Part shown: in pieces, positions 1 through 64,000 of the stretch
How the letters are laid out: each line of letters starts with the position of its first letter
Numbering within the stretch: the stretch's first letter is position 1
Source of the DNA: Halobellus litoreus
GTDB taxonomy: Archaea; Halobacteriota; Halobacteria; Halobacteriales; Haloferacaceae
NCBI RefSeq assembly: GCF_024464595.1
Contig: NZ_JANHAW010000001.1
Span: 1,381,083-1,445,082, forward strand
Direction: 5' to 3'
DNA: 64,000 nucleotides
Notes under the pieces: model-generated
Told to the model about the DNA's origin: nothing
Database searches by the model: none
What the model saw: the letters and a program-made list of their open reading frames with translations, nothing else
Position numbers and translations under genes: made by a program

Positions 1-449
1 TACTGCGTCACACCTCTTGTACTCTTTGAAGGTTCTCGGACGGCCTCCCGGACGGTTTTCAGCCCGCGAGCGCCGCGCACTAGAAGTGCGACAGTCAGGA
101 GCGACCAGCAGGCCGCCGGTGTGCGGGTGCACCGCGCGGCGTGCGCACCGGGATAGTCATCACCCACCCGAAACGCGTCTCTCGGTCACTTCGCACGCAC
201 TTCGCTCACCACTCACACTCGAACAATAGCCGTTACTCGCTTGCTCGGCCGCTGTCGGGTGATCGAGTTGCGTGGGTAACGGCAAACCCTGGGACACTGT
301 CCCATTCGCGGTTTGGTACACATTCGCACGGATTGCCGCTTTAGATCGATCATACGTTTTCCGTTAGGGTTTAATTATATACTAACGTGCGGTATCTGCC
401 GTCATAATATACATAATCGTGAAATAACTCACGACATCGATCCGACGGG
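1..449. other. Non-coding left edge
   Basis: I see no convincing gene here. Open frames show no haloarchaeal codon bias or recognisable motif. The stretch from about 345 to 430 is AT-rich and probably holds promoter elements, possibly also for a gene outside the window on the minus strand. A perfect palindrome with 7-bp arms lies at 290-304 and is listed separately. Confidence 0.5.
290..304. promoter_or_regulatory. Perfect 7-bp dyad, possible operator
   Basis: The sequence TGGGACA-C-TGTCCCA is a perfect palindrome around a single central base, upstream of an AT-rich block. A dyad this size suits a dimeric winged-helix regulator. No regulator or target is known; the role is inference. Confidence 0.3.
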
Positions 450-457
450 TTTATGTA
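450..457 (+). promoter_or_regulatory. TATA box of the 55-aa gene
   Basis: TTTATGTA lies 23-30 bp before the ATG at 480. This is the spacing expected for a leaderless haloarchaeal transcript that begins at or next to the start codon. Confidence 0.5.
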
Positions 458-479
458 TGAATGAGACACACTCACAAAC

Positions 480-647
480 ATGACGCCGAATGCGGCGGCT
501 GTGTCCGACGCGTCGCGCGCCGAGGTGATGGCCTCGGTGGACTCCACTCCCGCTCAATCGGAGTTCGTTATCGCGGACATCTCCCGCGATGACGCGTGGC
601 TTTCGATGCGACTGTCGGAGGCGCCGTCGCTCCAAGACTGGGCGTAG
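480..647 (+). CDS. Small haloarchaeal protein, DUF7556-like
   Basis: This 55-residue reading frame starts at an ATG with a TATA box about 27 bp upstream and ends in TAG. The protein contains EVMASVDSTP and EFVIADISRDDAWLSM, a pattern I associate with a small conserved haloarchaeal family (DUF7556, recalled rather than searched). It is acidic, has no membrane segment and no cysteine, and its function is unknown. It is followed after 99 bp by the PPC-domain gene in the same direction. The codon pattern, with GC-rich third positions, suits a real gene. Confidence 0.7.
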   Translation: MTPNAAAVSDASRAEVMASVDSTPAQSEFVIADISRDDAWLSMRLSEAPSLQDWA

Positions 648-746
648 GGCTCGGCCTAACGGACGGTTTTTTCCCGGTTCCACCGACCGTCAGTCGCGAG
701 ACCGCGACCGGCAGGATTTTTGTCCGCGTCTCCCGAGGAGGTGGAT

Positions 747-1166
747 ATGCACTATCGCGAGGTCGACGCGAGTCGGGAGTTCCTGCTTCGGCTCGAAACC
801 GGGGCGGACTGGCGCACCGAGATCGAGGAGTTCGCCGACCTCGAAGGGATCGACGCCGCGTGGTTCCAAGCGATGGGGGCCGTCCAGGACGCCGAAGTGT
901 GGTTCTACGACCAGGAAGACAAGGAGTACCAGTCGGTGACGTTCGACGAGCCCCTGGAAGTGGCCGCCTGCGTCGGTAACGTCTCCGACCTCGACGGCGA
1001 TCGCTTCGCGCACACGCACGCCGTGCTCTCGCGGCCGAGCGGGCAGGCGCTCGCGGGACACCTCAACGCCGCGACCGTCTTCGCCGGCGAGGTGTACCTC
1101 CGCGCGTTCGACGAGTCGCTCGTCAGAGAACACGACGAGACGACCGACCTGGACCTCTGGCTGTAA
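747..1166 (+). CDS. PPC/DUF296 domain protein
   Basis: This 139-residue protein has the PPC (plant and prokaryote conserved, DUF296) fold that covers nearly the whole chain. Members in plants are AT-hook DNA-binding proteins; stand-alone prokaryotic members form small trimers of unclear function. Visible features are the N-terminal REFLLRLETGADW segment, the central GAVQDAEVWFYD strand, and the FAHTHAVLSRPSG...AGHL segment containing the conserved histidines. The ATG at 747 is chosen because GGAGGTG lies just upstream; an in-frame TTG at 720 is less likely. It ends 2 bp before the GTG of the DNA polymerase large subunit, so the two are probably co-transcribed. Confidence 0.85.
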   Translation: MHYREVDASREFLLRLETGADWRTEIEEFADLEGIDAAWFQAMGAVQDAEVWFYDQEDKEYQSVTFDEPLEVAACVGNVSDLDGDRFAHTHAVLSRPSGQALAGHLNAATVFAGEVYLRAFDESLVREHDETTDLDLWL

Positions 1167-1168
1167 CC

Positions 1169-4100
1169 GTGCGCGACGACGACGAGCGGTACTTCGAGCG
1201 GATCGAATCCCGACTCGACGAGGCGTTCGAACGCGCCGAACGCGCGAAGGGGATGGGCTACGACCCCGAACCCGAGGTCGAGATCCCCGTGGCGAAGGAC
1301 ATGGCCGACAGGGTGGAGAACATCCTCGGGATCGCGGGCGTCGCAGAGCGCGTCCGGGAACTCGAAGGCGAGATGTCCCGCGAGGAGGCCGCTCTCGAAC
1401 TCGTGACCGACTTCGTCGAGGGGACCGTCGGCGACTACGAGGGCCGCGCGGGGAAGATCGAAGGCGCGGTGCGGACGGCGGTCGCGCTCCTCACCGAGGG
1501 CGTCGTCGCCGCGCCGATCGAGGGGATCGATCGCGTGGAGATCCTCGAAAACGACGACGGCACCGAATTCGTGAACGTCTACTACGCGGGACCGATCCGC
1601 TCGGCGGGGGGCACCGCCCAGGCCCTGTCGGTGCTGGTCGCCGACTACGCCCGGTCGCTGCTCGGCATCGACGAGTACGACGCGCGCACGGTGGAGACCG
1701 AGCGGTACGCCGAGGAGATCTCGCTGTACGACAAGGAGACCGGCCTCCAGTACTCGCCGAAGGATAAGGAGACGAAGTTCATCGCCGATCACATGCCGAT
1801 TATGCTCGACGGCGAGGCCACCGGCGACGAGGAGGTCTCGGGCTTCCGCGACCTCGAACGCGTCGACACCAACAGCGCGCGAGGGGGGATGTGCCTCGTT
1901 CTCGCGGAGGGAATCGCGCTGAAGGCCCCGAAGATCCAGCGCTACACCCGCGGCCTCGACGAGGTCGACTGGCCGTGGCTCCAGGACCTCATCGACGGGA
2001 CGATCGGCAAGTCGGACGCGGAAGCCGAGGCCGCCGACGCCGAGAGTGCGCCAGACGAAGCCGACGAAGAGTCGGCGGCGGACACCGAGAGCGAAGACGG
2101 GGGGAGCGAGAACGATGGTGGGGAGGAAGCACCGGACAACGCCGACGAACCCGCGGGACCGCCCCGGCTCGACCCGTCGACCAAGTTCCTCAGAGATCTC
2201 ATCGCCGGCCGGCCCGTGTTCGGGCACCCGAGCGCCGAGGGCGGCTTCAGGCTTCGGTACGGCCGCGCGCGCAACCACGGTTTCGCGACCGCCGGCGTCC
2301 ACCCGGCGACGATGCACCTCGTCGACGACTTCCTCGCGACCGGGACGCAGATCAAGACCGAGCGACCGGGCAAGGCCGCGGGCGTCATCCCCGTCGACTC
2401 CATCGAGGGGCCGACGGTCCGCCTCGCGAACGGCGACGTCCGGCGGATCGACGACCCCGCGGAGGCCCTGGAGGTCAGAAACGGCGTCGAGAAGATCATC
2501 GACCTCGGCGAGTACCTCGTGAACTTCGGCGAGTTCGTCGAGAACAACCACCCGCTCGCGCCCGCCTCCTACGTCTACGAGTGGTGGGTCCAGGACTTCG
2601 CGGCCGCCGGCGCGCCCGTCCAGGCGCTCGAAGACGACCCCGCGGTCGACCTCGAACACCCGACGCCGGCGGAGGCCGAGCAGTGGGCCACCGAGCACGA
2701 CTGTCCGCTGCACCCCGACTACACGTACCTCTGGCACGACGTCTCGGTCGAGCAGTTCGAGGAACTGGCCGACGCCGTCGCTGACGGCCGCCTCGTCCCC
2801 AGGGCGTCCGACGGGGGCGTCGCCGACGCTGACGGCCCCGCCGGAGGCCCCGCAGCGAGCGGGAACGCAGCGATCGAGGACCGCGCCGTCCTCGAACTCG
2901 CCAACGCGGAACCGATCGCGGAGACGCTCGAACGCCTGCTCGTCGAGCACACGCAGAGCGGCGAGACGATCCGAGTGCCCGAGTGGCGGCTGCTGGTCCG
3001 CTCGCTCGGGTTCGCCGTCGACGGGGCCGAGTCGGGATCGGTCGACGACGATACCGTCGCGCGCCCCCGACTCGACCGGACCTGGGGACCGAGCGACCTC
3101 TCTCCGGCGGCCCGCGAGTGGGACGACGGCGAGAGCGCCATTCGGGCCGCAAACGAGGTCGCGCCGTTCGAGATTCGCGAGCGCGCGCCGACCCGCATCG
3201 GCAACCGGATGGGCCGCCCCGAGAAGTCGGAGTCGCGCGACCTCTCTCCCGCGGTTCACACGCTCTTCCCGATCGGCGAGGCCGGCGGGAGCCAGCGCGA
3301 CGTCGGCGAGGCCGCCCGCGGCAGAGACGAACAGGGTCGACGCGGCGTCGTCGACGTCCGCGTCGGCGACCGAGTCTGCCCCGACTGCGACGCTCACACC
3401 TACCGGACGACGTGCCCCGACTGCGGGGCGCACACCGAACCGCACTACGAGTGCGAGGAGTGCGGACAGGTGATCGAACCCGACGATTCAGGCCGCGTCC
3501 ACTGCGACCGCTGCGACCGCGACGTCACCAGCCCCGACTGGTTCTCAATCGACGTCGGCGAGGAGTACCGCCGCGCGCTCGAGACGGTCGGCGAGCGCGA
3601 GTCCGCCTACGAGATCCTGAAGGGCGTCAAGGGGCTGACCTCCGCGGACAAGACGCCCGAACCGATGGAAAAGGGAGTTCTGCGCGCGAAGAACGGCGTC
3701 ACCTCGTTCAAGGACGGCACGGTCCGGTACGATATGACGGACCTCCCCGTCACCGCCGTCCGCCCGTCGGAACTCGACGTGACCGCCGCGGACTTCCGCG
3801 AGTTGGGGTATCAGACCGATATCGACGGCGAGCCCCTGGAGTTCGACGACCAACTGGTCGAGTTGAAGGTCCAGGACATCGTCCTCTCGGACGGCGCGGC
3901 CGAGCACATGCTCAAGACCGCGGACTTCGTCGACGACCTCCTCGAACAGTACTACGGGCTCCCGCCGTTCTACGAGGTCGATGAGCGCGAGGACCTCGTC
4001 GGCGAACTCGTCTTCGGGATGGCCCCGCACACCTCCGCTGCGGTCGTCGGCCGCGTCGTCGGCTTCACCTCCGCGGCCGTCGGCTACGCGCATCCGTACT

Positions 4101-4876
4101 TCCACGCCGCGAAACGGCGGAACTGCGATGGCGACGAAGATTGCGTGATGCTGCTGATGGACGGCCTGCTGAACTTCTCGAAGCAGTACCTTCCCGACAA
4201 ACGCGGTGGTCAGATGGACGCACCTCTGGTGATGTCCTCGCGCATCGACCCGAGCGAGATCGACGACGAGGCGCACAATATGGACATCGTGCGGCAGTAC
4301 CCCCGTGAGTTCTACGAGGCCACGCTCGAACTCGACGACCCCGAGGCCGTCGAGGACCTGATTCAACTCGGCGAGGACACCCTCGGCACCGACGAGGAGT
4401 ACCGCGGGTTCGATCACACCCACGACACCTCCGACATCGCGCTGGGTCCGGACCTCTCCGCCTACAAGACGCTCGGATCGATGATGGACAAGATGGACGC
4501 GCAACTGGCGCTGTCGCGGAAGCTCCGCGCCGTCGACGAGACTGACGTCGCAGAGCGCGTCATCGAATACCACTTCCTGCCGGATCTGATCGGGAACCTC
4601 CGCGCATTTTCGCGACAGGAGACGCGGTGTCTCGACTGCGGCGAAAAGTACCGAAGAATGCCGCTGACGGGCGATTGCCGCGAGTGCGGCGGCCGTGTCA
4701 ACCTAACGGTTCACCAAGGATCGGTGAACAAGTACATGGACACCGCGATCCACGTCGCCGAGGAGTTCGGCTGCCGCGAGTACACCAAACAGCGGCTGGA
4801 AGTGCTCGAAAAGAGCTTAGAATCCGTGTTCGAGAACGACAAAAACAAGCAGTCAGGGTTTGCGGACTTTATGTAG
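1169..4876 (+). CDS. polC: DNA polymerase D large subunit DP2
   Basis: This is the catalytic subunit of the archaeal replicative D-family polymerase (1235 residues), which pairs with DP1, encoded at 35381. The chain opens with the conserved YFERIESRLDEAFERAERAK segment. A long acidic insertion occupies about residues 275-330. Zinc-knuckle cysteines cluster near 736-790 and again near 1154-1178. The catalytic acidic centre NCDGDEDC is at residues 985-992. No intein interrupts it, although many haloarchaeal homologues carry one. The GTG start follows the PPC gene by 2 bp. The C-terminus KQSGFADFM resembles the end expected for DP2, including the terminal region that binds the sliding clamp. Confidence 0.97.
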   Translation: MRDDDERYFERIESRLDEAFERAERAKGMGYDPEPEVEIPVAKDMADRVENILGIAGVAERVRELEGEMSREEAALELVTDFVEGTVGDYEGRAGKIEGAVRTAVALLTEGVVAAPIEGIDRVEILENDDGTEFVNVYYAGPIRSAGGTAQALSVLVADYARSLLGIDEYDARTVETERYAEEISLYDKETGLQYSPKDKETKFIADHMPIMLDGEATGDEEVSGFRDLERVDTNSARGGMCLVLAEGIALKAPKIQRYTRGLDEVDWPWLQDLIDGTIGKSDAEAEAADAESAPDEADEESAADTESEDGGSENDGGEEAPDNADEPAGPPRLDPSTKFLRDLIAGRPVFGHPSAEGGFRLRYGRARNHGFATAGVHPATMHLVDDFLATGTQIKTERPGKAAGVIPVDSIEGPTVRLANGDVRRIDDPAEALEVRNGVEKIIDLGEYLVNFGEFVENNHPLAPASYVYEWWVQDFAAAGAPVQALEDDPAVDLEHPTPAEAEQWATEHDCPLHPDYTYLWHDVSVEQFEELADAVADGRLVPRASDGGVADADGPAGGPAASGNAAIEDRAVLELANAEPIAETLERLLVEHTQSGETIRVPEWRLLVRSLGFAVDGAESGSVDDDTVARPRLDRTWGPSDLSPAAREWDDGESAIRAANEVAPFEIRERAPTRIGNRMGRPEKSESRDLSPAVHTLFPIGEAGGSQRDVGEAARGRDEQGRRGVVDVRVGDRVCPDCDAHTYRTTCPDCGAHTEPHYECEECGQVIEPDDSGRVHCDRCDRDVTSPDWFSIDVGEEYRRALETVGERESAYEILKGVKGLTSADKTPEPMEKGVLRAKNGVTSFKDGTVRYDMTDLPVTAVRPSELDVTAADFRELGYQTDIDGEPLEFDDQLVELKVQDIVLSDGAAEHMLKTADFVDDLLEQYYGLPPFYEVDEREDLVGELVFGMAPHTSAAVVGRVVGFTSAAVGYAHPYFHAAKRRNCDGDEDCVMLLMDGLLNFSKQYLPDKRGGQMDAPLVMSSRIDPSEIDDEAHNMDIVRQYPREFYEATLELDDPEAVEDLIQLGEDTLGTDEEYRGFDHTHDTSDIALGPDLSAYKTLGSMMDKMDAQLALSRKLRAVDETDVAERVIEYHFLPDLIGNLRAFSRQETRCLDCGEKYRRMPLTGDCRECGGRVNLTVHQGSVNKYMDTAIHVAEEFGCREYTKQRLEVLEKSLESVFENDKNKQSGFADFM

Positions 4877-5148
4877 GACCGTATTGCATCGGGGCCTCAC
4901 GCCGTCTCCGGCGACGCTCGATCCCGGCGAAAAAAATCTGCGCCAAAAATATCGCTCGCTCGGCCTCCGGCCTCGCTCGCGGTAGAATATCTCGGAGATC
5001 GGGAGTCGAGAATTATGCAGAAGCATTGGTTTCACGTCTATTTGTGGCGAATTAGCGGCGGGAGAGACTGCGCTGATGCGGGGTAAGGAGTCGTGGTACC
5101 TCGACCCTCGCAAGGGTTATCCCTCACTCTACCTTCTGTCTGTTTGTA

Positions 5149-5355
5149 ATGGCAAACGGTAAGGTTGATTTCTTCAACGACACAGGCGGCTACGGTTTCA
5201 TCTCGACTGACGACGGCGACCTCGACGACGACGAAGACGTGTTCTTCCACATGGAGGACGTCGGCGGCGAAGACCTCACGGAAGGTACCGAGGTCGAATT
5301 CGACATCGAGTCCTCGCCCAAGGGACCCCGCGCGGCGAACGTCGTCCGGCAGTAA
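5149..5355 (+). CDS. cspA: Cold-shock domain protein
   Basis: This 68-residue protein is a single cold-shock OB-fold that binds single-stranded nucleic acid and acts as an RNA chaperone. RNP-1 appears as GYGFIS (about residues 14-19) and RNP-2 as VFFHM (about 31-35). The acidic stretch DDGDLDDDEDVF is typical of halophilic versions. The N-terminus MANGKVDFFNDTGGYGF matches haloarchaeal family members closely, so the ATG is secure. It stands alone, with no gene on either side within 270 bp. Confidence 0.95.
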   Translation: MANGKVDFFNDTGGYGFISTDDGDLDDDEDVFFHMEDVGGEDLTEGTEVEFDIESSPKGPRAANVVRQ

Positions 5356-5718
5356 TACCGAGACGAACCTGTCGCTCACGGCGACAGACACCGATCTCGA
5401 CTTTTCGACGGTTACACGCCCGAGCTTATGCTATCCGTACACTCCGTACTGGTGGATTCATACGAATAGCGGTGTGCCCCTTCTCTGCCCGCGTCTGCGG
5501 AAACTGTTCTTTGCCGGCTCTGTTGCGGTACTCGATCGGTGATACGTTTCAGCAGGTGTGCTGAATACAGGGCGCGTATCTCGCATAGGGCCTCTTCACC
5601 CCACTGCGGCCCAGACTATTCACGAGAGACCACACACGGCCGCGTCTCCGTTGGTTGGCTCACTCCTGTTCCCACCAGATAACCTGGTAGATTAAGCGAT
5701 CGATTCTCGGAAGTACTG
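5356..5718. other. Intergenic stretch with one inverted-repeat copy
   Basis: No gene is apparent between the cold-shock gene and the transporter terminus. The only notable content is one copy of the 54-bp inverted repeat at 5517-5570. Confidence 0.5.
5517..5570 (+). repeat. 54-bp inverted repeat, copy A
   Basis: The reverse complement of this segment matches 7797-7850 at 52 of 54 positions. The two copies bracket the BCCT transporter gene. Copy A read on the minus strand and copy B on the plus strand both encode the same peptide fragment, LYSAHLLKRITDRV, so the repeat may derive from coding sequence of a lost mobile element. That origin is inference. Confidence 0.85.
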
Positions 5719-7464
5719 TTAGTCATCACTGGGTGAGGGTTCGCCGTCATCGATGTCGATGACGACGCTGCCGTCGTCCTCAATTACGAGGGATCCACGG
5801 TCGTCAAGCCGTTCCATCCACTCGGCGAATTCGTCGGACTCCATAATCCGGAGTTCGTTGCCCAGACCCACGTAGACCGTGTAGCACATCAACAGCAGGA
5901 CGAAGGTAAAGGGAAGTCCGGCGGTGATCGAGGCGGTTTGAAGCGCGTCCAGTCCCCCGCCGATCAGCAGGACGGCGGCGATGACACCCTCGATGACCGC
6001 CCAGAAGACCCGCTGGGCGGTCGGAACGTCGTGTTTACCTCCGGAGGTCAGGTGATCGATCACGAGCGATCCAGAATCCGAGGAGGTGACGAAGAAGGTG
6101 ACTACAAGGACGACTGCCAGCACCGACAGGGGGATTGCCAGTTGGAAGTACGAGAACATTTCGTAGATAGCGGTCGCGACATCGGCGTTCACCGCCGCGA
6201 CGAGCGATCCACCCGTTTCTAATTCGACGAACAGCGCCGACCCGCCAAACGTAGACATCCAGAAGAACGAAAACAGCGTCGGTACAATAAGGACGCCAAG
6301 CACGAACTCTCGGACAGTCCTGCCCCTCGAGATGCGGGCGATGAACATCCCGACGAACGGTGACCAGGAGATCCACCAGCCCCAGTAGAAAATCGTCCAG
6401 CCGCTCTGCCAGGAGTTCCCGCCGCCAGTTTGACTCCAGAACGCCAGCTCCGGCAAGGCGCCGATATAGGTGCCGAGGCTCGTGACGAAATTGCCGAGGA
6501 TGTACAGCGTCGGGCCGACAATGAGCATCAATCCGAGGAGCGTCACCATTAGAAAGACATTGAACTCGCTGAGTCGCCGCACGCCGCCGTCGAGCCCAGC
6601 CGCCACCGACAGCGTCGCAATGGCCGTGATGACTCCGATCAGGACCACCTGAATCCAGACCCCTTGCGGGATGCTCGTCGGGAGGAACTGCCCGGAGAGC
6701 GTCGTGAGGCCGGCGTTGATTTGCTGGACGCCGATGCCAAGCGACGTCGAGAGCCCGAACAGTGTCGCGATCACCGAGACAATGTCTATTACGTGGCCGG
6801 GCCAACCGTAGATGCGCTCGCCCAGCAACGGCCAGAAGATCGACCGGAAGGTCAGGGGCAGGCCGCGGTTGAACGAGAAGAAGGCCAGACCGAGACCGAC
6901 GAGTGCGTAAATTGCCCACGGGTGGATGCCCCAGTGAAAGAACGTGGTAGCCATCGCGGCCCCGCCAGCCACGGCGCTCCCACTCTGAACCCCGTCGAAA
7001 AATGGCGGCACGGACCCGAAATGAAAGATCGGTTCAGCCACGCTGAAGAACATAAGCCCGATCCCCATACCGGCGCTGAACAGCATCGCGACCCAGGAAA
7101 AGTCCGAAAACTCCTTGTCTGCCTCAACGCCCCCGATCCGAATAGCCCCGTACTTGCCAAGTGCAAAGTACAGAACGACGATAATGAAGATGTTCACTGA
7201 GAGGATGTAGAACCATCCTGCGACAGCGGAAATCCCGGTCTGGATCGCATTGAACACCCCCGCAGACTGCGATCGGAAGATCAGCGTGACTGCGATGAAG
7301 AGCGCGATCACAAGGCAGGAGATAGGGAACACCCGCGAATGAACGTCGACTCCGAAGACCTGGACGTTCATATCCCCCGTTTCCCGATCAGTATCCGGGT
7401 GGAACAGTTCAACCTGGAGCCCCTCTGAAGTCGCCCCGACGGCTTCGTCGTCAGGTGAGGACAT
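5719..7464 (-). CDS. BCCT family betaine/choline-type transporter
   Basis: This 581-residue membrane protein belongs to the betaine-choline-carnitine transporter family, which imports trimethylammonium osmolytes with Na+ or H+. In a halophile this points to uptake of glycine betaine. Twelve hydrophobic segments are visible. Family signatures include GMGIGLMFFSVAEPIFHF in the early part and WWISWSPFVGMFIARISRG in the middle. The ATG at 7464 is preferred because GGAGGAAC lies just upstream; an in-frame start at 7560 would add 32 residues without family similarity. The last 45 residues are acidic and cytoplasmic. The gene lies alone between two 54-bp inverted repeats, suggesting past mobility. 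Confidence 0.92.
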   Translation of the reverse strand: MSSPDDEAVGATSEGLQVELFHPDTDRETGDMNVQVFGVDVHSRVFPISCLVIALFIAVTLIFRSQSAGVFNAIQTGISAVAGWFYILSVNIFIIVVLYFALGKYGAIRIGGVEADKEFSDFSWVAMLFSAGMGIGLMFFSVAEPIFHFGSVPPFFDGVQSGSAVAGGAAMATTFFHWGIHPWAIYALVGLGLAFFSFNRGLPLTFRSIFWPLLGERIYGWPGHVIDIVSVIATLFGLSTSLGIGVQQINAGLTTLSGQFLPTSIPQGVWIQVVLIGVITAIATLSVAAGLDGGVRRLSEFNVFLMVTLLGLMLIVGPTLYILGNFVTSLGTYIGALPELAFWSQTGGGNSWQSGWTIFYWGWWISWSPFVGMFIARISRGRTVREFVLGVLIVPTLFSFFWMSTFGGSALFVELETGGSLVAAVNADVATAIYEMFSYFQLAIPLSVLAVVLVVTFFVTSSDSGSLVIDHLTSGGKHDVPTAQRVFWAVIEGVIAAVLLIGGGLDALQTASITAGLPFTFVLLLMCYTVYVGLGNELRIMESDEFAEWMERLDDRGSLVIEDDGSVVIDIDDGEPSPSDD

Positions 7465-7571
7465 CGACCTGTTCCTCCGGAGCGAATTGCCGTCGGGAAC
7501 ACCTCCGTCTAGCCGTGTTGCGTCGGCCGAACACTCTGTTCCCGATTTCCCGTGCCGCAACCGGGTATGGG

Positions 7572-7590
7572 TGGCTACCTGCGGTAGCCA
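7572..7590. promoter_or_regulatory. 8-bp dyad upstream of the BCCT gene
   Basis: TGGCTACC-TGC-GGTAGCCA is a perfect inverted repeat with a 3-nt spacer, about 110 bp before the transporter start codon and just inside the AT-rich promoter tract. It could be an operator or an RNA hairpin in the leader. Confidence 0.4.
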
Positions 7591-7796
7591 GGTGAATAGC
7601 TAGGTATTTGCTAACATATACCATCCAGAATATTGTTGTCGTATTGATAATAGTCTTTCGCTGAGCGACAGTGATCACTGACTGGATCCGAAGCAGCGAG
7701 GTATCTCGTGTCGGGCAAAGATTCGAGCTCAGCGAACCGACTCAGAAGTCGGTTGAGTGGACAACAGATACTGGGAAGCCCTGCTGGACTCAGCCT

Positions 7797-7850
7797 CTGT
7801 ATTCAGCACACCTGCTGAAACGTATCACCGATCGAGTATCGCAGCAGAGC
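7797..7850 (-). repeat. 54-bp inverted repeat, copy B
   Basis: This is the partner of 5517-5570, in the opposite orientation, with two mismatches near its right end. Similarity stops sharply on both sides. The distance between copies is about 2.2 kb and the enclosed cargo is the BCCT gene. Confidence 0.85.
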
Positions 7851-7872
7851 CTCTGTGCCGCATTTCAGGACC

Positions 7873-8040
7873 TCACGGAAGGTAGGTCGCCAAGACGTTC
7901 ACGAGGCGGTCGATCCGTGAGTTGAGTTCGCTCTTTTCGTCTTCGTCGTCGCTACCGGACGTCGTAACACGACCGTCGTCACAGGTGTCAAGACCTACTG
8001 CCGCGCTGCGCGCCGTCTCGGCCCGAAAATCGGACGGCAC
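7873..8040 (-). CDS. Possible small or truncated protein
   Basis: A 55-residue frame with a GTG start lies immediately downstream of the sulfatase-like gene on the same strand. Its C-terminal half, DEDEKSELNSRIDRLVNVLATYLP, looks like an acidic coiled-coil protein end, while the N-terminal half looks less convincing. It could be a small genuine protein, or the surviving tail of a larger gene damaged when the neighbouring repeat-bounded segment arrived. I do not recognise a family. Confidence 0.3.
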   Translation of the reverse strand: MPSDFRAETARSAAVGLDTCDDGRVTTSGSDDEDEKSELNSRIDRLVNVLATYLP

Positions 8041-8044
8041 CCCG

Positions 8045-9598
8045 TTACTCCAGATATCCGAGGTCGCGAAGCCGCTCCTGCGCCTCGTCGTCCATCTCGT
8101 CGACCGCGTCGTCGGAAACGTCGTCGTCGAGGGCGTCCGTCCACGCGCCGCCGACTGCGGATTCGAAGGCCGCGAGCGTCGCGTCGGCTTCCTCGATCGC
8201 GGGGTCGTCACCGGCGGCGACGTTCTCCGTTTCGCCTGGATCCTCGTCGAGTCGGTACGCCTCGTCGTCGATCCGATCGATTCGGACGTACTTGGCGTCG
8301 GTCCGGCGCGCGGCCCGCATCCGCGAGTAGTACCGCGAATCGCTGGGAAGCGTGATGCCGGCGGCGGCGGCCTTTTCCTCCAGTTGGTTCAACTCGACGA
8401 CGGGACGGGAGTACTCGACGAACGCGTACTCGCCGTCGCCGCGCTGTCCGGGATCGCGAGCGGCGTCAGCGAGGCCGTTGAACGTTCGATACGAATCGGA
8501 GACGAGCGATCGGGTCCGATCGAGGGCGACGACCTCGTCGTCGGGGTCGGCCGGCGTCCCGCCCTCGACGTCGAGCGTGTCGAGGACGGTGTGATACAGG
8601 TCGAGCAGTTCGACCTGGTCCTCGCGTCGATCGGCGTCGAGGGCGGGGTGTTTGACCAGCAGCGGAACGTTCACCAGTGGTTCGTACAGACAGAACTCGT
8701 GGCCGTAGAGGTCGTGCTCGCCGTGGAGTTCGCCGTGGTCGGCGCAGACGACGACCATCGTGTCGTCCCATCGCCCTTCCGCTTTCAACCAGTCGAAGAG
8801 GCGGCCGAGCTGGTCGTCGATGTGGGCGATCTCGGCGTCGTACAGCCCGCGGATATCGTCCCACTCGTCGGCGTCGATGTCGCGGGCCCCCGAGTTGTAC
8901 TCCTTGGAGTTCTGACACACCTCCGTCGAGTCGACGCCGGGGGCGAACTCCTCGGCGAACTCCTCGGGCGGGTGGTACGGGAGGTGGGCGTCCATCAGGT
9001 TGATGAACGCGAACGATCGGTCCGCGTCCTCGATGAACGACTGCGTCCGATCGATCACGGCGGGCGTCTTCGAGTCCGCGCTGCCGCCGCCGGCGAAGTA
9101 CTCGTGGGCGGTGTTACCGAGGCTGACGAGTTTGTCCGCGACGGCCCGGAGCGCCTCGTTGTCGTTCATCGTCTTCCACGCGCGGGCGAGGGGACCCGAG
9201 AGGAACTCCCCGGGCATCACCTCGAAGAAGTTGTCCTGATCGTCGAATCCGTCGGTCAGGTGCGTGTAGGGCGTGATCCAGGCGTTCGAAGAGTAGCAGG
9301 CGGTGTCGTAGCCGGCGGTCGAAAGCGTCTCCGCGAGCGTGGTCGCCCCCTCGAGGTAGGGGTTCTCCTGGTCCGCGCCGTGGCGAGAGGGGTACATCCC
9401 CGTGAAGAGCGAGGCGTGAACCGGGAGCGTCCACGGCGCGGGTGCGACGGCCTGCTCGAAGACGGTGGCCTCTTCGGCGAACGCCGCGAGGTTCGGCGTC
9501 GTCGGCCGGTCGTACCCGTACGGCGTGAGTCGGTCCTTTCGAACCGTGTCCATCACCACGAAGAGAACGTTCTCGGGTGATTCGGTAGTCATACTCAC
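8045..9598 (-). CDS. Sulfatase-like hydrolase
   Basis: This 517-residue protein belongs to the alkaline-phosphatase/sulfatase superfamily. The N-terminus NVLFVVMDTVRKDRL carries the first metal-binding Asp. The nucleophile region is APWTLPVHASLFTG, with Thr57 where true sulfatases have Cys or Ser that becomes formylglycine, so a phosphodiesterase, phosphotransferase or other sulfatase-like role is as likely as sulfate-ester hydrolysis. The later metal site VVVCADHGELHGEH is intact. No signal peptide or membrane segment is seen, so it acts in the cytoplasm. MSMTTES offers two starts six bases apart. The length is normal for the family. Confidence 0.88.
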   Translation of the reverse strand: MSMTTESPENVLFVVMDTVRKDRLTPYGYDRPTTPNLAAFAEEATVFEQAVAPAPWTLPVHASLFTGMYPSRHGADQENPYLEGATTLAETLSTAGYDTACYSSNAWITPYTHLTDGFDDQDNFFEVMPGEFLSGPLARAWKTMNDNEALRAVADKLVSLGNTAHEYFAGGGSADSKTPAVIDRTQSFIEDADRSFAFINLMDAHLPYHPPEEFAEEFAPGVDSTEVCQNSKEYNSGARDIDADEWDDIRGLYDAEIAHIDDQLGRLFDWLKAEGRWDDTMVVVCADHGELHGEHDLYGHEFCLYEPLVNVPLLVKHPALDADRREDQVELLDLYHTVLDTLDVEGGTPADPDDEVVALDRTRSLVSDSYRTFNGLADAARDPGQRGDGEYAFVEYSRPVVELNQLEEKAAAAGITLPSDSRYYSRMRAARRTDAKYVRIDRIDDEAYRLDEDPGETENVAAGDDPAIEEADATLAAFESAVGGAWTDALDDDVSDDAVDEMDDEAQERLRDLGYLE

Positions 9599-9665
9599 CT
9601 CTCACGGCGACGGCGTCAAAGAGTCACCGGTCCTGGGGCGCGGGGACAGACGAGTATGTGGGGCG

Positions 9666-10028
9666 TTAGAACGGTGCCTGCGGGCCTTCGTCGCTTTCGG
9701 TCTCCTCGCTCGAACTCTCGCCGGGGAACGACGGCGACATTCCGCCCTCGTGGCCGCCACCGCCGCTCATTCCGGTATCGGCGTGGACCGTCTCTATCTC
9801 GGGGATCTCTTTGACCATCCGGCTCTTGATCGCCTGGATTGTCATCGGCGAGATGCCGCAGCCCGAACACGCGCCGCCGAGCATAATCGTGACCTCACCG
9901 CTCTCGCGGTCGAGGTTCTGGATGGCGGCCGAGCCGCCGTGCATCTGGATCTGCGGGAAGTTCCGGCGGAGGAAGTTCGTGACGCGTTCTTTCAGGTCGT
10001 CGTCGCCGCTTGCAGCGTCGGTGCTCAT
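9666..10028 (-). CDS. NifU C-terminal domain iron-sulfur scaffold protein
   Basis: This 120-residue protein is a NifU C-terminal (Nfu) domain, which assembles or carries an iron-sulfur cluster for delivery to apo-enzymes. The CxxC motif is GGACSGCGIS, with Cys54 and Cys57. The domain covers residues 10-85 and is followed by a Gly/Ser/Glu-rich acidic tail. The start MSTDAASG is chosen because in-frame upstream codons do not resemble the family. It stands between the sulfatase-like gene and the small protein at 10117, all on the minus strand. Confidence 0.9.
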   Translation of the reverse strand: MSTDAASGDDDLKERVTNFLRRNFPQIQMHGGSAAIQNLDRESGEVTIMLGGACSGCGISPMTIQAIKSRMVKEIPEIETVHADTGMSGGGGHEGGMSPSFPGESSSEETESDEGPQAPF

Positions 10029-10116
10029 ACCCATCGCTTCGGCGGGGACGGGCTTAGGCCTTTGGTTCACTGCACGCGGCCGCTACCCACGACTGCCGCG
10101 GTTCGGACGCGACCGC

Positions 10117-10440
10117 TCACTCGGAGCGGTCCAACCCGAAGACGCGGCGGTGCTGTCGGCGGAGCTCTTCGAGGTACGCATCCAGCACGCCGGAGAGCTT
10201 CGCGTCGTCGACGACGACGGCCGTCAGCCGTTCGTGCGGGTTCTCCGGCAGTTCGATCCGGAACTCGCCGTCCTCGTAGAACGGTTCCGACTCGTTGAGG
10301 ATCTGCTGGTCGATCGCGTGGATCAGTTCGGAGTCGTACTCGTCGTTCATCGCCTCGAAGGCGTTCTTGTACGCCCGTTGCAGCTCGGGGAAGTAGTTCG
10401 CGTACTTGTCTTCGAACTTTTCGGGGTCGAAGTCACTCAT
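10117..10440 (-). CDS. Conserved small haloarchaeal protein (DUF5783-like)
   Basis: This 107-residue acidic protein begins MSDFDPEKFEDKYANYFPEL and continues through a helical region ending LRRQHRRVFGLDRSE. I associate it with a haloarchaeal conserved family (DUF5783) from memory. There are no cysteines, membrane segments or catalytic motifs. The ATG at 10440 is favoured because upstream in-frame sequence is Arg-rich and non-acidic, unlike haloarchaeal coding sequence. Its function is unknown. Confidence 0.8.
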   Translation of the reverse strand: MSDFDPEKFEDKYANYFPELQRAYKNAFEAMNDEYDSELIHAIDQQILNESEPFYEDGEFRIELPENPHERLTAVVVDDAKLSGVLDAYLEELRRQHRRVFGLDRSE

Positions 10441-10587
10441 ACCCGTGATTGGTCGGCGGCGGTACAAACCGGTTTTGAGTCTTTGCCTCGGTCGGCCGCG
10501 GACTTCGAGTCGCACCTTCGGCTGACCACGGACGGGAGCGAGCGAGAGTCCCACACGTATTTGAGTCGTCACCGACTGGTCGCCGGT

Positions 10588-11691
10588 ATGAGCGTCGCTG
10601 GAAGTATGACCGGCGTCGGAATCGCGCTCCGTCTCCTCGCCGGGCTCGCGCTGATCCTGGCAAACGGCTTCTTCGTGGCGATCGAGTTCGCGCTCACCCG
10701 GGTTCGACAGTACCCTGAATCGGAGTTCGACGAGCCGGGGCTCCGCAGGGCCTGGGAGATGACCGACGACCTGGAGATCTATCTGACGAGCTGTCAGGTG
10801 GGAATCACCGCGTCGAGCATCGCCGTCGGGATCGTCGCGGAGCCGGCGCTCGCCGCGCTCTTCGAGCCGTACTTCGGATCGACGGTCCTGGCGTCGGTCG
10901 GCGCGGGCGGCATCCTCGCGTTTCTGATCATCAACCTCCTGCACCTCACGCACGGCGAGCAGACGCCGACGTACCTCGGCGTCGAGCGCTCGAAGTTCGT
11001 CGCCCGCTACGGCGCGACGCCGCTGTACTGGTTCGCGAAGCTCATCTCGCCGATCATCGCGCTCGGCGACGGCGTCGCGAAGTGGACGCTGAAACTGTTC
11101 GGCATCGAGATGACCGGTGCGTGGTTGGAAGCCGAAACCGACGCGATCGAGTCGCGAGCGGATCTCAGACACGAACTCGGCTCGGTGCTCGACCGCGGCG
11201 ACCTCTCCGAGGAGCGCCGCGAGGAGGTGCTCAACGCGCTCGAAGTCGGGGCGCGCTCGGTCCGCGAGGAGATGATCCCGCTCGAAGACGTCGTGTTCCT
11301 CTCGACGGATGTCTCTCTCGAAGAGAACCTGGAGCGGCTCGAATCGAAGCCTCACACCCGCTTTCCGCTCGTCGGATCGGATCCGGGAGATTTCCGCGGC
11401 ATCGTGTACGTCCCCGCAGTCGTCACGAACGTCGACGCGCTCAGAGACGGGGAGCTGACGCTCGAATCGCTCGCTGCACCGCCGATGACGCTGTCGGCGG
11501 AGACCGAGATCAGCGAGGCGATCGACCAGTTCCAGGTCGAGCGTCAGGAGCTCGCACTCGTCCTCGACGGCGGGGACGTCGTCGGACTGCTGACCGCGAC
11601 GGACGCCTTCGAGGCCGTGATGGGCGAACTCGACGACCCGCTCGACGTCGCCGACGACGACGGGGGCGGTGCGTCCGAGGAGACGAACTGA
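10588..11691 (+). CDS. CNNM/CBS domain membrane protein
   Basis: This 367-residue protein has an N-terminal CNNM (DUF21) transmembrane domain at about residues 8-145 with four hydrophobic segments, then a pair of CBS domains at about 215-345. Family members are linked to Mg2+/Co2+ efflux and were once called hemolysin-like. NGFFVAIEFALTRVR and HLTHGEQTPTYLGVERSKFVARY are typical; the usual GE-Q-P-K sequence reads GEQTPTYLG here. The C-terminus is acidic. The ATG at 10588 follows a TATA-like stretch and opposes the DUF5783-like gene, giving a divergent promoter region of 147 bp. Confidence 0.88.
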   Translation: MSVAGSMTGVGIALRLLAGLALILANGFFVAIEFALTRVRQYPESEFDEPGLRRAWEMTDDLEIYLTSCQVGITASSIAVGIVAEPALAALFEPYFGSTVLASVGAGGILAFLIINLLHLTHGEQTPTYLGVERSKFVARYGATPLYWFAKLISPIIALGDGVAKWTLKLFGIEMTGAWLEAETDAIESRADLRHELGSVLDRGDLSEERREEVLNALEVGARSVREEMIPLEDVVFLSTDVSLEENLERLESKPHTRFPLVGSDPGDFRGIVYVPAVVTNVDALRDGELTLESLAAPPMTLSAETEISEAIDQFQVERQELALVLDGGDVVGLLTATDAFEAVMGELDDPLDVADDDGGGASEETN

Positions 11692-11932
11692 ACCGGGCGG
11701 TTCGCGGCGACGGCAGTGGGTCCGTCGCGGACCGGCACTCGGGCTGGGAACGACACATCCCCAATGGAAGGCAAACAGTCGGCACCCGTCGCGGACGACC
11801 CGCCACTCGAACCCGCGCCGACGTGCCGAACAACCGTGGACCGGCGCGGGGCATCGCTTACGTCACGCGGGCTCTGGCCGCCCGCTGATATATAAATCCA
11901 CGCCGGTCCCGGACACCACTCCTCGTTGAAGC

Positions 11933-12622
11933 TCAATCCGGTGTGTACCCGTCGACGCCGGAGGCGCGGAGGTACTCTTCGAGGAGCGTCGGGAACTGGG
12001 CGCCGCGGACGTACCGGAGGCCGAACTCGTCGGCCCACGAGATGATGCCCCGGTCTTCGGTGACGACACCGGCGTCGAGCTCCCGCGCGAGGACGAGGAG
12101 GTCGAAGTCCTCTCGGGAGTCGAGCACGCCCTGCCGAAGCGCCTGTCGGTACTTGTCTCGCATCCCCGAGAGGATGCGGTCGGCCTCGGTCATATACGCC
12201 TCGGCGCTGTCGGCCCCGCCGCGCGTCAGTTCGCTCGGATCGAGCTGTTCGACCTCTCGGAGCGCCTCCTCGGAGACGCGGAGTCCGCGGTCGACGCGGT
12301 CGCTCATCTCGTCGATGAAGTTGTACACGATGTTCGCCGGGATGGTGACGCCGTAGCGGTCGGGGCTCTTGCGGACGACCCACGTGTCGAGGCGCGAGAA
12401 GACCTCCTCGTCGACGTCGCGGTCCCGGAGCATCGTCGCGAGTTCGTCGTGGATCGAGGGCGGCATATGACAGGAGATGTTGAGTTCCAGACGCGCCGTC
12501 GCCACGAGGTCCAGCAGCCGAAGCGCGGCGTCCGTCAGCGACTCGCCGTCTCGACGGATCTCCTCGGTGATGAAAAGCGACGTATCGAGGACGAACTGTT
12601 GTCGCGGCAGTTCCCCGGGCAT
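11933..12622 (-). CDS. RNA ligase partner protein
   Basis: This 229-residue protein matches the archaeal RNA-ligase-partner family, a PIN-like group that occurs next to the Pab1020/MJ0414-type RNA ligase. [20 protein letters not shown] near the N-terminus holds the conserved Asp13, and [27 protein letters not shown] near the C-terminus supplies the later acidic residues of a PIN-type active site. It may be a nuclease that generates or proofreads the ligase substrate; this is inference. The ATG at 12622 is followed by family-like sequence at once. It is divergent from the ligase with 165 bp between starts, which suggests shared control. Confidence 0.9.
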
Positions 12623-12787
12623 ACTTCCGCTTCGTACGGGGGCAATAAAAGATGCTACCCCGTCGGCACCGGTTCCATCGCACCGTCGGGACGAGATCGA
12701 GTCAACGTCGAGGTCGCTACTCCCTCTCGGGCCGACACCGTCTCGACGCTGCCCGAATCTTTTCACCGAACCGACCGCAGAGAGCGT

Positions 12788-13921
12788 ATGGACGAACGCG
12801 CATACTTCGAACGGCTGGACTCCACCGCGTCGGACCCGGCCGAACTGTTCGAGCACTTCGAGCAGCGATCCGTCGGCGGGCGAACGACGCACGTGCTCCC
12901 GTCGGCCCGCCACGGTATCGAGCGCGGGACCGTGATCCTCGACGCGGCCGACGCCATCGTCCGCGGGTATCCCAGCATCCCACGGGTGCTGGCGCTCGAT
13001 GCGGGCGTCACCTCGTTTTTCGAGTCCGGCGAGTCGATTTTCGCCGAGGAGAAACTCGACGGGTTCAACGTCCGAGTCGCCGACGTCGGCGACGAGGGGC
13101 CGCTAGCGTTCACCCGGGGCGGCTACGTCTGCCCGTACACCACCGCACGCGTCCGCGACCTCCTCGATCTGGGGGAGTTCTTCGCGACGCACCCCGAGAT
13201 GATGCTGTGCGCCGAGTTGATCGGCCCTGAAACGCCGTACACGACACACGATTACGCGGAGGTGGACTCGGACGCGATCCGCGTGTTCGACGTGCGGGAC
13301 CGCGAATCCGCCGTGCCGCTCGCGGTTTCTGAACGCCGAGAGCTCTGTGTCCGGTATGACTTCCCACAGCCTCGACTGTTCGGGCGGTACGACCGCTCGG
13401 AAGCGACCGAAGAGATCTGGTCGGCCATCGAGGAACTCGACGCCGACGGTCGGGAAGGCGTCGTAATGAAGACGGCCGACAGCGATTCGATGGTGAAGTA
13501 CACCACCGAGTCGAAACACCACGACGAACTCGCGGACGCGTTCTCGCTCCCGTTCGACCTGGGTCGGGATTTCGTCTTTTCGCGAATCACCCGCGAGGTG
13601 TTCCAGGCGGCCGAGTTCGACGAGAGCGACGAACGGCTCCGCGAGCGCGCACACGACCTCGGCGAGTCGATCCTGCTCCCGGCCGTCGAGACCGTCCGAC
13701 GGATCGAATCAGGCGAAACCGTGGGCCAACGGCACCGCGTTCGCGGCGGTCACGACGACATCGACGCCCTCCTCGACCACCTGCGCGACCTCTCGTTGAC
13801 CATCGAAGTCGAGGCGGACTACCGCGAGAACGGCCAGCGCGTCGTGGAGTTCCTGAAAGTGGCAGAATCGACGGTCGATCGAACGACGTACTATCTAGAG
13901 GGTGGGACCTACGACGAGTGA
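12788..13921 (+). CDS. ATP-dependent RNA ligase (Pab1020 type)
   Basis: This 377-residue protein belongs to the nucleotidyltransferase superfamily branch of archaeal RNA ligases (Rnl3). The adenylated lysine is Lys89 in EKLDGFNV. Motif III-like LCAELIG and motif IV-like GREGVVMK follow, and MVKYTT carries the motif V lysine. A C-terminal helical domain at about 260-375 is used for dimerisation in family structures. Substrates in vivo are unknown; circular or nicked RNAs are proposed in the literature. The neighbouring divergent partner gene strengthens the call. Confidence 0.93.
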
Positions 13922-15032
13922 CGGCCGTAATCGAGACCAGTACTCCGAGACCTGACGACGAGATTCGAGTCGCGGCGGCTTCGGGCACGGTCGTCAGGGA
14001 AGCAGCCGTGAAATACCCATCACTGCCACCGTGTCTTCGATCTAAATACGGTTTTCATATATCAGAATATGGTTTATTTTGTCCTATCCGTAGGGGGGCC
14101 ACTACGACCCTCGATTCACGTACAATACGGACCAAAATGGATGACGACGGCGTAACTGGTGGCCGTAACCCACGAAAACGCCGCGCACGAAACAGTGGGT
14201 GACCGAGAAACGGAAGATAATATCAGACATAACAGCCGAACGGGCTATCACCAGCGTGGCTCAGGACTCGTCCGTTCATCCCACATTCCCTGATGAAACG
14301 GTAGCCCGGACTCGATCGGACCGAAACGTATCGCGTCCAGGGCGGTATGGAAAGTTGGAGACGTTCGAAGAGAGCGGTGCCGCGTTCTCGGTAGTAGCAT
14401 ACGAGAAGTTCACGACCCGCGCGGAATGCAGTATTCGACGCCCCGAAGAACCGGGAGCATCCAAGCACGCCCCGCGGGCACCGTCTGAACAAACGAGTAT
14501 TCACCCGAGAGAACAATCCGGGGGAAAACGGGTCCGTAACCCGGGAACGACGCCTCAATAAATCATATACTGCGATACAGAATTAGTTTCCCCAGTTTCA
14601 GGGTAGATTTTGGTCGAAGACACCATTAGACTATACGAACCTCTACAACGAATTGCACGTCCGATTACAGGTCATCGTGCGATCGTGGAGCGAAGACTTG
14701 CAACCGTCACCGTAGAATCGAAGAGAGACAAAGCGGGTGTCGGAAATGCACCCACTTCCAACAACCGCATCAAGCGGTAGATGATCAAACGCCAGCGGAA
14801 ACTGGCGGCTGTAACGGACGCGCCGGTCGCCAGTCGGATTTCACGCCGCCGAGGCAGCGTGCGCAGATATCGTATGTTCGCCGCTGTATGCCAACGTCGT
14901 CCGGTATCACTCTAACGGGTATACCGAAATCATCGCTCCAGTTGCTTCGGCTGAGAGGGCACCCGACTCCGGCGATAGCACAATCCGAAGTACTACTTTC
15001 GTCGGGTCGATAGTATTGACACCCCCAAACGT
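13922..15032. other. AT-richer gene-poor stretch
   Basis: About 1.1 kb contains no gene I can support. Open frames on both strands lack the acidic composition and third-position GC bias of the neighbours. Base composition is clearly less GC-rich than the flanks. One arm of an imperfect inverted repeat lies at 14771-14798. The region may be decayed foreign DNA together with the promoter of the regulator at 15033. Confidence 0.5.
14771..14798. repeat. Imperfect inverted repeat, left arm
   Basis: The reverse complement of this segment (CTGGCGTTTGATCATCTACC and onward) aligns with 15704-15726 at 19 of 21 positions, with a 3-nt gap. The two arms bracket the bat-type regulator. Confidence 0.5.
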
Positions 15033-15683
15033 ATGCCAATCATCACCAGAGTGTACTTTTCGCACCCGGATATGGCACTGGCGAACGTTATCTCATCTCT
15101 TCCCGAGGTAACCATTCGCGTGCTACAGGAAGTGAGCACGGATCCGGTTAGCGACACCTCGTTTTTCGTTCTCGAAACCGATCGAATCGAGATCCTCGAA
15201 CACGAACTGGCCGCGGATCACACCGTCGAGGACGCTCAGCAGGTGTCACGGTACGAGGGCTGGCCCGTGTACAGCATCGAGTTCACCCCCGAAACGCTGC
15301 TTCTGGGATCGGTTGTGACCGAGCACAACGGATTCGCACTCGCGGCGCATCAGCACGACGGTGGATGGATCGAACGTTGGCAGCTGCCGGGTCGAAGCGC
15401 GCTCCAGTCCGTCTGGGAGTACGCGAACGACCAGGCGTTCGAGTTCGAGATACGAACGGTACGCGAGATATCAAACAGTACCGACATACACGGGACAGGA
15501 CTGACAGAGAAACAAAAAACCACACTGATACACGCGTACAATAACGGGTATTTCCAAAAACCAGCCGAAATAACACTCGAAGAAATCGCCGACGATCTCG
15601 ACATTTCGATGAATGCTGCCAGCGGTCGAATCAAGCGTGGGATGAGAAATATCATTGAATCAGCTATCAAAGATATCGAATAG
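15033..15683 (+). CDS. bat-type helix-turn-helix regulator
   Basis: This 216-residue protein belongs to the haloarchaeal bacterio-opsin-activator-like family. Residues 1-145 form the sensory domain typical of the group, and residues 155-212 form the HTH_10 DNA-binding domain, with LTEKQKTTLIHAYNNGYFQ followed by ITLEEIADDLDISMNAASGRIKRG as the helix-turn-helix. Codon use is less GC-biased than in neighbours, in keeping with the AT-richer surroundings. No sensor domain such as PAS or GAF is fused. The target genes cannot be inferred. Confidence 0.88.
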   Translation: MPIITRVYFSHPDMALANVISSLPEVTIRVLQEVSTDPVSDTSFFVLETDRIEILEHELAADHTVEDAQQVSRYEGWPVYSIEFTPETLLLGSVVTEHNGFALAAHQHDGGWIERWQLPGRSALQSVWEYANDQAFEFEIRTVREISNSTDIHGTGLTEKQKTTLIHAYNNGYFQKPAEITLEEIADDLDISMNAASGRIKRGMRNIIESAIKDIE

Positions 15684-15703
15684 CTAAATGGCGGTGTACA
15701 ACT

Positions 15704-15726
15704 TGGTCCGGTACTGGCGGCTGATC
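15704..15726. repeat. Imperfect inverted repeat, right arm
   Basis: This is the partner of 14771-14798, lying 20 bp after the regulator stop codon. Together the arms enclose about 0.95 kb including the whole regulator gene. Confidence 0.5.
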
Positions 15727-15750
15727 TACCGCTTAAGTAGATTCGAATAA

Positions 15751-15796
15751 ATACCAATTTCTGCCTATTTATAATATATAAAATAAAATTTGGTAT
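15751..15796. terminator. AT-rich dyad between convergent genes
   Basis: ATACCAA at 15751 pairs with TTGGTAT ending at 15796 across an AT-rich loop rich in T and A runs. It lies between the converging regulator and DHH genes and could terminate either transcript. Confidence 0.4.
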
Positions 15797-15972
15797 ACGC
15801 AAAAAGCGTTGGATATTTGTTATGTCTGGATTCAGGTGGCAGGACTATCGGTCGACGGTGAGTGCATCGGCCTCGGGCGGCGTCGACCGCACGCGAGTTT
15901 GTCCACGGTCGCGGCGTCCGAGAGAACAGAAGGTCTTGCAGCCCTATCATCGACCGAGAAGGACCGGCGGCC

Positions 15973-17424
15973 TCAGTCGAGTTGCTCGCCGACGAGCCGG
16001 TCCGCCTCGGCGACGAACGCCTCCCGCGTTCCGGTCGGAATCGTCGCGCCGGCGGCCACGTCGTGTCCGCCGCCGTCGCCGCCGACGGCGCGGGACGCTT
16101 CGCGCATCACCGCAGAGAGGTCCAATCCGTCGCGGACGAGCGCGTGCGAGCCCCGGGCGCTCACTTTCACCTCCTCGTCGGACTTCTCGGCGAACGCGAG
16201 AATGGGAATGTCGCCGCGGATCCCTGAGGCCCCGACGGCCATTCCCGCGACGATACCGACGATGGTCTCGCGGATCCGCGATCCGGCGTCGAACCACTGG
16301 ACGTCGTCCTCGACGGTCGTCCCCTCGTTTTGGACCCACTGTAACCCCTCCGAGAGGTTGCGCCGGTGATTCCGGAGGAGCGTCCGCGCGCGGTCGAGGG
16401 CCTTCTCGCGGTCGCCCAGACAGACCGCGAGACCGACGTCCGCCCGCTCGTAGCGTGCGGTGGCGTTCAGGAGCGTCGAGAACTCCGAGACGTCTCTGAG
16501 TTCGGTTCCGGGAGCCTCGTCGGTCAGCGTGTACGTGGTTCCGACGAGCGAGTCGATCCGATCGGCCGGGACGCCCGACGCGATCGCCCGCTGCAGGAGG
16601 CCGCTGACGAGCGCCTGTCGTTCGTCCATCGTGAGGTCGACCCAGCGACGCCACTCGCCCCCGTCTTTCAAGTCCAGATCGAGGTTCGAGAGGAACTCGA
16701 TCGCCCCGTTCTCGTCGTTCGTGATCCCCGGGATTCTGACGTCGGTCGCGTATTCGAGGAACTTCGGGAGCGGCCGGGTCTGCCGGCCGTAGACGAGCAG
16801 ATCCGTGGCCTCCTCGACGACGCCGGCGGCGACGCCCTCCTCGACGATGCCCTGGTTCGCCCCCGAGAGGCCGCCGTCGGTGCCCTGCATATCGCCGACC
16901 GCCCCGACCACGGCGAGGCCCGCGAGGTCCCGGTTGTCGCCCTCGGGTGGTTCGAGCGCCCGCGCGAGGACGTAGCTCGCCCCCGCCCCGGAGAGTTCTG
17001 ACGCGCCGTCGAGACCGAACAGCAGCGGGTTCAGGTGGTGGGTCGGTTCGTCGACGCCGTCCGGCAGGTCGGCGGGTTGGTGGTGATCGGCGACGACGGG
17101 CGTGAACGCGCCGTCGGCCGCGTAGGGCGCGATGACGTCCAACTGGCCGCTGCCGAAGTCGGTGAAGAGCACCGTCTCGTGATCGGTGGCGGCGATACGC
17201 GCGACCTCCCGCTCGTCGAGTTGCTTCGCGAAGACGGTCTCGAACGGGATCCCCGCGCGTTCGAGTGCCGCGGCCGCGATCGCCGCGCTCGTCAGGCCGT
17301 CGGCGTCGATGTGCGACGCGAGCAACACGCGGTCGGCCGCTCGCAGTCGGTCTGCGCAGGCGACGGCTCGGTCCTGCAGGTCGGGGACCGGCGCGTCGGC
17401 ACTCGTCGTCGTGTCTGCGCTCAT
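15973..17424 (-). CDS. DHH family phosphoesterase, RecJ-like
   Basis: This 483-residue protein has the DHH catalytic domain. HIDADGLTSAAI (about residues 38-49) carries motif I, LFTDFGSGQLD motif II, and VADHHQPAD (about 112-120) the DHH motif III; HHLNP and VVGAVGD follow as metal-site segments. The C-terminal DHHA1-like domain ends with GGDGGGHDVAAGATIP, the glycine-rich substrate-binding motif. Haloarchaea have several RecJ-like paralogues; some act as 5'-3' single-strand exonucleases and one binds the GINS replication complex. Which one this is cannot be decided from sequence alone. Confidence 0.9.
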   Translation of the reverse strand: MSADTTTSADAPVPDLQDRAVACADRLRAADRVLLASHIDADGLTSAAIAAAALERAGIPFETVFAKQLDEREVARIAATDHETVLFTDFGSGQLDVIAPYAADGAFTPVVADHHQPADLPDGVDEPTHHLNPLLFGLDGASELSGAGASYVLARALEPPEGDNRDLAGLAVVGAVGDMQGTDGGLSGANQGIVEEGVAAGVVEEATDLLVYGRQTRPLPKFLEYATDVRIPGITNDENGAIEFLSNLDLDLKDGGEWRRWVDLTMDERQALVSGLLQRAIASGVPADRIDSLVGTTYTLTDEAPGTELRDVSEFSTLLNATARYERADVGLAVCLGDREKALDRARTLLRNHRRNLSEGLQWVQNEGTTVEDDVQWFDAGSRIRETIVGIVAGMAVGASGIRGDIPILAFAEKSDEEVKVSARGSHALVRDGLDLSAVMREASRAVGGDGGGHDVAAGATIPTGTREAFVAEADRLVGEQLD

Positions 17425-17501
17425 ACCCGAGCGTGGGGCGTTCTCGGATTTAAACCTACGTTCGAGCGGGGGGAGAAACGCAACCGCAGGGCCCCGGTGA
17501 C

Positions 17502-18266
17502 TTACTCGTGGTACGTCGGGGCGGCTTCCTCGACGACGGCCGTCGCGAGTTCCTCGAAGGTCGCGTTCGCGGGGACGACGTCGACCCGGATCCCGTATCC
17601 TTCGGCCGTCTCACGAGTCGGTGCGCCGATGACGCCGACGACGGCCCGGTTCAGGCCCGAGATGGCCTCCTCGCGGACGCCGCGCTCGGCGGCGGCGGCG
17701 AGAAAGTTCTCGACCGTGAGCGAGGAGGTGAAACAGACGGCGTCGAGTTCGCCGCCCGCGGCCATCACCGTCGACTGCCCGGCGCCCTCGGGACGGACGA
17801 GACGGTAGAGGACGGTCTCGTGGACGTCGGCACCGGCCTCACGGAGGCCGTCGAGGAGCACGTCGCTCCCGTGGTCGCTCCGAGCGACTTCGACGGACTC
17901 CCCGTCGACGTCGCCGTCGAGTGCGGCGACGAGGCCCGCGGAGGTGTACTCCTCGGGGACGACGTCGACCGTCCAGCCGGCGTCGCGGGCGGCGTCGGCG
18001 GTTCGCGGGCCGATGCAGGCGAGCGCCGCGTCGCCGGGCGTCCAGTCGGCCGCCGCGAGGAGTTCGACGCCGGTCTTGCTCGTCAGGACGACGACAGCGG
18101 GGTCGTCCGACGAGTCGGCACCGGTCTCGGGGACCGCGCCGGTGGGCTCGACCGCGAGCATCGGATCGGGGATCGGACTCGCGCCGAGGGAGTCCAGCAG
18201 TTCGACCGCGCGCGCCATCCGCTCGTCGTCCGGGCGGAAGACAGCCACGCGAACGTCTCGGGTCAC
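17502..18266 (-). CDS. hemD: Uroporphyrinogen-III synthase
   Basis: This 254-residue protein closes the linear tetrapyrrole hydroxymethylbilane with D-ring inversion to make uroporphyrinogen III, the branch point of haem, sirohaem and cobalamin. It has the two alternating alpha/beta subdomains of the family. Conserved VVVLTSKTGVELL, ACIGPRTADAARDAGW, ETVLYRLV, and AVCFTSSLTVENFL are visible. The GTG start overlaps the stop of cobA by 4 nt (GTGA), so it is translationally coupled as the last gene of hemC-cobA-hemD. Confidence 0.92.
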   Translation of the reverse strand: MTRDVRVAVFRPDDERMARAVELLDSLGASPIPDPMLAVEPTGAVPETGADSSDDPAVVVLTSKTGVELLAAADWTPGDAALACIGPRTADAARDAGWTVDVVPEEYTSAGLVAALDGDVDGESVEVARSDHGSDVLLDGLREAGADVHETVLYRLVRPEGAGQSTVMAAGGELDAVCFTSSLTVENFLAAAAERGVREEAISGLNRAVVGVIGAPTRETAEGYGIRVDVVPANATFEELATAVVEEAAPTYHE

Positions 18267-19090
18267 GCTTCGGACACCTCGGCAGTCCCGGTCCGGTTCC
18301 GCAGGAACTCGACGACGCGCTCCCGCGTCGCCGCCACGTCCCCGATCACGGTGATCGCGGGCGGTTCGATCCCCTCGCTGTCCCGGACGTCGACGATGGT
18401 GTCGAGCGTCCCGCTCGCGACGCGCATCTCGGGCCACGTCGCCCGCTCGACCAGCGCAACGGGCGTGTCCGGATCCATCCCGGCCTCTCGCAGCGCCGCG
18501 GTGTAGTCGGGCAGTTTGCCGACGCCCATCAGAACGACGAGGGTTCCGCCGGTCGCCGCGAGCGCCTCCCAGTTCACGGCTGACTCCTCCTTCGTGGGGT
18601 CCTCGTGGCCGGTGACGAACGAAACTGAGGAAGTGTGGTCGCGGTGCGTGACCGGGATGCCGGCCGTGCCGGGGCCGGCGATGGCGGAGGTGATCCCCGG
18701 CACGACCTCGAAGGGGATGCCCTCGCTGGCGAGGTGCTCCATCTCCTCGCCGCCCCGGCCGAAGACGAACGGGTCGCCGCCCTTCAGTCGGACCACGTCC
18801 TTCCCCTCGCGGGCGAGTTCGACCAGTCGTCGGTTCGTGTACTCCTGCGGCGTCCACTCGCCGCCGGCGCGCTTGCCGACGTCTTCGCGCTTCCCGTCGG
18901 GGATGGAATCGAGGATCTCGGGCCCGGGGAGTTTGTCGTGTAAGACCACGTCGGCCTCGTCGAGGAGGCGACGCGCCTTCACGGTCAGCAGTTCCGGGTC
19001 TCCGGGGCCGCTGCCGACGAGATAGACGGTGCCGACCGGGGCAGTGGAGTCCGTGTCGCTCGCGGGTTCGGTGGTGTCGCCGTCAGCCAT
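18263..19090 (-). CDS. cobA: Uroporphyrinogen-III C-methyltransferase
   Basis: This 275-residue SAM-dependent enzyme methylates C2 and C7 of uroporphyrinogen III to give precorrin-2, feeding sirohaem, cobalamin and the alternative haem route. VYLVGSGPGDPELLTVKA near the N-terminus is the P-loop-like SAM-binding motif; RLKGGDPFVFGRGGEE and VVPGITSAIAGPGTAGIPVTHR are the other signatures. The first 20 residues are an acidic extension. It begins 2 bp after hemC ends and overlaps hemD by 4 nt. Confidence 0.95.
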   Translation of the reverse strand: MADGDTTEPASDTDSTAPVGTVYLVGSGPGDPELLTVKARRLLDEADVVLHDKLPGPEILDSIPDGKREDVGKRAGGEWTPQEYTNRRLVELAREGKDVVRLKGGDPFVFGRGGEEMEHLASEGIPFEVVPGITSAIAGPGTAGIPVTHRDHTSSVSFVTGHEDPTKEESAVNWEALAATGGTLVVLMGVGKLPDYTAALREAGMDPDTPVALVERATWPEMRVASGTLDTIVDVRDSEGIEPPAITVIGDVAATRERVVEFLRNRTGTAEVSEA

Positions 19091-19092
19091 CG

Positions 19093-20223
19093 TCACTCCT
19101 CCGCGGCTTCGCGGGCCGCGGCTATCAGGTCGTCGGCCCCGCGGCCGGCGAGGTCGGCCGCGAACTCGGCGGCGGCGTTGGCGTGGTCGTCGACCGGGAG
19201 GTCGCGGCTCGCGGCCACCTCGTCCTCGCCGTCGCCGGAGAGCACGCGGGCGACCGTGTGCACGTACTCGCCCTGCAGTTTCGCGTGGACGCCGATCGGG
19301 GCGATGCACCCGCCGCCGAGCTCCGCCAGCACCGTTCGTTCGACGGTCGTCTCGACCCGGGTCCGCGGGTGATCGAGCGCCGAGCGGATCTCCTCGGTCG
19401 CGTCGCCGTCGGCGCGCGCGGTGACCGCGATGGCACCCTGTCCGGGCGCGGGGACGAACGTCGCGGGGTCGAGCCGCGCGTACTCGACGTGGTGCAAGAG
19501 GCCCGCGCGGCGGAGTCCCGCCTCCGCGAGGACGATGGCGTCGTACTCGACGTCGAGTTCGCGTTCGAGCGCGCGGCGTTCGATCTCGGCGAGGCCGTCG
19601 AACCACTCCTCGATCGACTGCTCGAAGTCCTCGGTCTCCCCGTCCGCCGCGGCTCCCTCGCTGTCTGCCGACTCCGAGGGGTTCTCGGCCCTCTCGTCGC
19701 GGTCGGCATCGACGCGGCGCTCGTGTTCGGCCTGCAGGTCGGGGGCCAGGAGCTTCTCGATCCGGGTGTCGACGTTGCCGCGGAGCGGTTCGACCGTCAG
19801 GTCCGGGCGCTCGGCGAGGAGCTGGGCCTTCCGGCGGAGCGACGAGGTGCCGACGACGGACCCCGACGGGAGGTCCGCCAGTTCGGTCCCGGTCGGGGTG
19901 AGAAGCAGGTCCGCCGCGGACGCGCGGTGGGGGACGCCGGCGACGACGAGGTCCGTCGGTCCCTCCGTAGGCATATCCTTCATCGAGTGGACCGCGGCGT
20001 CGACGTCGCCGTCGAGGACCTGCTCGTCGAGCGCGCGGACGAACGCGCCAGTCTTCCCGAGCCGGTGGATCAGTTCGTCCCTGATCTGATCGCCGCGCGT
20101 CTCGACCTCGACGAGTTCGACGTCGAACCGCCGGTCTTCGAGCGTCTCCCGAACGCTCGCCGCCTGCCGGAGCGCCAGATCCGAACTCCGGGTCGCCAAT
20201 CGGAGTGTGCCGCGAGTAGTCAT
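19093..20223 (-). CDS. hemC: Hydroxymethylbilane synthase
   Basis: This 376-residue porphobilinogen deaminase condenses four porphobilinogens. LATRSSDLALRQA, AVHSMKDMPTE, GTSSLRRKAQL and LRGNVDTRIEKL line the active site. The dipyrromethane cofactor would attach to Cys306 in LGGGCIAPIG. About 55 acidic residues (roughly 165-218) are inserted between domains 2 and 3 compared with bacterial enzymes of about 310 residues. The ATG at 20223 begins family-like sequence directly. It is the first gene of the hemC-cobA-hemD operon. Confidence 0.95.
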   Translation of the reverse strand: MTTRGTLRLATRSSDLALRQAASVRETLEDRRFDVELVEVETRGDQIRDELIHRLGKTGAFVRALDEQVLDGDVDAAVHSMKDMPTEGPTDLVVAGVPHRASAADLLLTPTGTELADLPSGSVVGTSSLRRKAQLLAERPDLTVEPLRGNVDTRIEKLLAPDLQAEHERRVDADRDERAENPSESADSEGAAADGETEDFEQSIEEWFDGLAEIERRALERELDVEYDAIVLAEAGLRRAGLLHHVEYARLDPATFVPAPGQGAIAVTARADGDATEEIRSALDHPRTRVETTVERTVLAELGGGCIAPIGVHAKLQGEYVHTVARVLSGDGEDEVAASRDLPVDDHANAAAEFAADLAGRGADDLIAAAREAAEE

Positions 20224-20342
20224 TGCCGTGACCTCGGCGGCCACGGGTGAAAAGGCCACCACTTCGGTCCCGGTGAGGTCCGACAAAGGCGACGGCCACG
20301 ACCACCGAAACGCACTCACGCCCCCGCTCCATCGCTACCGAC

Positions 20343-20759
20343 GTGTCCATCGCTGCCCGCGTCGCGGACGAGATCGGCGAGTTCCTCCACGTCGCCGTGC
20401 TCTGGTTCCTGCTCAACTCGGCGGCCGCGCCCGTGAACGTCGTCGTCTCCGCGCTCCCGTTTCCGCTGGAGCGGCGGCTCTGGCACGCCGCCGTCCTGTC
20501 GGCGGTCGGCGTCGGCGTCGTCCGGTACTACGACCCCTCCTGGGAACTGGTCCGGGGGTTCGTCGTCGGCGTCGCGACGACGGCGACGTTCGCGTCGCTG
20601 TACGTCTTTTCGGGGCTGAGTCGCGCCGTCGTCGAAGGCGGGTCCTGGCTCGCGGTCGCCGCAGTCGCCGGGTTCTGGGTCGTCGGGGTCGCCGTCGGCG
20701 TCGCGCTTGCGCATCCGCTGACCTGGCGGCGGTTACGGACGTCCGTCGCCGTCGAGTGA
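20343..20759 (+). CDS. Four-helix membrane protein, unknown
   Basis: This 138-residue protein has four hydrophobic segments at about residues 15-37, 45-60, 70-92 and 100-123 and a basic C-terminal end. I do not recognise the family. The GTG start at 20343 is the first in frame after the divergent hemC promoter region. It runs toward the minus-strand gene at 20787, leaving only 27 bp between the stop codons. Confidence 0.7.
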   Translation: MSIAARVADEIGEFLHVAVLWFLLNSAAAPVNVVVSALPFPLERRLWHAAVLSAVGVGVVRYYDPSWELVRGFVVGVATTATFASLYVFSGLSRAVVEGGSWLAVAAVAGFWVVGVAVGVALAHPLTWRRLRTSVAVE

Positions 20760-20786
20760 CGAGCGAGGCCGGATCGGGGGGGTCGC

Positions 20787-21497
20787 TTAGGGCGTCCCGA
20801 CCGCGACGTGCCGCTTGTACAGGTAGTACAGCGCGAGCACGATGCTGAGTGTGAAGGCGCTGAGGACCTCCGTCGCGAGGGCGGCCAACCCCCAGACGAG
20901 CGGGTCGGGCGACCACGACGCGTCCGACTCGGCGATCGCCCGCGCGTCGACGTACGTCGCGATCGGATACATCACCGAGAGCACGAGGCCCAGGAGCCCC
21001 ACGATCGGGACGACGACGAAGGCCCCGAAGATGGTGACGATCCCTCCGGTGAGAAAGAGGTCGAAGAGGAACGCGCCGATAAACAGCACGGCGAGCAAGC
21101 CCCCGAGGGCGACGTAGAGCGGAATCGCGGCGATCCAGTACCACCAGCGCGAGTCGACGCTCGCGCGGGGAAGCAAGTCGCCGATCGGGTCGTCGAAGTC
21201 CCCGCCCTTCGTGTCGGTCTCGCCCGTCGCGGGACCGGTTCCCGCCGTCGGCGACGCAGCCGTCGCCGGACCGCCGGATTCCGGTTCTGTCGTCCCCGTT
21301 TCCGCGGTCTCCGAGCGGCTGGTCGAGGGGTCGAACTCCTCGGTCGGCACACCGGAGTCGTCGCTGCTCCCGTCGGGGCCTCCTCCGGGGTCGAGTGACT
21401 CCGGGTCGCCGTGGTCGGGAGATTCCGAGTCGTCGCGGTCCGAGGACTCCGAATCGCCGTCGTCGGCCGTCGAATCGTCGCGTGGAGGGCTGTCCAT
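20787..21497 (-). CDS. Acidic-tailed membrane protein, unknown
   Basis: This 236-residue protein begins with about 105 residues of Asp/Ser/Glu/Gly-rich low-complexity sequence, then has three or four hydrophobic segments (WWYWIAAIPLYVALGGLLAVL, an adjoining valine-rich pair, and VLSAFTLSIVLALYYL). The last eight residues are cytoplasmic-like and positive. GGAGGT precedes the ATG at 21497. I do not recognise a family; the disordered acidic head may be a halophilic adaptation or an interaction tail. Confidence 0.75.
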   Translation of the reverse strand: MDSPPRDDSTADDGDSESSDRDDSESPDHGDPESLDPGGGPDGSSDDSGVPTEEFDPSTSRSETAETGTTEPESGGPATAASPTAGTGPATGETDTKGGDFDDPIGDLLPRASVDSRWWYWIAAIPLYVALGGLLAVLFIGAFLFDLFLTGGIVTIFGAFVVVPIVGLLGLVLSVMYPIATYVDARAIAESDASWSPDPLVWGLAALATEVLSAFTLSIVLALYYLYKRHVAVGTP

Positions 21498-21573
21498 ACC
21501 TCCTCGTTCGCCGCTATCGTACAAAAAATCGGGGGCGAGCGCGGACCGCGAGCCGCTGTGTCGCGGACGACGC

Positions 21574-22929
21574 TTACAACGCTTCCTTGTACGCTTCGAG
21601 CGTCTCCTCGACGTCCTCGTCGGTGTGGGCGTAGGAGACGAACTGCGACTCGAACTGGTTCGCGGTGAGGAAGATTCCCCGATCCTTCATCTCCTGCCAG
21701 AAGAGCCGCTCCCAGCGCTCCGTCTCGGCGTTCGCGACGTCGGCGCCGGTCTTCGGGCAGTGATCGTACCGCGCGCACGACTCGTCCTGTCTGCAACCGG
21801 CGTCGCAGACGTGGCGGTCACCGGCGTCGCCGTCGCCTCCGGCCGGGCCCTCGCGCGTGAAGACGGTCTTGAACATCGAGTCGGTGCCGACGACCGTGTA
21901 GGCGGGAGCCTGGTCGGCGACGATGTCGGAGATCCCCTCGCGGAGGCGCTCGCCGAGGCGGTTCACGTGCCCGTAGACGTCGTTCTCGGCGGCGTATTTG
22001 AGGTTCTCGTAGCCCGCCGCCATCGTCACCGGGTGCCCGGAGAAGGTGCCGGACTGGAAGACGTCGCCCGCGGGCGTGAACTCCTCGAGGATCTCCGCCT
22101 TCCCGCCGATCGCGCCGACCGGGAAGCCGCCGCCCACAATCTTGCCGAACGTCGTCACGTCGGGCGTGACGCCGAACTTGCCCTGCGCGCACTGGAGGCC
22201 GCCGACGCGGAAGCCCGTGATGACCTCGTCGAAGATCAACAGCGCGCCGTGGTTCTCGGTCAGCTCGCGGAGCCGCTCGTGGTAGCCGTCGACCGGCATC
22301 ACGATCCCCGTGTTGGCGAGGATCGGTTCGGTGAGCACCGCCGCGATCTCGTCGCCGTGCTCCTCGAAGACGCGCTCGGCGGCCTCGACGTCGTTGAACG
22401 GCACGGGGATCGTGTGTTCGGCGAACGACGAGGGGATGCCGGGAGAACTCGGCTCCGCGTGCTCGTATTCCCCCTCGACGAGCGTCGACTCCTGCGCGCC
22501 GTGGTAGCCGCCCTGCATCACGACGATCTTGTCGCGGCCGGTGTAGCCGCGGGCGAGCCGGACCGCCGAGACGGTCGCCTCGGTCCCGGAGTTGACGAAG
22601 CGGGTCATCTCGACGGAGGGGACGTGACGGGCGACGAACTCCGCGAGTTCGACCTCGACCTCCGTCGGCGCGCCGTACATCGGCCCGTCGGCGGCGTGCG
22701 ACTGCACCGCCGCCCGCACCGGTTCCGGCATATCGTGGCCGTACAGCAGCGGTCCGTAGCCCATCACGTAGTCGAGGTACCGGTTGCCGTCGGCGTCGAC
22801 GACGTGCGCGCCGTCGCCCCGCTCGATGAAGAACGGGTACGGGCGCGTCGCCCGGACCGAGGAGTTGACGCCGCCGGGGATCACCGAGAGCGCTCTGTCG
22901 TACAGCGCCCGCGACTCGTCGTGTCTCAT
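21574..22929 (-). CDS. hemL: Glutamate-1-semialdehyde 2,1-aminomutase
   Basis: This 451-residue PLP enzyme makes 5-aminolevulinate, the tetrapyrrole precursor, from glutamate-1-semialdehyde. The Schiff-base lysine is Lys263 in [28 protein letters not shown] and [11 protein letters not shown] are the cofactor-binding signatures. An insertion at about residues 362-400 carries four cysteines, Cys375, 379, 385 and 391, in a CX3CX5CX5C array not present in bacterial enzymes, which may bind zinc or an iron-sulfur cluster. The ATG at 22929 starts the family-like [20 protein letters not shown]. Confidence 0.95.
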
Positions 22930-22992
22930 ACGCGTTGCTTCGGCCGGGGCGTGCAAAATCCTTGTCGCTTCCGGGGACGAGGCGACGGCCGA

Positions 22993-23787
22993 TCACTCGC
23001 CGCGGAGCCACGTCAGGGACGAGGCACCGGCGGCGTCCCCGGGTTCGTCATCGCCCGACACCGAGTCGTCCGGGCTCGCTCCGGGCGAGTCGGCATCGCC
23101 CGCGCGGTCGTCGAACCGATCGGCGAGGAGGAGCGCGAGCGAGTCGTTCAACGCGTGGATCGCGATGAGCGCGGGCAGCGATCGGAACCAGAGGTACAGG
23201 AGCGTCATCACGAGCGCCGGTTGTGCGATCCGGGCGATCGCGTCGCGGTCCCAGGTGTCGCCGGCGTGACCGACCACGAAGGCGGCGGCGGAGAGGCCGC
23301 CCGCCAGCGGGACGCTCCCGGTGAGCGAGAGCAGCCGTTCGAGCGCGTAGCCGTGGAAGGCGGTCTCCTCGGTCGCCCCGGCGGTGACCGCGACGAACAG
23401 GCGCTCGGGGGTCGAGAGCGACGTGAAGGAGCCGATCCCGGCCGCGAGGCTCTCGCCGCCGTCCCCCACGCGCGCCCAGAGCGGTGCCGTGAGAACGTGC
23501 GACCCGGTCAGGACGCCGAACCCGACGAGCACCTGTCCGAGGAGCGCCGACGGCGACGCGATCCGCCAGCCGATCGAGGAGAGGGAGTTGCCCTCGGCGG
23601 CGACGACGAGCAGTAACATCGCCGGGACGGCCCACTTCCAGGCGTGTTCGCGCAGGTCGACCGAACGTGGGCCGGCCCCGGCCGCGGGGCTCTCAATAGT
23701 ATTGACGGCTCGGCGCGTCCGATCGAGGACCGCGAATCCGACGAGAGCGACGAGCAGTCCGACCGCGGTGACCGGCGTCAGCTGCAC
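22993..23787 (-). CDS. CPBP intramembrane metalloprotease-like protein
   Basis: This 264-residue protein has about seven hydrophobic segments and a CPBP (Abi/Rce1-type) core at roughly residues 80-220. The first motif is EETAFHGYALERL, with Glu140-Glu141 but His145 where the family normally has Arg. The second is GHAGD with His174, and the third IHALND with His211 and Asn214. The substitution leaves the glutamates and histidines that form the active site, so activity is possible. Its substrate is unknown. A 45-residue acidic tail follows. Confidence 0.8.
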   Translation of the reverse strand: MQLTPVTAVGLLVALVGFAVLDRTRRAVNTIESPAAGAGPRSVDLREHAWKWAVPAMLLLVVAAEGNSLSSIGWRIASPSALLGQVLVGFGVLTGSHVLTAPLWARVGDGGESLAAGIGSFTSLSTPERLFVAVTAGATEETAFHGYALERLLSLTGSVPLAGGLSAAAFVVGHAGDTWDRDAIARIAQPALVMTLLYLWFRSLPALIAIHALNDSLALLLADRFDDRAGDADSPGASPDDSVSGDDEPGDAAGASSLTWLRGE

Positions 23788-23874
23788 ACCGCAACTGCGA
23801 GGACCGGCGGTCTTTGCTCTTTCTCTCCGCGGCGGCGTGGTGGAAGAAGAGTCGCACCGACCGGAAAGGGCGTC

Positions 23875-24264
23875 CTACACCGCGTCGGGACCGCTCTTGT
23901 CGGTGCGGATCTGCCGCGCCGATTCGACGGGGAGGACGAACACCTTGCCGTCGCCTTTCTCGCCCGTGCGGGCGGACTCGGCGATCGCGTCGACGACCTC
24001 CTGTGCGGGGATGTCGGCGACGACGCACTCGATCTTCACCTTCTGGTGGAGATCGACCGTGTACTCCTCCCCGCGCCACTGCCCCTTCTTCGCCGGCTGA
24101 GAGCCCCGCCCCGAGACGTTCGTCACCGTCAGCGACGGCGCCCCCGCCTCCGCGAGCCCCTGTTTGACGTCGGAGAGCTTGTCCGGGCGGATGTACGCCA
24201 TCACCATCTTGATCTCCGCGTCGCTGCCGCCAGTCGATTCGTCGGTCGAGGTGGTATCGCTCAT
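23875..24264 (-). CDS. glnK: P-II nitrogen regulator GlnK, copy 1
   Basis: This 129-residue P-II protein senses 2-oxoglutarate and ATP/ADP and blocks its ammonium channel when nitrogen is plentiful. [12 protein letters not shown] starts the fold after an 18-residue acidic leader; the T-loop is [21 protein letters not shown] with Tyr68, and [17 protein letters not shown] is the C-terminal signature. Its ATG overlaps the stop of amtB by 4 nt. The core is nearly identical to copy 2 at 26133, suggesting recent duplication or gene conversion. Confidence 0.95.
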
Positions 24265-25697
24265 AATTCAGTCTCCGTGTCGTCATCGGTAGCAGTTTCG
24301 GCACGCGAGTCGCTGCGGGCGCGGATCGCCTCACCGTCCGAGCGGACCGTTCCGCCGTCCGGGCGGATCGTCCCGCCGTCGACGCGGGCGCCGGATTCGT
24401 CCGGGCGCCCGAACTCGGGGTAGGTGTCGACGCCGTGCTCGGAGGAGTCGAGGCCTTCGAGCTCGTGGTCGTGCGAGACGCGCGCCTGACCCGCGGCGCG
24501 GAACGCGCCGAAGACGAGCGCGGTCGCCGCGAACGTCCACAGGGAGATGACGGCGACGCCGACGACCTGCGGGATCGCCAGCGAGAGCAGCGACGCGTTG
24601 CCGTTCCAGAACGCCGTCGCGGCGAACGGGTACGCCAGCGCCCCGAGGACGCCCGCGGAGCCGTGCACCGGGAAGACAGCGCAGACGTCGTCGATCTTGA
24701 GGCGCTTCTCGACGAACTCGAAGACGATCGGGAGCTGCGCCCCGGCCAGCAGGCCGATGGCGATCGCGCCGGGCCAGACGATGACGTCGGTGACGGAGGT
24801 GACGCCGACGAGGCCGGCCAGCAGGCCGTTAGCCACGTAGAGCGTGTCGACCTTGCCGGTCTTGTAGGTCGCGACCGCCGCGGCACCGATCGCGCCGGCG
24901 GCCATCCCGAGCGTCGTCACGAGCGCGACGCGCCCGACGGTCGAGAAGGAGCCGAGGACGACCTCGCCGGACTCAGACAGCGCGAGCGGCGACGCCGAGG
25001 TCCCGACGTTGAAGCCGTACCAGCCGAACGCCAGGATGAGCGTCCCGAGGACGGCGAACGTCATCGAGTGGCCGGGGATGACGTTCACGCTGCCGTCGTC
25101 GTTGAAGCGGTTCATCCGCGGCCCGATGATCCACGCGGCGGTGAGGCCGGCGATGCCGCCCATCGCGTGGACGATCACGCCGCCCGCGAAGTCGTAGAAC
25201 CCGAGGGCGTCGAGGAAGCCGCCGCCCCAGGTGAAGCCGGTGACGACCGGGTAGATGACCCCGGCGAGCAGGATCGTGTAACCCACGTACGCGCGGAGTT
25301 TCGCGCGGCCGGCGACGGCCCCGGAGACGATCGTCGCGGCTGTCATCGCGAACACCGCGCCGAAGAGCCAACTGACCCAGGCTCCGGCGGACCCGGCGTC
25401 TGGCGCGTAGAGGTCCGCGAACGCGCCGGCGATCGAGTAGGATCCGCCGCCGGTCGCGCCGCCGACGATCGTCGAGATCGCCGCGCCGACGAGGAAGAAC
25501 ACGATCACGCCGACGCTCCAGGTCAGCAGGTTCTTCGTCAACTGGTTCGCGACGTTCTTCGAGCGGACCTGCCCCGCTTCGAGCATCGCGAACCCGGCGT
25601 GCATGAAGAAGATCAGGAACGTGACCGTCAGGACCCACATCATGTTCACGCCCTCGACGACCGCGGACAGGTCGGACTGCAGCGCTGCGCTCAACAT
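24261..25697 (-). CDS. amtB: Ammonium transporter Amt, copy 1
   Basis: This 478-residue channel protein imports ammonium. Eleven membrane segments are visible, opening with [57 protein letters not shown] and [14 protein letters not shown] hold the conserved pore histidines and lining residues. The start MLSAALQSD at 25697 has GAGGGG upstream and removes a poorly conserved 35-residue extension. The C-terminal tail of about 70 residues is long, acidic and repetitive ([15 protein letters not shown]). It overlaps glnK, giving a classical amtB-glnK unit. Confidence 0.95.
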
Positions 25698-26132
25698 ACG
25701 ATACCCCTCGTGAGTGGTGCTCCGAATTGGCTTGGACGTTCGTACATCGTTTGGTGGTTTTAGGTTGGATTCGTTTTGCGAATCTCGATAGATTCTATTC
25801 ACATAGAGTATTAAAACACTTATCGTTTATATTGTAAAATTTTTCTCGAATATTCACACGTCTGTCAAAATTACTATGGAATTAAAGGAATATAAGGACG
25901 TAACGTCGAAAGGAGACGGACAAATGTTGCCGAACTTCTCGACGAATATAGTATTGAATATCTGATAGGAAGCGGGAAAACGGTGGCGCGCAGCGACCGC
26001 GCGCGATCGGCCACGGGGGTTGGGGCCGGCGGCAAGCAGGGTAGCGAAGGAAGGAAACGCAGACGAAGAGAAGTCGATCCGTCGCGGACGAGAACCGCGG
26101 GAGTCAGTGCGGCCGAGTGAGTCAGCGAGGGC
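25698..26132. other. amtB copy 1 promoter region
   Basis: No gene is seen. The right-hand side upstream of amtB (25790-25960) is very AT-rich; ATTAAAA at 25809-25815 is the best TATA candidate on the minus strand, giving a leader of about 90 nt. That leader contains a motif shared with amtB copy 2, at 25713-25728. The rest lies downstream of glnK copy 2. Confidence 0.5.
25713..25728 (-). promoter_or_regulatory. Shared amtB leader motif, copy 1
   Basis: On the minus strand the sequence reads AATTCGGAGCACCACT, 15 bp before the ATG of amtB. It matches 15 of 16 bases of the motif at 27913-27928 upstream of the other amtB, while the surrounding leader sequences differ. It may be a nitrogen-responsive operator or leader RNA element. 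Confidence 0.55.
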
Positions 26133-26498
26133 CTACACGGCGTCGGGGCCGGTCGTCGAGGTGCGGATCTGACAGGCCGACTCGACGGGGAGGACGAATA
26201 TCTTCCCGTCGCCGGGTTCCCCGGTGTTGGCGCCGTCCTGAATCGCGTCGACGACCTCCTGGGCGGGGATGTCGGCGACGACGCACTCGATCTTCACCTT
26301 CTGGTGGAGATCGACCGTGTACTCCTCTCCGCGCCACTGTCCCTTCTTCGCCGGCTGAGAGCCCCGCCCCGAGACGTTCGTCACCGTCAGCGACGGCGCG
26401 CCCGCCTCCGCGAGTGACTGCTTCACGTCGCCGAGTTTGTCGGGACGGATGTACGCCATCACCATCTTGATCCCGGTGTCGTCTGCGGAGTCACTCAT
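26133..26498 (-). CDS. glnK: P-II nitrogen regulator GlnK, copy 2
   Basis: This 121-residue P-II protein has [12 protein letters not shown], the T-loop [16 protein letters not shown] with Tyr60, and [17 protein letters not shown]. From there to about residue 100 it is almost the same as copy 1; differences are concentrated in the N-terminal leader and in the last segment ([14 protein letters not shown] against [14 protein letters not shown]). Its start overlaps the end of amtB copy 2 by 8 nt. Confidence 0.95.
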
Positions 26499-27882
26499 CG
26501 GCGCTCACCCCCGAACCGTCGGCAGAGGCGTCCCCAGGGGTCGCACCCCCGTCGGTACGGAGTTCGCCGCCGTCGGTGGCGACGGTGCTGTCGCGGCGTT
26601 CGTTCGGGATGAACTCGGGGTAGACCGAGACGCCGTGTTCGCCCTCGTCGAGCCCCTCGGACTCCTCTTCCTCGGTCACGCGGAGGCCGACGACCGCGTC
26701 GAGCACGTAGAGGACGATCGCGGACGCGACGACCGTCCACAGGGCGATGACGACGACGCCGACGACCTGCAGCGCGAACTGGTTGACCGCGAAGCCGCCG
26801 ACCGCGAACACCGGGATCAGCGCCGTCCCGACCGCGCCGGCGACACCGTGGACGGCGAAGACGCCGCAGACGTCGTCGGTTTTCAGCGTGTCGACGGTGA
26901 AGCGGAACGCCGGGAGGACCAGGAAGCCGCCGAGACCGCCCAGGAGCGCGCCGCCCCACCAGGTGACGTGCGGGACCGCGCCCGTGACGGCCACGAGACC
27001 GGCCAGCAGGCCGTTCGCGGTCCAGAGCGGGTCCGGCTTACCCTGGTAGCGTGCGGAGGTGAGCATCGCCATCGCGCCGCCGGCGCTCATTCCGAGCGTC
27101 GTCACGAGCGCCACGCGACCGAGCGCCGCGCCCATGAACGTGAGCGACCCGTCGTCGCCGACGGCGAGGATCGTCGCCTGCGTGCCGACGTTGAAGCCGT
27201 ACCAGCCGAACGCCAGGATGAACGTTCCCAGGACGGCGAGCAGCATCGAGTGGCCCGGGATGGGCTGGCTGTTACCGTTGGCGTCGTAGCGACCCTTGCG
27301 CGCCCCGACGAACTTGGCCGCGACGAGGCCCGCGATCCCGCCGCACATGTGGACGACGGTCGCCCCGGCGAAGTCGAGGTACCCCGCGCCGAGCGCGCTC
27401 CCGATGTAGCCGCTGGCCGAGAGGAGGCCGCCGCCCCACGTGAAGCCGACGACCACGGGGTAGATGATCGCCGTCATCACGACCGTGAACAGCACGTACG
27501 CGTCGAAGTTCATCCGCTCGGCGACGGCCCCGGAGACGATCGTCGCGGCCGTCATCGCGAAGACCGCACCGAAGAGCCAGCCGATCCACGCGTTCGGATC
27601 GCTGATGTGCGCGAACGCGCCGGAGATGCCGCCGCCGGAGGTGAGCCCCCCGACGACGCCGACGACGCCTGCGCCGACGACGAAGTAGATGATCGTCCCG
27701 AGGAACCAGTCACTCATGTTCTTCATCAGCACGTTCCCGACGTTCTTCGCGCGGACCTGCCCGGACTCCAGCAGCGCGAAGCCCGGCTGCATGAAGAAGA
27801 TCAGGAACGTGACGACCAGGACCCAGACGTTGTTGATGCCGTTCGCGACGGCGGTCGGATCGACCTGTAGCGGGGTTACCAT
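26491..27882 (-). CDS. amtB: Ammonium transporter Amt, copy 2
   Basis: This 463-residue ammonium channel has eleven membrane segments starting at [49 protein letters not shown] and [15 protein letters not shown] contain the pore histidines. Unlike the glutamine-free entry of copy 1 it reads [10 protein letters not shown], so the two paralogues are clearly diverged even though their GlnK partners are almost identical. GAGGTGAAAG precedes the ATG at 27882. It has a long TATA-started leader with the motif at 27913-27928. Confidence 0.95.
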
Positions 27883-27912
27883 ACTTTCACCTCTAACTTC
27901 GAACGTTCGTCC

Positions 27913-27928
27913 AGTGGTGCTCCAAATT
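27913..27928 (-). promoter_or_regulatory. Shared amtB leader motif, copy 2
   Basis: On the minus strand the sequence reads AATTTGGAGCACCACT, 30 bp before the amtB start and about 50 bp after the predicted transcription start. It is the counterpart of 25713-25728. Confidence 0.55.
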
Positions 27929-27976
27929 CGCTGTGATTCGTGGTCTGTGTCACGAGATATTCTCAAGCAAAGGTAG

Positions 27977-27986
27977 TATATAAATT
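27977..27986 (-). promoter_or_regulatory. TATA box of amtB copy 2
   Basis: TATATAAATT and its complement give a strong TATA element about 95 bp before the amtB start codon. This implies a leader of roughly 65-70 nt, unusual in a genome where many genes look leaderless. Confidence 0.5.
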
Positions 27987-28195
27987 TTGGAGTTGAATAT
28001 GTCTAAAATACCTATTCCTATCCAGACATTCGTATGATTTGGGTAATAATATAATGCGTATAAGGTCAAAGAGTGCGTAGATATCTATGTTATTACCCGT
28101 ATTTGGTGGACGTACGTTCAGGCAAATCCTGCCAAACCGTCCGTTTCAGCGGGTGCGCGCTCGGGCGGCGACAACGTCGGGCGGGGCGGACATCC

Positions 28196-29176
28196 TCAGA
28201 GTCGGTCGGCGAGGTCCTCGGCGAAGTACGTGACGATCAGGTCCGCGCCCGCTCGCTTCATCGCGAGCAGCGACTCGTGGGCAGTCGCTTCGAGGTCGAG
28301 CCATCCCCTCTCCGCGGCGGCGTGCACCATCGCGTACTCGCCGGAGACGTTGTAGGCGGCCACCGGGTGGTCGAACGCCTCGCGGATCGAGCGCACGACG
28401 TCGAGATACGCGAGCGCGGGCTTGATCATCAGCACGTCCGCGCCCTGTTCGACGTCGAGGGAGACTTCGCGGAGCGCCTCCCGACCGTTCGCGGGGTCCA
28501 TCTGGTAGTGACGCCGGTCGCCGAAGGCCGGAGCGCCGTCGGCCGCGTCGCGGAAGGGGCCGTAGAAGGCGCTCTCGTACTTCGCGGCGTAGGACATAAT
28601 CGGGACCGACTCGTGGCCCGCCGCGTCGAGTCCGTCGCGGATCGCGCCCACCATCCCGTCGGTCATCGAACTCGGCGCGACCATATCCGCGCCCGCTTCG
28701 GCGTGGGAGACGGCCGTCCTCGCCAGCAGGTCGAGCGTCGGATCGTTCCGGACCGTGAGGGTGGGATCCGACTCGGCGTCGGCTTCGAGCACGCCGCAGT
28801 GGCCGTGGCTGGTGTACTCACAGAGGCAGACGTCGGTGATCACGTACGCGTCCGTCTCGGCGGTGATCCGCCGCACGGCCTCCTGGACGACGCCGTCCTC
28901 GGCCCACGCGCGCGTCCCGCGCTCATCCTTCGATTCGGGAATTCCGAACACCATCACCGCCTCGACGCCCGTTTCCCGGACTTCCTCGACGCGTGCGACC
29001 GCGTCGTCGACGGGCACGCGCTCCTGGTTCGGCATCGACTCGATCGGGGCGCGCTCGTCGGTGGTCGCGTCGACGAAAATCGGCGCGACGAGGTCCCGCG
29101 CGTCCAGTCGGGTCTCGCTGACGAGCGGTCTGATGCCGTCGCGTCGCAGCCGTCGCGGACGGTCGGTGAGGTTCAT
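28196..29176 (-). CDS. hemB: Porphobilinogen synthase (ALA dehydratase)
   Basis: This 326-residue enzyme condenses two 5-aminolevulinates to porphobilinogen. Schiff-base lysines are Lys199 (SYAAKYESAFYGPFR) and Lys252 (LMIKPALAYLD). Zinc-site cysteines Cys117, Cys119 and Cys127 lie in VCLCEYTSHGHCG, so this is a zinc-dependent form. The ATG at 29176 gives the expected MNLTDRPRRLRRDG start. A T-rich element about 25 bp upstream suggests a leaderless transcript. A 24-bp tandem array lies directly behind that promoter. Confidence 0.96.
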   Translation of the reverse strand: MNLTDRPRRLRRDGIRPLVSETRLDARDLVAPIFVDATTDERAPIESMPNQERVPVDDAVARVEEVRETGVEAVMVFGIPESKDERGTRAWAEDGVVQEAVRRITAETDAYVITDVCLCEYTSHGHCGVLEADAESDPTLTVRNDPTLDLLARTAVSHAEAGADMVAPSSMTDGMVGAIRDGLDAAGHESVPIMSYAAKYESAFYGPFRDAADGAPAFGDRRHYQMDPANGREALREVSLDVEQGADVLMIKPALAYLDVVRSIREAFDHPVAAYNVSGEYAMVHAAAERGWLDLEATAHESLLAMKRAGADLIVTYFAEDLADRL

Positions 29177-29210
29177 ACGCCCCGCTTCGTCGCCGGCGGA
29201 AAAAATCGCA

Positions 29211-29306
29211 TCGGACTGCGGGGACGACGACGCCTCGGACAGCGGGAACGACGACGCCTCGGACAGCGGGAACGACGACGCCTCGGACAGCGGGAACGAC
29301 GACGCC
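29211..29306. repeat. Four 24-bp tandem repeats
   Basis: Units start at 29211, 29235, 29259 and 29283, with consensus TCGGACAGCGGGAACGACGA plus CGCC. Only three bases vary, in the first unit. The array sits between the divergent promoters of hemB and the DedA gene. Its length is a multiple of three and one frame reads SDSGNDDA repeatedly, but no start codon or conserved protein surrounds it. Confidence 0.9.
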
Positions 29307-29389
29307 GAGGACTTCGGCGACGAGACACATCTGTTCGGCCGCCGTCCGGAGCGAAATATGTTTGTGGCGCTCCCGGGTAGAGACGGACG

Positions 29390-29914
29390 ATGCAGTCGCT
29401 CGCGGTCGCCCTCCAACTCGACGCGATGCCGCCCCGCCTACTGGCGCTCTTGGAGTCCGAGTGGGCCTACGTGGCGCTCTTCGGCGTTTTCGTCCTCGAA
29501 GGCGCGATGCTGATGTACTTCATGCCGAGCGAACTCATCGTTCCCGGGTCGCTCCTGCTGCTCGGCGGCGACGCCCTCGTTCCGGTCCTCGCGGTCGCCG
29601 TGCTCGGTGCCACGGTCGGGCAGTACGCGCTGTTCAAGGTGGCCCAGCGCGGCGGCCGGGAGTACCTCCTCGCGAAGTCGTGGTTCCGCATCGACGAGAC
29701 GAAACTCGATCGGTTCGACGGCTGGTTCGAGCGGTGGGGGCCGATCGTCGTGCCCGTGAGCAACGCGTTGCTGTTCACCCGAGGGATGCTCACCGTCCCC
29801 GCCGGGTTCGCCGAGATGGACGACCGGCAGTTCCTCGCGCTGTCGGCGCTAGGCACGCTCGTCTTCGAGGTCGCGCTCGCGGGGCTGTACCTGTACGCCG
29901 GGACGCTGCTGTAG
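29390..29914 (+). CDS. DedA family membrane protein
   Basis: This 174-residue protein belongs to the DedA/SNARE-associated group, whose members include undecaprenyl-phosphate and lipid scramblase-type transporters. FVLEGAMLMYFMPSELIVPGSLLLLGG holds the typical E-x-P-sequence region and GATVGQYALFKVAQRGG the following glycine motif; FEVALAGLYLYAG is the final helix. Four hydrophobic segments are visible. A second ATG lies 12 codons in. In archaea the lipid carrier would be dolichyl phosphate; that is inference. Confidence 0.85.
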   Translation: MQSLAVALQLDAMPPRLLALLESEWAYVALFGVFVLEGAMLMYFMPSELIVPGSLLLLGGDALVPVLAVAVLGATVGQYALFKVAQRGGREYLLAKSWFRIDETKLDRFDGWFERWGPIVVPVSNALLFTRGMLTVPAGFAEMDDRQFLALSALGTLVFEVALAGLYLYAGTLL

Positions 29915-30035
29915 GAGGGAGTCGTGAACCGCGACGGGCGCGATGGCCCCTGGCTTCGTCCCGCGGAGTACTCGAACGCACCCGCAACACCGTCGGCGTG
30001 ATGACCGTGAACAGTGGCGGCGGTCACGGTCGGCG

Positions 30036-31604
30036 TCACTCGACGGGGTCGCCGTGGGACTCCCGAAGTTCGACCTTGCGGATCTTGCCCGTGGAGGTCT
30101 CGGGGAGGTCGTCGACGAACTCGACGACGGTCGGGCACTTGAAGTGCGCGAGGTTGTCGCGGGCGAACTCGATGACCCCCTCCTCGGTGAGGTCGGCACC
30201 GCCGGCCGGCACGACGATTGCTTTGGGCGTCTCGCCCCACTTCTCGTGGGGGACGCCGATCACGGCGACGCGCTCGATGTCGGGGTGGTCGTAGAGGGCG
30301 TCCTCGACCTCGACGCTGGAGATGTTCTCGCCGCCGCTGATGATGACGTCCTTCTTGCGGTCCTTGATCGCGACCATCCCGCGGTCGTCGATAGTGGCGA
30401 AGTCGCCGGTGTGGAACCACCCGTCGACCCGGCCGGTGAAGGCCTCCTGAGTCCGTTCGGGCTTGTTCCAGTAGCGGTCCATAACCTGGTTGCCGCGGAC
30501 GACGATCTCGCCCATCGTCTCGTCGTCGGGGGGGACGTCCTCGCCGTCCTCGTCGACGACTCGCAGTTCGGTCCCGAGCATCGCGTGGCCCTGGCGGGTC
30601 TTGATCGCGAAGCGACCCTCGCTCTCGATCCGGCGCGGCGAGTTGCTCGTCGTGATCAGCGGGCCGGTCTCGGTCAGCCCGTAGACGTGCAAGATGTTCC
30701 AGCCGAGTTCGTCCTCGACGGTCCGAATGGTGGATTCGGGCGGCGGGCTGGCCGCGGTCGCGATCCTGACCGGCTTGTCACCGGTCGCCGCGACGTCGTG
30801 TGTCTGGTAGTGGTCGATCATCTGATCGAGGACCGTCGGCGCGCCGCAGAGGTAGGTCACGTCGTGGGCGTGGATGCGCTCGAAGGCGCCCTGGGTGTCG
30901 AAGTGGCGCTGACAGACGTGCGTCCCGCCGACGCCGGTGATGACGTAGGGATAGCCCCACCCGTTGACGTGGAACATCGGGAGCGTCCAGAGATAGGCGT
31001 CGTCGTCGCTGACCTCGGTGTGGTGGGTGGTGATCAGCGCGTGCCAGTGTTCGGTGCGGTGGGTGCGGACCACGCCCTTCGGGTCGCCGGTCGTCCCGCT
31101 CGTGTAGTTGATCGTCGCGGGGTCGTCCTCGGAGATGTCGGGGCGCTCGACCGCGCCGGGGTCGGCTCCGTCCAGGAGCGCCTCGTAGTCGTGCCAGTCG
31201 CCGTCGACGCGGTCGGCCGGGTTGGCGACGAACGTCGCGGCGGGGACCCTGTCGCGGATCGCCTCGACCTTCTCGGCGTACTCGTGGTCGGCGACGACCG
31301 CCCGGGCCTCGCAGTCGTCGAGGATGTACTCGTAGTCCTCGGCGATGAGCCGGTAGTTGAGCGGGACCGAGACGGCCCCGAGGACGTTGATCGCGAACAG
31401 CGTCTCCAGAAACCAGTGCGTGTTCGGCGAGAGCAGCGCCACGCGGTCACCCTCCTCGATGCCGAGATCCGAGAGCGCCGCCGCTGCGCGGTCGACTCGC
31501 TCGCCGAACTCGGCGTAGGTGTACTCGGTGCCGTCGTGGGCGACCACGCCGACGGCGTCGCCGTAGACGTCGACTCCCCTGTCGAGGAAGTCGAGCGTCG
31601 TCAT
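30036..31604 (-). CDS. Acyl-CoA ligase (AMP-forming)
   Basis: This 522-residue adenylate-forming enzyme activates a carboxylic acid, probably a fatty acid, to its CoA thioester. The AMP-binding P-loop is YTSGTTGDPKG at residues 168-178; VYGLTETGP, GWFHTGDFATID and RKKDVIISGGENISSVEVE are the A5, A7 and A8 motifs; STGKIRKVELR carries the catalytic lysine. The ATG at 31604 is chosen because a perfect operator-like dyad lies just upstream at 31612-31640; an ATG at 31634 would place that dyad in coding sequence. It is divergent from a thiolase-DUF35 pair, consistent with one fatty-acid or related degradation locus. Confidence 0.92.
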   Translation of the reverse strand: MTTLDFLDRGVDVYGDAVGVVAHDGTEYTYAEFGERVDRAAAALSDLGIEEGDRVALLSPNTHWFLETLFAINVLGAVSVPLNYRLIAEDYEYILDDCEARAVVADHEYAEKVEAIRDRVPAATFVANPADRVDGDWHDYEALLDGADPGAVERPDISEDDPATINYTSGTTGDPKGVVRTHRTEHWHALITTHHTEVSDDDAYLWTLPMFHVNGWGYPYVITGVGGTHVCQRHFDTQGAFERIHAHDVTYLCGAPTVLDQMIDHYQTHDVAATGDKPVRIATAASPPPESTIRTVEDELGWNILHVYGLTETGPLITTSNSPRRIESEGRFAIKTRQGHAMLGTELRVVDEDGEDVPPDDETMGEIVVRGNQVMDRYWNKPERTQEAFTGRVDGWFHTGDFATIDDRGMVAIKDRKKDVIISGGENISSVEVEDALYDHPDIERVAVIGVPHEKWGETPKAIVVPAGGADLTEEGVIEFARDNLAHFKCPTVVEFVDDLPETSTGKIRKVELRESHGDPVE

Positions 31605-31611
31605 CGGTCGA

Positions 31612-31640
31612 TTCACAGTGTACCAACGCGCCACTGTGAA
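31612..31640. promoter_or_regulatory. Perfect 9-bp dyad in divergent promoter
   Basis: TTCACAGTG at 31612-31620 and CACTGTGAA at 31632-31640 are perfect reverse complements separated by 11 bp. The dyad lies 8 bp before the acyl-CoA ligase start and next to a TATA-like CTTTACG on its far side. A repressor bound here would cover the transcription start of the ligase gene. Confidence 0.55.
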
Positions 31641-31761
31641 ACGTAAAGTTCTTTCTCAACGGCGGGGTCGAACTCCTGTCTCTCGATTGCGACAACCAGA
31701 ATCAGATTCTGACACTTACGCGACCAAACTATTAATATCAATAGTTGACTCTCCACAGGGG

Positions 31762-32940
31762 ATGTCCACAGCTCATCTCATCGCGGTCGGCTCCTCTCCG
31801 CTGGGCAAGACGGACCTGCCCGGCCGCGACTTGTTCTCGAAGGCACTGGCCGAGGCGTTCGAGGAGTTGCCCGATCCGGCCGACGTCGTCGACGGGCTCT
31901 ACGTCGGCGCCCAGTCCGAACGGTACGAGAATCAGATTATGCAGGGGACGCTCATGGCCGAATGGGCCGGCCTTCGGAACGTCCCCGCAGAGCGCGTCGA
32001 GGCGTGTGCGGCCGCCGGTGCGCTCGCGCTCAAGAACGCAGTCCGGGACGTTCGGGCGGGCGTCCACGACGCGGTGCTGGCCTGTGGCGTCGAGAAGATG
32101 ACCGCCGGCGGGACCGAAGGGGCCACGAACGCGCTCGGTGCCGCGTTCGAGCGGGCCTTAGAGCAACGGTCCGGGATCACCGCGCCCGCCACGTACGCCC
32201 TGCTCGCGCGGCGATACCTCCACGAGACCGAGGCAACGGAACGGGACCTGGCCAGGATCGCCGTGAAGAACCACCGGAACGCGGCGGACAACCCACGGGC
32301 GATGTTCCAGCAAGCAGTCGATATCGAGACTGTCATGGACGCTCCCGGCGTCGCTCCGCCACTGAAACTGTACGACTGTGCGCCGGTTACCGACGGTGCC
32401 GCGGCCGTCGTCGTCGCGAACGACGAGGTGGCGGCCGACCTGCAGGACCGTGACGACGCGGTCCGCGTGGCCGGCGTCGGCTCGGCGGCCAACAACCTCG
32501 CCGTCGCGGAGCGCGACCTGACGTTCGTCGAGGGGGCGAACGTCGCCGCCTCGACCGCCTACGAGGACGCCGGCGTGGGCGCGGCGGACATCGACGTCGC
32601 GGAGGTCCACGACGCCTTCACCGTCTGCGAGGCGCTGCTGGCCGAGGCCGCCGAGTTCGCTCCCAAGGGTCGCGGAATCGAGACCGTCGAGGATCCCGGG
32701 GACCGATCGGCGGGCTGGACTGACGTCCAGATCAACACCAGCGGCGGGCTGAAGGCCCGCGGGCACCCGATCGGGGCGACCGGGCTGTTGCAGGCGGTCG
32801 AGGCCTACGAACAGCTCACCGGACGGGCCGGGGACCGGCAGGTGGCCGACGCCGACACCGCGCTGCTCATCAACGAAGGCGGCGTCGCGGACGCCCACAC
32901 GGTGGCCACCGTCCTGACGGCAAATGACGGAGGAGCGTGA
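31762..32940 (+). CDS. Thiolase family protein
   Basis: This 392-residue protein is a SCP2/archaeal-type thiolase. The nucleophilic cysteine is Cys82 in VEACAAAGALAL; EVHDAFTVCEALLAEAAEF supplies the HDAF motif, and SGGLKARGHPIGATGLLQ the histidine motif. The C-terminal Cys-x-Gly found in classical acetyl-CoA thiolases is replaced by INEGGVADAH. Archaeal thiolases of this group act with a DUF35 partner, which is encoded 6 bp downstream. GGGG lies next to the ATG at 31762, and CTATTAATATC upstream is a TATA candidate. Confidence 0.9.
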   Translation: MSTAHLIAVGSSPLGKTDLPGRDLFSKALAEAFEELPDPADVVDGLYVGAQSERYENQIMQGTLMAEWAGLRNVPAERVEACAAAGALALKNAVRDVRAGVHDAVLACGVEKMTAGGTEGATNALGAAFERALEQRSGITAPATYALLARRYLHETEATERDLARIAVKNHRNAADNPRAMFQQAVDIETVMDAPGVAPPLKLYDCAPVTDGAAAVVVANDEVAADLQDRDDAVRVAGVGSAANNLAVAERDLTFVEGANVAASTAYEDAGVGAADIDVAEVHDAFTVCEALLAEAAEFAPKGRGIETVEDPGDRSAGWTDVQINTSGGLKARGHPIGATGLLQAVEAYEQLTGRAGDRQVADADTALLINEGGVADAHTVATVLTANDGGA

Positions 32941-32946
32941 TTCACG

Positions 32947-33417
32947 ATGACAGACACCGATTCCACGACGACGGGACCGCTCGTACCGGACGACATCACC
33001 GCCGACTCGCCCTTTACGCTCCCGGGCTTCTTCGACGCGTTAGCCGAGGGCCGGTTGATAGCCGCCCACTGTACGGAGTGCGAGACACAGATGCTGCCGC
33101 CTCGCCCCGCCTGTTACGGCTGTGGCAGCCGGGCCGTCACCCTGTCGGAACAGCCCCGGACCGGCGAGGTGGTCTCGTACACGTCGGTCAACCGACCCCC
33201 GTCCGCGTTCGACCACTTGGCGCCGATCACCGTCGCGGTGGTCGAACTCGACTCCTCGGCTCGGCTCACGGGTCGAGTCGACGCGCCGCTCGAGGACGTC
33301 GCCATCGGAGACCGCGTCGAGCTCCGAGTCTGTGATCCCGAGACAGTCGATATCGATCCGGACTTCGATCTGTCCTACGAGGAGGAGTGGCCGATCCACG
33401 TCTTCGAGCTGCTGTAA
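32947..33417 (+). CDS. DUF35 zinc-ribbon OB-fold protein
   Basis: This 156-residue protein has a rubredoxin-like zinc ribbon with Cys42, Cys45, Cys56 and Cys59, followed by an OB-fold (VVSYTSVNRPPSAFDHLAPITVAVVELD). In archaea DUF35 proteins bridge acetoacetyl-CoA thiolase and HMG-CoA synthase in the mevalonate pathway; similar proteins also pair with other thiolases. Here it follows the thiolase by 6 bp, so the two very likely form a complex. Its N-terminal helix DSPFTLPGFFDALAEGRL matches the family. Confidence 0.9.
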   Translation: MTDTDSTTTGPLVPDDITADSPFTLPGFFDALAEGRLIAAHCTECETQMLPPRPACYGCGSRAVTLSEQPRTGEVVSYTSVNRPPSAFDHLAPITVAVVELDSSARLTGRVDAPLEDVAIGDRVELRVCDPETVDIDPDFDLSYEEEWPIHVFELL

Positions 33418-33649
33418 ACGGATACACACTGACGGGATCCTGTTACGGTGAACGGCCCACCGTGCACTGCGTCGGGTGCGCCGGCTCAAGGTCTCCCGTT
33501 CGTCGGCGTGAACTGCTCGGTCGTCGATCTGCTTGTCGAAAGCGAGGGCAAGAGCCGACCGCGGGAGGCCCGCAGGCGGATGCTATCGCGAACGCGCGCC
33601 CGCCTCGTCCCCGGAGGACTTTTCGACCTACGTCGCGTTCGGATGGGAC

Positions 33650-34378
33650 GTGAGCGACTTCGACGAGGAAGCGGAGCGGGAGCGACTGCGCGAAAAGTAC
33701 GAGAAGGACGAGGAGCGGCGCAAGGAGACCCAGCAGATGAGCGAACTCCTGCTGAAGGGCGCGACGATGACCAATCAGCACTGCGGCGAGTGCGGGTCGC
33801 CGATATTCCGCTACCAGGGCCAGGAGTTCTGCCCGAGCTGCCAGCGCGTCACCGGCGGGGAGGCGGCGTCGGGCGGCGAGACCGCCGAATCGTCGCCGGA
33901 ATCACCTCCGCCGTCGGAGGCTGGCGCCGCCGGCCGGTCGGAATCGAACGGCGCGGTCGAGCGGGAGTCGACGGCGGCCGGTTCGGCCGAGACCGACGAC
34001 CGGGAGAGCGGCAGAAGCGTCGCCCCCGGACCGGAGCCGGATTCGGAACCAGAGCCGAACGCGGCGGCAGCCGGGGAGGCGGGCGTCAGCCCGAAACCGG
34101 AGGCGACGAGCGGTCGATCGGCCGACAGCGGTGGAACGCCGGGTGGTCACCCGACCGACAGCGGTGGAGCGCCGCGCAGTCCGTCGGCCGACGTCGGGAA
34201 GACGCCGAGCGCCGCGGACGAGGAGTCGGCGGCGAGCGAACAGACGGCACGGGACGCGCTGCTGCGGGCGCTGACGCGTCACGCGCAGTTGGCGGAGCGG
34301 ACGGACGACCCGCGACAGGCGAAGGCGCATCTGGCGGCCGCGAGAGAAGCCGCCGAAGCGCTCGACGAACTCGAATAG
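33650..34378 (+). CDS. SSSCA1-type zinc-ribbon protein
   Basis: This 242-residue protein resembles the Sjogren syndrome/scleroderma autoantigen 1 (p27) family. The GTG at 33650 gives a charged helix DEEAERERLREKYEKDEERR, then a zinc ribbon with Cys45, Cys48, Cys61 and Cys64 (QHCGECGSPIFRYQGQEFCP). Residues 68-195 are low complexity, rich in Ser, Glu, Pro and Ala. The end is a helical segment LLRALTRHAQLAERTDDPRQAK. Function in archaea is unknown. The next gene is convergent, 15 bp away. Confidence 0.82.
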   Translation: MSDFDEEAERERLREKYEKDEERRKETQQMSELLLKGATMTNQHCGECGSPIFRYQGQEFCPSCQRVTGGEAASGGETAESSPESPPPSEAGAAGRSESNGAVERESTAAGSAETDDRESGRSVAPGPEPDSEPEPNAAAAGEAGVSPKPEATSGRSADSGGTPGGHPTDSGGAPRSPSADVGKTPSAADEESAASEQTARDALLRALTRHAQLAERTDDPRQAKAHLAAAREAAEALDELE

Positions 34379-34393
34379 CGGGATAACACCGAT

Positions 34394-35269
34394 TCAGGCG
34401 GCGAGCGCCCCGGCCAGCTTGAGTCGGACGTACCCCAGATAGGGGATCCGGATCCGGGCGGTCCCGCGGATCCACTCGGGCCGGACCGGCCCCGCGATGT
34501 TGCTCGCCTGGTCGTACCGCGCGTTCGCGTCGCCCTTCGTGATGAATCCGTCGTGCGGGGCGGGGCAGTTCGAGAGCTGGCTGCAGTCGTTCGCGTTCAT
34601 ATAGTCTGTGTTCGCCCGGTCGTACCAGTTCTCGCCCTCCTCGACGTGGAAGTGCGCCCGGTGGATGATCGGCGAGCCGGCGCGGCTGGGCGGATCGTAG
34701 ATCACCACCGAGCCGTTGCCGCCGAAGCTCCGATAGCCCTCCTCGCTCCCGATGTCGACGGTCACGACGCCCGTGTCGCCGTAGGCGTAGTCGGGCGTGA
34801 ACCGCTGGGGCTCGGTCACGAAGATCAGGTCGCCGCGGGACATCTCCGGCTCCATACTGCCGCTCTCGACGGCGACCATCGGCGGCCAGACGCCGCTGAT
34901 GGCGAAGAGCAGGAGGCCGACGGCGACGACGGCCAGCGCGCTGTAGAGCGTCTCGCGGATGAACAGAAGCGGTCCGCTCCGCGCGGTCCGGAAGCGCGTC
35001 AGGAAACTCGCGTCGCGGTCGGCGGCCCGCGTTCCGGGCTGCGGCCGGGGACGTCGATCGGAGGGTCGGCGATCGCGGGCGGCGGTCGCCTCGTCACTGG
35101 AGTCGTCGGGACGGCTTCTCGGTCCCGACCCGTCCCGCTCGGGCCCGTCGCGGGTCGCGTCCGAGACCGTGCCGGTCGCAGTCTCCGACCCGTCCGGCGA
35201 CGCCCCGTCATCGCGCGGGGAGGCCTCCCGGCGACCAGGCGTGTTCCGCTCTCCCTCTTCGTCCGTCAT
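34394..35269 (-). CDS. Signal peptidase I, ER/archaeal type
   Basis: This 291-residue membrane protease removes signal peptides outside the membrane. About 90 N-terminal residues are a polar, disordered, cytoplasmic head. One hydrophobic segment (LYSALAVVAVGLLLFAISGV) anchors it. The nucleophile is Ser138 in ESGSMEPEM, the base His203 in IIHRAHF, and the acid Asp247 in TKGDANARYD: the Ser-His-Asp set of ER-type enzymes. It stands alone, divergent from the PolD small subunit, and is probably the housekeeping enzyme, in contrast to the paralogue at 43242. Confidence 0.92.
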   Translation of the reverse strand: MTDEEGERNTPGRREASPRDDGASPDGSETATGTVSDATRDGPERDGSGPRSRPDDSSDEATAARDRRPSDRRPRPQPGTRAADRDASFLTRFRTARSGPLLFIRETLYSALAVVAVGLLLFAISGVWPPMVAVESGSMEPEMSRGDLIFVTEPQRFTPDYAYGDTGVVTVDIGSEEGYRSFGGNGSVVIYDPPSRAGSPIIHRAHFHVEEGENWYDRANTDYMNANDCSQLSNCPAPHDGFITKGDANARYDQASNIAGPVRPEWIRGTARIRIPYLGYVRLKLAGALAA

Positions 35270-35380
35270 CTACCCGGGTTTCTTCGCCGCCGCGTTTCAA
35301 CCTTCTGGGCCGCATCGGTCCCGGCCGCGGGTCGCGGACGCGTTCAGTACGTTTTTCTTCCGCTACCCCGTTCGGTCGGT

Positions 35381-37255
35381 GTGCCTCTGGAGACGCCGGT
35401 TCGCATCGTTCGGGAACTCACGGAGCGAGGATACAACGCCGAGCAGGCGGCCGTGACGCTCATCGCGAGCGCCGAGCGACCGGGGCAAGCGCTCGAACAG
35501 GTGGTCGAGCACGTCGACGACACCACGCTCCGGATCACCGCCGGAGACGTCCGCGCTGCACTCGACGGGTCGCGTGCGTCGACGAGCGACGGGGACGCAG
35601 TGACGGCCGACGGCGACGCTCCAGATCAGCTCAGCGGCGATACGGAGAACGCGACGAAGAACGAGATCCAGAACTCGACCGGCGGCGACACGCCGAACGC
35701 GACCGGCAGCCTCGAGACCGGGGCGTCTTCCACCGACGCCAGCGAGGGCGCGCCGGACTCCACAGACCCCTCCGCTTCGACTGGAGAATCCGACTCTAAC
35801 CGGGTCACTACGGCAGATAATACGGAAGAAGATTCTGCAAGGGAAGCAGGGGATTCGGCCCCGGAAGCCGAGGGAGACGCTTCGGCAGCGAACGCCACAG
35901 ACGCGGACGACATCCAGCGCTCTCAGGCCGTCGGACGCGGTCGGGGGGACGGCGCGCAGGGTCGATCCGACGCCGAGCGCGACCGGGGAGACGGCGACCG
36001 CCGTCGGTCCGCTGGGGACGCGCCCGCGTCGCGGACGGTCGACCCGTCGCTCCGCTCGCTGGAGGTCGCCGGCGACGTGACCGGGCAGAGCACCGGCACG
36101 GGCGAGTACGGCGACTTCGTGAAGGTGTTCAGAGACCGCTACGAGAAGCTCTCCAAACAGCTTCGGGGCCGCGTGAACCACCGCCCGGCGACCGCCATCC
36201 AGTCGATGAGCGGGGGGAACGACGCGGCGATGATCGGCCTCGTGAACGACATCAGGTCGACGAAGAGCGGCCACTGGCTGGTCGAGTTGGAGGACACGAC
36301 GGGGACGTTCCCCTGTCTGGTGATGAAGGACCGCGGGTTCGCCGAGCTCGTCGACGAGTTGCTGCTCGACGAGTGCATCGCCGTCGAAGGGACGCTCTCG
36401 GACGACGCGGGGATAATGTTCGTCGACTCGATGCACTTCCCGGACGTGCCGCGGACGTACTCGCCGAACACCGCGGACAGACACGTGCAGGCGGCGCTCG
36501 TCTCCGACGTCCACGTCGGCAGCCAGGAGTTCGAGGCCGACGCCTGGACCCGGTTCGCCGACTGGCTCCACACCGAGGAGGCCGAGCGGGTGGAGTACCT
36601 GCTCATCGCGGGCGATATGGTCGAGGGCGTCGGCGTCTACCCCGACCAGGACGAGGAACTCGACATCGTCGACATCTACGAGCAGTACGAGGCGTTCTCC
36701 GAGCACCTCAAGGACGTGCCCGGCGATATGGAGATTCTGATGATCCCGGGCAACCACGACGCGGTCCGCCTCGCGGAGCCGCAACCGGGGTTCGACGAGA
36801 ACCTCAGAGAGATCATGTCGGCGCACGACGCCCGCATCACGGGCAACCCGTCGCTCGTGACGGTCGAGGGCGTGAAGATCCTGATGTACCACGGCGTCTC
36901 CCTCGACGAGGTCATCGCCGAATTGCCCGAGGGGAAGGCCAGTTACGACGACCCGCACAAGGCGATGTACCAGCTCCTGAAGAAGCGCCACGTCGCCCCG
37001 CAGTTCGGCGGGAAGACGCGCCTCGCACCCGAGGAGAAGGACTACCTCGTGATGGAAGAGGTGCCGGACGTGTTCCACACCGGCCACGTCCACAAACTCG
37101 GCTGGGGAAAGTACCACGACGTGCTCGCGGTCAACTCGGGCTGCTGGCAGGCCCAGACCGACTTCCAGAAGTCCGTCAACATCGATCCCGACGTCGGCTA
37201 CGCGCCGATCCTCGACCTCGACACGCTCGATATGACCGTCCGGAAATTCGTGTAA
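35381..37255 (+). CDS. polB: DNA polymerase D small subunit DP1
   Basis: This 624-residue protein is the proofreading subunit of PolD, a calcineurin-like 3'-5' exonuclease that partners DP2 at 1169. Residues 1-65 form the N-terminal helical domain; about 65-215 are acidic, Thr/Ser-rich and disordered, much longer than in non-halophiles. An OB-fold follows, then the phosphoesterase with Asp376 and His378 (SDVHVGSQEF), GDMVEG, GNHDAVR at 457-463, and HTGHVHKLGWG. The GTG start at 35381 is preferred because the long upstream open frame is Arg-rich and antisense to the signal peptidase. Confidence 0.95.
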   Translation: MPLETPVRIVRELTERGYNAEQAAVTLIASAERPGQALEQVVEHVDDTTLRITAGDVRAALDGSRASTSDGDAVTADGDAPDQLSGDTENATKNEIQNSTGGDTPNATGSLETGASSTDASEGAPDSTDPSASTGESDSNRVTTADNTEEDSAREAGDSAPEAEGDASAANATDADDIQRSQAVGRGRGDGAQGRSDAERDRGDGDRRRSAGDAPASRTVDPSLRSLEVAGDVTGQSTGTGEYGDFVKVFRDRYEKLSKQLRGRVNHRPATAIQSMSGGNDAAMIGLVNDIRSTKSGHWLVELEDTTGTFPCLVMKDRGFAELVDELLLDECIAVEGTLSDDAGIMFVDSMHFPDVPRTYSPNTADRHVQAALVSDVHVGSQEFEADAWTRFADWLHTEEAERVEYLLIAGDMVEGVGVYPDQDEELDIVDIYEQYEAFSEHLKDVPGDMEILMIPGNHDAVRLAEPQPGFDENLREIMSAHDARITGNPSLVTVEGVKILMYHGVSLDEVIAELPEGKASYDDPHKAMYQLLKKRHVAPQFGGKTRLAPEEKDYLVMEEVPDVFHTGHVHKLGWGKYHDVLAVNSGCWQAQTDFQKSVNIDPDVGYAPILDLDTLDMTVRKFV

Positions 37256-37344
37256 CGGAGAGATCAGGAGACCGGTGAGCCGCCGCTCCGGAAGCGCCGC
37301 GGCCGGCCGTCAGTCGTTCGCGGAGAGAGCGTCGCGCCGCTCGG

Positions 37345-37806
37345 TCACCGCTCGGGATGGAACCGGTACCGGGTCGTTCCCGCGCCGTCGAAGCGCGGCC
37401 CCGGGCCGACGGCCTCGAACCCGGCGGCCTGCGCGGCCGCCTCCGCGTCGGCGTCCGAAGTCGGAACGACGAACGAGACGTCGAACCCCTCGTTGACGGC
37501 GAACCGAACCGGTTCCGCGAGGAGATGTTCGGCCACCTCGGCGTCGCCCGCCAGTTGTGTCACGTGAACCGTTCCCTCCCGCACGTCGAACGCGACGAAG
37601 CCGAGTACGGACTCGTCGGCCGCGCCGGCGGCGTCGTCCGCCTCGGGTTCGACGTCCGCGTTCGGTCCCGGGTCCGACGGCGGTTCGACCGCGATCCGCA
37701 CCGTCCGGTCGTGCACGACGTTCCGCAGCGCGTCCGCGGGGAGGTCGACGATCGCTCCGATCGTCTCGGCGTCCGCCTCAACGGCGTCGCGGACGTCTAC
37801 GTCCAT
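37345..37806 (-). CDS. GNAT-like N-acetyltransferase
   Basis: This 153-residue protein looks like a short GNAT fold: VRDAVEADAETIGAIVDLP at the start, VLGFVAFDVREGTVHVTQLAGD as the central strands, and EAAAQAAGFEAVGPGPRFDGAGTTRYRF as the acetyl-CoA-site and final strands. About 20 acidic residues are inserted near position 55. The substrate is unknown and the similarity is moderate, so the assignment is tentative. It is divergent from the aspartate kinase gene. Confidence 0.65.
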   Translation of the reverse strand: MDVDVRDAVEADAETIGAIVDLPADALRNVVHDRTVRIAVEPPSDPGPNADVEPEADDAAGAADESVLGFVAFDVREGTVHVTQLAGDAEVAEHLLAEPVRFAVNEGFDVSFVVPTSDADAEAAAQAAGFEAVGPGPRFDGAGTTRYRFHPER

Positions 37807-37963
37807 ACGACCACGTTCGGGCGCGGGGAGGTTAAACTGACGCCGGACCTCCCTCGGCGGTCGCGATCCGGACGAAACCCGGGGCAAGTGCAGCCAGTGC
37901 GGTGATTCGGCAACGGTTGGGCCGGGAGACAAGATTTTACACTCCCCCCGGCAATCATCGGCT

Positions 37964-38026
37964 ATGTCAGAGCACCACTCGCAGTTCTGTCTCGTTTGTC
38001 GACAGGAGGGTCGATCGTGCGCGTAG
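37964..38026 (+). CDS. Short ORF upstream of aspartate kinase
   Basis: A 20-residue open frame (ATG to TAG) ends inside the aspartate kinase start region, overlapping its first 10 nt. It includes a CxxC motif (FCLVCRQ). GATTTTAC, about 25-30 bp before its ATG, would make the transcript leaderless and begin with this ORF, so ribosomes would have to translate it before reaching the kinase. A strong GGAGG for the kinase lies within it. It may be a coupling or attenuating leader peptide; this is inference. Confidence 0.45.
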   Translation: MSEHHSQFCLVCRQEGRSCA

Positions 38027-39195
38027 TCGCGAAGTTCGGCGGAACGTCGCTTGGCAGCGGCGATCGGATCAACCGCGCCGCCGACTCCATCGCCGCGGCC
38101 GTCGAGGAGGGCCACGAGATCGCCGTCGTCGCGAGCGCGATGGGGAACACGACCGACGAACTCCTCGAAGAGATCGAGTTCGAGGCCGAGGACCGCGACC
38201 GCGCGGAGATCGTCTCGATGGGCGAACGGACGAGCGTCCGGATGCTCAAGGCCGCACTCGCCGCGCGCGGCGTGAACGCGATGTTCGTCGAACCGGGCGG
38301 GGATGACTGGCCGGTCATCGCGAACGACCTCGGCGAGGTCGACGTCGAGGAGACGAAACGCCGCGCGGCGGCCCTGGCCGCCGATCTCGACGGCGTCGTT
38401 CCGGTGATCACCGGGTTCCTCGCGCAGAACCACGACGGGGAGATCACGACCCTCGGCCGCGGCGGATCGGACACGACGGCCGTGATGCTCGGCCGGTATA
38501 TGAACGCCGACGAGGTCGTCATCGTCACCGACGTCGAAGGCGTGATGACGGGCGATCCGCGCGTCGTCGAGGGCGCGCGCAACGTCGGTCGGATCACCGT
38601 CGACGAACTCCGAAACCTCTCGTTCCGCGGCGCGGAGGTGGTCGCGCCCTCGGCGCTGTCCTACAAGGACGACGACCTCGACGTGCGCGTCGTCCACTAC
38701 CAGCACGGGGACCTGCTAACCGGCGGGACCCTCATCGAGGGCGAGTTCGAGAACCTCATCGATATGCAGGAGGACTCGCTGGCGTGCATCACGGTAGCCG
38801 GGCGATCGATCCGGAACAGCCCCGGCATTCTCGCGGACCTCTCACAGGCGCTGCGCGAGGCGGGCATCAACATCGACGCCGTCGCCTCCGGGATGGACTC
38901 GGTGACGTTCTACGTGAACGAGGACCGCGCCGAGGAGGCCGAGAACCTGCTGCACGAGAAAGTCGTCGACGACCAGACGCTCTCCTCGGTCACCGTCGAC
39001 GACGACGTCGCGGTCATCCGCGTCACCGGCGGCGAACTGCCGAACCGTCCCGGCGTCATCCTCGACATCGTCCAGCCGATCTCGGAAGCCGGAATCAACA
39101 TCCACGACGTCATCACCTCCGCGACCTCCGTGGCCATCTTCGTCGCGTGGGACGACCGCGAGGAGACGCTCAGGATCGTTCAGAACGAGTTCTGA
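38017..39195 (+). CDS. lysC: Aspartate kinase
   Basis: This 392-residue enzyme phosphorylates aspartate, the first step to threonine, methionine and lysine or homoserine. The N-terminal MRVVAKFGGTSLGSGDRI motif binds ATP; TLGRGGSDTTAVMLGRYM and VVIVTDVEGVMTGDPRVV complete the kinase domain. Two ACT domains follow at about 245-320 and 325-390 (AGINIDAVASGMDSVTFYV, AGINIHDVITSATSVAIFV), so allosteric feedback control is expected. The GTG at 38017 has GGAGG 7 bp upstream. A 20-codon ORF overlaps the start. Confidence 0.96.
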   Translation: MRVVAKFGGTSLGSGDRINRAADSIAAAVEEGHEIAVVASAMGNTTDELLEEIEFEAEDRDRAEIVSMGERTSVRMLKAALAARGVNAMFVEPGGDDWPVIANDLGEVDVEETKRRAAALAADLDGVVPVITGFLAQNHDGEITTLGRGGSDTTAVMLGRYMNADEVVIVTDVEGVMTGDPRVVEGARNVGRITVDELRNLSFRGAEVVAPSALSYKDDDLDVRVVHYQHGDLLTGGTLIEGEFENLIDMQEDSLACITVAGRSIRNSPGILADLSQALREAGINIDAVASGMDSVTFYVNEDRAEEAENLLHEKVVDDQTLSSVTVDDDVAVIRVTGGELPNRPGVILDIVQPISEAGINIHDVITSATSVAIFVAWDDREETLRIVQNEF

Positions 39196-39213
39196 GCGGC
39201 CTTTGAGGGGCGC

Positions 39214-39885
39214 TCATCGACCGTCGTAGAGCCGTTTCCCGATGCGGTCGGGCAGCCCGGCGTCCGCGACTGCCTCGACGACCGCGTCGATGTCGTAGGC
39301 GACGCGTCGCTCGTCGACCGTGAGGTCGTCGAGGTCGACCAGCGCGTACGCCGCCCGGGGGTCGCTGTCGCGGGGCTGGCCGACGCTGCCGGGGTTCATC
39401 ACGATTCCCTCGTCGAACACCCGATGCCCCTGGACGTGGGTGTGACCGGTCACGAGAACGTCCTCGTCGCCGAGCATCGACGGCGAGAACTCCTCGGGGT
39501 AGGTGTACCGATCGGGGTCGTCGGGGTGACCGTGGACCAGTTTCACCCGGCCGTCGAGGACGGTCCGGCCGTCCGGGAGATCGGCGAGCCACCCGAGGGC
39601 GTCGTCGTCGAGTTCCTCGCGGGCGTGTTCGACGCCCGCGGCCGCCATCGAGTTGAATCGGAACGCGGTTCCGGAGGTGACCGCGCGGTCGTGATTGCCC
39701 ATCACCGTCGGGATCTCCCGCTCGCGAACGGCGGCGACGCACTCGGCCGGCCAGGGGTTGTAGCCGACGACGTCGCCGGCACAGACCAGCGCGTCCGGGT
39801 CCGATTCGTCGTCGGCGAGATCGTCGAGGACGGCGTCGAGCGCGACCCTGTTCGAGTGGATGTCGGAGAGGACGGCGACCTGCAT
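39214..39885 (-). CDS. Metallophosphoesterase (YfcE/MJ0936-like)
   Basis: This 223-residue protein has the calcineurin-like dinuclear-metal fold: AVLSDIHSNRVAL with Asp8 and His10, CAGDVVGYNPWPAEC, VMGNHDRAV, LVHGHP and VTGHTHVQG. Members hydrolyse phosphodiesters such as cyclic nucleotides or model substrates in vitro, but true substrates are unknown. The ATG at 39885 begins family-like sequence. It converges with aspartate kinase, 18 bp between stops. Confidence 0.92.
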   Translation of the reverse strand: MQVAVLSDIHSNRVALDAVLDDLADDESDPDALVCAGDVVGYNPWPAECVAAVREREIPTVMGNHDRAVTSGTAFRFNSMAAAGVEHAREELDDDALGWLADLPDGRTVLDGRVKLVHGHPDDPDRYTYPEEFSPSMLGDEDVLVTGHTHVQGHRVFDEGIVMNPGSVGQPRDSDPRAAYALVDLDDLTVDERRVAYDIDAVVEAVADAGLPDRIGKRLYDGR

Positions 39886-39948
39886 AGCGGGACGTAGGCG
39901 TCTGGGGGACAAAAGTCACCGTCCCGGCACCGCGCGGCAGGTCCGGGG

Positions 39949-40530
39949 CTACTCCCCGTTGTAGAACCCGACGTCGACGTCGCCGTCGGCGGCGGTGACG
40001 CCCGCGGCGCAGACGGCGTGTTCGTAGTCGAGGTCGTACGCGCGCCGAGCCAGGTCGTCGGGGTCCGTCGACGCGTCGCCCGCGAACTCTATCGGCGTCG
40101 GGGCGTCCTCCTCGTAGGTGGCGACGAGGGTCGGTTCGTCGACGGTCTCGACGAGGAGGGCATCCCGGCGGACGATGCCGACGTACGACTCCGCGCCGAC
40201 GACGCCCGCGACCCGCGGGGTGTCGTAGTCGTCCTTCTCGTAGTCGAGCGCGAGGAGCGCCGAGGCGAGCGCGTCCCGCGCGGGGTAGCCGAGGTCGAGT
40301 TTCTCGGCGATCGGATCGACGTGGGAGCCGTTGCCGACGACGACGCTCTCGCCGCCCTCGCGGACGCAGTTGTAGGAGACGTAGGGGTTGTCGTTCGCGG
40401 GCGCGTCGGGCGTCGGCCCGACGGTCAGCGTCCCGTCGCGGTCGACGATCTGCCGGTTGGGGAACGAGCGGGAGGAGACGCGGTACGCGCCGAAGTCGGG
40501 CGCGACGATGACGAACCGTCCGATGTACAT
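39949..40530 (-). CDS. purO: Archaeal IMP cyclohydrolase PurO
   Basis: This 193-residue protein closes FAICAR to inosine monophosphate, the final step of purine biosynthesis in archaea that lack PurH cyclohydrolase. [26 protein letters not shown] at the start is the clear family signature, and [31 protein letters not shown] follows. The length fits the family. It is a single-gene unit 63 bp downstream of the phosphoesterase start on the same strand. Confidence 0.95.
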
Positions 40531-40756
40531 ACGCGAACGTGGCCAAGAGCGGAATAAATAGATAGTGGATTGTGCACGAACGGCCGGGTCGTCCGGCGTT
40601 CCCCCCTTCGATACCGCGGTCAGTCGTCGCCCGCGTGTCCGCCGATCGTCTCCCCTCGGCGTCGTCTTCACCGGCGTATCTGCATCGGTCCCGCCGAAGC
40701 CGTCCTCGTCGGCGTCGACAGCGAGCGCGTGGAAACGTTCTTTTTCCTACATTACG

Positions 40757-41776
40757 ATGGATGGGATCGAGATGGTCCCCTCGAGAGACGCCACCGACTC
40801 ATCCGCTGCGGACGCACGGACGGCAGCTGCCACCGACTCCGACGGACGACCGTCGGCGACGGTCGCCGATCGGGACGGCGACGTGGACGCGCCGCGGTTG
40901 CGTCAGTTTCTCGGGACGCTCGTCCTGCTCGCGCTCGGGTTCGTCGCCGCCGTTCGGCTGGCGAACGTCCGGATGGTGGCGCTGGCACCGCTGTATATGT
41001 TCACGCCCTCGGTGGCCGCCGCAGTGACAGTGTTCACGACGGGGGTGTCGAGACGGGAAGTCGGGGTTCGGATCGGTCGGCTCCGCTGGCACGTCGCCGC
41101 CGTCGTCACCGTCCTCGCACTCGTCGCCGTCGCGCTCGGGATCGCGCTCGCAGTGCCCGGAATCTCCTTCGACGGCAGCGCCGATCCCACGCCGGGGCTC
41201 CCCCTCCCGTCGGGCGCGCTCGGCGTACTCGCGCTCCTGGCCCTGACGGTCGGCGCCGGCGTGACGGTCAACGCCGTCTTCGCGCTCGGCGAGGAACTCG
41301 GCTGGCGGGGCTACCTCCTGTGGGAACTCGCGCCGCTCGGGTTCTGGCGGGCGAGCGGGCTGATCGGCGTCCTGTGGGGACTCTGGCACGCGCCGGTGAT
41401 CCTCGACGGCTACAACTACCCGTCGTTTCCGCTCGTCGGCGTCGCCGCGATGACGGCCGCGACGGTCGCGTTCTCGCCGCTGTACACGTACTTCGTCCTC
41501 CGTGCCCGCTCGGTCCTCGCCGCGGGGCTGTTCCACGGGGTGTTCAACGCCGCCGGCGGAACGATCTTGGTCTACACGGCGACGAGCGATCCGATCCTCG
41601 GCGAACTCGTCGCGAATTCCGTGGGACTGGCTGGAGTTGTCGCCTTCGCCCTCGCGACCGGACTGGTCGTCGTCGTCGGGGCACCGTCGCTGGGTCGCGA
41701 TGCACTGACCGGAGGCCCTCCGAATCCAGCGGGAGGCGGGACGAGTAAGGAAAGCGTAGTCGACGAGAGGGGGTGA
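40757..41776 (+). CDS. CPBP intramembrane metalloprotease
   Basis: This 339-residue membrane protein has about eight hydrophobic segments and a complete CPBP active site: GEELGWRGYLLWEL with Glu179, Glu180 and Arg184, LWHAPVILDGYNYP with His211, and LFHGVFNAAGG with His260 and Asn264. It resembles Rce1-type proteases that cut membrane-embedded substrates; the substrate is unknown. The start could be ATG 40757 or 40772. A 45-residue acidic head precedes the first helix. Compare the variant at 22993, which has His in place of the Arg. Confidence 0.88.
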   Translation: MDGIEMVPSRDATDSSAADARTAAATDSDGRPSATVADRDGDVDAPRLRQFLGTLVLLALGFVAAVRLANVRMVALAPLYMFTPSVAAAVTVFTTGVSRREVGVRIGRLRWHVAAVVTVLALVAVALGIALAVPGISFDGSADPTPGLPLPSGALGVLALLALTVGAGVTVNAVFALGEELGWRGYLLWELAPLGFWRASGLIGVLWGLWHAPVILDGYNYPSFPLVGVAAMTAATVAFSPLYTYFVLRARSVLAAGLFHGVFNAAGGTILVYTATSDPILGELVANSVGLAGVVAFALATGLVVVVGAPSLGRDALTGGPPNPAGGGTSKESVVDERG

Positions 41777-41935
41777 ATGAGGAGAGCGTACTCGACGAGT
41801 GTCGGGCGCAGCGATCAGCACGAGTCCGGCCCCGATCGACGACCACCGAGATCCGGAAAGGAGGGACTTCGCAACACTCATATGGAGCCACGGGCTACGA
41901 GGGGATACGCAGTCGACGAACGGCGTCGACGATGC

Positions 41936-42008
41936 AGTCCCATAGGGTAGTGGCCAATCCTGAAGCCTTCTGGGGGCTTCGACCCAGGTTCGAATCCTGG
42001 TGGGACTA
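41936..42008 (+). tRNA. tRNA-Gln (CUG)
   Basis: The 73-nt sequence folds as a full cloverleaf. The acceptor stem AGTCCCA pairs with TGGGACT, followed by discriminator A. The anticodon stem AAGCC/GGCTT closes the loop TTCTGGG, giving anticodon CUG for glutamine. The T arm is CCAGG-TTCGAAT-CCTGG. No CCA is encoded and no intron is present. Confidence 0.95.
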
Positions 42009-42194
42009 CTTCTCCGATACGTCGAGTCACTGGGTACCACTGCGTGTACACCGAGAGCGGTGCGTTTCGAGAAGCAGAATCGTACGCGGGACAGTGGCTC
42101 TACAGACACTGAACCGTCGCGGGAGGGCCGTTCTGTCGGCGGGGAGACCGCGCTCTCGTAACCAGTGATCCGGCCGCTTCACCACGGGGACCAC

Positions 42195-42332
42195 TCAAAC
42201 GAGTGCGTACAGAATTCCGGCGAACAGGATCCCCCCGAGGAGGTACCCGAGAATCACGAGCGTGTTCCGCCGCGGTGCATCGGGGGCGGTTCCCGGGAGG
42301 CGACCCGGCAGCCATCGAACCCGCAGGGGCAT
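42195..42332 (-). CDS. 45-aa single-helix membrane protein
   Basis: A 45-residue frame starts at an ATG that shares its A with the stop codon of the preceding gene (TGATG). Residues 1-22 are basic and Pro/Arg-rich; residues 24-45 form one hydrophobic helix (TLVILGYLLGGILFAGILYA). It is the last of five overlapping genes of the signal-peptidase/secreted-protein operon. It may be an accessory subunit of the signal peptidase, or a membrane anchor or chaperone for the exported proteins; this is inference. It is easily missed because of its size. Confidence 0.7.
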   Translation of the reverse strand: MPLRVRWLPGRLPGTAPDAPRRNTLVILGYLLGGILFAGILYALV

Positions 42333-43249
42333 CAGCCGAGGACCGATCCCGACGCCGGTCCGTTCCCGATGGAGGTCACACTCCCGTCCGCGTCACCGTC
42401 CGGTTCATCGGGGCTTTCGCCCGATTCCCCGGCGCCCGTCGTGCTCTCACTCCCGGAATCCGACTCCGACTCGCCGTCGTCGGGATCTGGCTGATCCGAT
42501 CCCGCGGCGGTCTCCGCGTCGGAGTCGGACGACTGCTCGGCGTCGGTGCCGCTCGAATCGGGCGTGCTCTCACCGTCCGATTGGGGCGTCCCCTCACCGT
42601 CCGGTTGGGGCGCGTTCTCCTCGTCTGGCGCCTGAGTTCCGTCGTTGGACGTCCGATCGTCGTCACCGGACGGTCGAGGCTCGTCGGTCTCGGGGCTTCG
42701 ATCGTCATCCGACTCGGGCGAGGTTGCAGACTCGGGACCGAGTGGATCCTCGGGATCCGGTTCGTCCGCCGACTCCTCGTCGGGAGCCGTGTCGTTCACC
42801 GGGGCCGCGGGATCGGCGTCGGGGGCGTCCTCGCCAGCGGGGGTCGGAGCCGAGGCGGTCTCGTTGTCGACGGCCGAGCCGTTCGTATCGGTCGCGCCGT
42901 TTCCGCCGGTCGAGCCGATGCCCGCGGTCGAATCGTTCCCGCTCGCGGTCACGTTTGCCGCGGTGCTCCCGATTCGGCCAGTGGTGTCGTCACCGACCTC
43001 GGAGGAGCCCTCCTCGTCCGAGGAAGTCGCGTTCGCATCGATCGCGAATCCGGACGCCGAGAGGCCGACGGGCTCCGCCGGAGCGTCGTCTATCGTGACC
43101 GCCTCGGGGCTCGGCACGTCGGCACTGAAGCCGACCGAAACCGACTCCTCGTCCGACAGCAGGGCGACGGACAGTCCGCCCGCGAACCCCACGGTCGCCG
43201 AGGCGAACAGGACGAGCAGCGCACAGGCGACCGCGAGCGTCTTACTCAT
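42332..43249 (-). CDS. Secreted acidic low-complexity protein
   Basis: This 305-residue protein has a Sec-type signal peptide (MSKTLAVACALLVLFASATVG). Residues 28-75 look folded (VSVGFSADVPSPEAVTIDDAP). The remaining 230 residues are Asp/Glu/Ser/Thr/Pro/Gly-rich without hydrophobic core, with several Asn-x-Ser/Thr sites for N-glycosylation near 85-130. The start overlaps the signal peptidase by 8 nt. It may be a flexible spacer or matrix component of the cell surface. No family is recognised. Confidence 0.75.
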   Translation of the reverse strand: MSKTLAVACALLVLFASATVGFAGGLSVALLSDEESVSVGFSADVPSPEAVTIDDAPAEPVGLSASGFAIDANATSSDEEGSSEVGDDTTGRIGSTAANVTASGNDSTAGIGSTGGNGATDTNGSAVDNETASAPTPAGEDAPDADPAAPVNDTAPDEESADEPDPEDPLGPESATSPESDDDRSPETDEPRPSGDDDRTSNDGTQAPDEENAPQPDGEGTPQSDGESTPDSSGTDAEQSSDSDAETAAGSDQPDPDDGESESDSGSESTTGAGESGESPDEPDGDADGSVTSIGNGPASGSVLG

Positions 43250-44213
43250 CGCCCACCTCCACGTCCCCGCTCCCGTCAGTGAGAGCCGGGGTCGAGGGGC
43301 GCCGAGCGGCCGCTCGTGCGGCCCGCCAGGCAGCTAGCGTCACCGACCCGGCGAACAGCAGGCCGAGCAGCCCGCCGGTGAGCGCACCGACGGAGACGGG
43401 GTTCGGGGCCGCGGTGGCGGCGAACTCGCGGTACACGTTCCACCCCGCGTAGGCGAACAGCGTCGTCATCGCCAGGAGCGTGAGCTTCAGGTCGACGGCG
43501 GCGACCGCGACGGTTCCCGCCGACCGCTGCGCGGTGGCCCCGTCGGCGTTTCCGTCGACGGATCCGACGTCCGAAGCGGGCCCGCTGGCGTCGGACGCGG
43601 ACGTCTCGACGTCCATCCCGGCCGCGTTGTTGCCCGTCTCGGGCGCATCGGCGTCCGCGGCCGGCCGGCCGCGGTCCGATTCAGGATCGGCCGTCGCCGC
43701 CGCGGCCGCCTCGGCTCCGGGCTCTCGGCGGGCCCACGCGCGGAGTTCGCTGAGGCCGAGCAGCACCAGCGGGGTGACGACGAGGGCGACGTATCCGACG
43801 GGCGTGTTCGCCCAGAGGATCACGTGGCCGACGACGGGGATAGTGAGGACGACCCGTCCGATGATCGCCTCGGGGCCGACCAGGCCCGCGTCGACGTTCT
43901 CGTTGGCGTCGCCTTTCGTCTCGTAGCCGCCGTCGCGTTCGCCGACGACGCGGTGAGTCGTCGGCACGGTATCGCCGCCGGTCCGGTAGGTGATGACGTC
44001 ACCGACCCGCACGGGCGCGGCGGCGTCGACGATCACCACGTCCCCGGGCGACAGTTCGGGCTCCATACTGCCGGAGAGGACGACGAACCCCTCGTCGGCC
44101 CCGACGACCTGCGGGACGGCGAAGACGACGAAGGGCGAGACCGCCGCGACGAGAACGAGCGTCGCGAGTAGTGCGGCGGCGCTGGGCATCGTCGGCTTCG
44201 GAATCTGGGTCAT
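43242..44213 (-). CDS. Dedicated signal peptidase I, SipW-like
   Basis: This 323-residue protease is ER-type like Bacillus SipW: Ser49 in LSGSMEPEL, His87 in TTHRVVGE, Asp102 in TKGDANENVD. Helices lie at about 12-33, 130-160, 245-265 and 280-302, giving a larger membrane part than the paralogue at 34394, which ends soon after the catalytic domain. It overlaps the secreted-protein gene upstream by 4 nt (ATGA) and the next gene downstream by 8 nt. In Bacillus SipW matures TasA and TapA; by analogy this enzyme would mature the five neighbouring exported proteins. Confidence 0.9.
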   Translation of the reverse strand: MTQIPKPTMPSAAALLATLVLVAAVSPFVVFAVPQVVGADEGFVVLSGSMEPELSPGDVVIVDAAAPVRVGDVITYRTGGDTVPTTHRVVGERDGGYETKGDANENVDAGLVGPEAIIGRVVLTIPVVGHVILWANTPVGYVALVVTPLVLLGLSELRAWARREPGAEAAAAATADPESDRGRPAADADAPETGNNAAGMDVETSASDASGPASDVGSVDGNADGATAQRSAGTVAVAAVDLKLTLLAMTTLFAYAGWNVYREFAATAAPNPVSVGALTGGLLGLLFAGSVTLAAWRAARAAARRPSTPALTDGSGDVEVGDE

Positions 44214-45403
44214 CGGCCACCTCCGTTCGAGTTCTTGACGGGATTCCCGGCTCGGCCGCCGTTTCCAGTCCCGCCGCGACCGCCGTTCGTGAGCGAGGGG
44301 TCGGTGCACCCTGGGCAGTCCGCCGCCGATTCGGTGGTGCAGATGCAGACGGTGACGTGGCTGATTCCCTTCCCGTCGGGCGCGTAGACGAGACCGTCGG
44401 CGTCGCTGCCGGGGAGGCCCGCGGTGTCGGCTGCGGTCCCGTCGTCCCGGTCGTACTGCTCGAACCCGGGACCGCCCTTGACCGCGACAGTGCAGAGGCT
44501 GGGAACGGCGGCGTCGCTGTCGGCGAGATTCACCAGTCGGAAGGCGACCCCGACTGTCTCGCGCTCGCCGTCTTTATCCACCGTATCGTAGATTTCCAGG
44601 CCGTAGTCGGCGTCGCCCTCGGTGAACGCGTACGTGCCGGGTTCGGCGAAGCTGTCGTCGAGGCCGGGTTGGGTGCCGCCCTCGAACTCCAGTTTGCCGA
44701 GCGTCCGGCAGCACGGGCAGGGGTCGGCGGCGGGACACGGTTCCGTGTCCCGGTCCGCGAAGGGGTTCTCCGGGGTCGTGTGTCGGCACTGGACCGCCGA
44801 GAACCACAGGGGCACGTCGACCGTCTCCGTGCCGACGTACCCGGCGAGCTCGTACTCGACGAGCAGGCAGACCTCGTCGGTCAGACAGTCGACCTCGTCG
44901 GTCGTCGGATCGCCGTCGACGCGGTGTCCCTCGCGGAGGCCGTCGGCGACCTCCCGGAGCGACCCGCTGACGATCCGCTCGATCGGAGTGCCGGAGTCGC
45001 AGTCGGCGTACGACAGCGTCAGCCGGATGGCTTCGGCCAGGGCCGTCGAGGCGGGCGCGGGACAGTCGGTCGCGAGCCACAGCGCCGCGGGGTTGTTGAC
45101 CGCGTCGCCCTCCTGCGGGAGCGCGAACGTGAGGAGCATACTCCCCGCGTCGCCGTCCGCGCCGAGGGAATCGACGGGGATGCGAATCCGCGGGCCGTCG
45201 ACGGTGCCGCTCCCGTCGGGACCTCCCGAACCGGGGCCGGTAAGCAGGTCGTACTCGACGACGAGGTCGACGGTGCCGGTCGTGATCGACGCGTCGAACC
45301 GCTCGGCGTCCCGGAGCATCGCGGCCGTTCCGGTCCCCGTGAGCGCGCCGGCACCGCCGGCGGCGGCCAGCGCCGCCAGCACGCGGCGGCGACTCAGTAT
45401 CAT
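44210..45403 (-). CDS. Secreted SipW-type signal protein, Cys-rich
   Basis: This 397-residue protein starts MILSRRRVLAALAAAGGAG, with RR at residues 5-6 and a hydrophobic stretch that fits Tat export. MLRDAERFDASITTGTVDLVV is the TasA-like entry into the mature chain. The N-terminal domain has several cysteines (DCPAP, DCDSG, VDCLTDEVCLL) probably in disulfides. A cluster of Pro/Cys follows (CPAADPCPCC), then a C-terminal domain resembling surface-exposed modules (LCTVAVKGGPGFEQYD ... GISHVTVCIC) and a Gly/Asn-rich tail. It overlaps both neighbours by 4 nt. Confidence 0.8.
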   Translation of the reverse strand: MILSRRRVLAALAAAGGAGALTGTGTAAMLRDAERFDASITTGTVDLVVEYDLLTGPGSGGPDGSGTVDGPRIRIPVDSLGADGDAGSMLLTFALPQEGDAVNNPAALWLATDCPAPASTALAEAIRLTLSYADCDSGTPIERIVSGSLREVADGLREGHRVDGDPTTDEVDCLTDEVCLLVEYELAGYVGTETVDVPLWFSAVQCRHTTPENPFADRDTEPCPAADPCPCCRTLGKLEFEGGTQPGLDDSFAEPGTYAFTEGDADYGLEIYDTVDKDGERETVGVAFRLVNLADSDAAVPSLCTVAVKGGPGFEQYDRDDGTAADTAGLPGSDADGLVYAPDGKGISHVTVCICTTESAADCPGCTDPSLTNGGRGGTGNGGRAGNPVKNSNGGGR

Positions 45404-46209
45404 TGCGCACCTCCGACGAGGAACGGACTGTCGCCGTCGCAGGCGCCGCCGACGAACGAGAAGTCGAAGCCCAGGGAATCCCCCTGCGCGCGGTTCCCGG
45501 CCGTTTCCGGAAACTCCCAGCGGAGCGCGACGCACCGCAACGCTCCCGGTGGGAGGCAGTCGAACGCGAGCAGTCCTTCGGCGTCGCCGGCGTCCGCCGT
45601 CGGAGCGAACGCGTCGGCGAAGGAAGCGGGAGCGACGAGCGGCGATTCGAGCGTCTCGTCGAACTCCTTCACACCGTTGCAGCTCCCCAGTGGCGAGCCG
45701 TCGCGCCACATCTCCACGAGGACCTCATCGTCGAGTTCGCCCTCGTCGTCCGTCGTGTCGCCGGCGTTCCGCTCGGGACCGTTCACGCCGTTTTCGGCGT
45801 TCTCGGTCATCGATGCGCGGAACCACACGTCGAGTGGCTCCGCGCCGCTGCCGTCGACCACTTCGAGCCCGACGACGAGCGTGCCCGCGTCTCCGGGGAG
45901 GACGTTTCCCACGGAGATGACCGGGCCGGCCGTGTCGGTCACGAACGTCGCCTCGTCGACGTACGCAGGCCCGCTGTCCGGGTCGAGCGTCGCTTCGAGG
46001 CCGTCGTTCGTTCCGGCGTGGTTCGCGACGAAGCCGCCGTTGTATCGTTCGTACCAGGCGATACGGAGCCGTCGGTCGTCCGTGTCGTCTTCCGGTGCCG
46101 CGTACGTATACTGCGAGAAGCGGGGCGAGTCCCGGCGGAGGGAGAACCCGCCGATGGCGAGCGCTCCCCCGCCGATTCCCGTCAACAGTTCCCGACGTGT
46201 GAGTGTCAT
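45400..46209 (-). CDS. Secreted TasA-like protein, first operon gene
   Basis: This 269-residue protein starts MTLTRRELLTGIGGGALAIGG, a twin-arginine signal with RR at 5-6. The mature part follows the skeleton of the larger neighbours: NVLPGDAGTLVVGLEV matches their VKPGDSGEVTVSI segment, and CVALRWEFPETAGNRAQGDS matches CIGFEWTLPYETGNEIQSDS. It lacks a VWA domain. It begins the run of five overlapping genes ending at 42195, after a 223-bp gap from the preceding VWA gene, so the operon promoter should lie there. Confidence 0.8.
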   Translation of the reverse strand: MTLTRRELLTGIGGGALAIGGFSLRRDSPRFSQYTYAAPEDDTDDRRLRIAWYERYNGGFVANHAGTNDGLEATLDPDSGPAYVDEATFVTDTAGPVISVGNVLPGDAGTLVVGLEVVDGSGAEPLDVWFRASMTENAENGVNGPERNAGDTTDDEGELDDEVLVEMWRDGSPLGSCNGVKEFDETLESPLVAPASFADAFAPTADAGDAEGLLAFDCLPPGALRCVALRWEFPETAGNRAQGDSLGFDFSFVGGACDGDSPFLVGGAQ

Positions 46210-46432
46210 TGTCGTTGGTCCCGGATACGCCGGGTCGGTTGGTGGACCGATCTCCCGGTCCGCGTTCTGATAGCGATACAGCACCGGATAGCATAGGTAT
46301 GGAGCGGCTTCGCGACCGATACGACGCCCGTACTCCGTGGCATGGCGTCGTTACCGGGGCACCCGGTCGAACGCCTCGGCCGCGCGACGAGACGTCACGC
46401 GACATCGGCGACGACAGCCGCCGGTGTCGGCG

Positions 46433-47911
46433 TCAGTTTCCGGCGTCAGTCGAGTTCGTCGGCGCGGGTTCGGGCGTCGCGAACGGGGTGTCGTTGTGGC
46501 GCGACTGCTCGACCTCGAAGCCGAAGTCGAAGGTGACGGAGTCCGACTGGATCTCGTTGCCGGTCTCGTACGGGAGCGTCCACTCGAACCCGATGCACTG
46601 GGTCGTCGCACCCGGGTACGGCTGGAGGCCTTCTTCCTGGCGGTCGCCATCGAGAACGATGCCCTCCGAGAGCTGGGCGAAGACTTCCGCCATCGTTCCC
46701 TCTGCGATCTTCTGTTCGCCACCGAGGACGATCTGCGCGATCTCGGCGTAGACGGTGTCGAGGTCCGCGGGGTCGGGAGCGACGAAGGCGTCGTCCGGCG
46801 AGCTCGCCAGCGACTGGAGCAGCGACGTGTTCGCGCTGCCGAGTGCGATCGTGAAGATGCGGATCCCCGCGGTCTTGGCCGCGTTCGCCGCCGTGGTGGC
46901 GGCCGAGGCGCTCGAGTTGCCGTCGCTGAGCAGGATCATCACCTTCGATGCGCCCGCGGTCGCGTTGGTGCCGTTGAGCAATTCGTCGGCACCCTCGTTG
47001 ATGCCGGCGGCGATCGACGTGCCGCCACCCGAGGTGTAGGCGTCGATAGCGTCCTTGACGGCCTGGTAATCGGTCGTCAGCTCCTGGTCGGTCTGGGCGC
47101 TGCTGCTGAAGGAGATCGCGGCGGCCTCGTCCGGGGAGGAGAGGTTGTCGACGAAGCTCGTCGCCGCGGTCTTCAGCGCCGCCAGCGGCGCGCCGCCCAT
47201 CGAGCCCGAGACGTCGGAGACGAGCGCGACTTCCAGCTCCTGTTGCTGGCCGGTGCCGGTCGGCTCGTAGACGTTGTCGCAGTCCTCGTCGTACCAGACG
47301 CAGACCTCGATGGCGTCGGCGAGTTCGCCGAGGCCGTCGGCGTCTTCACCCTCCGCCGACAGCTCCGGTTCGTTCTGGCCGTTCTCGGAGTTCTCCGTGA
47401 TATCGCCGATCATTCGGAGGTAGCCGGGGTTGTCACAGATGTGGATGCTCACGGTCACCTCGCCGGAGTCCCCCGGTTTCACGTCCGAAAGGGTGAACAT
47501 CGGGATGCCGTCGCCGTTCTCGAGGTACTGGTCGGCCTCGGGGCTGCAGAAGTCGAACTGTTCGCCCTGGACGAGGTCCTCCCACTCCTGCATATCCGCG
47601 GGCGAGGGCGCTTGCGCGAGCAGGTAGCGACCGGTCGCCTCGTCGTCGTCGACGATCTCCTCAGCGTCCGGGTACCCCATCGCCCTGACGGCGTCGAGCC
47701 GCCCCGTGCCGCCGAGGTAGGTCGCCTTGTAGTCGAGTTTCAGGTCGAGCGTCCCGGCCTGCAGCGTGTTGTCCGTGAACTCCTCCTCGTCGGAGAAGAA
47801 CGCACTGGTCCCGAGTCCGGTTCCGGCGGAGGCGAGCCCGACCGCGCCCAAGCCCGCGAGAACGCGGCGCCGAGAGAGGTTGTACAGCGGTAGTTCGTTG
47901 TCTTGTGTCAT
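46433..47911 (-). CDS. TasA-like secreted protein with inserted VWA domain, copy 1
   Basis: This 492-residue protein starts with Tat-like LSRRRVLAGLGAVGLASAG (RR at 14-15) and the TasA-like FFSDEEEFTDNTLQAGTLDL at 39-58. DVKPGDSGEVTVSIHICDNP (143-162) and IEVCVWYDEDCDNVYE (201-216) are scaffold strands. A von Willebrand A domain occupies about 226-400, with MIDAS residues Asp233, Ser235, Ser237, Thr298 and Asp330. The scaffold resumes with CIGFEWTLPYETGNEIQSDS and ends about 40 residues later. Residues and order are shared with the protein at 48031. Confidence 0.9.
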   Translation of the reverse strand: MTQDNELPLYNLSRRRVLAGLGAVGLASAGTGLGTSAFFSDEEEFTDNTLQAGTLDLKLDYKATYLGGTGRLDAVRAMGYPDAEEIVDDDEATGRYLLAQAPSPADMQEWEDLVQGEQFDFCSPEADQYLENGDGIPMFTLSDVKPGDSGEVTVSIHICDNPGYLRMIGDITENSENGQNEPELSAEGEDADGLGELADAIEVCVWYDEDCDNVYEPTGTGQQQELEVALVSDVSGSMGGAPLAALKTAATSFVDNLSSPDEAAAISFSSSAQTDQELTTDYQAVKDAIDAYTSGGGTSIAAGINEGADELLNGTNATAGASKVMILLSDGNSSASAATTAANAAKTAGIRIFTIALGSANTSLLQSLASSPDDAFVAPDPADLDTVYAEIAQIVLGGEQKIAEGTMAEVFAQLSEGIVLDGDRQEEGLQPYPGATTQCIGFEWTLPYETGNEIQSDSVTFDFGFEVEQSRHNDTPFATPEPAPTNSTDAGN

Positions 47912-48030
47912 TGGTACGGTGTATCGGCGCGTGGTCCGCGACCGATGCTTTCCTCCCGTCCAGCTGGAGGGAGAGAACCCACCGAGGGAGTCGAACCCCC
48001 GTTGCCGCCGCTGTGGGTCGTGTTCACGGA
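47912..48030. other. Intergenic gap with tRNA-like T arm
   Basis: Between the two VWA genes, 47976-48001 read on the minus strand gives GGGGGTTCGACTCCCTC-GGTGGG, which can fold like a T arm and resembles the 3' end of the tRNA-Gln at 41936 in the opposite orientation. No complete tRNA surrounds it. Confidence 0.35.
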
Positions 48031-49743
48031 TCAGGCGGCGAGTTCCGGTCCGGAGCCGTCGTTGTGCCGCTCCTGCTCGGTGTAGAAGCCGAGGTCGAAG
48101 CCGAGCGTGTCGCCCTGGATCTCGTTGCCGACCTCGAACGGGAGTTCCCAGGACAGGGCGACGCAGTGCATCACGCCGTCCCCGCGGAACGCCTCGCGGT
48201 CCGGGTCGGTCGGATCGTCGTTCAGCTCGTCGTAGATCGTCGCGCGGTTGCCGTCGAGCGGGACGCCGTTCCCGTCGGCCAGCGCGGCCAGGACGTTGTC
48301 GAGCGTGTCCTGCATAATGACCTTCTCCGCGACCGTCTGGGCCGCGAGGTTCCCGAACACGCTCGGGACGTTGAGCGGGTCGTCGACGTCGTTGAAGAAC
48401 GCCGGGTCGCCGCCCGCGCCCCCGGCGGGGCCGGCCATCGCCTGGAGCACGCCATCGTTCGCGCTGCCCACGGAGATGGTGTAGACGTCCGTCGCCGGCG
48501 ACGGCGAGGCCGCGCGGGCGTCGTCGGCGGCGTCCTCGGGCGACGCGAAGGACGTGCTCCCGCCGCCGTTGAAGGACTCGCCGTCCGAGAGGACGATGTT
48601 CCGCTTTTCGGCGCCGCTGCGGCCGTTGGACGCGAGTTCGTCCTGCGCGTCGTCGACGCCCTCGCCGATGTACGTCCCCGTCGCGATCGAGCTCGCGTTC
48701 GAGAACGGGTCCGGGTCGCCGTCGCCGTCGAACGGCGTCGAGCCGGGACCGCCGCTGACGACGTTCGCGAGTTTCTGGCGCAGTCCGGAGAGCGCGCTGT
48801 CGACGACCGAAAGGTCCGTCGTCATCGCCTGGAGGATGCCGGTTCGAGGTTCGGTGTCGTCGCTGCCCTCGCCGTCGAAGTACGCGACGCCGACGTTGGC
48901 GTCGGCGTTCTGCGACTGCAGGTAGTCGACGAACTGCCGGGTCCCGAGTTCGACGAGGTCGATCTTCGTCGTCTCCGGGTGTGTGGTCCCGTTGATCGTG
49001 ATCTCGTCGCCGCTGACGACGCCGCCGTACTGGTCGTACAGCATCGACCCGGAGAAGTCGAGCGTCAGCATAATGTCGACCGGGTCGGCGCCGTCGTAGA
49101 CGTTGTCGCAGTCCTCGTCGTACCAGAGCGTCGCCTGGATCGCGCCGGCGAGGTCGCCGAGGTTGTCCGGATCGACCGCCATCTCGGGCTCGGCGTGGAC
49201 GCCGCCGGACTCGGAGACGTTGTCGGCCTGCATCCAGAGGTAGCCGGGGTTGTCACAGAGGTGCAGCGAGAAGGTGATCTCGCCGGAGTCGCCGGGTTTC
49301 ACGTCGGTGAACTGGACGAGCGTCTCCATCTCCTCGCCGGTGATGGGGTCGACGCCGAAGTCCGCCTCCGAGAGCGGGGGGATGTTCTCACAGTTCAGCA
49401 CCGGGATGTTAGCGCCGTTGCTGTCCTCGTCCTCCTCGTCCGGGAAGTCGCTGTAGCGGATCTGCCCGGCGTCGTTGTCGGCCGCGATGGACTGTTCGCC
49501 GTCGCCGTCGTGGTCGGGGTGGGCGCTGACGAACTGGTGGCCGTCGCCGAAGTCGTAGGTCTGCTGCCAGTCGACGAGCAGGTCGAGTTCGCCCGCGACG
49601 AGCGAGTTGTCGACGAACTCCTCCTCGTCGGAGAAGAACGCGCTCGTTCCGAGGCCGGTGCCCGCGGAGGCGAGCCCGACGACGCCGATTCCGGCGAGCA
49701 TCTTGCGGCGCGATAGCGTGTACAGTTTGGGATCGTTGGTCAT
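48031..49743 (-). CDS. TasA-like secreted protein with inserted VWA domain, copy 2
   Basis: This 570-residue protein starts with TLSRRKMLAGIGVVGLASAG (RR at 12-13) and FFSDEEEFVDNSLVAGELDL. DVKPGDSGEITFSLHLCDNP and ATLWYDEDCDNVYDGAD precede the VWA domain, whose MIDAS is Asp229, Ser231 and Ser233 (LTLDFSGSM), with a later LSDGES. The scaffold resumes at CVALSWELPFEVGNEIQGDT. Compared with copy 1 it has an additional acidic segment at about 62-135 and a longer VWA loop. Disulfide-type cysteines (CDNPGY, DEDCDN) are conserved between the copies. Confidence 0.9.
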   Translation of the reverse strand: MTNDPKLYTLSRRKMLAGIGVVGLASAGTGLGTSAFFSDEEEFVDNSLVAGELDLLVDWQQTYDFGDGHQFVSAHPDHDGDGEQSIAADNDAGQIRYSDFPDEEDEDSNGANIPVLNCENIPPLSEADFGVDPITGEEMETLVQFTDVKPGDSGEITFSLHLCDNPGYLWMQADNVSESGGVHAEPEMAVDPDNLGDLAGAIQATLWYDEDCDNVYDGADPVDIMLTLDFSGSMLYDQYGGVVSGDEITINGTTHPETTKIDLVELGTRQFVDYLQSQNADANVGVAYFDGEGSDDTEPRTGILQAMTTDLSVVDSALSGLRQKLANVVSGGPGSTPFDGDGDPDPFSNASSIATGTYIGEGVDDAQDELASNGRSGAEKRNIVLSDGESFNGGGSTSFASPEDAADDARAASPSPATDVYTISVGSANDGVLQAMAGPAGGAGGDPAFFNDVDDPLNVPSVFGNLAAQTVAEKVIMQDTLDNVLAALADGNGVPLDGNRATIYDELNDDPTDPDREAFRGDGVMHCVALSWELPFEVGNEIQGDTLGFDLGFYTEQERHNDGSGPELAA

Positions 49744-49835
49744 TGGTTGTGGTCCGTGTGGTGGGTGATTTCGGGGTGGTGTCTTGGGTCGTGTCTCACC
49801 TCCGCAGACCGGTCGCGGAGGGTTTCAGAGGTCGT

Positions 49836-51173
49836 TCACTCGACGCTGATGTCGAAGGCGACGCCCTCGTCGCTGCCGGAGTAGTCGCCCTGGACGTCGA
49901 CGGTGACGTCGCCGGAGATCGTGAACGCGTTCGCGACGTCCGCGGCGTCGGTGTCGAAGACGAGGTAGGTCACCTCGCGGTCGGGGCCGTCGTTGCTGGC
50001 CGAGATCGCGTCGGGGCCGCTGAGGGTGACCGGGACGCCGTCGAGGTCGAGCGCGAGGTTCGCGACGCTGACGGTTGCCTCGTCGGCCTTCGTCGTGATC
50101 GCGAGCTTCCCGCTCGGCGCGGGGATCCCGCTGCCGACGTTCACGCCGTCGAGGGTGAACGAGGCGTTGCCGCTCCCGTCGTAGATGTAGCTGAACGGGA
50201 CCGTGTTACCGGGCGTCCAGACGTAGTTGGCCGTGTCGGCGCTGCCGACGTCGGGGCCGACGGCGACTTCCCAGGACCCCGAGGGGCCGTTGTCACCGAA
50301 GCGGCCGCGGGCGAAGGAGGTCTCCTGCTCGGTGGCGAACTCCTGTTGCTTGGCGAAGCCCTCGCCCGTCCGGGTGGTGATCGACGGCGCGCACGGGTTC
50401 GTGGTGCCGTCGTTGTGGCGGGCCTGCAGCGCGTGGAACTCGAAGGACATCGTCAGCGAGTCCGACTGGATCTCGTTGCCGACCTCGTAGGGGATCTCCC
50501 AGAACAGGCAGATGCACGCGCCGGTGATGTACTCTTCTTCGTCGACGACGACTTCCTCGTCGTACGGGGACTGCTCGCCGGGCACGAGGCCGGCGACGCC
50601 GTCGCCGTCGAGCGCCGCACCCGAGGAGATGGCCGCGATCACGTCGACGAGCGAGCCGGAGACGATCTCCTCGCCCTCGACGAACGCGCCGTCGACTTCG
50701 TCGCAGTAGGAGAGTCGCGCCACGATGCTGTCGCCGAGCTCCCCGATGTCGGGCGTGTCGTCGACCGCCATCTCGGGCTCGTTCATTCCGTTTTCGGCCT
50801 GGGAGAGGTCACCGCACGCCCACATGTAGGCGGGGTTGTCCACGATGTCGAAACAGAACTCGACGTGCCCGGAGTCGCCCGGTTTCACGTCGTCGAGGTC
50901 GTAGAACATCCCCGCGGGGTCGCCGTCCTGAGTCCCCATCGCGGAGTCGGCCATATTCTCGACCGCGCCGTCGCTGTCGTAGGAGGCCTCATAGCGGACG
51001 CGCAGGTCGAGCGTCCCGGCTGTCAGCGTGTTGTTCTCGAAGCTCTCCTCGTCGCTGAAATACGCGGAGGTTCCCAGACCGGCGCCCGCGGAGGCGAGGC
51101 CGACGGCACCGAGACCGGCGAGCATTTTTCGGCGTGAGAGGCTGTACAGTTGGGGTTGGTTGTCTTGCGTCAT
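49836..51173 (-). CDS. TasA-like secreted protein without VWA
   Basis: This 445-residue protein starts MTQDNQPQLYSLSRRKMLAG (RR at 14-15) and YFSDEESFENNTLTAGTLDL. It has the same scaffold elements as the VWA proteins (DVKPGDSGHVEFCFDIVDNP, LSYCDEVDG, LFWEIPYEVGNEIQSDS) but the VWA is replaced by a short linker. After the scaffold a C-terminal beta-rich domain of about 165 residues (from AKQQEFATEQ) contains SFTLDGVNVGSG and SVANLALDLDGVPV. It is the first gene after the 381-bp control region and could be the major structural subunit. This last point is inference. Confidence 0.88.
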   Translation of the reverse strand: MTQDNQPQLYSLSRRKMLAGLGAVGLASAGAGLGTSAYFSDEESFENNTLTAGTLDLRVRYEASYDSDGAVENMADSAMGTQDGDPAGMFYDLDDVKPGDSGHVEFCFDIVDNPAYMWACGDLSQAENGMNEPEMAVDDTPDIGELGDSIVARLSYCDEVDGAFVEGEEIVSGSLVDVIAAISSGAALDGDGVAGLVPGEQSPYDEEVVVDEEEYITGACICLFWEIPYEVGNEIQSDSLTMSFEFHALQARHNDGTTNPCAPSITTRTGEGFAKQQEFATEQETSFARGRFGDNGPSGSWEVAVGPDVGSADTANYVWTPGNTVPFSYIYDGSGNASFTLDGVNVGSGIPAPSGKLAITTKADEATVSVANLALDLDGVPVTLSGPDAISASNDGPDREVTYLVFDTDAADVANAFTISGDVTVDVQGDYSGSDEGVAFDISVE

Positions 51174-51554
51174 CGGTTTGTCCGCCCGTCGGACCGTGAG
51201 ACCGTCACCGGTCGTTTCGGGACGAATTACCCCACAGCCTATGTGGTATTACCTATGCGCCGGTTCAACGGTTTTAGCCGCTGAAGAGGCCATTTTCAGG
51301 GACTCGTTGCAGCATTTCGGGGGTCGGATACGTCGGCTCTACCGCCCCGTATAGCCGCCGTACCGGATCCGTCCGAGCAACCTACCGGTCGAGTCCGGGG
51401 CCCGTACCGGTCGGTCCGGCGGTCGTACCGGTCAGTCCACCTGGTATACCGGGTCAGCGACGGTCGATCCCGATTTCGTACGGCGAGCGTTCCGTTCCGG
51501 GGTCGAGAGATAGTCGATTCATGGCTATACCCGGCAAGCTCCTCTCGAAGCCTG
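51174..51554. other. Divergent control region of the surface cluster
   Basis: No gene is seen. The region lies between the minus-strand TasA-like gene and the plus-strand winged-helix gene. It contains a degenerate tandem array at 51340-51466 and the short motif TACCTATGC at 51250-51258. Confidence 0.6.
51340..51466. repeat. Degenerate 21-22 bp tandem array
   Basis: Six units start at 51340, 51361, 51383, 51405, 51426 and 51447, each beginning TACCG and mostly TACCGGTCNGTCC. Spacing of 21-22 bp equals two helical turns, so a protein could bind every unit on one face of the DNA. The array lies in the divergent control region of the surface-protein cluster. Confidence 0.75.
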
Positions 51555-52097
51555 ATGTTCCAGCGATCCGCGCTCCCGGAGGTGGAAGTGTACCACGTAC
51601 TGAGCAACGCGCGCCGCAGAGAGGCGCTCGCGGAGCTGTGGACCCAGCCGGAGGCGCTGTCGCTGCGAGAGCTATCCGAACGTGTTGCGGCGACCGAGTC
51701 CGGGCAGAGCCCCGCTCCGCGGGCGCTCCGCGAGAGCGTGTACAACGCGCTCCATCAGACGCACCTCCCGAAGATGGACGAACTCGGACTGGTCGAGTAC
51801 GATCCCGACCGGAAGCTGGTTCGCGTGTGCGCGCAGGCGGGTCACCTGGGGCGGTATATGGACGTGACGACGCGAGCGGGGGTGACGTGGGGAGAGTACT
51901 ACCGCGCGCTCGGCGTCGTCGGTCTGTTCGCCACCGTCGCGTCGCTCGCCTCGGTACCCGGATTCTCGGCCGTCGATCCACTCGTCCCTGCGACCGCCTT
52001 CCTCGTCTTCTTCGCCGTCTCGACGGCCTATCAACTCGTTGCCGCGCGACTCGGCGCGCGAGGTCGGCTCGCACGGCTCCGCGCTCGATTGTTCTGA
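51555..52097 (+). CDS. Membrane-anchored winged-helix protein, copy 1
   Basis: This 180-residue protein has a winged-helix domain of the haloarchaeal DUF7344 type (family name from memory): YHVLSNARRREALAELW, LSLRELSERVAATE, and LRESVYNALHQTHLPKMDELGLVEYDPDRK. Two hydrophobic segments at about 118-137 and 142-162 anchor it in the membrane. Its closest relative in the window is at 53445 with the same layout. It is divergent from the secreted-protein cluster with a tandem array between, so it is the best candidate for a local regulator. Confidence 0.85.
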   Translation: MFQRSALPEVEVYHVLSNARRREALAELWTQPEALSLRELSERVAATESGQSPAPRALRESVYNALHQTHLPKMDELGLVEYDPDRKLVRVCAQAGHLGRYMDVTTRAGVTWGEYYRALGVVGLFATVASLASVPGFSAVDPLVPATAFLVFFAVSTAYQLVAARLGARGRLARLRARLF

Positions 52098-52435
52098 ACT
52101 CGCGGCGCGGCGACCGTCCGATCGAAGGAGCAGAGGGCTCGAATCAATTCACAGCCGCGGGTCCGGAAGACCACAGTTTTGGAGTCAAACAATCACAGCA
52201 ACGGTTGTGGATCCGAATCGGCCACTGCGGGAGATTCGAATCGACAAGCGTGAAGCAAGATCGGCCCGCCGTAAAAATCACTGTCCCCTCGGACAACTCC
52301 CGTCGAAACACGTTCTTTTGCGAGAGAGAGTCAGAGGGGGTTCGGTCCGCGATCGTGAACCGCGGGTTCCACTCGTCGTTCGAGAGTGACCAGCCCGCGG
52401 TCACGACGGTAGTCACTCCCCGGTTTCGGCGATAA
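52098..52435. other. AT-richer stretch without a supported gene
   Basis: A minus-strand frame of 100 codons exists at 52144-52446 but overlaps the end of the next gene and lacks haloarchaeal codon bias and acidic composition. I see no repeat or RNA gene. Confidence 0.4.
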
Positions 52436-53251
52436 TCACTCCGCACTCACGACGGCCCGCGCGTCGGTCTCGAAGAGTCGGGCGTCGCAGTCGGTACAGG
52501 TGGCGGCGACGACTTCGTACTCGCGGCAGCAGGAGCGCACCGATTCGGTTCCGAGTCGGATGTGGCCCGCACAGACGGGGCACGTTTCGAGGCAGGCGCG
52601 GACCGCCGAGAGCGTCCGGCCGCGGGCGGCCCCCGGCACCGACGCCCACTCGTCGGTCCACGCCGAGAGCGTGCGGTGAGCGGCGAGGTCGGCGACGAAC
52701 GCCGCTCGCGACTCCCACTGGCCGCGTATCGACCCGTCGACAGAGACCCGCCACGACGACCCGCCGTCGACGAACGCCACTCGATCGCCGTCGACGCCGA
52801 GCAGATCCGCCGTCGCCGCGGTCATCGCCGCGTCGGTGTCGAGGTCGAGCGCGGCCGCCTCGACGCGGCGCTGGAACCCCGGTGCGAGCGCGGCATCGTC
52901 GCCGTCGTCGACGATGACGCCCGCGCGGTCGAGGAACGCCACGACGTCGAAGTCCGCGTCCTCGGTCGGCCCGGACGGGTCGGCCTTCTCGAACCAGGCG
53001 AGCACTCGGTCGGGGAGATATCGCGCCGTCAGTTCCGGCGTGCCGGGAACGAGATAGCCGCGGAGATAGATGCTCGCGAGCGAGCCGACCGCGACGGCGG
53101 CGGCCGCGGGGAGGGAAACGAGCGCCGCCACGCCGGTAAGCCCAGCAGCGAGACCGAGGTTGACGACGGTGCACGGCAGACACCGGTTGTCACCGGTGTA
53201 TTCCGGACGTCGGATCCGTGTCAGGAACGACGGCGACGATTGTCGATTCAT
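52436..53251 (-). CDS. Haloarchaeal protein with C-terminal zinc-ribbon cysteines
   Basis: This 271-residue protein starts with a cysteine pair EYTGDNRCLPCTVVN, followed by two hydrophobic segments (about 30-65) and a soluble acidic body. Near the C-terminus are CPVCAGHI, a CC pair and CTDCDARL, which could bind two metal ions. The EYTGDNRCLPCTVVN start is, from memory, conserved among haloarchaeal hypothetical proteins. Function is unknown. It lies between the two winged-helix genes, but on the other strand. Confidence 0.8.
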   Translation of the reverse strand: MNRQSSPSFLTRIRRPEYTGDNRCLPCTVVNLGLAAGLTGVAALVSLPAAAAVAVGSLASIYLRGYLVPGTPELTARYLPDRVLAWFEKADPSGPTEDADFDVVAFLDRAGVIVDDGDDAALAPGFQRRVEAAALDLDTDAAMTAATADLLGVDGDRVAFVDGGSSWRVSVDGSIRGQWESRAAFVADLAAHRTLSAWTDEWASVPGAARGRTLSAVRACLETCPVCAGHIRLGTESVRSCCREYEVVAATCTDCDARLFETDARAVVSAE

Positions 53252-53444
53252 AACTCTCTCTCGGATAAGGTCATCAAAATGTATAGGTATGATCGGCTTA
53301 TCGACCGCGAGGCCGTCTGTTTGTCCCCACGAGGATAGCGGTACGTCTCGACTATCAGCCGTGCGCTACGACGAACGGAACGGAGTTAATGACATCGTAT
53401 CCCATGATAGGTAGATTCATATTCTCATCAGTCAATAGAACTGT

Positions 53445-54071
53445 ATGAAAGGTGGGGCACAGATAACAAAAACGAGACAAGACGCCGGCAAGCCGGGCGC
53501 CTCGAACGATCGTGAACTGTCTACTGAGACGGTGTTCGAGACGCTGAGTAGCCGACGGCGTCGGTACACACTGCATTATCTGACCCAGGTAGACGGTCCG
53601 GTGACGATTCGCGATCTCTCCGAACAGATCGCGGCGTGGGAGAACCGTATCGAGCGGCAGGCGGTGACACCGAAACAGCGAAAACGGGTGTACACCGCGC
53701 TCCACCAGACGCACCTCCCGACGATGGACCGACTCGGCGTCGTCGAGTACGACAAGGATCGGGGCACGATCACGATGACGGATCACGTTCGGGCGTTCGA
53801 TATCTACCTCGACGTCGTGCCGCGAGACGACATCCCGTGGAGCCAGTTCTACCTCGTGCTGGGAAGCGTCCTGTCGGCCCTCGTCGTGGTCGGCGCGCTC
53901 GGATTCCCACCGTTCTCGTACGTGGGCGGGTTCGGCTACGCCCTGTTCGTCGCCGCGGCGTTCACGGTCGCTGGCTGCGTTCACACGATCCGCGACCGCC
54001 GGTCGCTCATCGGAACCACCGCGACGCCGCCGGACGTCGAACCGCCACGAGAGATTACCGAAGAAGCCTAG
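53445..54071 (+). CDS. Membrane-anchored winged-helix protein, copy 2
   Basis: This 208-residue protein is a paralogue of the one at 51555: VFETLSSRRRRYTLHYL, VTIRDLSEQIAAWENRIE, and KRVYTALHQTHLPTMDRLGVVEYDKDR, then a signal region and two hydrophobic segments at about 132-152 and 160-180. The recognition helix ALHQTHLP is the same in both copies. The regions upstream of its start are AT-rich. It may act with or against copy 1 in control of the surface locus; this is inference. Confidence 0.85.
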   Translation: MKGGAQITKTRQDAGKPGASNDRELSTETVFETLSSRRRRYTLHYLTQVDGPVTIRDLSEQIAAWENRIERQAVTPKQRKRVYTALHQTHLPTMDRLGVVEYDKDRGTITMTDHVRAFDIYLDVVPRDDIPWSQFYLVLGSVLSALVVVGALGFPPFSYVGGFGYALFVAAAFTVAGCVHTIRDRRSLIGTTATPPDVEPPREITEEA

Positions 54072-54164
54072 CTTTGCTGCCGCTCCTCGCGGTCGTGAAA
54101 CACGTCCGAGAGCGGCCGCTGTCGGGGGACCGTGACTCGTGTCCGGCGGACAAATCGCTCGGAC

Positions 54165-54285
54165 AGCTATCGGAGTCATACGCGCGTCGGAGGTCTATCT
54201 GAGCCGTACGCGCACCGAAGGTCTGTCGGAGTCGTACACGCCTATCGAGAATCTATCTGAGCCGCACAGTCACCGGGGACGTATC
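54165..54285. repeat. Degenerate 28-30 bp tandem array
   Basis: Four units, starting near 54167, 54195, 54223 and 54253, share CTATCKGAGYCGTACRCGC, with a partial fifth near 54280. The array lies between the convergent ends of the winged-helix gene and tatA. It is degenerate, so it is either old or under selection only for a core. Confidence 0.65.
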
Positions 54286-54517
54286 AGGCCCGTTCGGCCG
54301 GTTCTCCTTCGGGGCGGGCCGGCGTCGATTCCGCGGCCTCTCTGAGTTCGTCCTCGATCTGATCGCGCCCCCGTTTGAACTCTCCCATCGCCTGCCCGGA
54401 CGAGCGGGCGAGTTTCGGGAGCTTGTCCGCGCCGAACAGCAGGACGACGAGGAGGAGGATTACGAGCAGTTCCGGACCGCCTGGGATGCCGATGAAGGCC
54501 GGTAGGAGTGTGTCCAT
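54284..54517 (-). CDS. tatA: Twin-arginine translocase TatA
   Basis: This 77-residue protein has a short outer end, one membrane helix (ELLVILLLVVLLFGA, residues 16-30), then the FGADKLPKLARSSGQAMGEFKRG amphipathic signature and an acidic tail. It forms the pore of the Tat system, which exports folded proteins and carries most secretion in haloarchaea. The start could be 54517 or nine codons earlier at 54544; MDTLLPAFIGIPGGPEL fits the family. No tatC is next to it. Confidence 0.9.
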   Translation of the reverse strand: MDTLLPAFIGIPGGPELLVILLLVVLLFGADKLPKLARSSGQAMGEFKRGRDQIEDELREAAESTPARPEGEPAERA

Positions 54518-54650
54518 ACCCGCTGGGACGGCGGGATCGAGCATAGCTATGGCTGTCCTACCGAATCGGAATTCGGATTCATCGTCCCGTTCGACGCGAT
54601 CACTGCGGACTCGGGTTCGCTGTCGCGGCACGGGCCACCGACGCGGCTCC

Positions 54651-55160
54651 TCACTTCTCGACGACGAGCAGCGCAACGCGTTCGAGCACGAGCGCTTCGA
54701 GGTCGCCGTCCACGACGTCGAGTTCGGCGTCCCCGACGTCGAAGTACTCCCGAACCCGTTCGGTGTCGTAGTCGCCGAGCGTCGCCTCGACGTCGTCGAG
54801 CACGCGGTCGCGGATCGACGCCGCCGCGCGCTCCTCGGACGTCGACGGCGTTTCGGCCGCGTCGACGAGGACGACGACGCGGTTCTCGCCGGCGGAAACG
54901 CCGAGTTCGAGGGCGTCAGTGATCTGCCGGCGGCCGGCGGCGTACAGGAGGATCTCGACCGCGCGCTCGCGGGCGACGTTCTCCCCTCGATCGAACGCCC
55001 GGTCGGCCAACTCGACGGCGCGTTCGAGGTGGCGCTCGCTCACGACGTATCGCGCGTCGAACACCTGGACCGTCGCGCCGGTCGCGGCGGCGACCTCGTC
55101 GATCTCGGCGACGAACGCGTCGACGTCGTCGACGGCGACCGTTCCCTCGACGAGTTTCAT
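54651..55160 (-). CDS. cgi121: KEOPS complex subunit Cgi121
   Basis: This 169-residue protein matches Cgi121, the tRNA-binding subunit of the KEOPS complex that makes the t6A modification at position 37 of ANN-decoding tRNAs. Visible features are FVAEIDEVAAATGATVQVFDARYVVSERHLERAVELA and ILLYAAGRRQITDALELGVSAGENRVVVLV. The ATG at 55160 starts 19 bp after the Hel308 stop, so it is probably in the same transcript. The C-terminus LERVALLVVEK is the end expected for the family. Confidence 0.92.
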   Translation of the reverse strand: MKLVEGTVAVDDVDAFVAEIDEVAAATGATVQVFDARYVVSERHLERAVELADRAFDRGENVARERAVEILLYAAGRRQITDALELGVSAGENRVVVLVDAAETPSTSEERAAASIRDRVLDDVEATLGDYDTERVREYFDVGDAELDVVDGDLEALVLERVALLVVEK

Positions 55161-55179
55161 CGGATCCCTCCGGCGGCGA

Positions 55180-57750
55180 TCATCCGAAATCACCCAGGCT
55201 GGCCTGTTCTTCGGGATCGTCGTCGGCCCGAGTCGACGTCGGCTGTGACGTTCCGTCCCGTGCGTCCGAATCGTCTGCCGGCCGACTCGTCGCCGCGGAG
55301 TCGGCCTTCGAGACGCCCTCCATCGACGGGTCCTGCCGACCGACGTTCTCGAGGATGCCTTCGGCGGTCTTTCGCCGCCCGCGAAGCGCCCGCAGGACCA
55401 CGGACTTGTCGGCCTCCCGGAGGTCGGCGCGCGTCTCGATGCCGACCTCGTAGAGCCGTCTGGCGCGCTTTCGGCCGACGCCGCGGACGCCCGCGAGCGT
55501 CAGCAGTTCGTCGCGGACGCCGTACTCGACGCGCTTTTTCGCCTCGCGGACCGGGACGACCGGCAGGTCGAGTTCGCCGGCGAGCCGTTCGGCGGCGCCG
55601 AGCAGCCACTCGGCGGTCTCGACCTTCCCGCGGATGTCGCCCGGACCGACGCCGTAACGCTCGGTGATCCGGTCCTCGTCGACCTCGTCCGCCCAGTCTT
55701 CGAGGAGCCGGGCGGTCTTCAGCGCCGAGAGCCACTCCTCGAAGCGGACGTCCTCGTACTCCGAGGGCGTGCGACCGAGCAGTTCGGCCTCTCGCTCGTA
55801 GCAGATTTCGGTGTAGGTCTCTCTGTCGCCGGACTTGAGGTACAGCTGGTACATATCCGGCGTTCGCGAAACGAGGTGGAAGAGGCCGAGCGCCGTCGGG
55901 TACGTGGGCGCATCGGCGGAAGCAGCCGCGTCTGCGTCCGCCTCGGCGTCTGCTGCGTCATCGTCGGCTGCATCATCGTCGGCTGCGTCATTACCGGATG
56001 CATCTGACGTCAGCTCGCTGGCGCGCTGGAACCCCGCGTCCGCCGGATCGGTGGCGGCACCGGCCGGCGTCGAGGTGGCGTCCGACGCTCTCGTCGTGGC
56101 GGGGTCCGAAGTCGAACCCGCACCCGAGAGCGCGCGAGTCATCTCTCCGCGGTTCGCGTCGGCCCACTCCAGCCCGTCGATGATCTCGGCGGCCGTCATC
56201 GGGTCCAGATACAGCCGCGAGACGGTGTGTCCGACGCTCGTCGCAGTCAGCGAATCGTCCTCGCGCTCGATGAACTCGTTGCGCTCCAGGTACGCGAGCA
56301 CGTCGTCGGTGACGCGTTCCAGCCGACCGGATTCGTCGGTTTGGGTGGCATACAGCGTCTGGTCCAGGAACTCAAGCAGCTCCGAGCGGGTGTGCGCGAA
56401 CCCGGAGGCGACCGTCGCGAGGACGTGCGTCCGCAGCGCCGGTTCGGCGGCGAGCTTCGAGCGGACCGGCTCCGGATCGGCCCAGATGTACCGCTCGAAC
56501 AACTCGTCTCGCGTCTCGGAGTCCTTCGCGAGCAGGACGGCCTCGCCGTAGGGGTCGAGTCCGGGACGACCGGCCCGCCCCATCATCTGGTGGATTTCGA
56601 GCACGTCCAGCGGCTTCATCCCGCCGAACTCGCCGTCGTAGCGCCGCCAATCGCGGACGATCACCCGACGGCTGGGCGTGTTGACGCCGGCCGCGAGCGT
56701 CGGCGTCGCCGAGATGCACTTGACGAGTCGGTCGCGGAAGGCGTCCTCGACGAGCGAGCGGTGCTCCGAGGCGAGGCCGGCGTGGTGAAAGGCCGCGCCC
56801 TTCGCGACGCAGGACGCGAGCGTGTCGCTGGTGTCCGTGTCCGAGACCTCTCTGATCTCCGCGGCCAGTTCGGCGAGTCGCCCCCGCTCGTCGTCGGTGA
56901 GGTGGGGCTCGGTCACGTCTCGCAGGCGCTTGGCCGACGCCTCGGCGTTCCGTCGGGAGTTCACGAAGACCAGCGAGGAGCCCTGGTCGTCAGTTTTGTC
57001 GTCACCGCCGCTGTCGCCGTCGAGGGCGTCGTCGACGAGCGCGGCGGTCGGCCGCCCGCCGGATCCGACCGGGACCTCGCGCTGGGTGCCGTCGTCGAAG
57101 GAGATGGCGTTTCCGTAGTGGACGCCCATCCGGAGGTCGATCGGTCGCCAGTCGGACTGGACGAGTTCGGCGTCGAGCCACTCGGCGACGACGTCGGCGT
57201 TGCCGACAGTCGCCGACAGCGCGACGACCTGGAGGCCGGGATTGAGCGTCCGCAACTTCCCGAGGGTGACTTCGAGCGTGGGCCCGCGGTGTGAGTCGTC
57301 GACCAGGTGGACCTCGTCGGCGACGACACAGGTCAGCTCGTCGATCCAAGCCGCGCCGTTGCGGACGAGCGAGTCGACCTTCTCGGAGGTGGCGACGACG
57401 ATGTCGCGGGAGGCCAGCCACTCGCCGTCGGACTCGTAGTTGCCGGTTGAGACACCGACGTCGAAGCCGTACGCCTCCCAGCGTTCGAACTCGGTCTTCT
57501 TCTCGGAGGCGAGCGCCCGCAGCGGCACGATGTAGAGCGCCTTTCCGCCCCGGGCGACACTGGAAAGCATCGCGAGTTCCGCGACGAGCGTCTTCCCCGA
57601 GGCGGTCGGCACCGACGCGACGACGCTCTCCCCGCGGGTGACGCCGGCCTCGACGGCGGCGGCCTGCGGGGGGTAGAGCTCCTCGATTCCCTCCCCGCGC
57701 AGGTGGGCGGCGACCCCCTCGGGCAGTTCGGGCACCTCCTCCGGTTGCAT
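55180..57750 (-). CDS. hel308: ATP-dependent DNA helicase Hel308
   Basis: This 856-residue superfamily 2 helicase (Hel308/Hjm) unwinds lagging strands at stalled forks. PTASGKT (48-54) is Walker A, DEVH (145-148) Walker B; motif VI is [21 protein letters not shown] winged-helix domain and ratchet domain follow, and the last helix-hairpin-helix ([16 protein letters not shown]) contacts single-stranded DNA. About 50 residues of Asp/Ala repeats are inserted near 565-605. The C-terminal QASLGDFG resembles a PCNA-interacting peptide. It precedes cgi121. Confidence 0.95.
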
Positions 57751-57865
57751 TGTGTGCGGGTACGTCGTCCCCGGATTTAAACGATCGGAGACGAGGTCCG
57801 ATCGTGGTTCGGTGAGCGGCGGTCGTGGTCGCGTGGGGAGTCACCCGACACGGGAAACGGCTGAG

Positions 57866-59065
57866 TCAGTCGATCGTGTACGCCGTCGCGGTGTCCCCAC
57901 CGAGCAGTAACACGTCGTCCGCGACGGCGATGTCGTCGCCGTTGACGGGCTTCGCCGACCGATGCACCACCGATCCGTCTGCCCGATCGTAGGCCGTGAG
58001 TCCGATGTCCGTGTCCCCGACCCAGACGTGTGAGCCGGTGGTCGCTATCGCGGCGACGGCATTCGTGATGCTGGCCTCCCACCGTGTCTCACCGGACCCG
58101 CGCTCGAACGCGTACACGGTTCCGTCTCGCGTTCCGACCACGGTCAGCGAGTTGTCGATCACGGGGGTCGTGTACACACGACCGAGGTCGGTCTTCGACC
58201 AGGAGACGCCGTTGTCCCCGATCGGGTGCGCGTCAAACCCTCCTGGCCACGCCGTAAACAGTGTCTCCCCGTGTATCCGGGCTACGGATTCGAGCCTGCT
58301 CGTACCGGCGAGCCAGTTGTACGCCTCGATCGGATCCCCGGTGTCAGCCGCGAGTACCTGGACGGTGTCCGGCAGCCCGACGTACACGTCACCGTCGTAG
58401 CTGTCGAGGTATCTGATGTACGAGGGTGAAAGCACCGATTCGTCACCCTGCCACCGCACCTCGCCCGTCTCGATGTCGACGCCGTAGACGAGCGGTGCCC
58501 GCTCCTCGCCCCCGCCGTAGTCCGAGACTGCGAGAACCGCCGTGCTGCCAACCACCGTCGCACCGACAGCCAGGTTGTGTGTGCCGTCCGACGGCGCGGC
58601 GACGACCCACGCCTCCTCGCCGTCGTACCGCCGGTAGGCGTGGAAATGGGCGCCCGCATCCTCGTGCTCCCCTTCCGGAGTGTAGCCGAAGATCGCGTAC
58701 CTGCCGTCGGCCGCGAACGCATCGGCACCCAAGTTCTCGTCCACACCGTCGTGAGTCGTGTCCGCCGACCACCGCACACCGTCACCGTGGGACGCCTCGG
58801 CGGCGTAGTTGTAATCGTTGTAGTAGAACGTCCCCTCCCTCGTCCAGATGTTGTCGACGCCGTTCTCGTCGGTCCACGTCTCGGTCAGCGTTACCTCGTT
58901 GGACCCGTCGCTCGTCGGAGTCCCGTCCGACGGGGTCGCAGTCGACAGATCCTGCGGCGTCTCGGATTCCGGCGGCGTCGAGTCCCCGCCGTCCACCAGC
59001 CGGAGGCAGCCGCCAGTCCCTGTGAGCCCAGCACCGAGTAAAGCGAGAGCACCGCGTCGTTTCAT
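57866..59065 (-). CDS. PQQ-propeller lipoprotein
   Basis: This 399-residue exported protein starts MKRRGALALLGAGLTGTGGC, a Tat signal with lipobox cysteine Cys20, followed by a Thr/Ser/Pro spacer. The remainder forms a beta-propeller of PQQ-like repeats, e.g. DIETGEVRWQGDESVLSPSY, AADTGDPIEAYNWLAGTSRLE and FERGSGETRWEASITNAVAAIA. Such proteins often scaffold or sense at the cell surface; a cofactor is not implied. A TATA box at 59086-59098 places the transcription start at the ATG. Confidence 0.88.
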   Translation of the reverse strand: MKRRGALALLGAGLTGTGGCLRLVDGGDSTPPESETPQDLSTATPSDGTPTSDGSNEVTLTETWTDENGVDNIWTREGTFYYNDYNYAAEASHGDGVRWSADTTHDGVDENLGADAFAADGRYAIFGYTPEGEHEDAGAHFHAYRRYDGEEAWVVAAPSDGTHNLAVGATVVGSTAVLAVSDYGGGEERAPLVYGVDIETGEVRWQGDESVLSPSYIRYLDSYDGDVYVGLPDTVQVLAADTGDPIEAYNWLAGTSRLESVARIHGETLFTAWPGGFDAHPIGDNGVSWSKTDLGRVYTTPVIDNSLTVVGTRDGTVYAFERGSGETRWEASITNAVAAIATTGSHVWVGDTDIGLTAYDRADGSVVHRSAKPVNGDDIAVADDVLLLGGDTATAYTID

Positions 59066-59373
59066 ACGGTTTGGTTGGATGAGTGATAAATATATTTTCC
59101 GCAGAAAGTGCGGCCGCCGTGGTCGCAGCCTGGATGGAGTGGCGCGATGTTACGGCCGACCGCGCGGTACACAGACAGGAGGCCGCAGTCGATTGGGTTC
59201 GAAGTCGAACATACGCACCGGCGGGGAGTTCGGAGACGCGCCCGACGCCATCGCTGATCGCCGTACCGCAAACCGGGGCGTTCACGTCGTCGGCCGCAGC
59301 GGTCTACTCCTGTCGGGAGCCGTTCGTCGGGGAGCGTCGTCACCGCTATGTGTCCCGTCACCGAACGTCGCGT
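59066..59373. other. Divergent intergenic region
   Basis: This 308-bp stretch lies between the PQQ lipoprotein and ferredoxin genes. The left end has the lipoprotein TATA box at 59086-59098; no gene is seen in the rest. Confidence 0.5.
59086..59098 (-). promoter_or_regulatory. TATA box of the PQQ lipoprotein
   Basis: AAAATATATTTAT on the minus strand ends 21 bp before the ATG at 59065, giving a leaderless transcript. Confidence 0.6.
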
Positions 59374-59616
59374 ATGAAGATCCGCTACGATCGAGAGACC
59401 TGCATCGGGATGTTCCAGTGCGTCGACGAGTGGGACGCCTTCCAGAAGAATATGGACGCGGGGAAGGCGGAGTTAACGGGCGCGACGGAAGTCGAGGAGG
59501 ACGTCTTCGAACTCGAGGTTCCCGACGGTGCGGAACTCGACGCCGAGTTCGCCGCGCGGGCCTGCCCCGTCGACGCCATCGAACTGTACGACGATGACGG
59601 CGAGCAAGTGATCTGA
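59374..59616 (+). CDS. Ferredoxin, single-cluster type
   Basis: This 80-residue protein is a small ferredoxin with Cys10, Cys16 and Cys64 in ETCIGMFQC and ARACPVDAIEL. Three cysteines suit a [3Fe-4S] cluster, or a [4Fe-4S] with a non-Cys ligand such as Asp. Such ferredoxins pass electrons to cytochromes P450 or other oxidoreductases; no partner gene is next to it. A strong ATG start gives MKIRYDRETC. Confidence 0.88.
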   Translation: MKIRYDRETCIGMFQCVDEWDAFQKNMDAGKAELTGATEVEEDVFELEVPDGAELDAEFAARACPVDAIELYDDDGEQVI

Positions 59617-59648
59617 GGCGGATCGACGACCGCCACGCCCGAACGGCG

Positions 59649-59732
59649 GGCCGGTGCACCCGGAGAGTTGGCCAATACGCCCGCAAGGTGGGCCAGCACG
59701 CCCGCAAGGGCCCAGAATACCCGAACAGCCGC
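59649..59732. repeat. Four 21-bp tandem repeats
   Basis: Units start at 59649, 59670, 59691 and 59712 with consensus GGCCARYACGCCCGCAAGGNG; the first and last are more diverged. The period is exactly 21 bp, near two helical turns. The array lies in the intergenic region between the ferredoxin and the 59-aa gene. Confidence 0.75.
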
Positions 59733-59785
59733 GCAGCACAATCATTATATACGTTGGCGGAGATTTTAACGCCCGAGGGACGAGT

Positions 59786-59965
59786 ATGAGCCACCGAAAC
59801 CAGAAGCAGAACCTCTCGGAGTGGGCAGACCTGATCGGGGCGTCGCTGCCGGACTCCGTCGAGGACCGCGAGGACGGCGGACCGACAGCCGACGCCTACG
59901 GGCGCGAGGGCCGTCGTGACGGGTTCGGTTCTGAGTTCGGCGTCGACGCGGACGGAAACCGGTGA
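59786..59965 (+). CDS. Small acidic protein, unknown
   Basis: This 59-residue frame starts MSHRNQKQNLSEWADLIG and continues with acidic and Gly-rich sequence (EDREDGGPTADAYGREGRR). Haloarchaeal composition and the AT-rich ATTATATACG about 45 bp upstream support expression. There is no cysteine or membrane segment. The family is not recognised. It precedes Hef by 78 bp in the same direction. Confidence 0.6.
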   Translation: MSHRNQKQNLSEWADLIGASLPDSVEDREDGGPTADAYGREGRRDGFGSEFGVDADGNR

Positions 59966-60043
59966 GATCGGGGCCGACACCTCCGGTTTCACTTCCACCC
60001 TCCTCGGCGAACCCTTAACAGCGGTGACGCCCAATCCCGCGTG

Positions 60044-62662
60044 ATGGCGGCCACCGACGAGCCCGGTTACGTTGACCACCCGCTCTTGACCCCGGACTTC
60101 ATCGAGCGTCGGCTCTATCAGGTCCAACTCGCGAGTACGGCACGTGACGGGCACACGCTCGTCTGCCTCCCGACCGGACTGGGGAAGACGACCGTGAGCC
60201 TGCTCGTGACGGCCCATCGGCTGCACGAGGTAGGGGGCACGGTGCTCTTTCTCGCGCCGACGAAACCGCTCGTGCAACAGCACGCCGAGTTCTACCGAGA
60301 GGCGCTCTCGATCCCCGACGAAGAGATCGTCGTCTTCACGGGTGAGATCCGCCCCGAGGATCGGGCCGACGCCTGGGGCGACGCGCGGATCGTGATCGCG
60401 ACGCCCCAGGTCGTCGAGAACGACCTCGTGGGGTCTCGGATCTCCCTCGCGGACGTGACTCACCTCACCTTCGACGAGTGTCACCGCGCGAGCGGCGACT
60501 ACGCGTACGTCTACATCGCCGAGCGCTACCACGCGGACGCGACGGATCCGCTCGTGACCGGGATGAGCGCCTCTCCCGGTGGTGACAAGGAAGCGATCCT
60601 GAACGTCTGCCAGAACCTCGGGATCGCCGAGGTCGAGGTGATGACGGAGGACGACGCCGACGTCGACGAGTACACCCACGACACCTCCGTCGAGTGGGAG
60701 CGGATCCAGTTGCCCGACGAGATCCTGCGGATCCGCGACGCGCTCAACGAAGTGATCAAAGATCGGTTGCAGAAGCTGAAGTCGCTGGGGGTGACGAACA
60801 CGACCCAGCCCGACGTCTCCCAGAAGCAGCTGAATCGGATGCGCGGAAAGCTCCAAGAGCTGATGAACGCCGACAAGTCGGAGGGGTACAAGGGGATGTC
60901 GACGCACGCGGAGGTGATGAAACTCCGGCGGGCGGTCGAACTGGTCGAGACCCAGTCCGTCGAGTCCGTTCGGCGGTACTTCGAGCGTCAGCGCAACGCC
61001 GCGCGCTCCTCGGGGGCGTCGAAGGCGAGCCAGCGGCTCGTCTCCGAGCCGAAGGTCAGGGAGGCGATGCGCCTGGCCGAGAGCTTCGACGGCACGCACC
61101 CGAAGTTCTCCCGCGCGCGGATCCTCCTCGCACAGACGCTCGGCATCGAGGAGGGCGAGCGCGTCATCGTCTTCACGGAATCGCGCGACACCGCCGAGGC
61201 GTTGACCGAATTCCTCTCGGCGTCGTTCGACGTCCGCCGATTCGTCGGACAGGGCGACAAGGAGAGCTCCGAGGGGATGACCCAGAAAGAGCAACAGGAG
61301 ACGCTCGACGACTTCCGAAACGGGGAGTTCGAGGTGCTCGTCTCGACCTCGGTCGCCGAGGAAGGCCTAGACGTCCCGGAGGTCGACTTGGTGCTCTTCT
61401 TCGAGCCCGTGCCGACGGCGATCCGCTCGATCCAGCGGAAGGGCCGGACCGGCCGACAGGCGGAGGGGCGCGTCGTCGTCCTCCTCGCGGAGGACACCCG
61501 CGACGAGGCGTACTTCTGGATCTCTCGCCGTCGCGAGAAGGAGATGGAGTCGGAACTGCGCGAGCTGAAGAGCGTCGTCGGCGACATCGAATCCGAGCTG
61601 AACCCGCCACAGGAGGCGCTAGAGGCGTACGAAGAGGCGACTCGTGGAAACGGAGACGGCCGAAGTGGAGAAAGCGAAGACGGGAGGGGCGGCGAGGAAC
61701 GGAGCAGTGACGGCGACGAGCGGAGCGGAGACGAACAGAGCGGTGACGGCGAGGAACGGAGCAGTGAGGATGAACGGAGCGGTGACGGCGAGGAACGGGA
61801 CAGCGGGACGACGGAGCCGGAGACGGCGGCGCAGGCGGACGGTCAGGCGGGACTCACGGACTTCGGCCCGACGGACGAGGAGATCGAACGGGCCGAAGGC
61901 GACGGGCGTGAGGCGGTGGAGGGGAGTACGGAGGAGAGCGCCGATGCCGACGATGGCGAGGCGGACGACGGCGACGACGCGGACGGGATCGTCGCCACCG
62001 CCGAGGGCGACGAGGAGACCGAAATCGTCGTCGACCAGCGGGAACTCGACGCGGCCATCGCGAAGGACCTCTCGAAGCGCGAGGGCGTCCGCACGCGACT
62101 GGAGACGTTGGCCGTCGGCGACTACGTCCTTTCGGACCGGGTCGCCGTCGAGCGCAAGTCGGTCGCGGACTTCCTGGACACGCTCCTCGGCGAGGAGCGC
62201 TCCATCTTCGAGCAGATCGGCGATCTGTCGCGGGCGTACGCCCGCCCGGTGCTGATCGTCGAGGGCGACGGGCTATACGAGGAGCGGAACGTTCATCCGG
62301 GGGCGATTCGAGGGGCGCTGGCCTCGCTGGCGGTCGATTTCGACGTGAGCGTCCTCCAGACGCGCGACGAGGACGACACCGCGGAGTTGCTTCTCACCAT
62401 CGCCGAACGTGAACAGACGGAGCGGGACCGAACGGTGAGCGTGCACGGCGAAAAGAGCGCGAAGACGCTCGCCGAACAGCAGGAGTACGTCGTCTCCTCG
62501 ATCGCGGACATCGGTCCCGTGACGGCGCAGTCGCTCCTTCAGGAGTTCGGAACGGTAGAGCAGGTGATGACCGCGCGGAAAGACGACCTCCGCGAGGTCG
62601 GCGGGATCGGCGAGGTGACGGCCGAGCGGATCCGCGAGGTCGTGGGAAGCGACTACGAGTAG
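60044..62662 (+). CDS. hef: Hef helicase/XPF nuclease
   Basis: This 872-residue protein fuses a FANCM-like helicase with an XPF-type nuclease for branched DNA and stalled forks. PTGLGKT (43-49) and DECH (144-147) are the helicase motifs; QRKGRTGRQAEGRVVVL is motif VI. Residues about 535-640 are an acidic, repetitive linker. The nuclease motif ERKSVAD is at 703-709, and a helix-hairpin-helix pair ends the chain (LLQEFGTVEQVMTARKDDLREVGGIG). A GTG at 60041 immediately precedes the ATG. The linker is the likely PCNA-binding and flexible part. Confidence 0.95.
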   Translation: MAATDEPGYVDHPLLTPDFIERRLYQVQLASTARDGHTLVCLPTGLGKTTVSLLVTAHRLHEVGGTVLFLAPTKPLVQQHAEFYREALSIPDEEIVVFTGEIRPEDRADAWGDARIVIATPQVVENDLVGSRISLADVTHLTFDECHRASGDYAYVYIAERYHADATDPLVTGMSASPGGDKEAILNVCQNLGIAEVEVMTEDDADVDEYTHDTSVEWERIQLPDEILRIRDALNEVIKDRLQKLKSLGVTNTTQPDVSQKQLNRMRGKLQELMNADKSEGYKGMSTHAEVMKLRRAVELVETQSVESVRRYFERQRNAARSSGASKASQRLVSEPKVREAMRLAESFDGTHPKFSRARILLAQTLGIEEGERVIVFTESRDTAEALTEFLSASFDVRRFVGQGDKESSEGMTQKEQQETLDDFRNGEFEVLVSTSVAEEGLDVPEVDLVLFFEPVPTAIRSIQRKGRTGRQAEGRVVVLLAEDTRDEAYFWISRRREKEMESELRELKSVVGDIESELNPPQEALEAYEEATRGNGDGRSGESEDGRGGEERSSDGDERSGDEQSGDGEERSSEDERSGDGEERDSGTTEPETAAQADGQAGLTDFGPTDEEIERAEGDGREAVEGSTEESADADDGEADDGDDADGIVATAEGDEETEIVVDQRELDAAIAKDLSKREGVRTRLETLAVGDYVLSDRVAVERKSVADFLDTLLGEERSIFEQIGDLSRAYARPVLIVEGDGLYEERNVHPGAIRGALASLAVDFDVSVLQTRDEDDTAELLLTIAEREQTERDRTVSVHGEKSAKTLAEQQEYVVSSIADIGPVTAQSLLQEFGTVEQVMTARKDDLREVGGIGEVTAERIREVVGSDYE

Positions 62663-62726
62663 ACAGGCGCGGCGGGTCGCTCGTTCCGGCGGCAATATCT
62701 ATGGCCGACGGTACCGATGGACGATA

Positions 62727-63044
62727 CTATCGGGGGAACTGTCGGGATCCGGCGGAGGACGGACTGGCGGCGATGACGCCATCGCGTGTGACGCGGATCT
62801 CGTACCCCTGGTAGTCGAATCGGATCTCCGAGACGGCCCGCGATTCGGCGTCGGGCAGCAGCGCCCGAGTCACGGCCTCGATTTCGACGTGATCGTAGAG
62901 GGACACGTCGTCGTCCGTCTCGTCGAGGCTGCCGAGCGCGTCGGAGAGTCGGACCAACAACTCGCCTTCGTCTTCCCAGGTATCGCGCGTGATGACGGAC
63001 CAGGAATCGAGGGAGCCGCGTCGGAAGTCACCTGCTTTTGACAT
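62727..63044 (-). CDS. HalOD1 domain protein
   Basis: This 105-residue protein consists of a single HalOD1 output domain, found in haloarchaeal signalling proteins, here stand-alone. DDVSLYDHVEIEAVTRALLP and EIRFDYQGYEIRVTRDGVI are typical. ATG 63044 is chosen by the TATA box centred 27 bp upstream. Its function is unknown; stand-alone copies may interact with response regulators. Confidence 0.82.
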   Translation of the reverse strand: MSKAGDFRRGSLDSWSVITRDTWEDEGELLVRLSDALGSLDETDDDVSLYDHVEIEAVTRALLPDAESRAVSEIRFDYQGYEIRVTRDGVIAASPSSAGSRQFPR

Positions 63045-63066
63045 ACAGCCCCGTAAAAATCGCATC

Positions 63067-63075
63067 ATATAAAAC
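63067..63075 (-). promoter_or_regulatory. TATA box of the HalOD1 gene
   Basis: GTTTTATAT on the minus strand lies 23-31 bp before the ATG at 63044, which predicts a leaderless transcript. Confidence 0.6.
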
Positions 63076-63279
63076 TTGGCGACAAAAGTATCGAATTCGA
63101 TAATCAGGGGCCGTCTTCCGCGAAGTTATGACGTTACATCCGGACTTTGCGCAGGGGGATCGGCGCCGACTGAGTCTGTCGTCGTCATATGCTCGTCTCT
63201 ACCGCTTCCCAGTCCGTGGCCGCTGTCGCCGGCTCTCTGTCCTCAGTCCGTTCCGCCGCTGCCTTCACCACCTGCGCCC

Positions 63280-64000
63280 TCAGGACGCTTCATCGCTGTT
63301 TTCATCGTCTGCGTCCGCGGTTCGATCCGTGGGTGTCTCGCGGCCCTCGGGATGCAACTCCGCCGAGAGGAGCGCCGCCGACTCGACGAACAGGCCGACC
63401 GCGAGCGGCCCCGCCACGACGCCGATCGGACCGAGCGTGAGCACGCCGCCGAAGAAGCCGACGAAGTAGAGGCTTCCCGGAATATCGGCCGTCTCGCGCG
63501 CGAGTCGCGGGCGGATGAGAACGTCGGGGAGCAACGCGATGACGAGCCCGCCGACGAGAAAGACGAGCACCGCGCGGAGCAGTTCGCCGACCGCGACGTG
63601 GTAGACAGCGAGTCCGGCGAGCAGGACGCTCGGGCCGACGACGGGCACGAACTGGAGGACCGCGGAGATAGTCGCAAGCGTCACGACCGAGTCGTATCCG
63701 AGGAGGAAGAACACCGGAAGCGCGAGGGCGAAGGTGCCGAGCGCGGTCGCCGCCTGCAGGACGTAGATGGCGAAGAGCGTCTCGCGGGTGCGTCGGTTCA
63801 GCGCCGCCGCGGCGTCGCCGTAGCCCGGCGGGACGAGCGCCAGCACCGCCTGTCGAGCGTCCGTGCCGTAGAACAGGAGCGAGTACACCAGGAAGACGAA
63901 CAGCGTCGCTTTCAGGACGAGGACCGGTGCCGCGGTGGCGGCGCGTCGGGCAGTGCGTTCGACGATGTCGACGACGACGGACGTGAGCGACTCGAGCGTC
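63280..64000 (-). CDS. AI-2E family membrane protein, 3' part
   Basis: The gene runs off the right edge; 240 codons are visible on the minus strand. Five or six hydrophobic segments are seen. FVPVVGPSVLLAGLAVYHVAVG, RPRLARETADIPGSLYFVGFFGGVLTLGPIGVVAGPLAVGLFVE are signatures of the AI-2E/UPF0118 family, whose members export small molecules or exchange Na+/H+. An in-frame GTG at 63888 is internal, since the reading frame continues upstream with membrane-like sequence. The C-terminus is acidic. Confidence 0.88.
   Translation of the reverse strand, partial: TLESLTSVVVDIVERTARRAATAAPVLVLKATLFVFLVYSLLFYGTDARQAVLALVPPGYGDAAAALNRRTRETLFAIYVLQAATALGTFALALPVFFLLGYDSVVTLATISAVLQFVPVVGPSVLLAGLAVYHVAVGELLRAVLVFLVGGLVIALLPDVLIRPRLARETADIPGSLYFVGFFGGVLTLGPIGVVAGPLAVGLFVESAALLSAELHPEGRETPTDRTADADDENSDEAS

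Follow-up and report, generated by a model that had tools for sequence, protein, structure and literature searches.

Our analysis of a 64-kb stretch of the Halobellus litoreus genome (the window, to whose positions all unprefixed coordinates refer) indicates that 5516-7851 is very probably a single non-autonomous transposon of the type called a mobile insertion cassette (MIC), with a BCCT transporter gene as its passenger, and that an IS5-family transposase likely mobilized it in trans. The 2336-bp inserted element has the ends of a transposon and a flanking duplication, is absent from a relative, holds a foreign passenger under purifying selection and has transposase-bearing relatives. In the model that we favor, a DDE transposase recognizing the tips would have inserted the element between two convergent host genes through a staggered cut of 8 bp. 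The transposase was likely of the IS5 family and acted in trans; open genes for enzymes of this kind lie elsewhere in the same genome, in elements with similar tips and 8-bp duplications. Transfer between genera would have taken place inside the element, and its passenger may serve in osmolyte uptake. The site is laid out as follows.

5149-5355, plus strand: cold-shock domain protein, the host gene to the left of the insertion (Pfam CSD, 64 bits)
5508-5515: left copy of the 8-bp target duplication, TCTTTGCC
5516-5580, plus strand: left end, type A, with the tip GGCTCTGTTG, the shared motif TGCTGAATACAG and then GGCGCGTATC (profile match positions 1-65; the same type occurs in other elements)
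5719-7464, minus strand: passenger, an intact BCCT family transporter of 581 aa (Pfam BCCT, 607 bits; TIGR00842; dN/dS against its homolog in genome G167)
7465-7796: region upstream of the BCCT gene, within the passenger segment (spanned by the DNA homology to G167)
7770-7851, minus strand: right end, a hybrid, matching the left arm over its outer 55 bp and then divergent (compared by eye with other elements)
7852-7859: right copy of the 8-bp target duplication, TCTGTGCC
8045-9598, minus strand: sulfatase family protein, the host gene to the right of the insertion, conserved in relatives (Pfam Sulfatase, 150 bits; 94% identical in genomes G088 and G089)

The initial annotation had described a sharp-edged inverted repeat of 54 bp enclosing the transporter and nothing else. 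The repeat and its edges are real, but its size and limits need amending: the arms occupy 5516-5570 (plus strand) and 7797-7851 (minus strand), are 55 nt long and agree at 53 of 55 positions, the other inverted pairs listed for the 4.5 kb analyzed being no longer than 30 nt and no more than 83% identical. At the outer edge, alignments begin at most two bases from the GGC tip in 28 of the 31 fetched loci that match the left end; at the inner edge, the arms stop where two end types part, beyond the shared motif TGCTGAATACAG. The transporter is indeed the sole convincing gene between the arms, which also enclose about 330 bp upstream and about 140 bp downstream of it. A profile of the end detected no third copy in the 64-kb window, and tblastn with two IS5 transposases as queries found no IS5 transposase inside the element. 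A target-site duplication, which had been proposed as something to look for, is present in the form of two flanking 8-mers equal at seven of eight positions, so good a match having a chance rate of 0.0013 among random 8-mers from these flanks. The G+C content of the element is 58.3%, against 66% in the 4-kb flanks.

Fifteen relatives were fetched around the neighboring sulfatase gene, one of which (G089) allowed an empty-site comparison. There, window positions 3801-5480 and 7864-8599 align to almost adjacent places, and the flanks joined without the element and without one 8-bp copy align over the junction, though a one-base gap is needed and about 25 bases there are poorly conserved; the alignment therefore establishes the absence of the element and does not fix its borders to the base. 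G089 has neither the BCCT gene nor either arm. In the other 14 relatives, alignment of the spacer failed to cover both sides close to the site, and among the matches listed from a profile search (E up to 1) none of the 15 had the element end. One may ask whether the arms are instead two independent insertions of a short repeat, a MITE or solo end, that chanced to flank a resident BCCT gene. Lone ends do occur, as do short A/B-ended elements without ORFs (L051, 524 bp; L175, 354 bp), but a single 8-bp duplication spans the whole unit, G089 lacks the gene together with both arms, the unit, like other complete elements, combines both end types, and the gene itself is foreign to the genus; we regard such a coincidence as very improbable indeed.

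What is the origin of the passenger? Read from its ATG, the BCCT protein scores 479 bits against TIGR00842 (cut-off 408), which places it in the BCCT family, and 539 bits against the glycine betaine equivalog NF047988, below the cut-off of 650; among relatives of solved structure, the top match (513 bits) is a trimethylamine transporter. A resident BCCT of 60-67% identity is present in every one of the 16 other genomes of the genus covered by the search. The closest BCCTs among 167 genomes of the family are those of G167 (89%), G165 and G074 (77%) and G041 (75%), and a tree of 38 proteins places the window BCCT with copies from other genera, joining it to that of G167 (100/99) and then to those of G165, G074 and G041 (100/100), apart from the resident copies of the genus. 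Judged by these relationships, the passenger is foreign to its genus. Between the window and G167 genes, dN is 0.05-0.06 and dS 0.35-0.55, values indicating that the gene has been kept functional by purifying selection. The initial annotation had envisaged transfer or amplification of the transporter. Transfer by a mobile element agrees with the flanking duplication, the empty site in G089, the foreign composition, the BCCT grouping and the occurrence of the same ends on transposase-bearing elements; amplification finds no counterpart in the genome, which has one copy of this BCCT and four other BCCT matches of 30-63% identity, the 63% one on another contig.

Arrival of the BCCT gene by homologous recombination or in a larger island, with the ends unrelated to the event, is very unlikely. 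Such a route would suit the frequent exchange of DNA among haloarchaea and the scatter of the window BCCT clade, found in 5 of the 167 genomes; it sits poorly with the coincidence of the foreign segment and the element borders, the DNA homology to G167 covering 5612-7802, inside the element, and the G089 alignment resuming at 5480 and 7864.

It is conceivable that the BCCT gene of G167 was once borne by an element too. Against its left flank, the A consensus gives an alignment of 72 columns with about 46 identities, and the score of this alignment is reached by none of 1000 shuffles and by 13 of 1000 stretches taken from the fetched loci, in which real ends occur. The window's own left end aligns to this flank at chance level (606 of 1000), the left A trace was absent from the output of the profile search, and the A/B traces at the two homology borders score 16.9 and 17.5, below the best background of 17.2 and 17.9. 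Taken together, the traces are suggestive of a decayed element of the same kind. The BCCT relatives in G165, G074, G041 and Halomicrococcus had no clear ends. Adjoining the G167 homolog (L166, 5972-7071), a lipoprotein-like gene is bordered by a weak trace of type A on one side and an end of type B on the other.

The arrangement of the ends recurs elsewhere. Inspection by eye of ten transposase-less loci (the window, L035, L045, L050, L051, L135, L175, L177, L193 and L204) showed each to pair an end of type A (TGCTGAATACAGAGCGCGTATC or a near variant) with an end of type B (GTGCTGAATACAGAGGNTGTATTCAGCACG or a near variant, palindromic); L138, inspected likewise, is without this arrangement. 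In other elements the two types differ mostly between positions ~20 and ~45. The right end of the window element is unusual, with an A-like outer 55 bp and a B-like inner part, and one of the ends inside L035 (4959) looks similar. This hybrid structure explains why the arms are so alike and yet have a sharp inner edge; conversion of one end by its counterpart, extending as far as the shared motif, may have produced it. The window tips read GTTGCGGTAC, as against GTTGAAACCC in relatives, and a tip pattern that matches 12 tips in the same genome (0 in the reversed control) misses both ends of the window element, which the transposases now present may thus not recognize. Together with the mismatch in the duplication, the departure of the tips from the consensus points to an old insertion. 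On contig C1 of this genome, two loci about 67 kb apart (L135, 1063, and L136, 3137) have in common an end and 12 bases outside it (TTCTGTTTTAGA), as though one end, flank included, had been copied or else split by a rearrangement.

How widespread are these ends? Of 170 genomes of the family, 109 (the genome studied here among them) match the 70 bases at the left end, a figure that counts genomes and not copies, with at most five candidates scored per genome. Dispersal of the repeat with no link to mobile genes had been named as an outcome that would speak against a mobile element; the repeat is dispersed, but as the end of IS5-type transposons. We fetched 71 regions (582 kb, mostly picked for holding an end) and considered facing tip pairs 80-7000 bp apart. 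Flanking 8-mers were equal at seven or eight positions in 17 of 244 pairs (12 exactly), against one hit in total over six shifted offsets in the control. These 17 are not all independent, since L188 repeats L050 from the same genome and L193 is counted twice for nested pairs. Four of the 17 contain an IS5-type transposase; none was found in the remaining 13, as in the window element. Pairs without a duplication (227 of 244 here and 428 of 447 in the transposase survey below) are in many cases unrelated tips. L050 and L188 (G013, contig C2, 256917 and 38430) are copies of a single 701-bp element with identical 8-bp duplications, either a duplicated segment or an assembly matter. At L193, the facing pairs 4931-7108 and 5290-7045, each with an 8-bp flank match, surround one 483-aa ORF, apparently one element inside another.

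Passengers of the transposase-less elements include a transporter, a sensor kinase, a rhomboid protease, a zinc protein and HTH-type proteins. The kinase, of 847 aa, is carried by L177, the protease with two further ORFs by L204, and a DUF7344-like protein, slightly under the Pfam cut-off, by L045; L050 and L193 gave no Pfam match, and L051 and L175 have no ORF of at least 80 aa. The zinc protein, of DnaJ type, belongs to a second such element with cargo in the genome of the window (L135), 950 bp long with a duplication equal at seven of eight positions.

Candidate helpers are at hand in the same genome, where six transposase matches were found, two of which are uninterrupted open frames of full length. 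A 2711-bp IS5-type element on contig C4 (L137, 1510-4220) encodes a transposase and a 423-aa protein, has the exact duplication GTTCCAGC, and sits in a multicopper oxidase gene, which it splits; when it is removed with one 8-bp copy, a single frame of 502 aa results, as against a longest frame of 338 when both copies are kept. At L139, 1483-3080 holds a transposase and has the exact duplication ATTCTGCC, and 15600-18018 holds a 434-aa ORF and a transposase and has no duplication.

Scanning contigs of 84,980 species with the L137 transposase gave 64 loci, in which 19 of 447 facing pairs had flanking 8-mers equal at seven or eight positions (17 exactly; one control hit over six offsets); one of them, L220, had already appeared as L052 in the 71-region set. 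All 19 elements, from 1211 to 6286 bp long, contain the transposase or part of it (L271 a fragment only, L243 and L252 a match in two pieces, L263 a match over 390 bases only), and in 18 the match begins 52-54 bp inside the left tip. By reading, 14 of the 19 have a further non-transposase ORF of at least 100 aa, an ORF being no proof of a gene; L232 and L252 carry what we take, from their motifs, to be further transposase genes, and these elements may therefore be nested. Pfam scans of passengers, covering nine of the 19 elements and L246 and leaving out L232, L263, L269 and L271, put names to those of seven: GrpB (L215), archaeal pilins (L216, L220), an amine oxidase (L219), a periplasmic binding protein (L243), BAT-domain and DUF7344 proteins (L244) and MgtE (L252). 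The passengers of L218, L227 and L246 had no Pfam match.

The far end of these elements, opposite the transposase gene, is of the window-left type A in, for example, L215, L216, L218, L219, L220, L227 and L243, and of another type in L240, L247, L249 and L269. This position also bears on the peptide LYSAHLLKRITDRV, which the initial annotation took for a possible vestige of a transposase: the stretch is the conserved end itself, and since that end lies on the far side from the transposase gene, a vestige is not a tenable reading. The transposases of three relatives score 210-220 bits against the IS5-family model NF033579 (cut-off 140), and the relatives' transposase is 70% identical to a protein annotated as belonging to the ISHla2 family. 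IS1595/ISH4 was rejected as a source of the ends, PF12762 having no match in the genome, and IS6, of which we had presumed the GGC..TGTTG tip to be suggestive, was dropped once the IS5-type transposase was found. More distant transposase relatives, at 47-55% identity, come from Candidatus Bipolaricaulota MAGs (L254, L273) and an uncultured bacterium (L275), through transfer or binning error.

A widespread repeat that contains the palindrome TTCAGCA/TGCTGAA might also be a cellular signal, such as a terminator, a regulator site or a REP-like sequence, and no transposon end at all. We give this hardly any credence: folding z-scores of five ends are mixed (-2.9, -1.5, -3.8, -0.3 and -3.5), while paired ends are flanked by 8-bp duplications, removal of the L137 element restores a gene, and the transposase gene lies at a fixed distance from the opposite tip. 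The duplications refute a cellular signal as the sole explanation, though the ends may have a regulatory role in addition. Returning to the transposon, we raise with some reservation the possibility of a wider system, in which transposase-less elements would form a family, each built from two fixed and distinct end modules (A, of about 65 bp; B, a tip plus palindrome) around changing passengers, and IS5-family transposons that also carry passengers and have the A end in common with them would mobilize these elements in trans. Passengers might then pass from one kind to the other, which would amount to a widespread gene-shuffling system of haloarchaea.

How does the window element compare with known systems? 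It has the inverted repeats of a transposon, a passenger gene and a target-site duplication, with no transposase inside, as expected of a MIC. The IS5-type DDE transposase of an IS5 insertion sequence is found in its relatives and not in the element itself; a MITE would be short and non-coding, unlike 2336 bp with a 581-aa gene; and a composite transposon would have two complete insertion sequences at its borders, where this element has ends of only about 55-80 bp. MICs are known in bacteria, where, as the accessible text of PMC3913671 describes them, a passenger lies between inverted repeats with no transposase and a target duplication, and movement in trans is thought to occur. MIC231 of Bacillus cereus and the mic element with qnrD share the structural traits with the window element, for which movement in trans is likewise proposed; however, IS231 belongs to the IS4 family in bacteria, whereas the element described here occurs in a haloarchaeon and has an IS5-type related transposase, two distinct end types and an 8-bp duplication. 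IS231 elements that bear a transposase along with additional DNA encoding diverse passengers (PMC2266710, accessible part) resemble our transposase-bearing relatives in that combination, which here involves the IS5 family and archaea.

Among archaeal elements, the ISHla2-like IS5 elements of haloarchaea have a transposase like that of the relatives, but the window element is without one, and the relatives carry passengers. Haloarchaeal MITEs have been described, one with a likely coding ORF (PMC3119063, accessible part); those of Haloquadratum, including the ISH2-type HqIRS32 with its ORF, are about 520 bp or shorter, in contrast to the 2336 bp and the full transporter gene of the window element. 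The accessible text of PMC6563490 lists passenger-carrying transposons as undetected in archaea, that of a MITE review (PMC10969869) contains neither the word 'passenger' nor 'cargo', and the matches listed from our literature search, which comprised titles and the starts of abstracts with subscription journals mostly uncovered, included no description of passenger-carrying IS5-type haloarchaeal elements. Elements with 8-bp target duplications, with and without a transposase, occur in several haloarchaeal genera and offer a concrete vehicle for haloarchaeal gene exchange. A transposon of Halorubrum lacusprofundi with the passenger gene Hlac_3088 (PMC10544981, accessible part) is, by its description, likewise haloarchaeal and passenger-carrying, and with similar gene-carrying transposons in related archaea, genes may be shuffled in this way more often than has been noticed.
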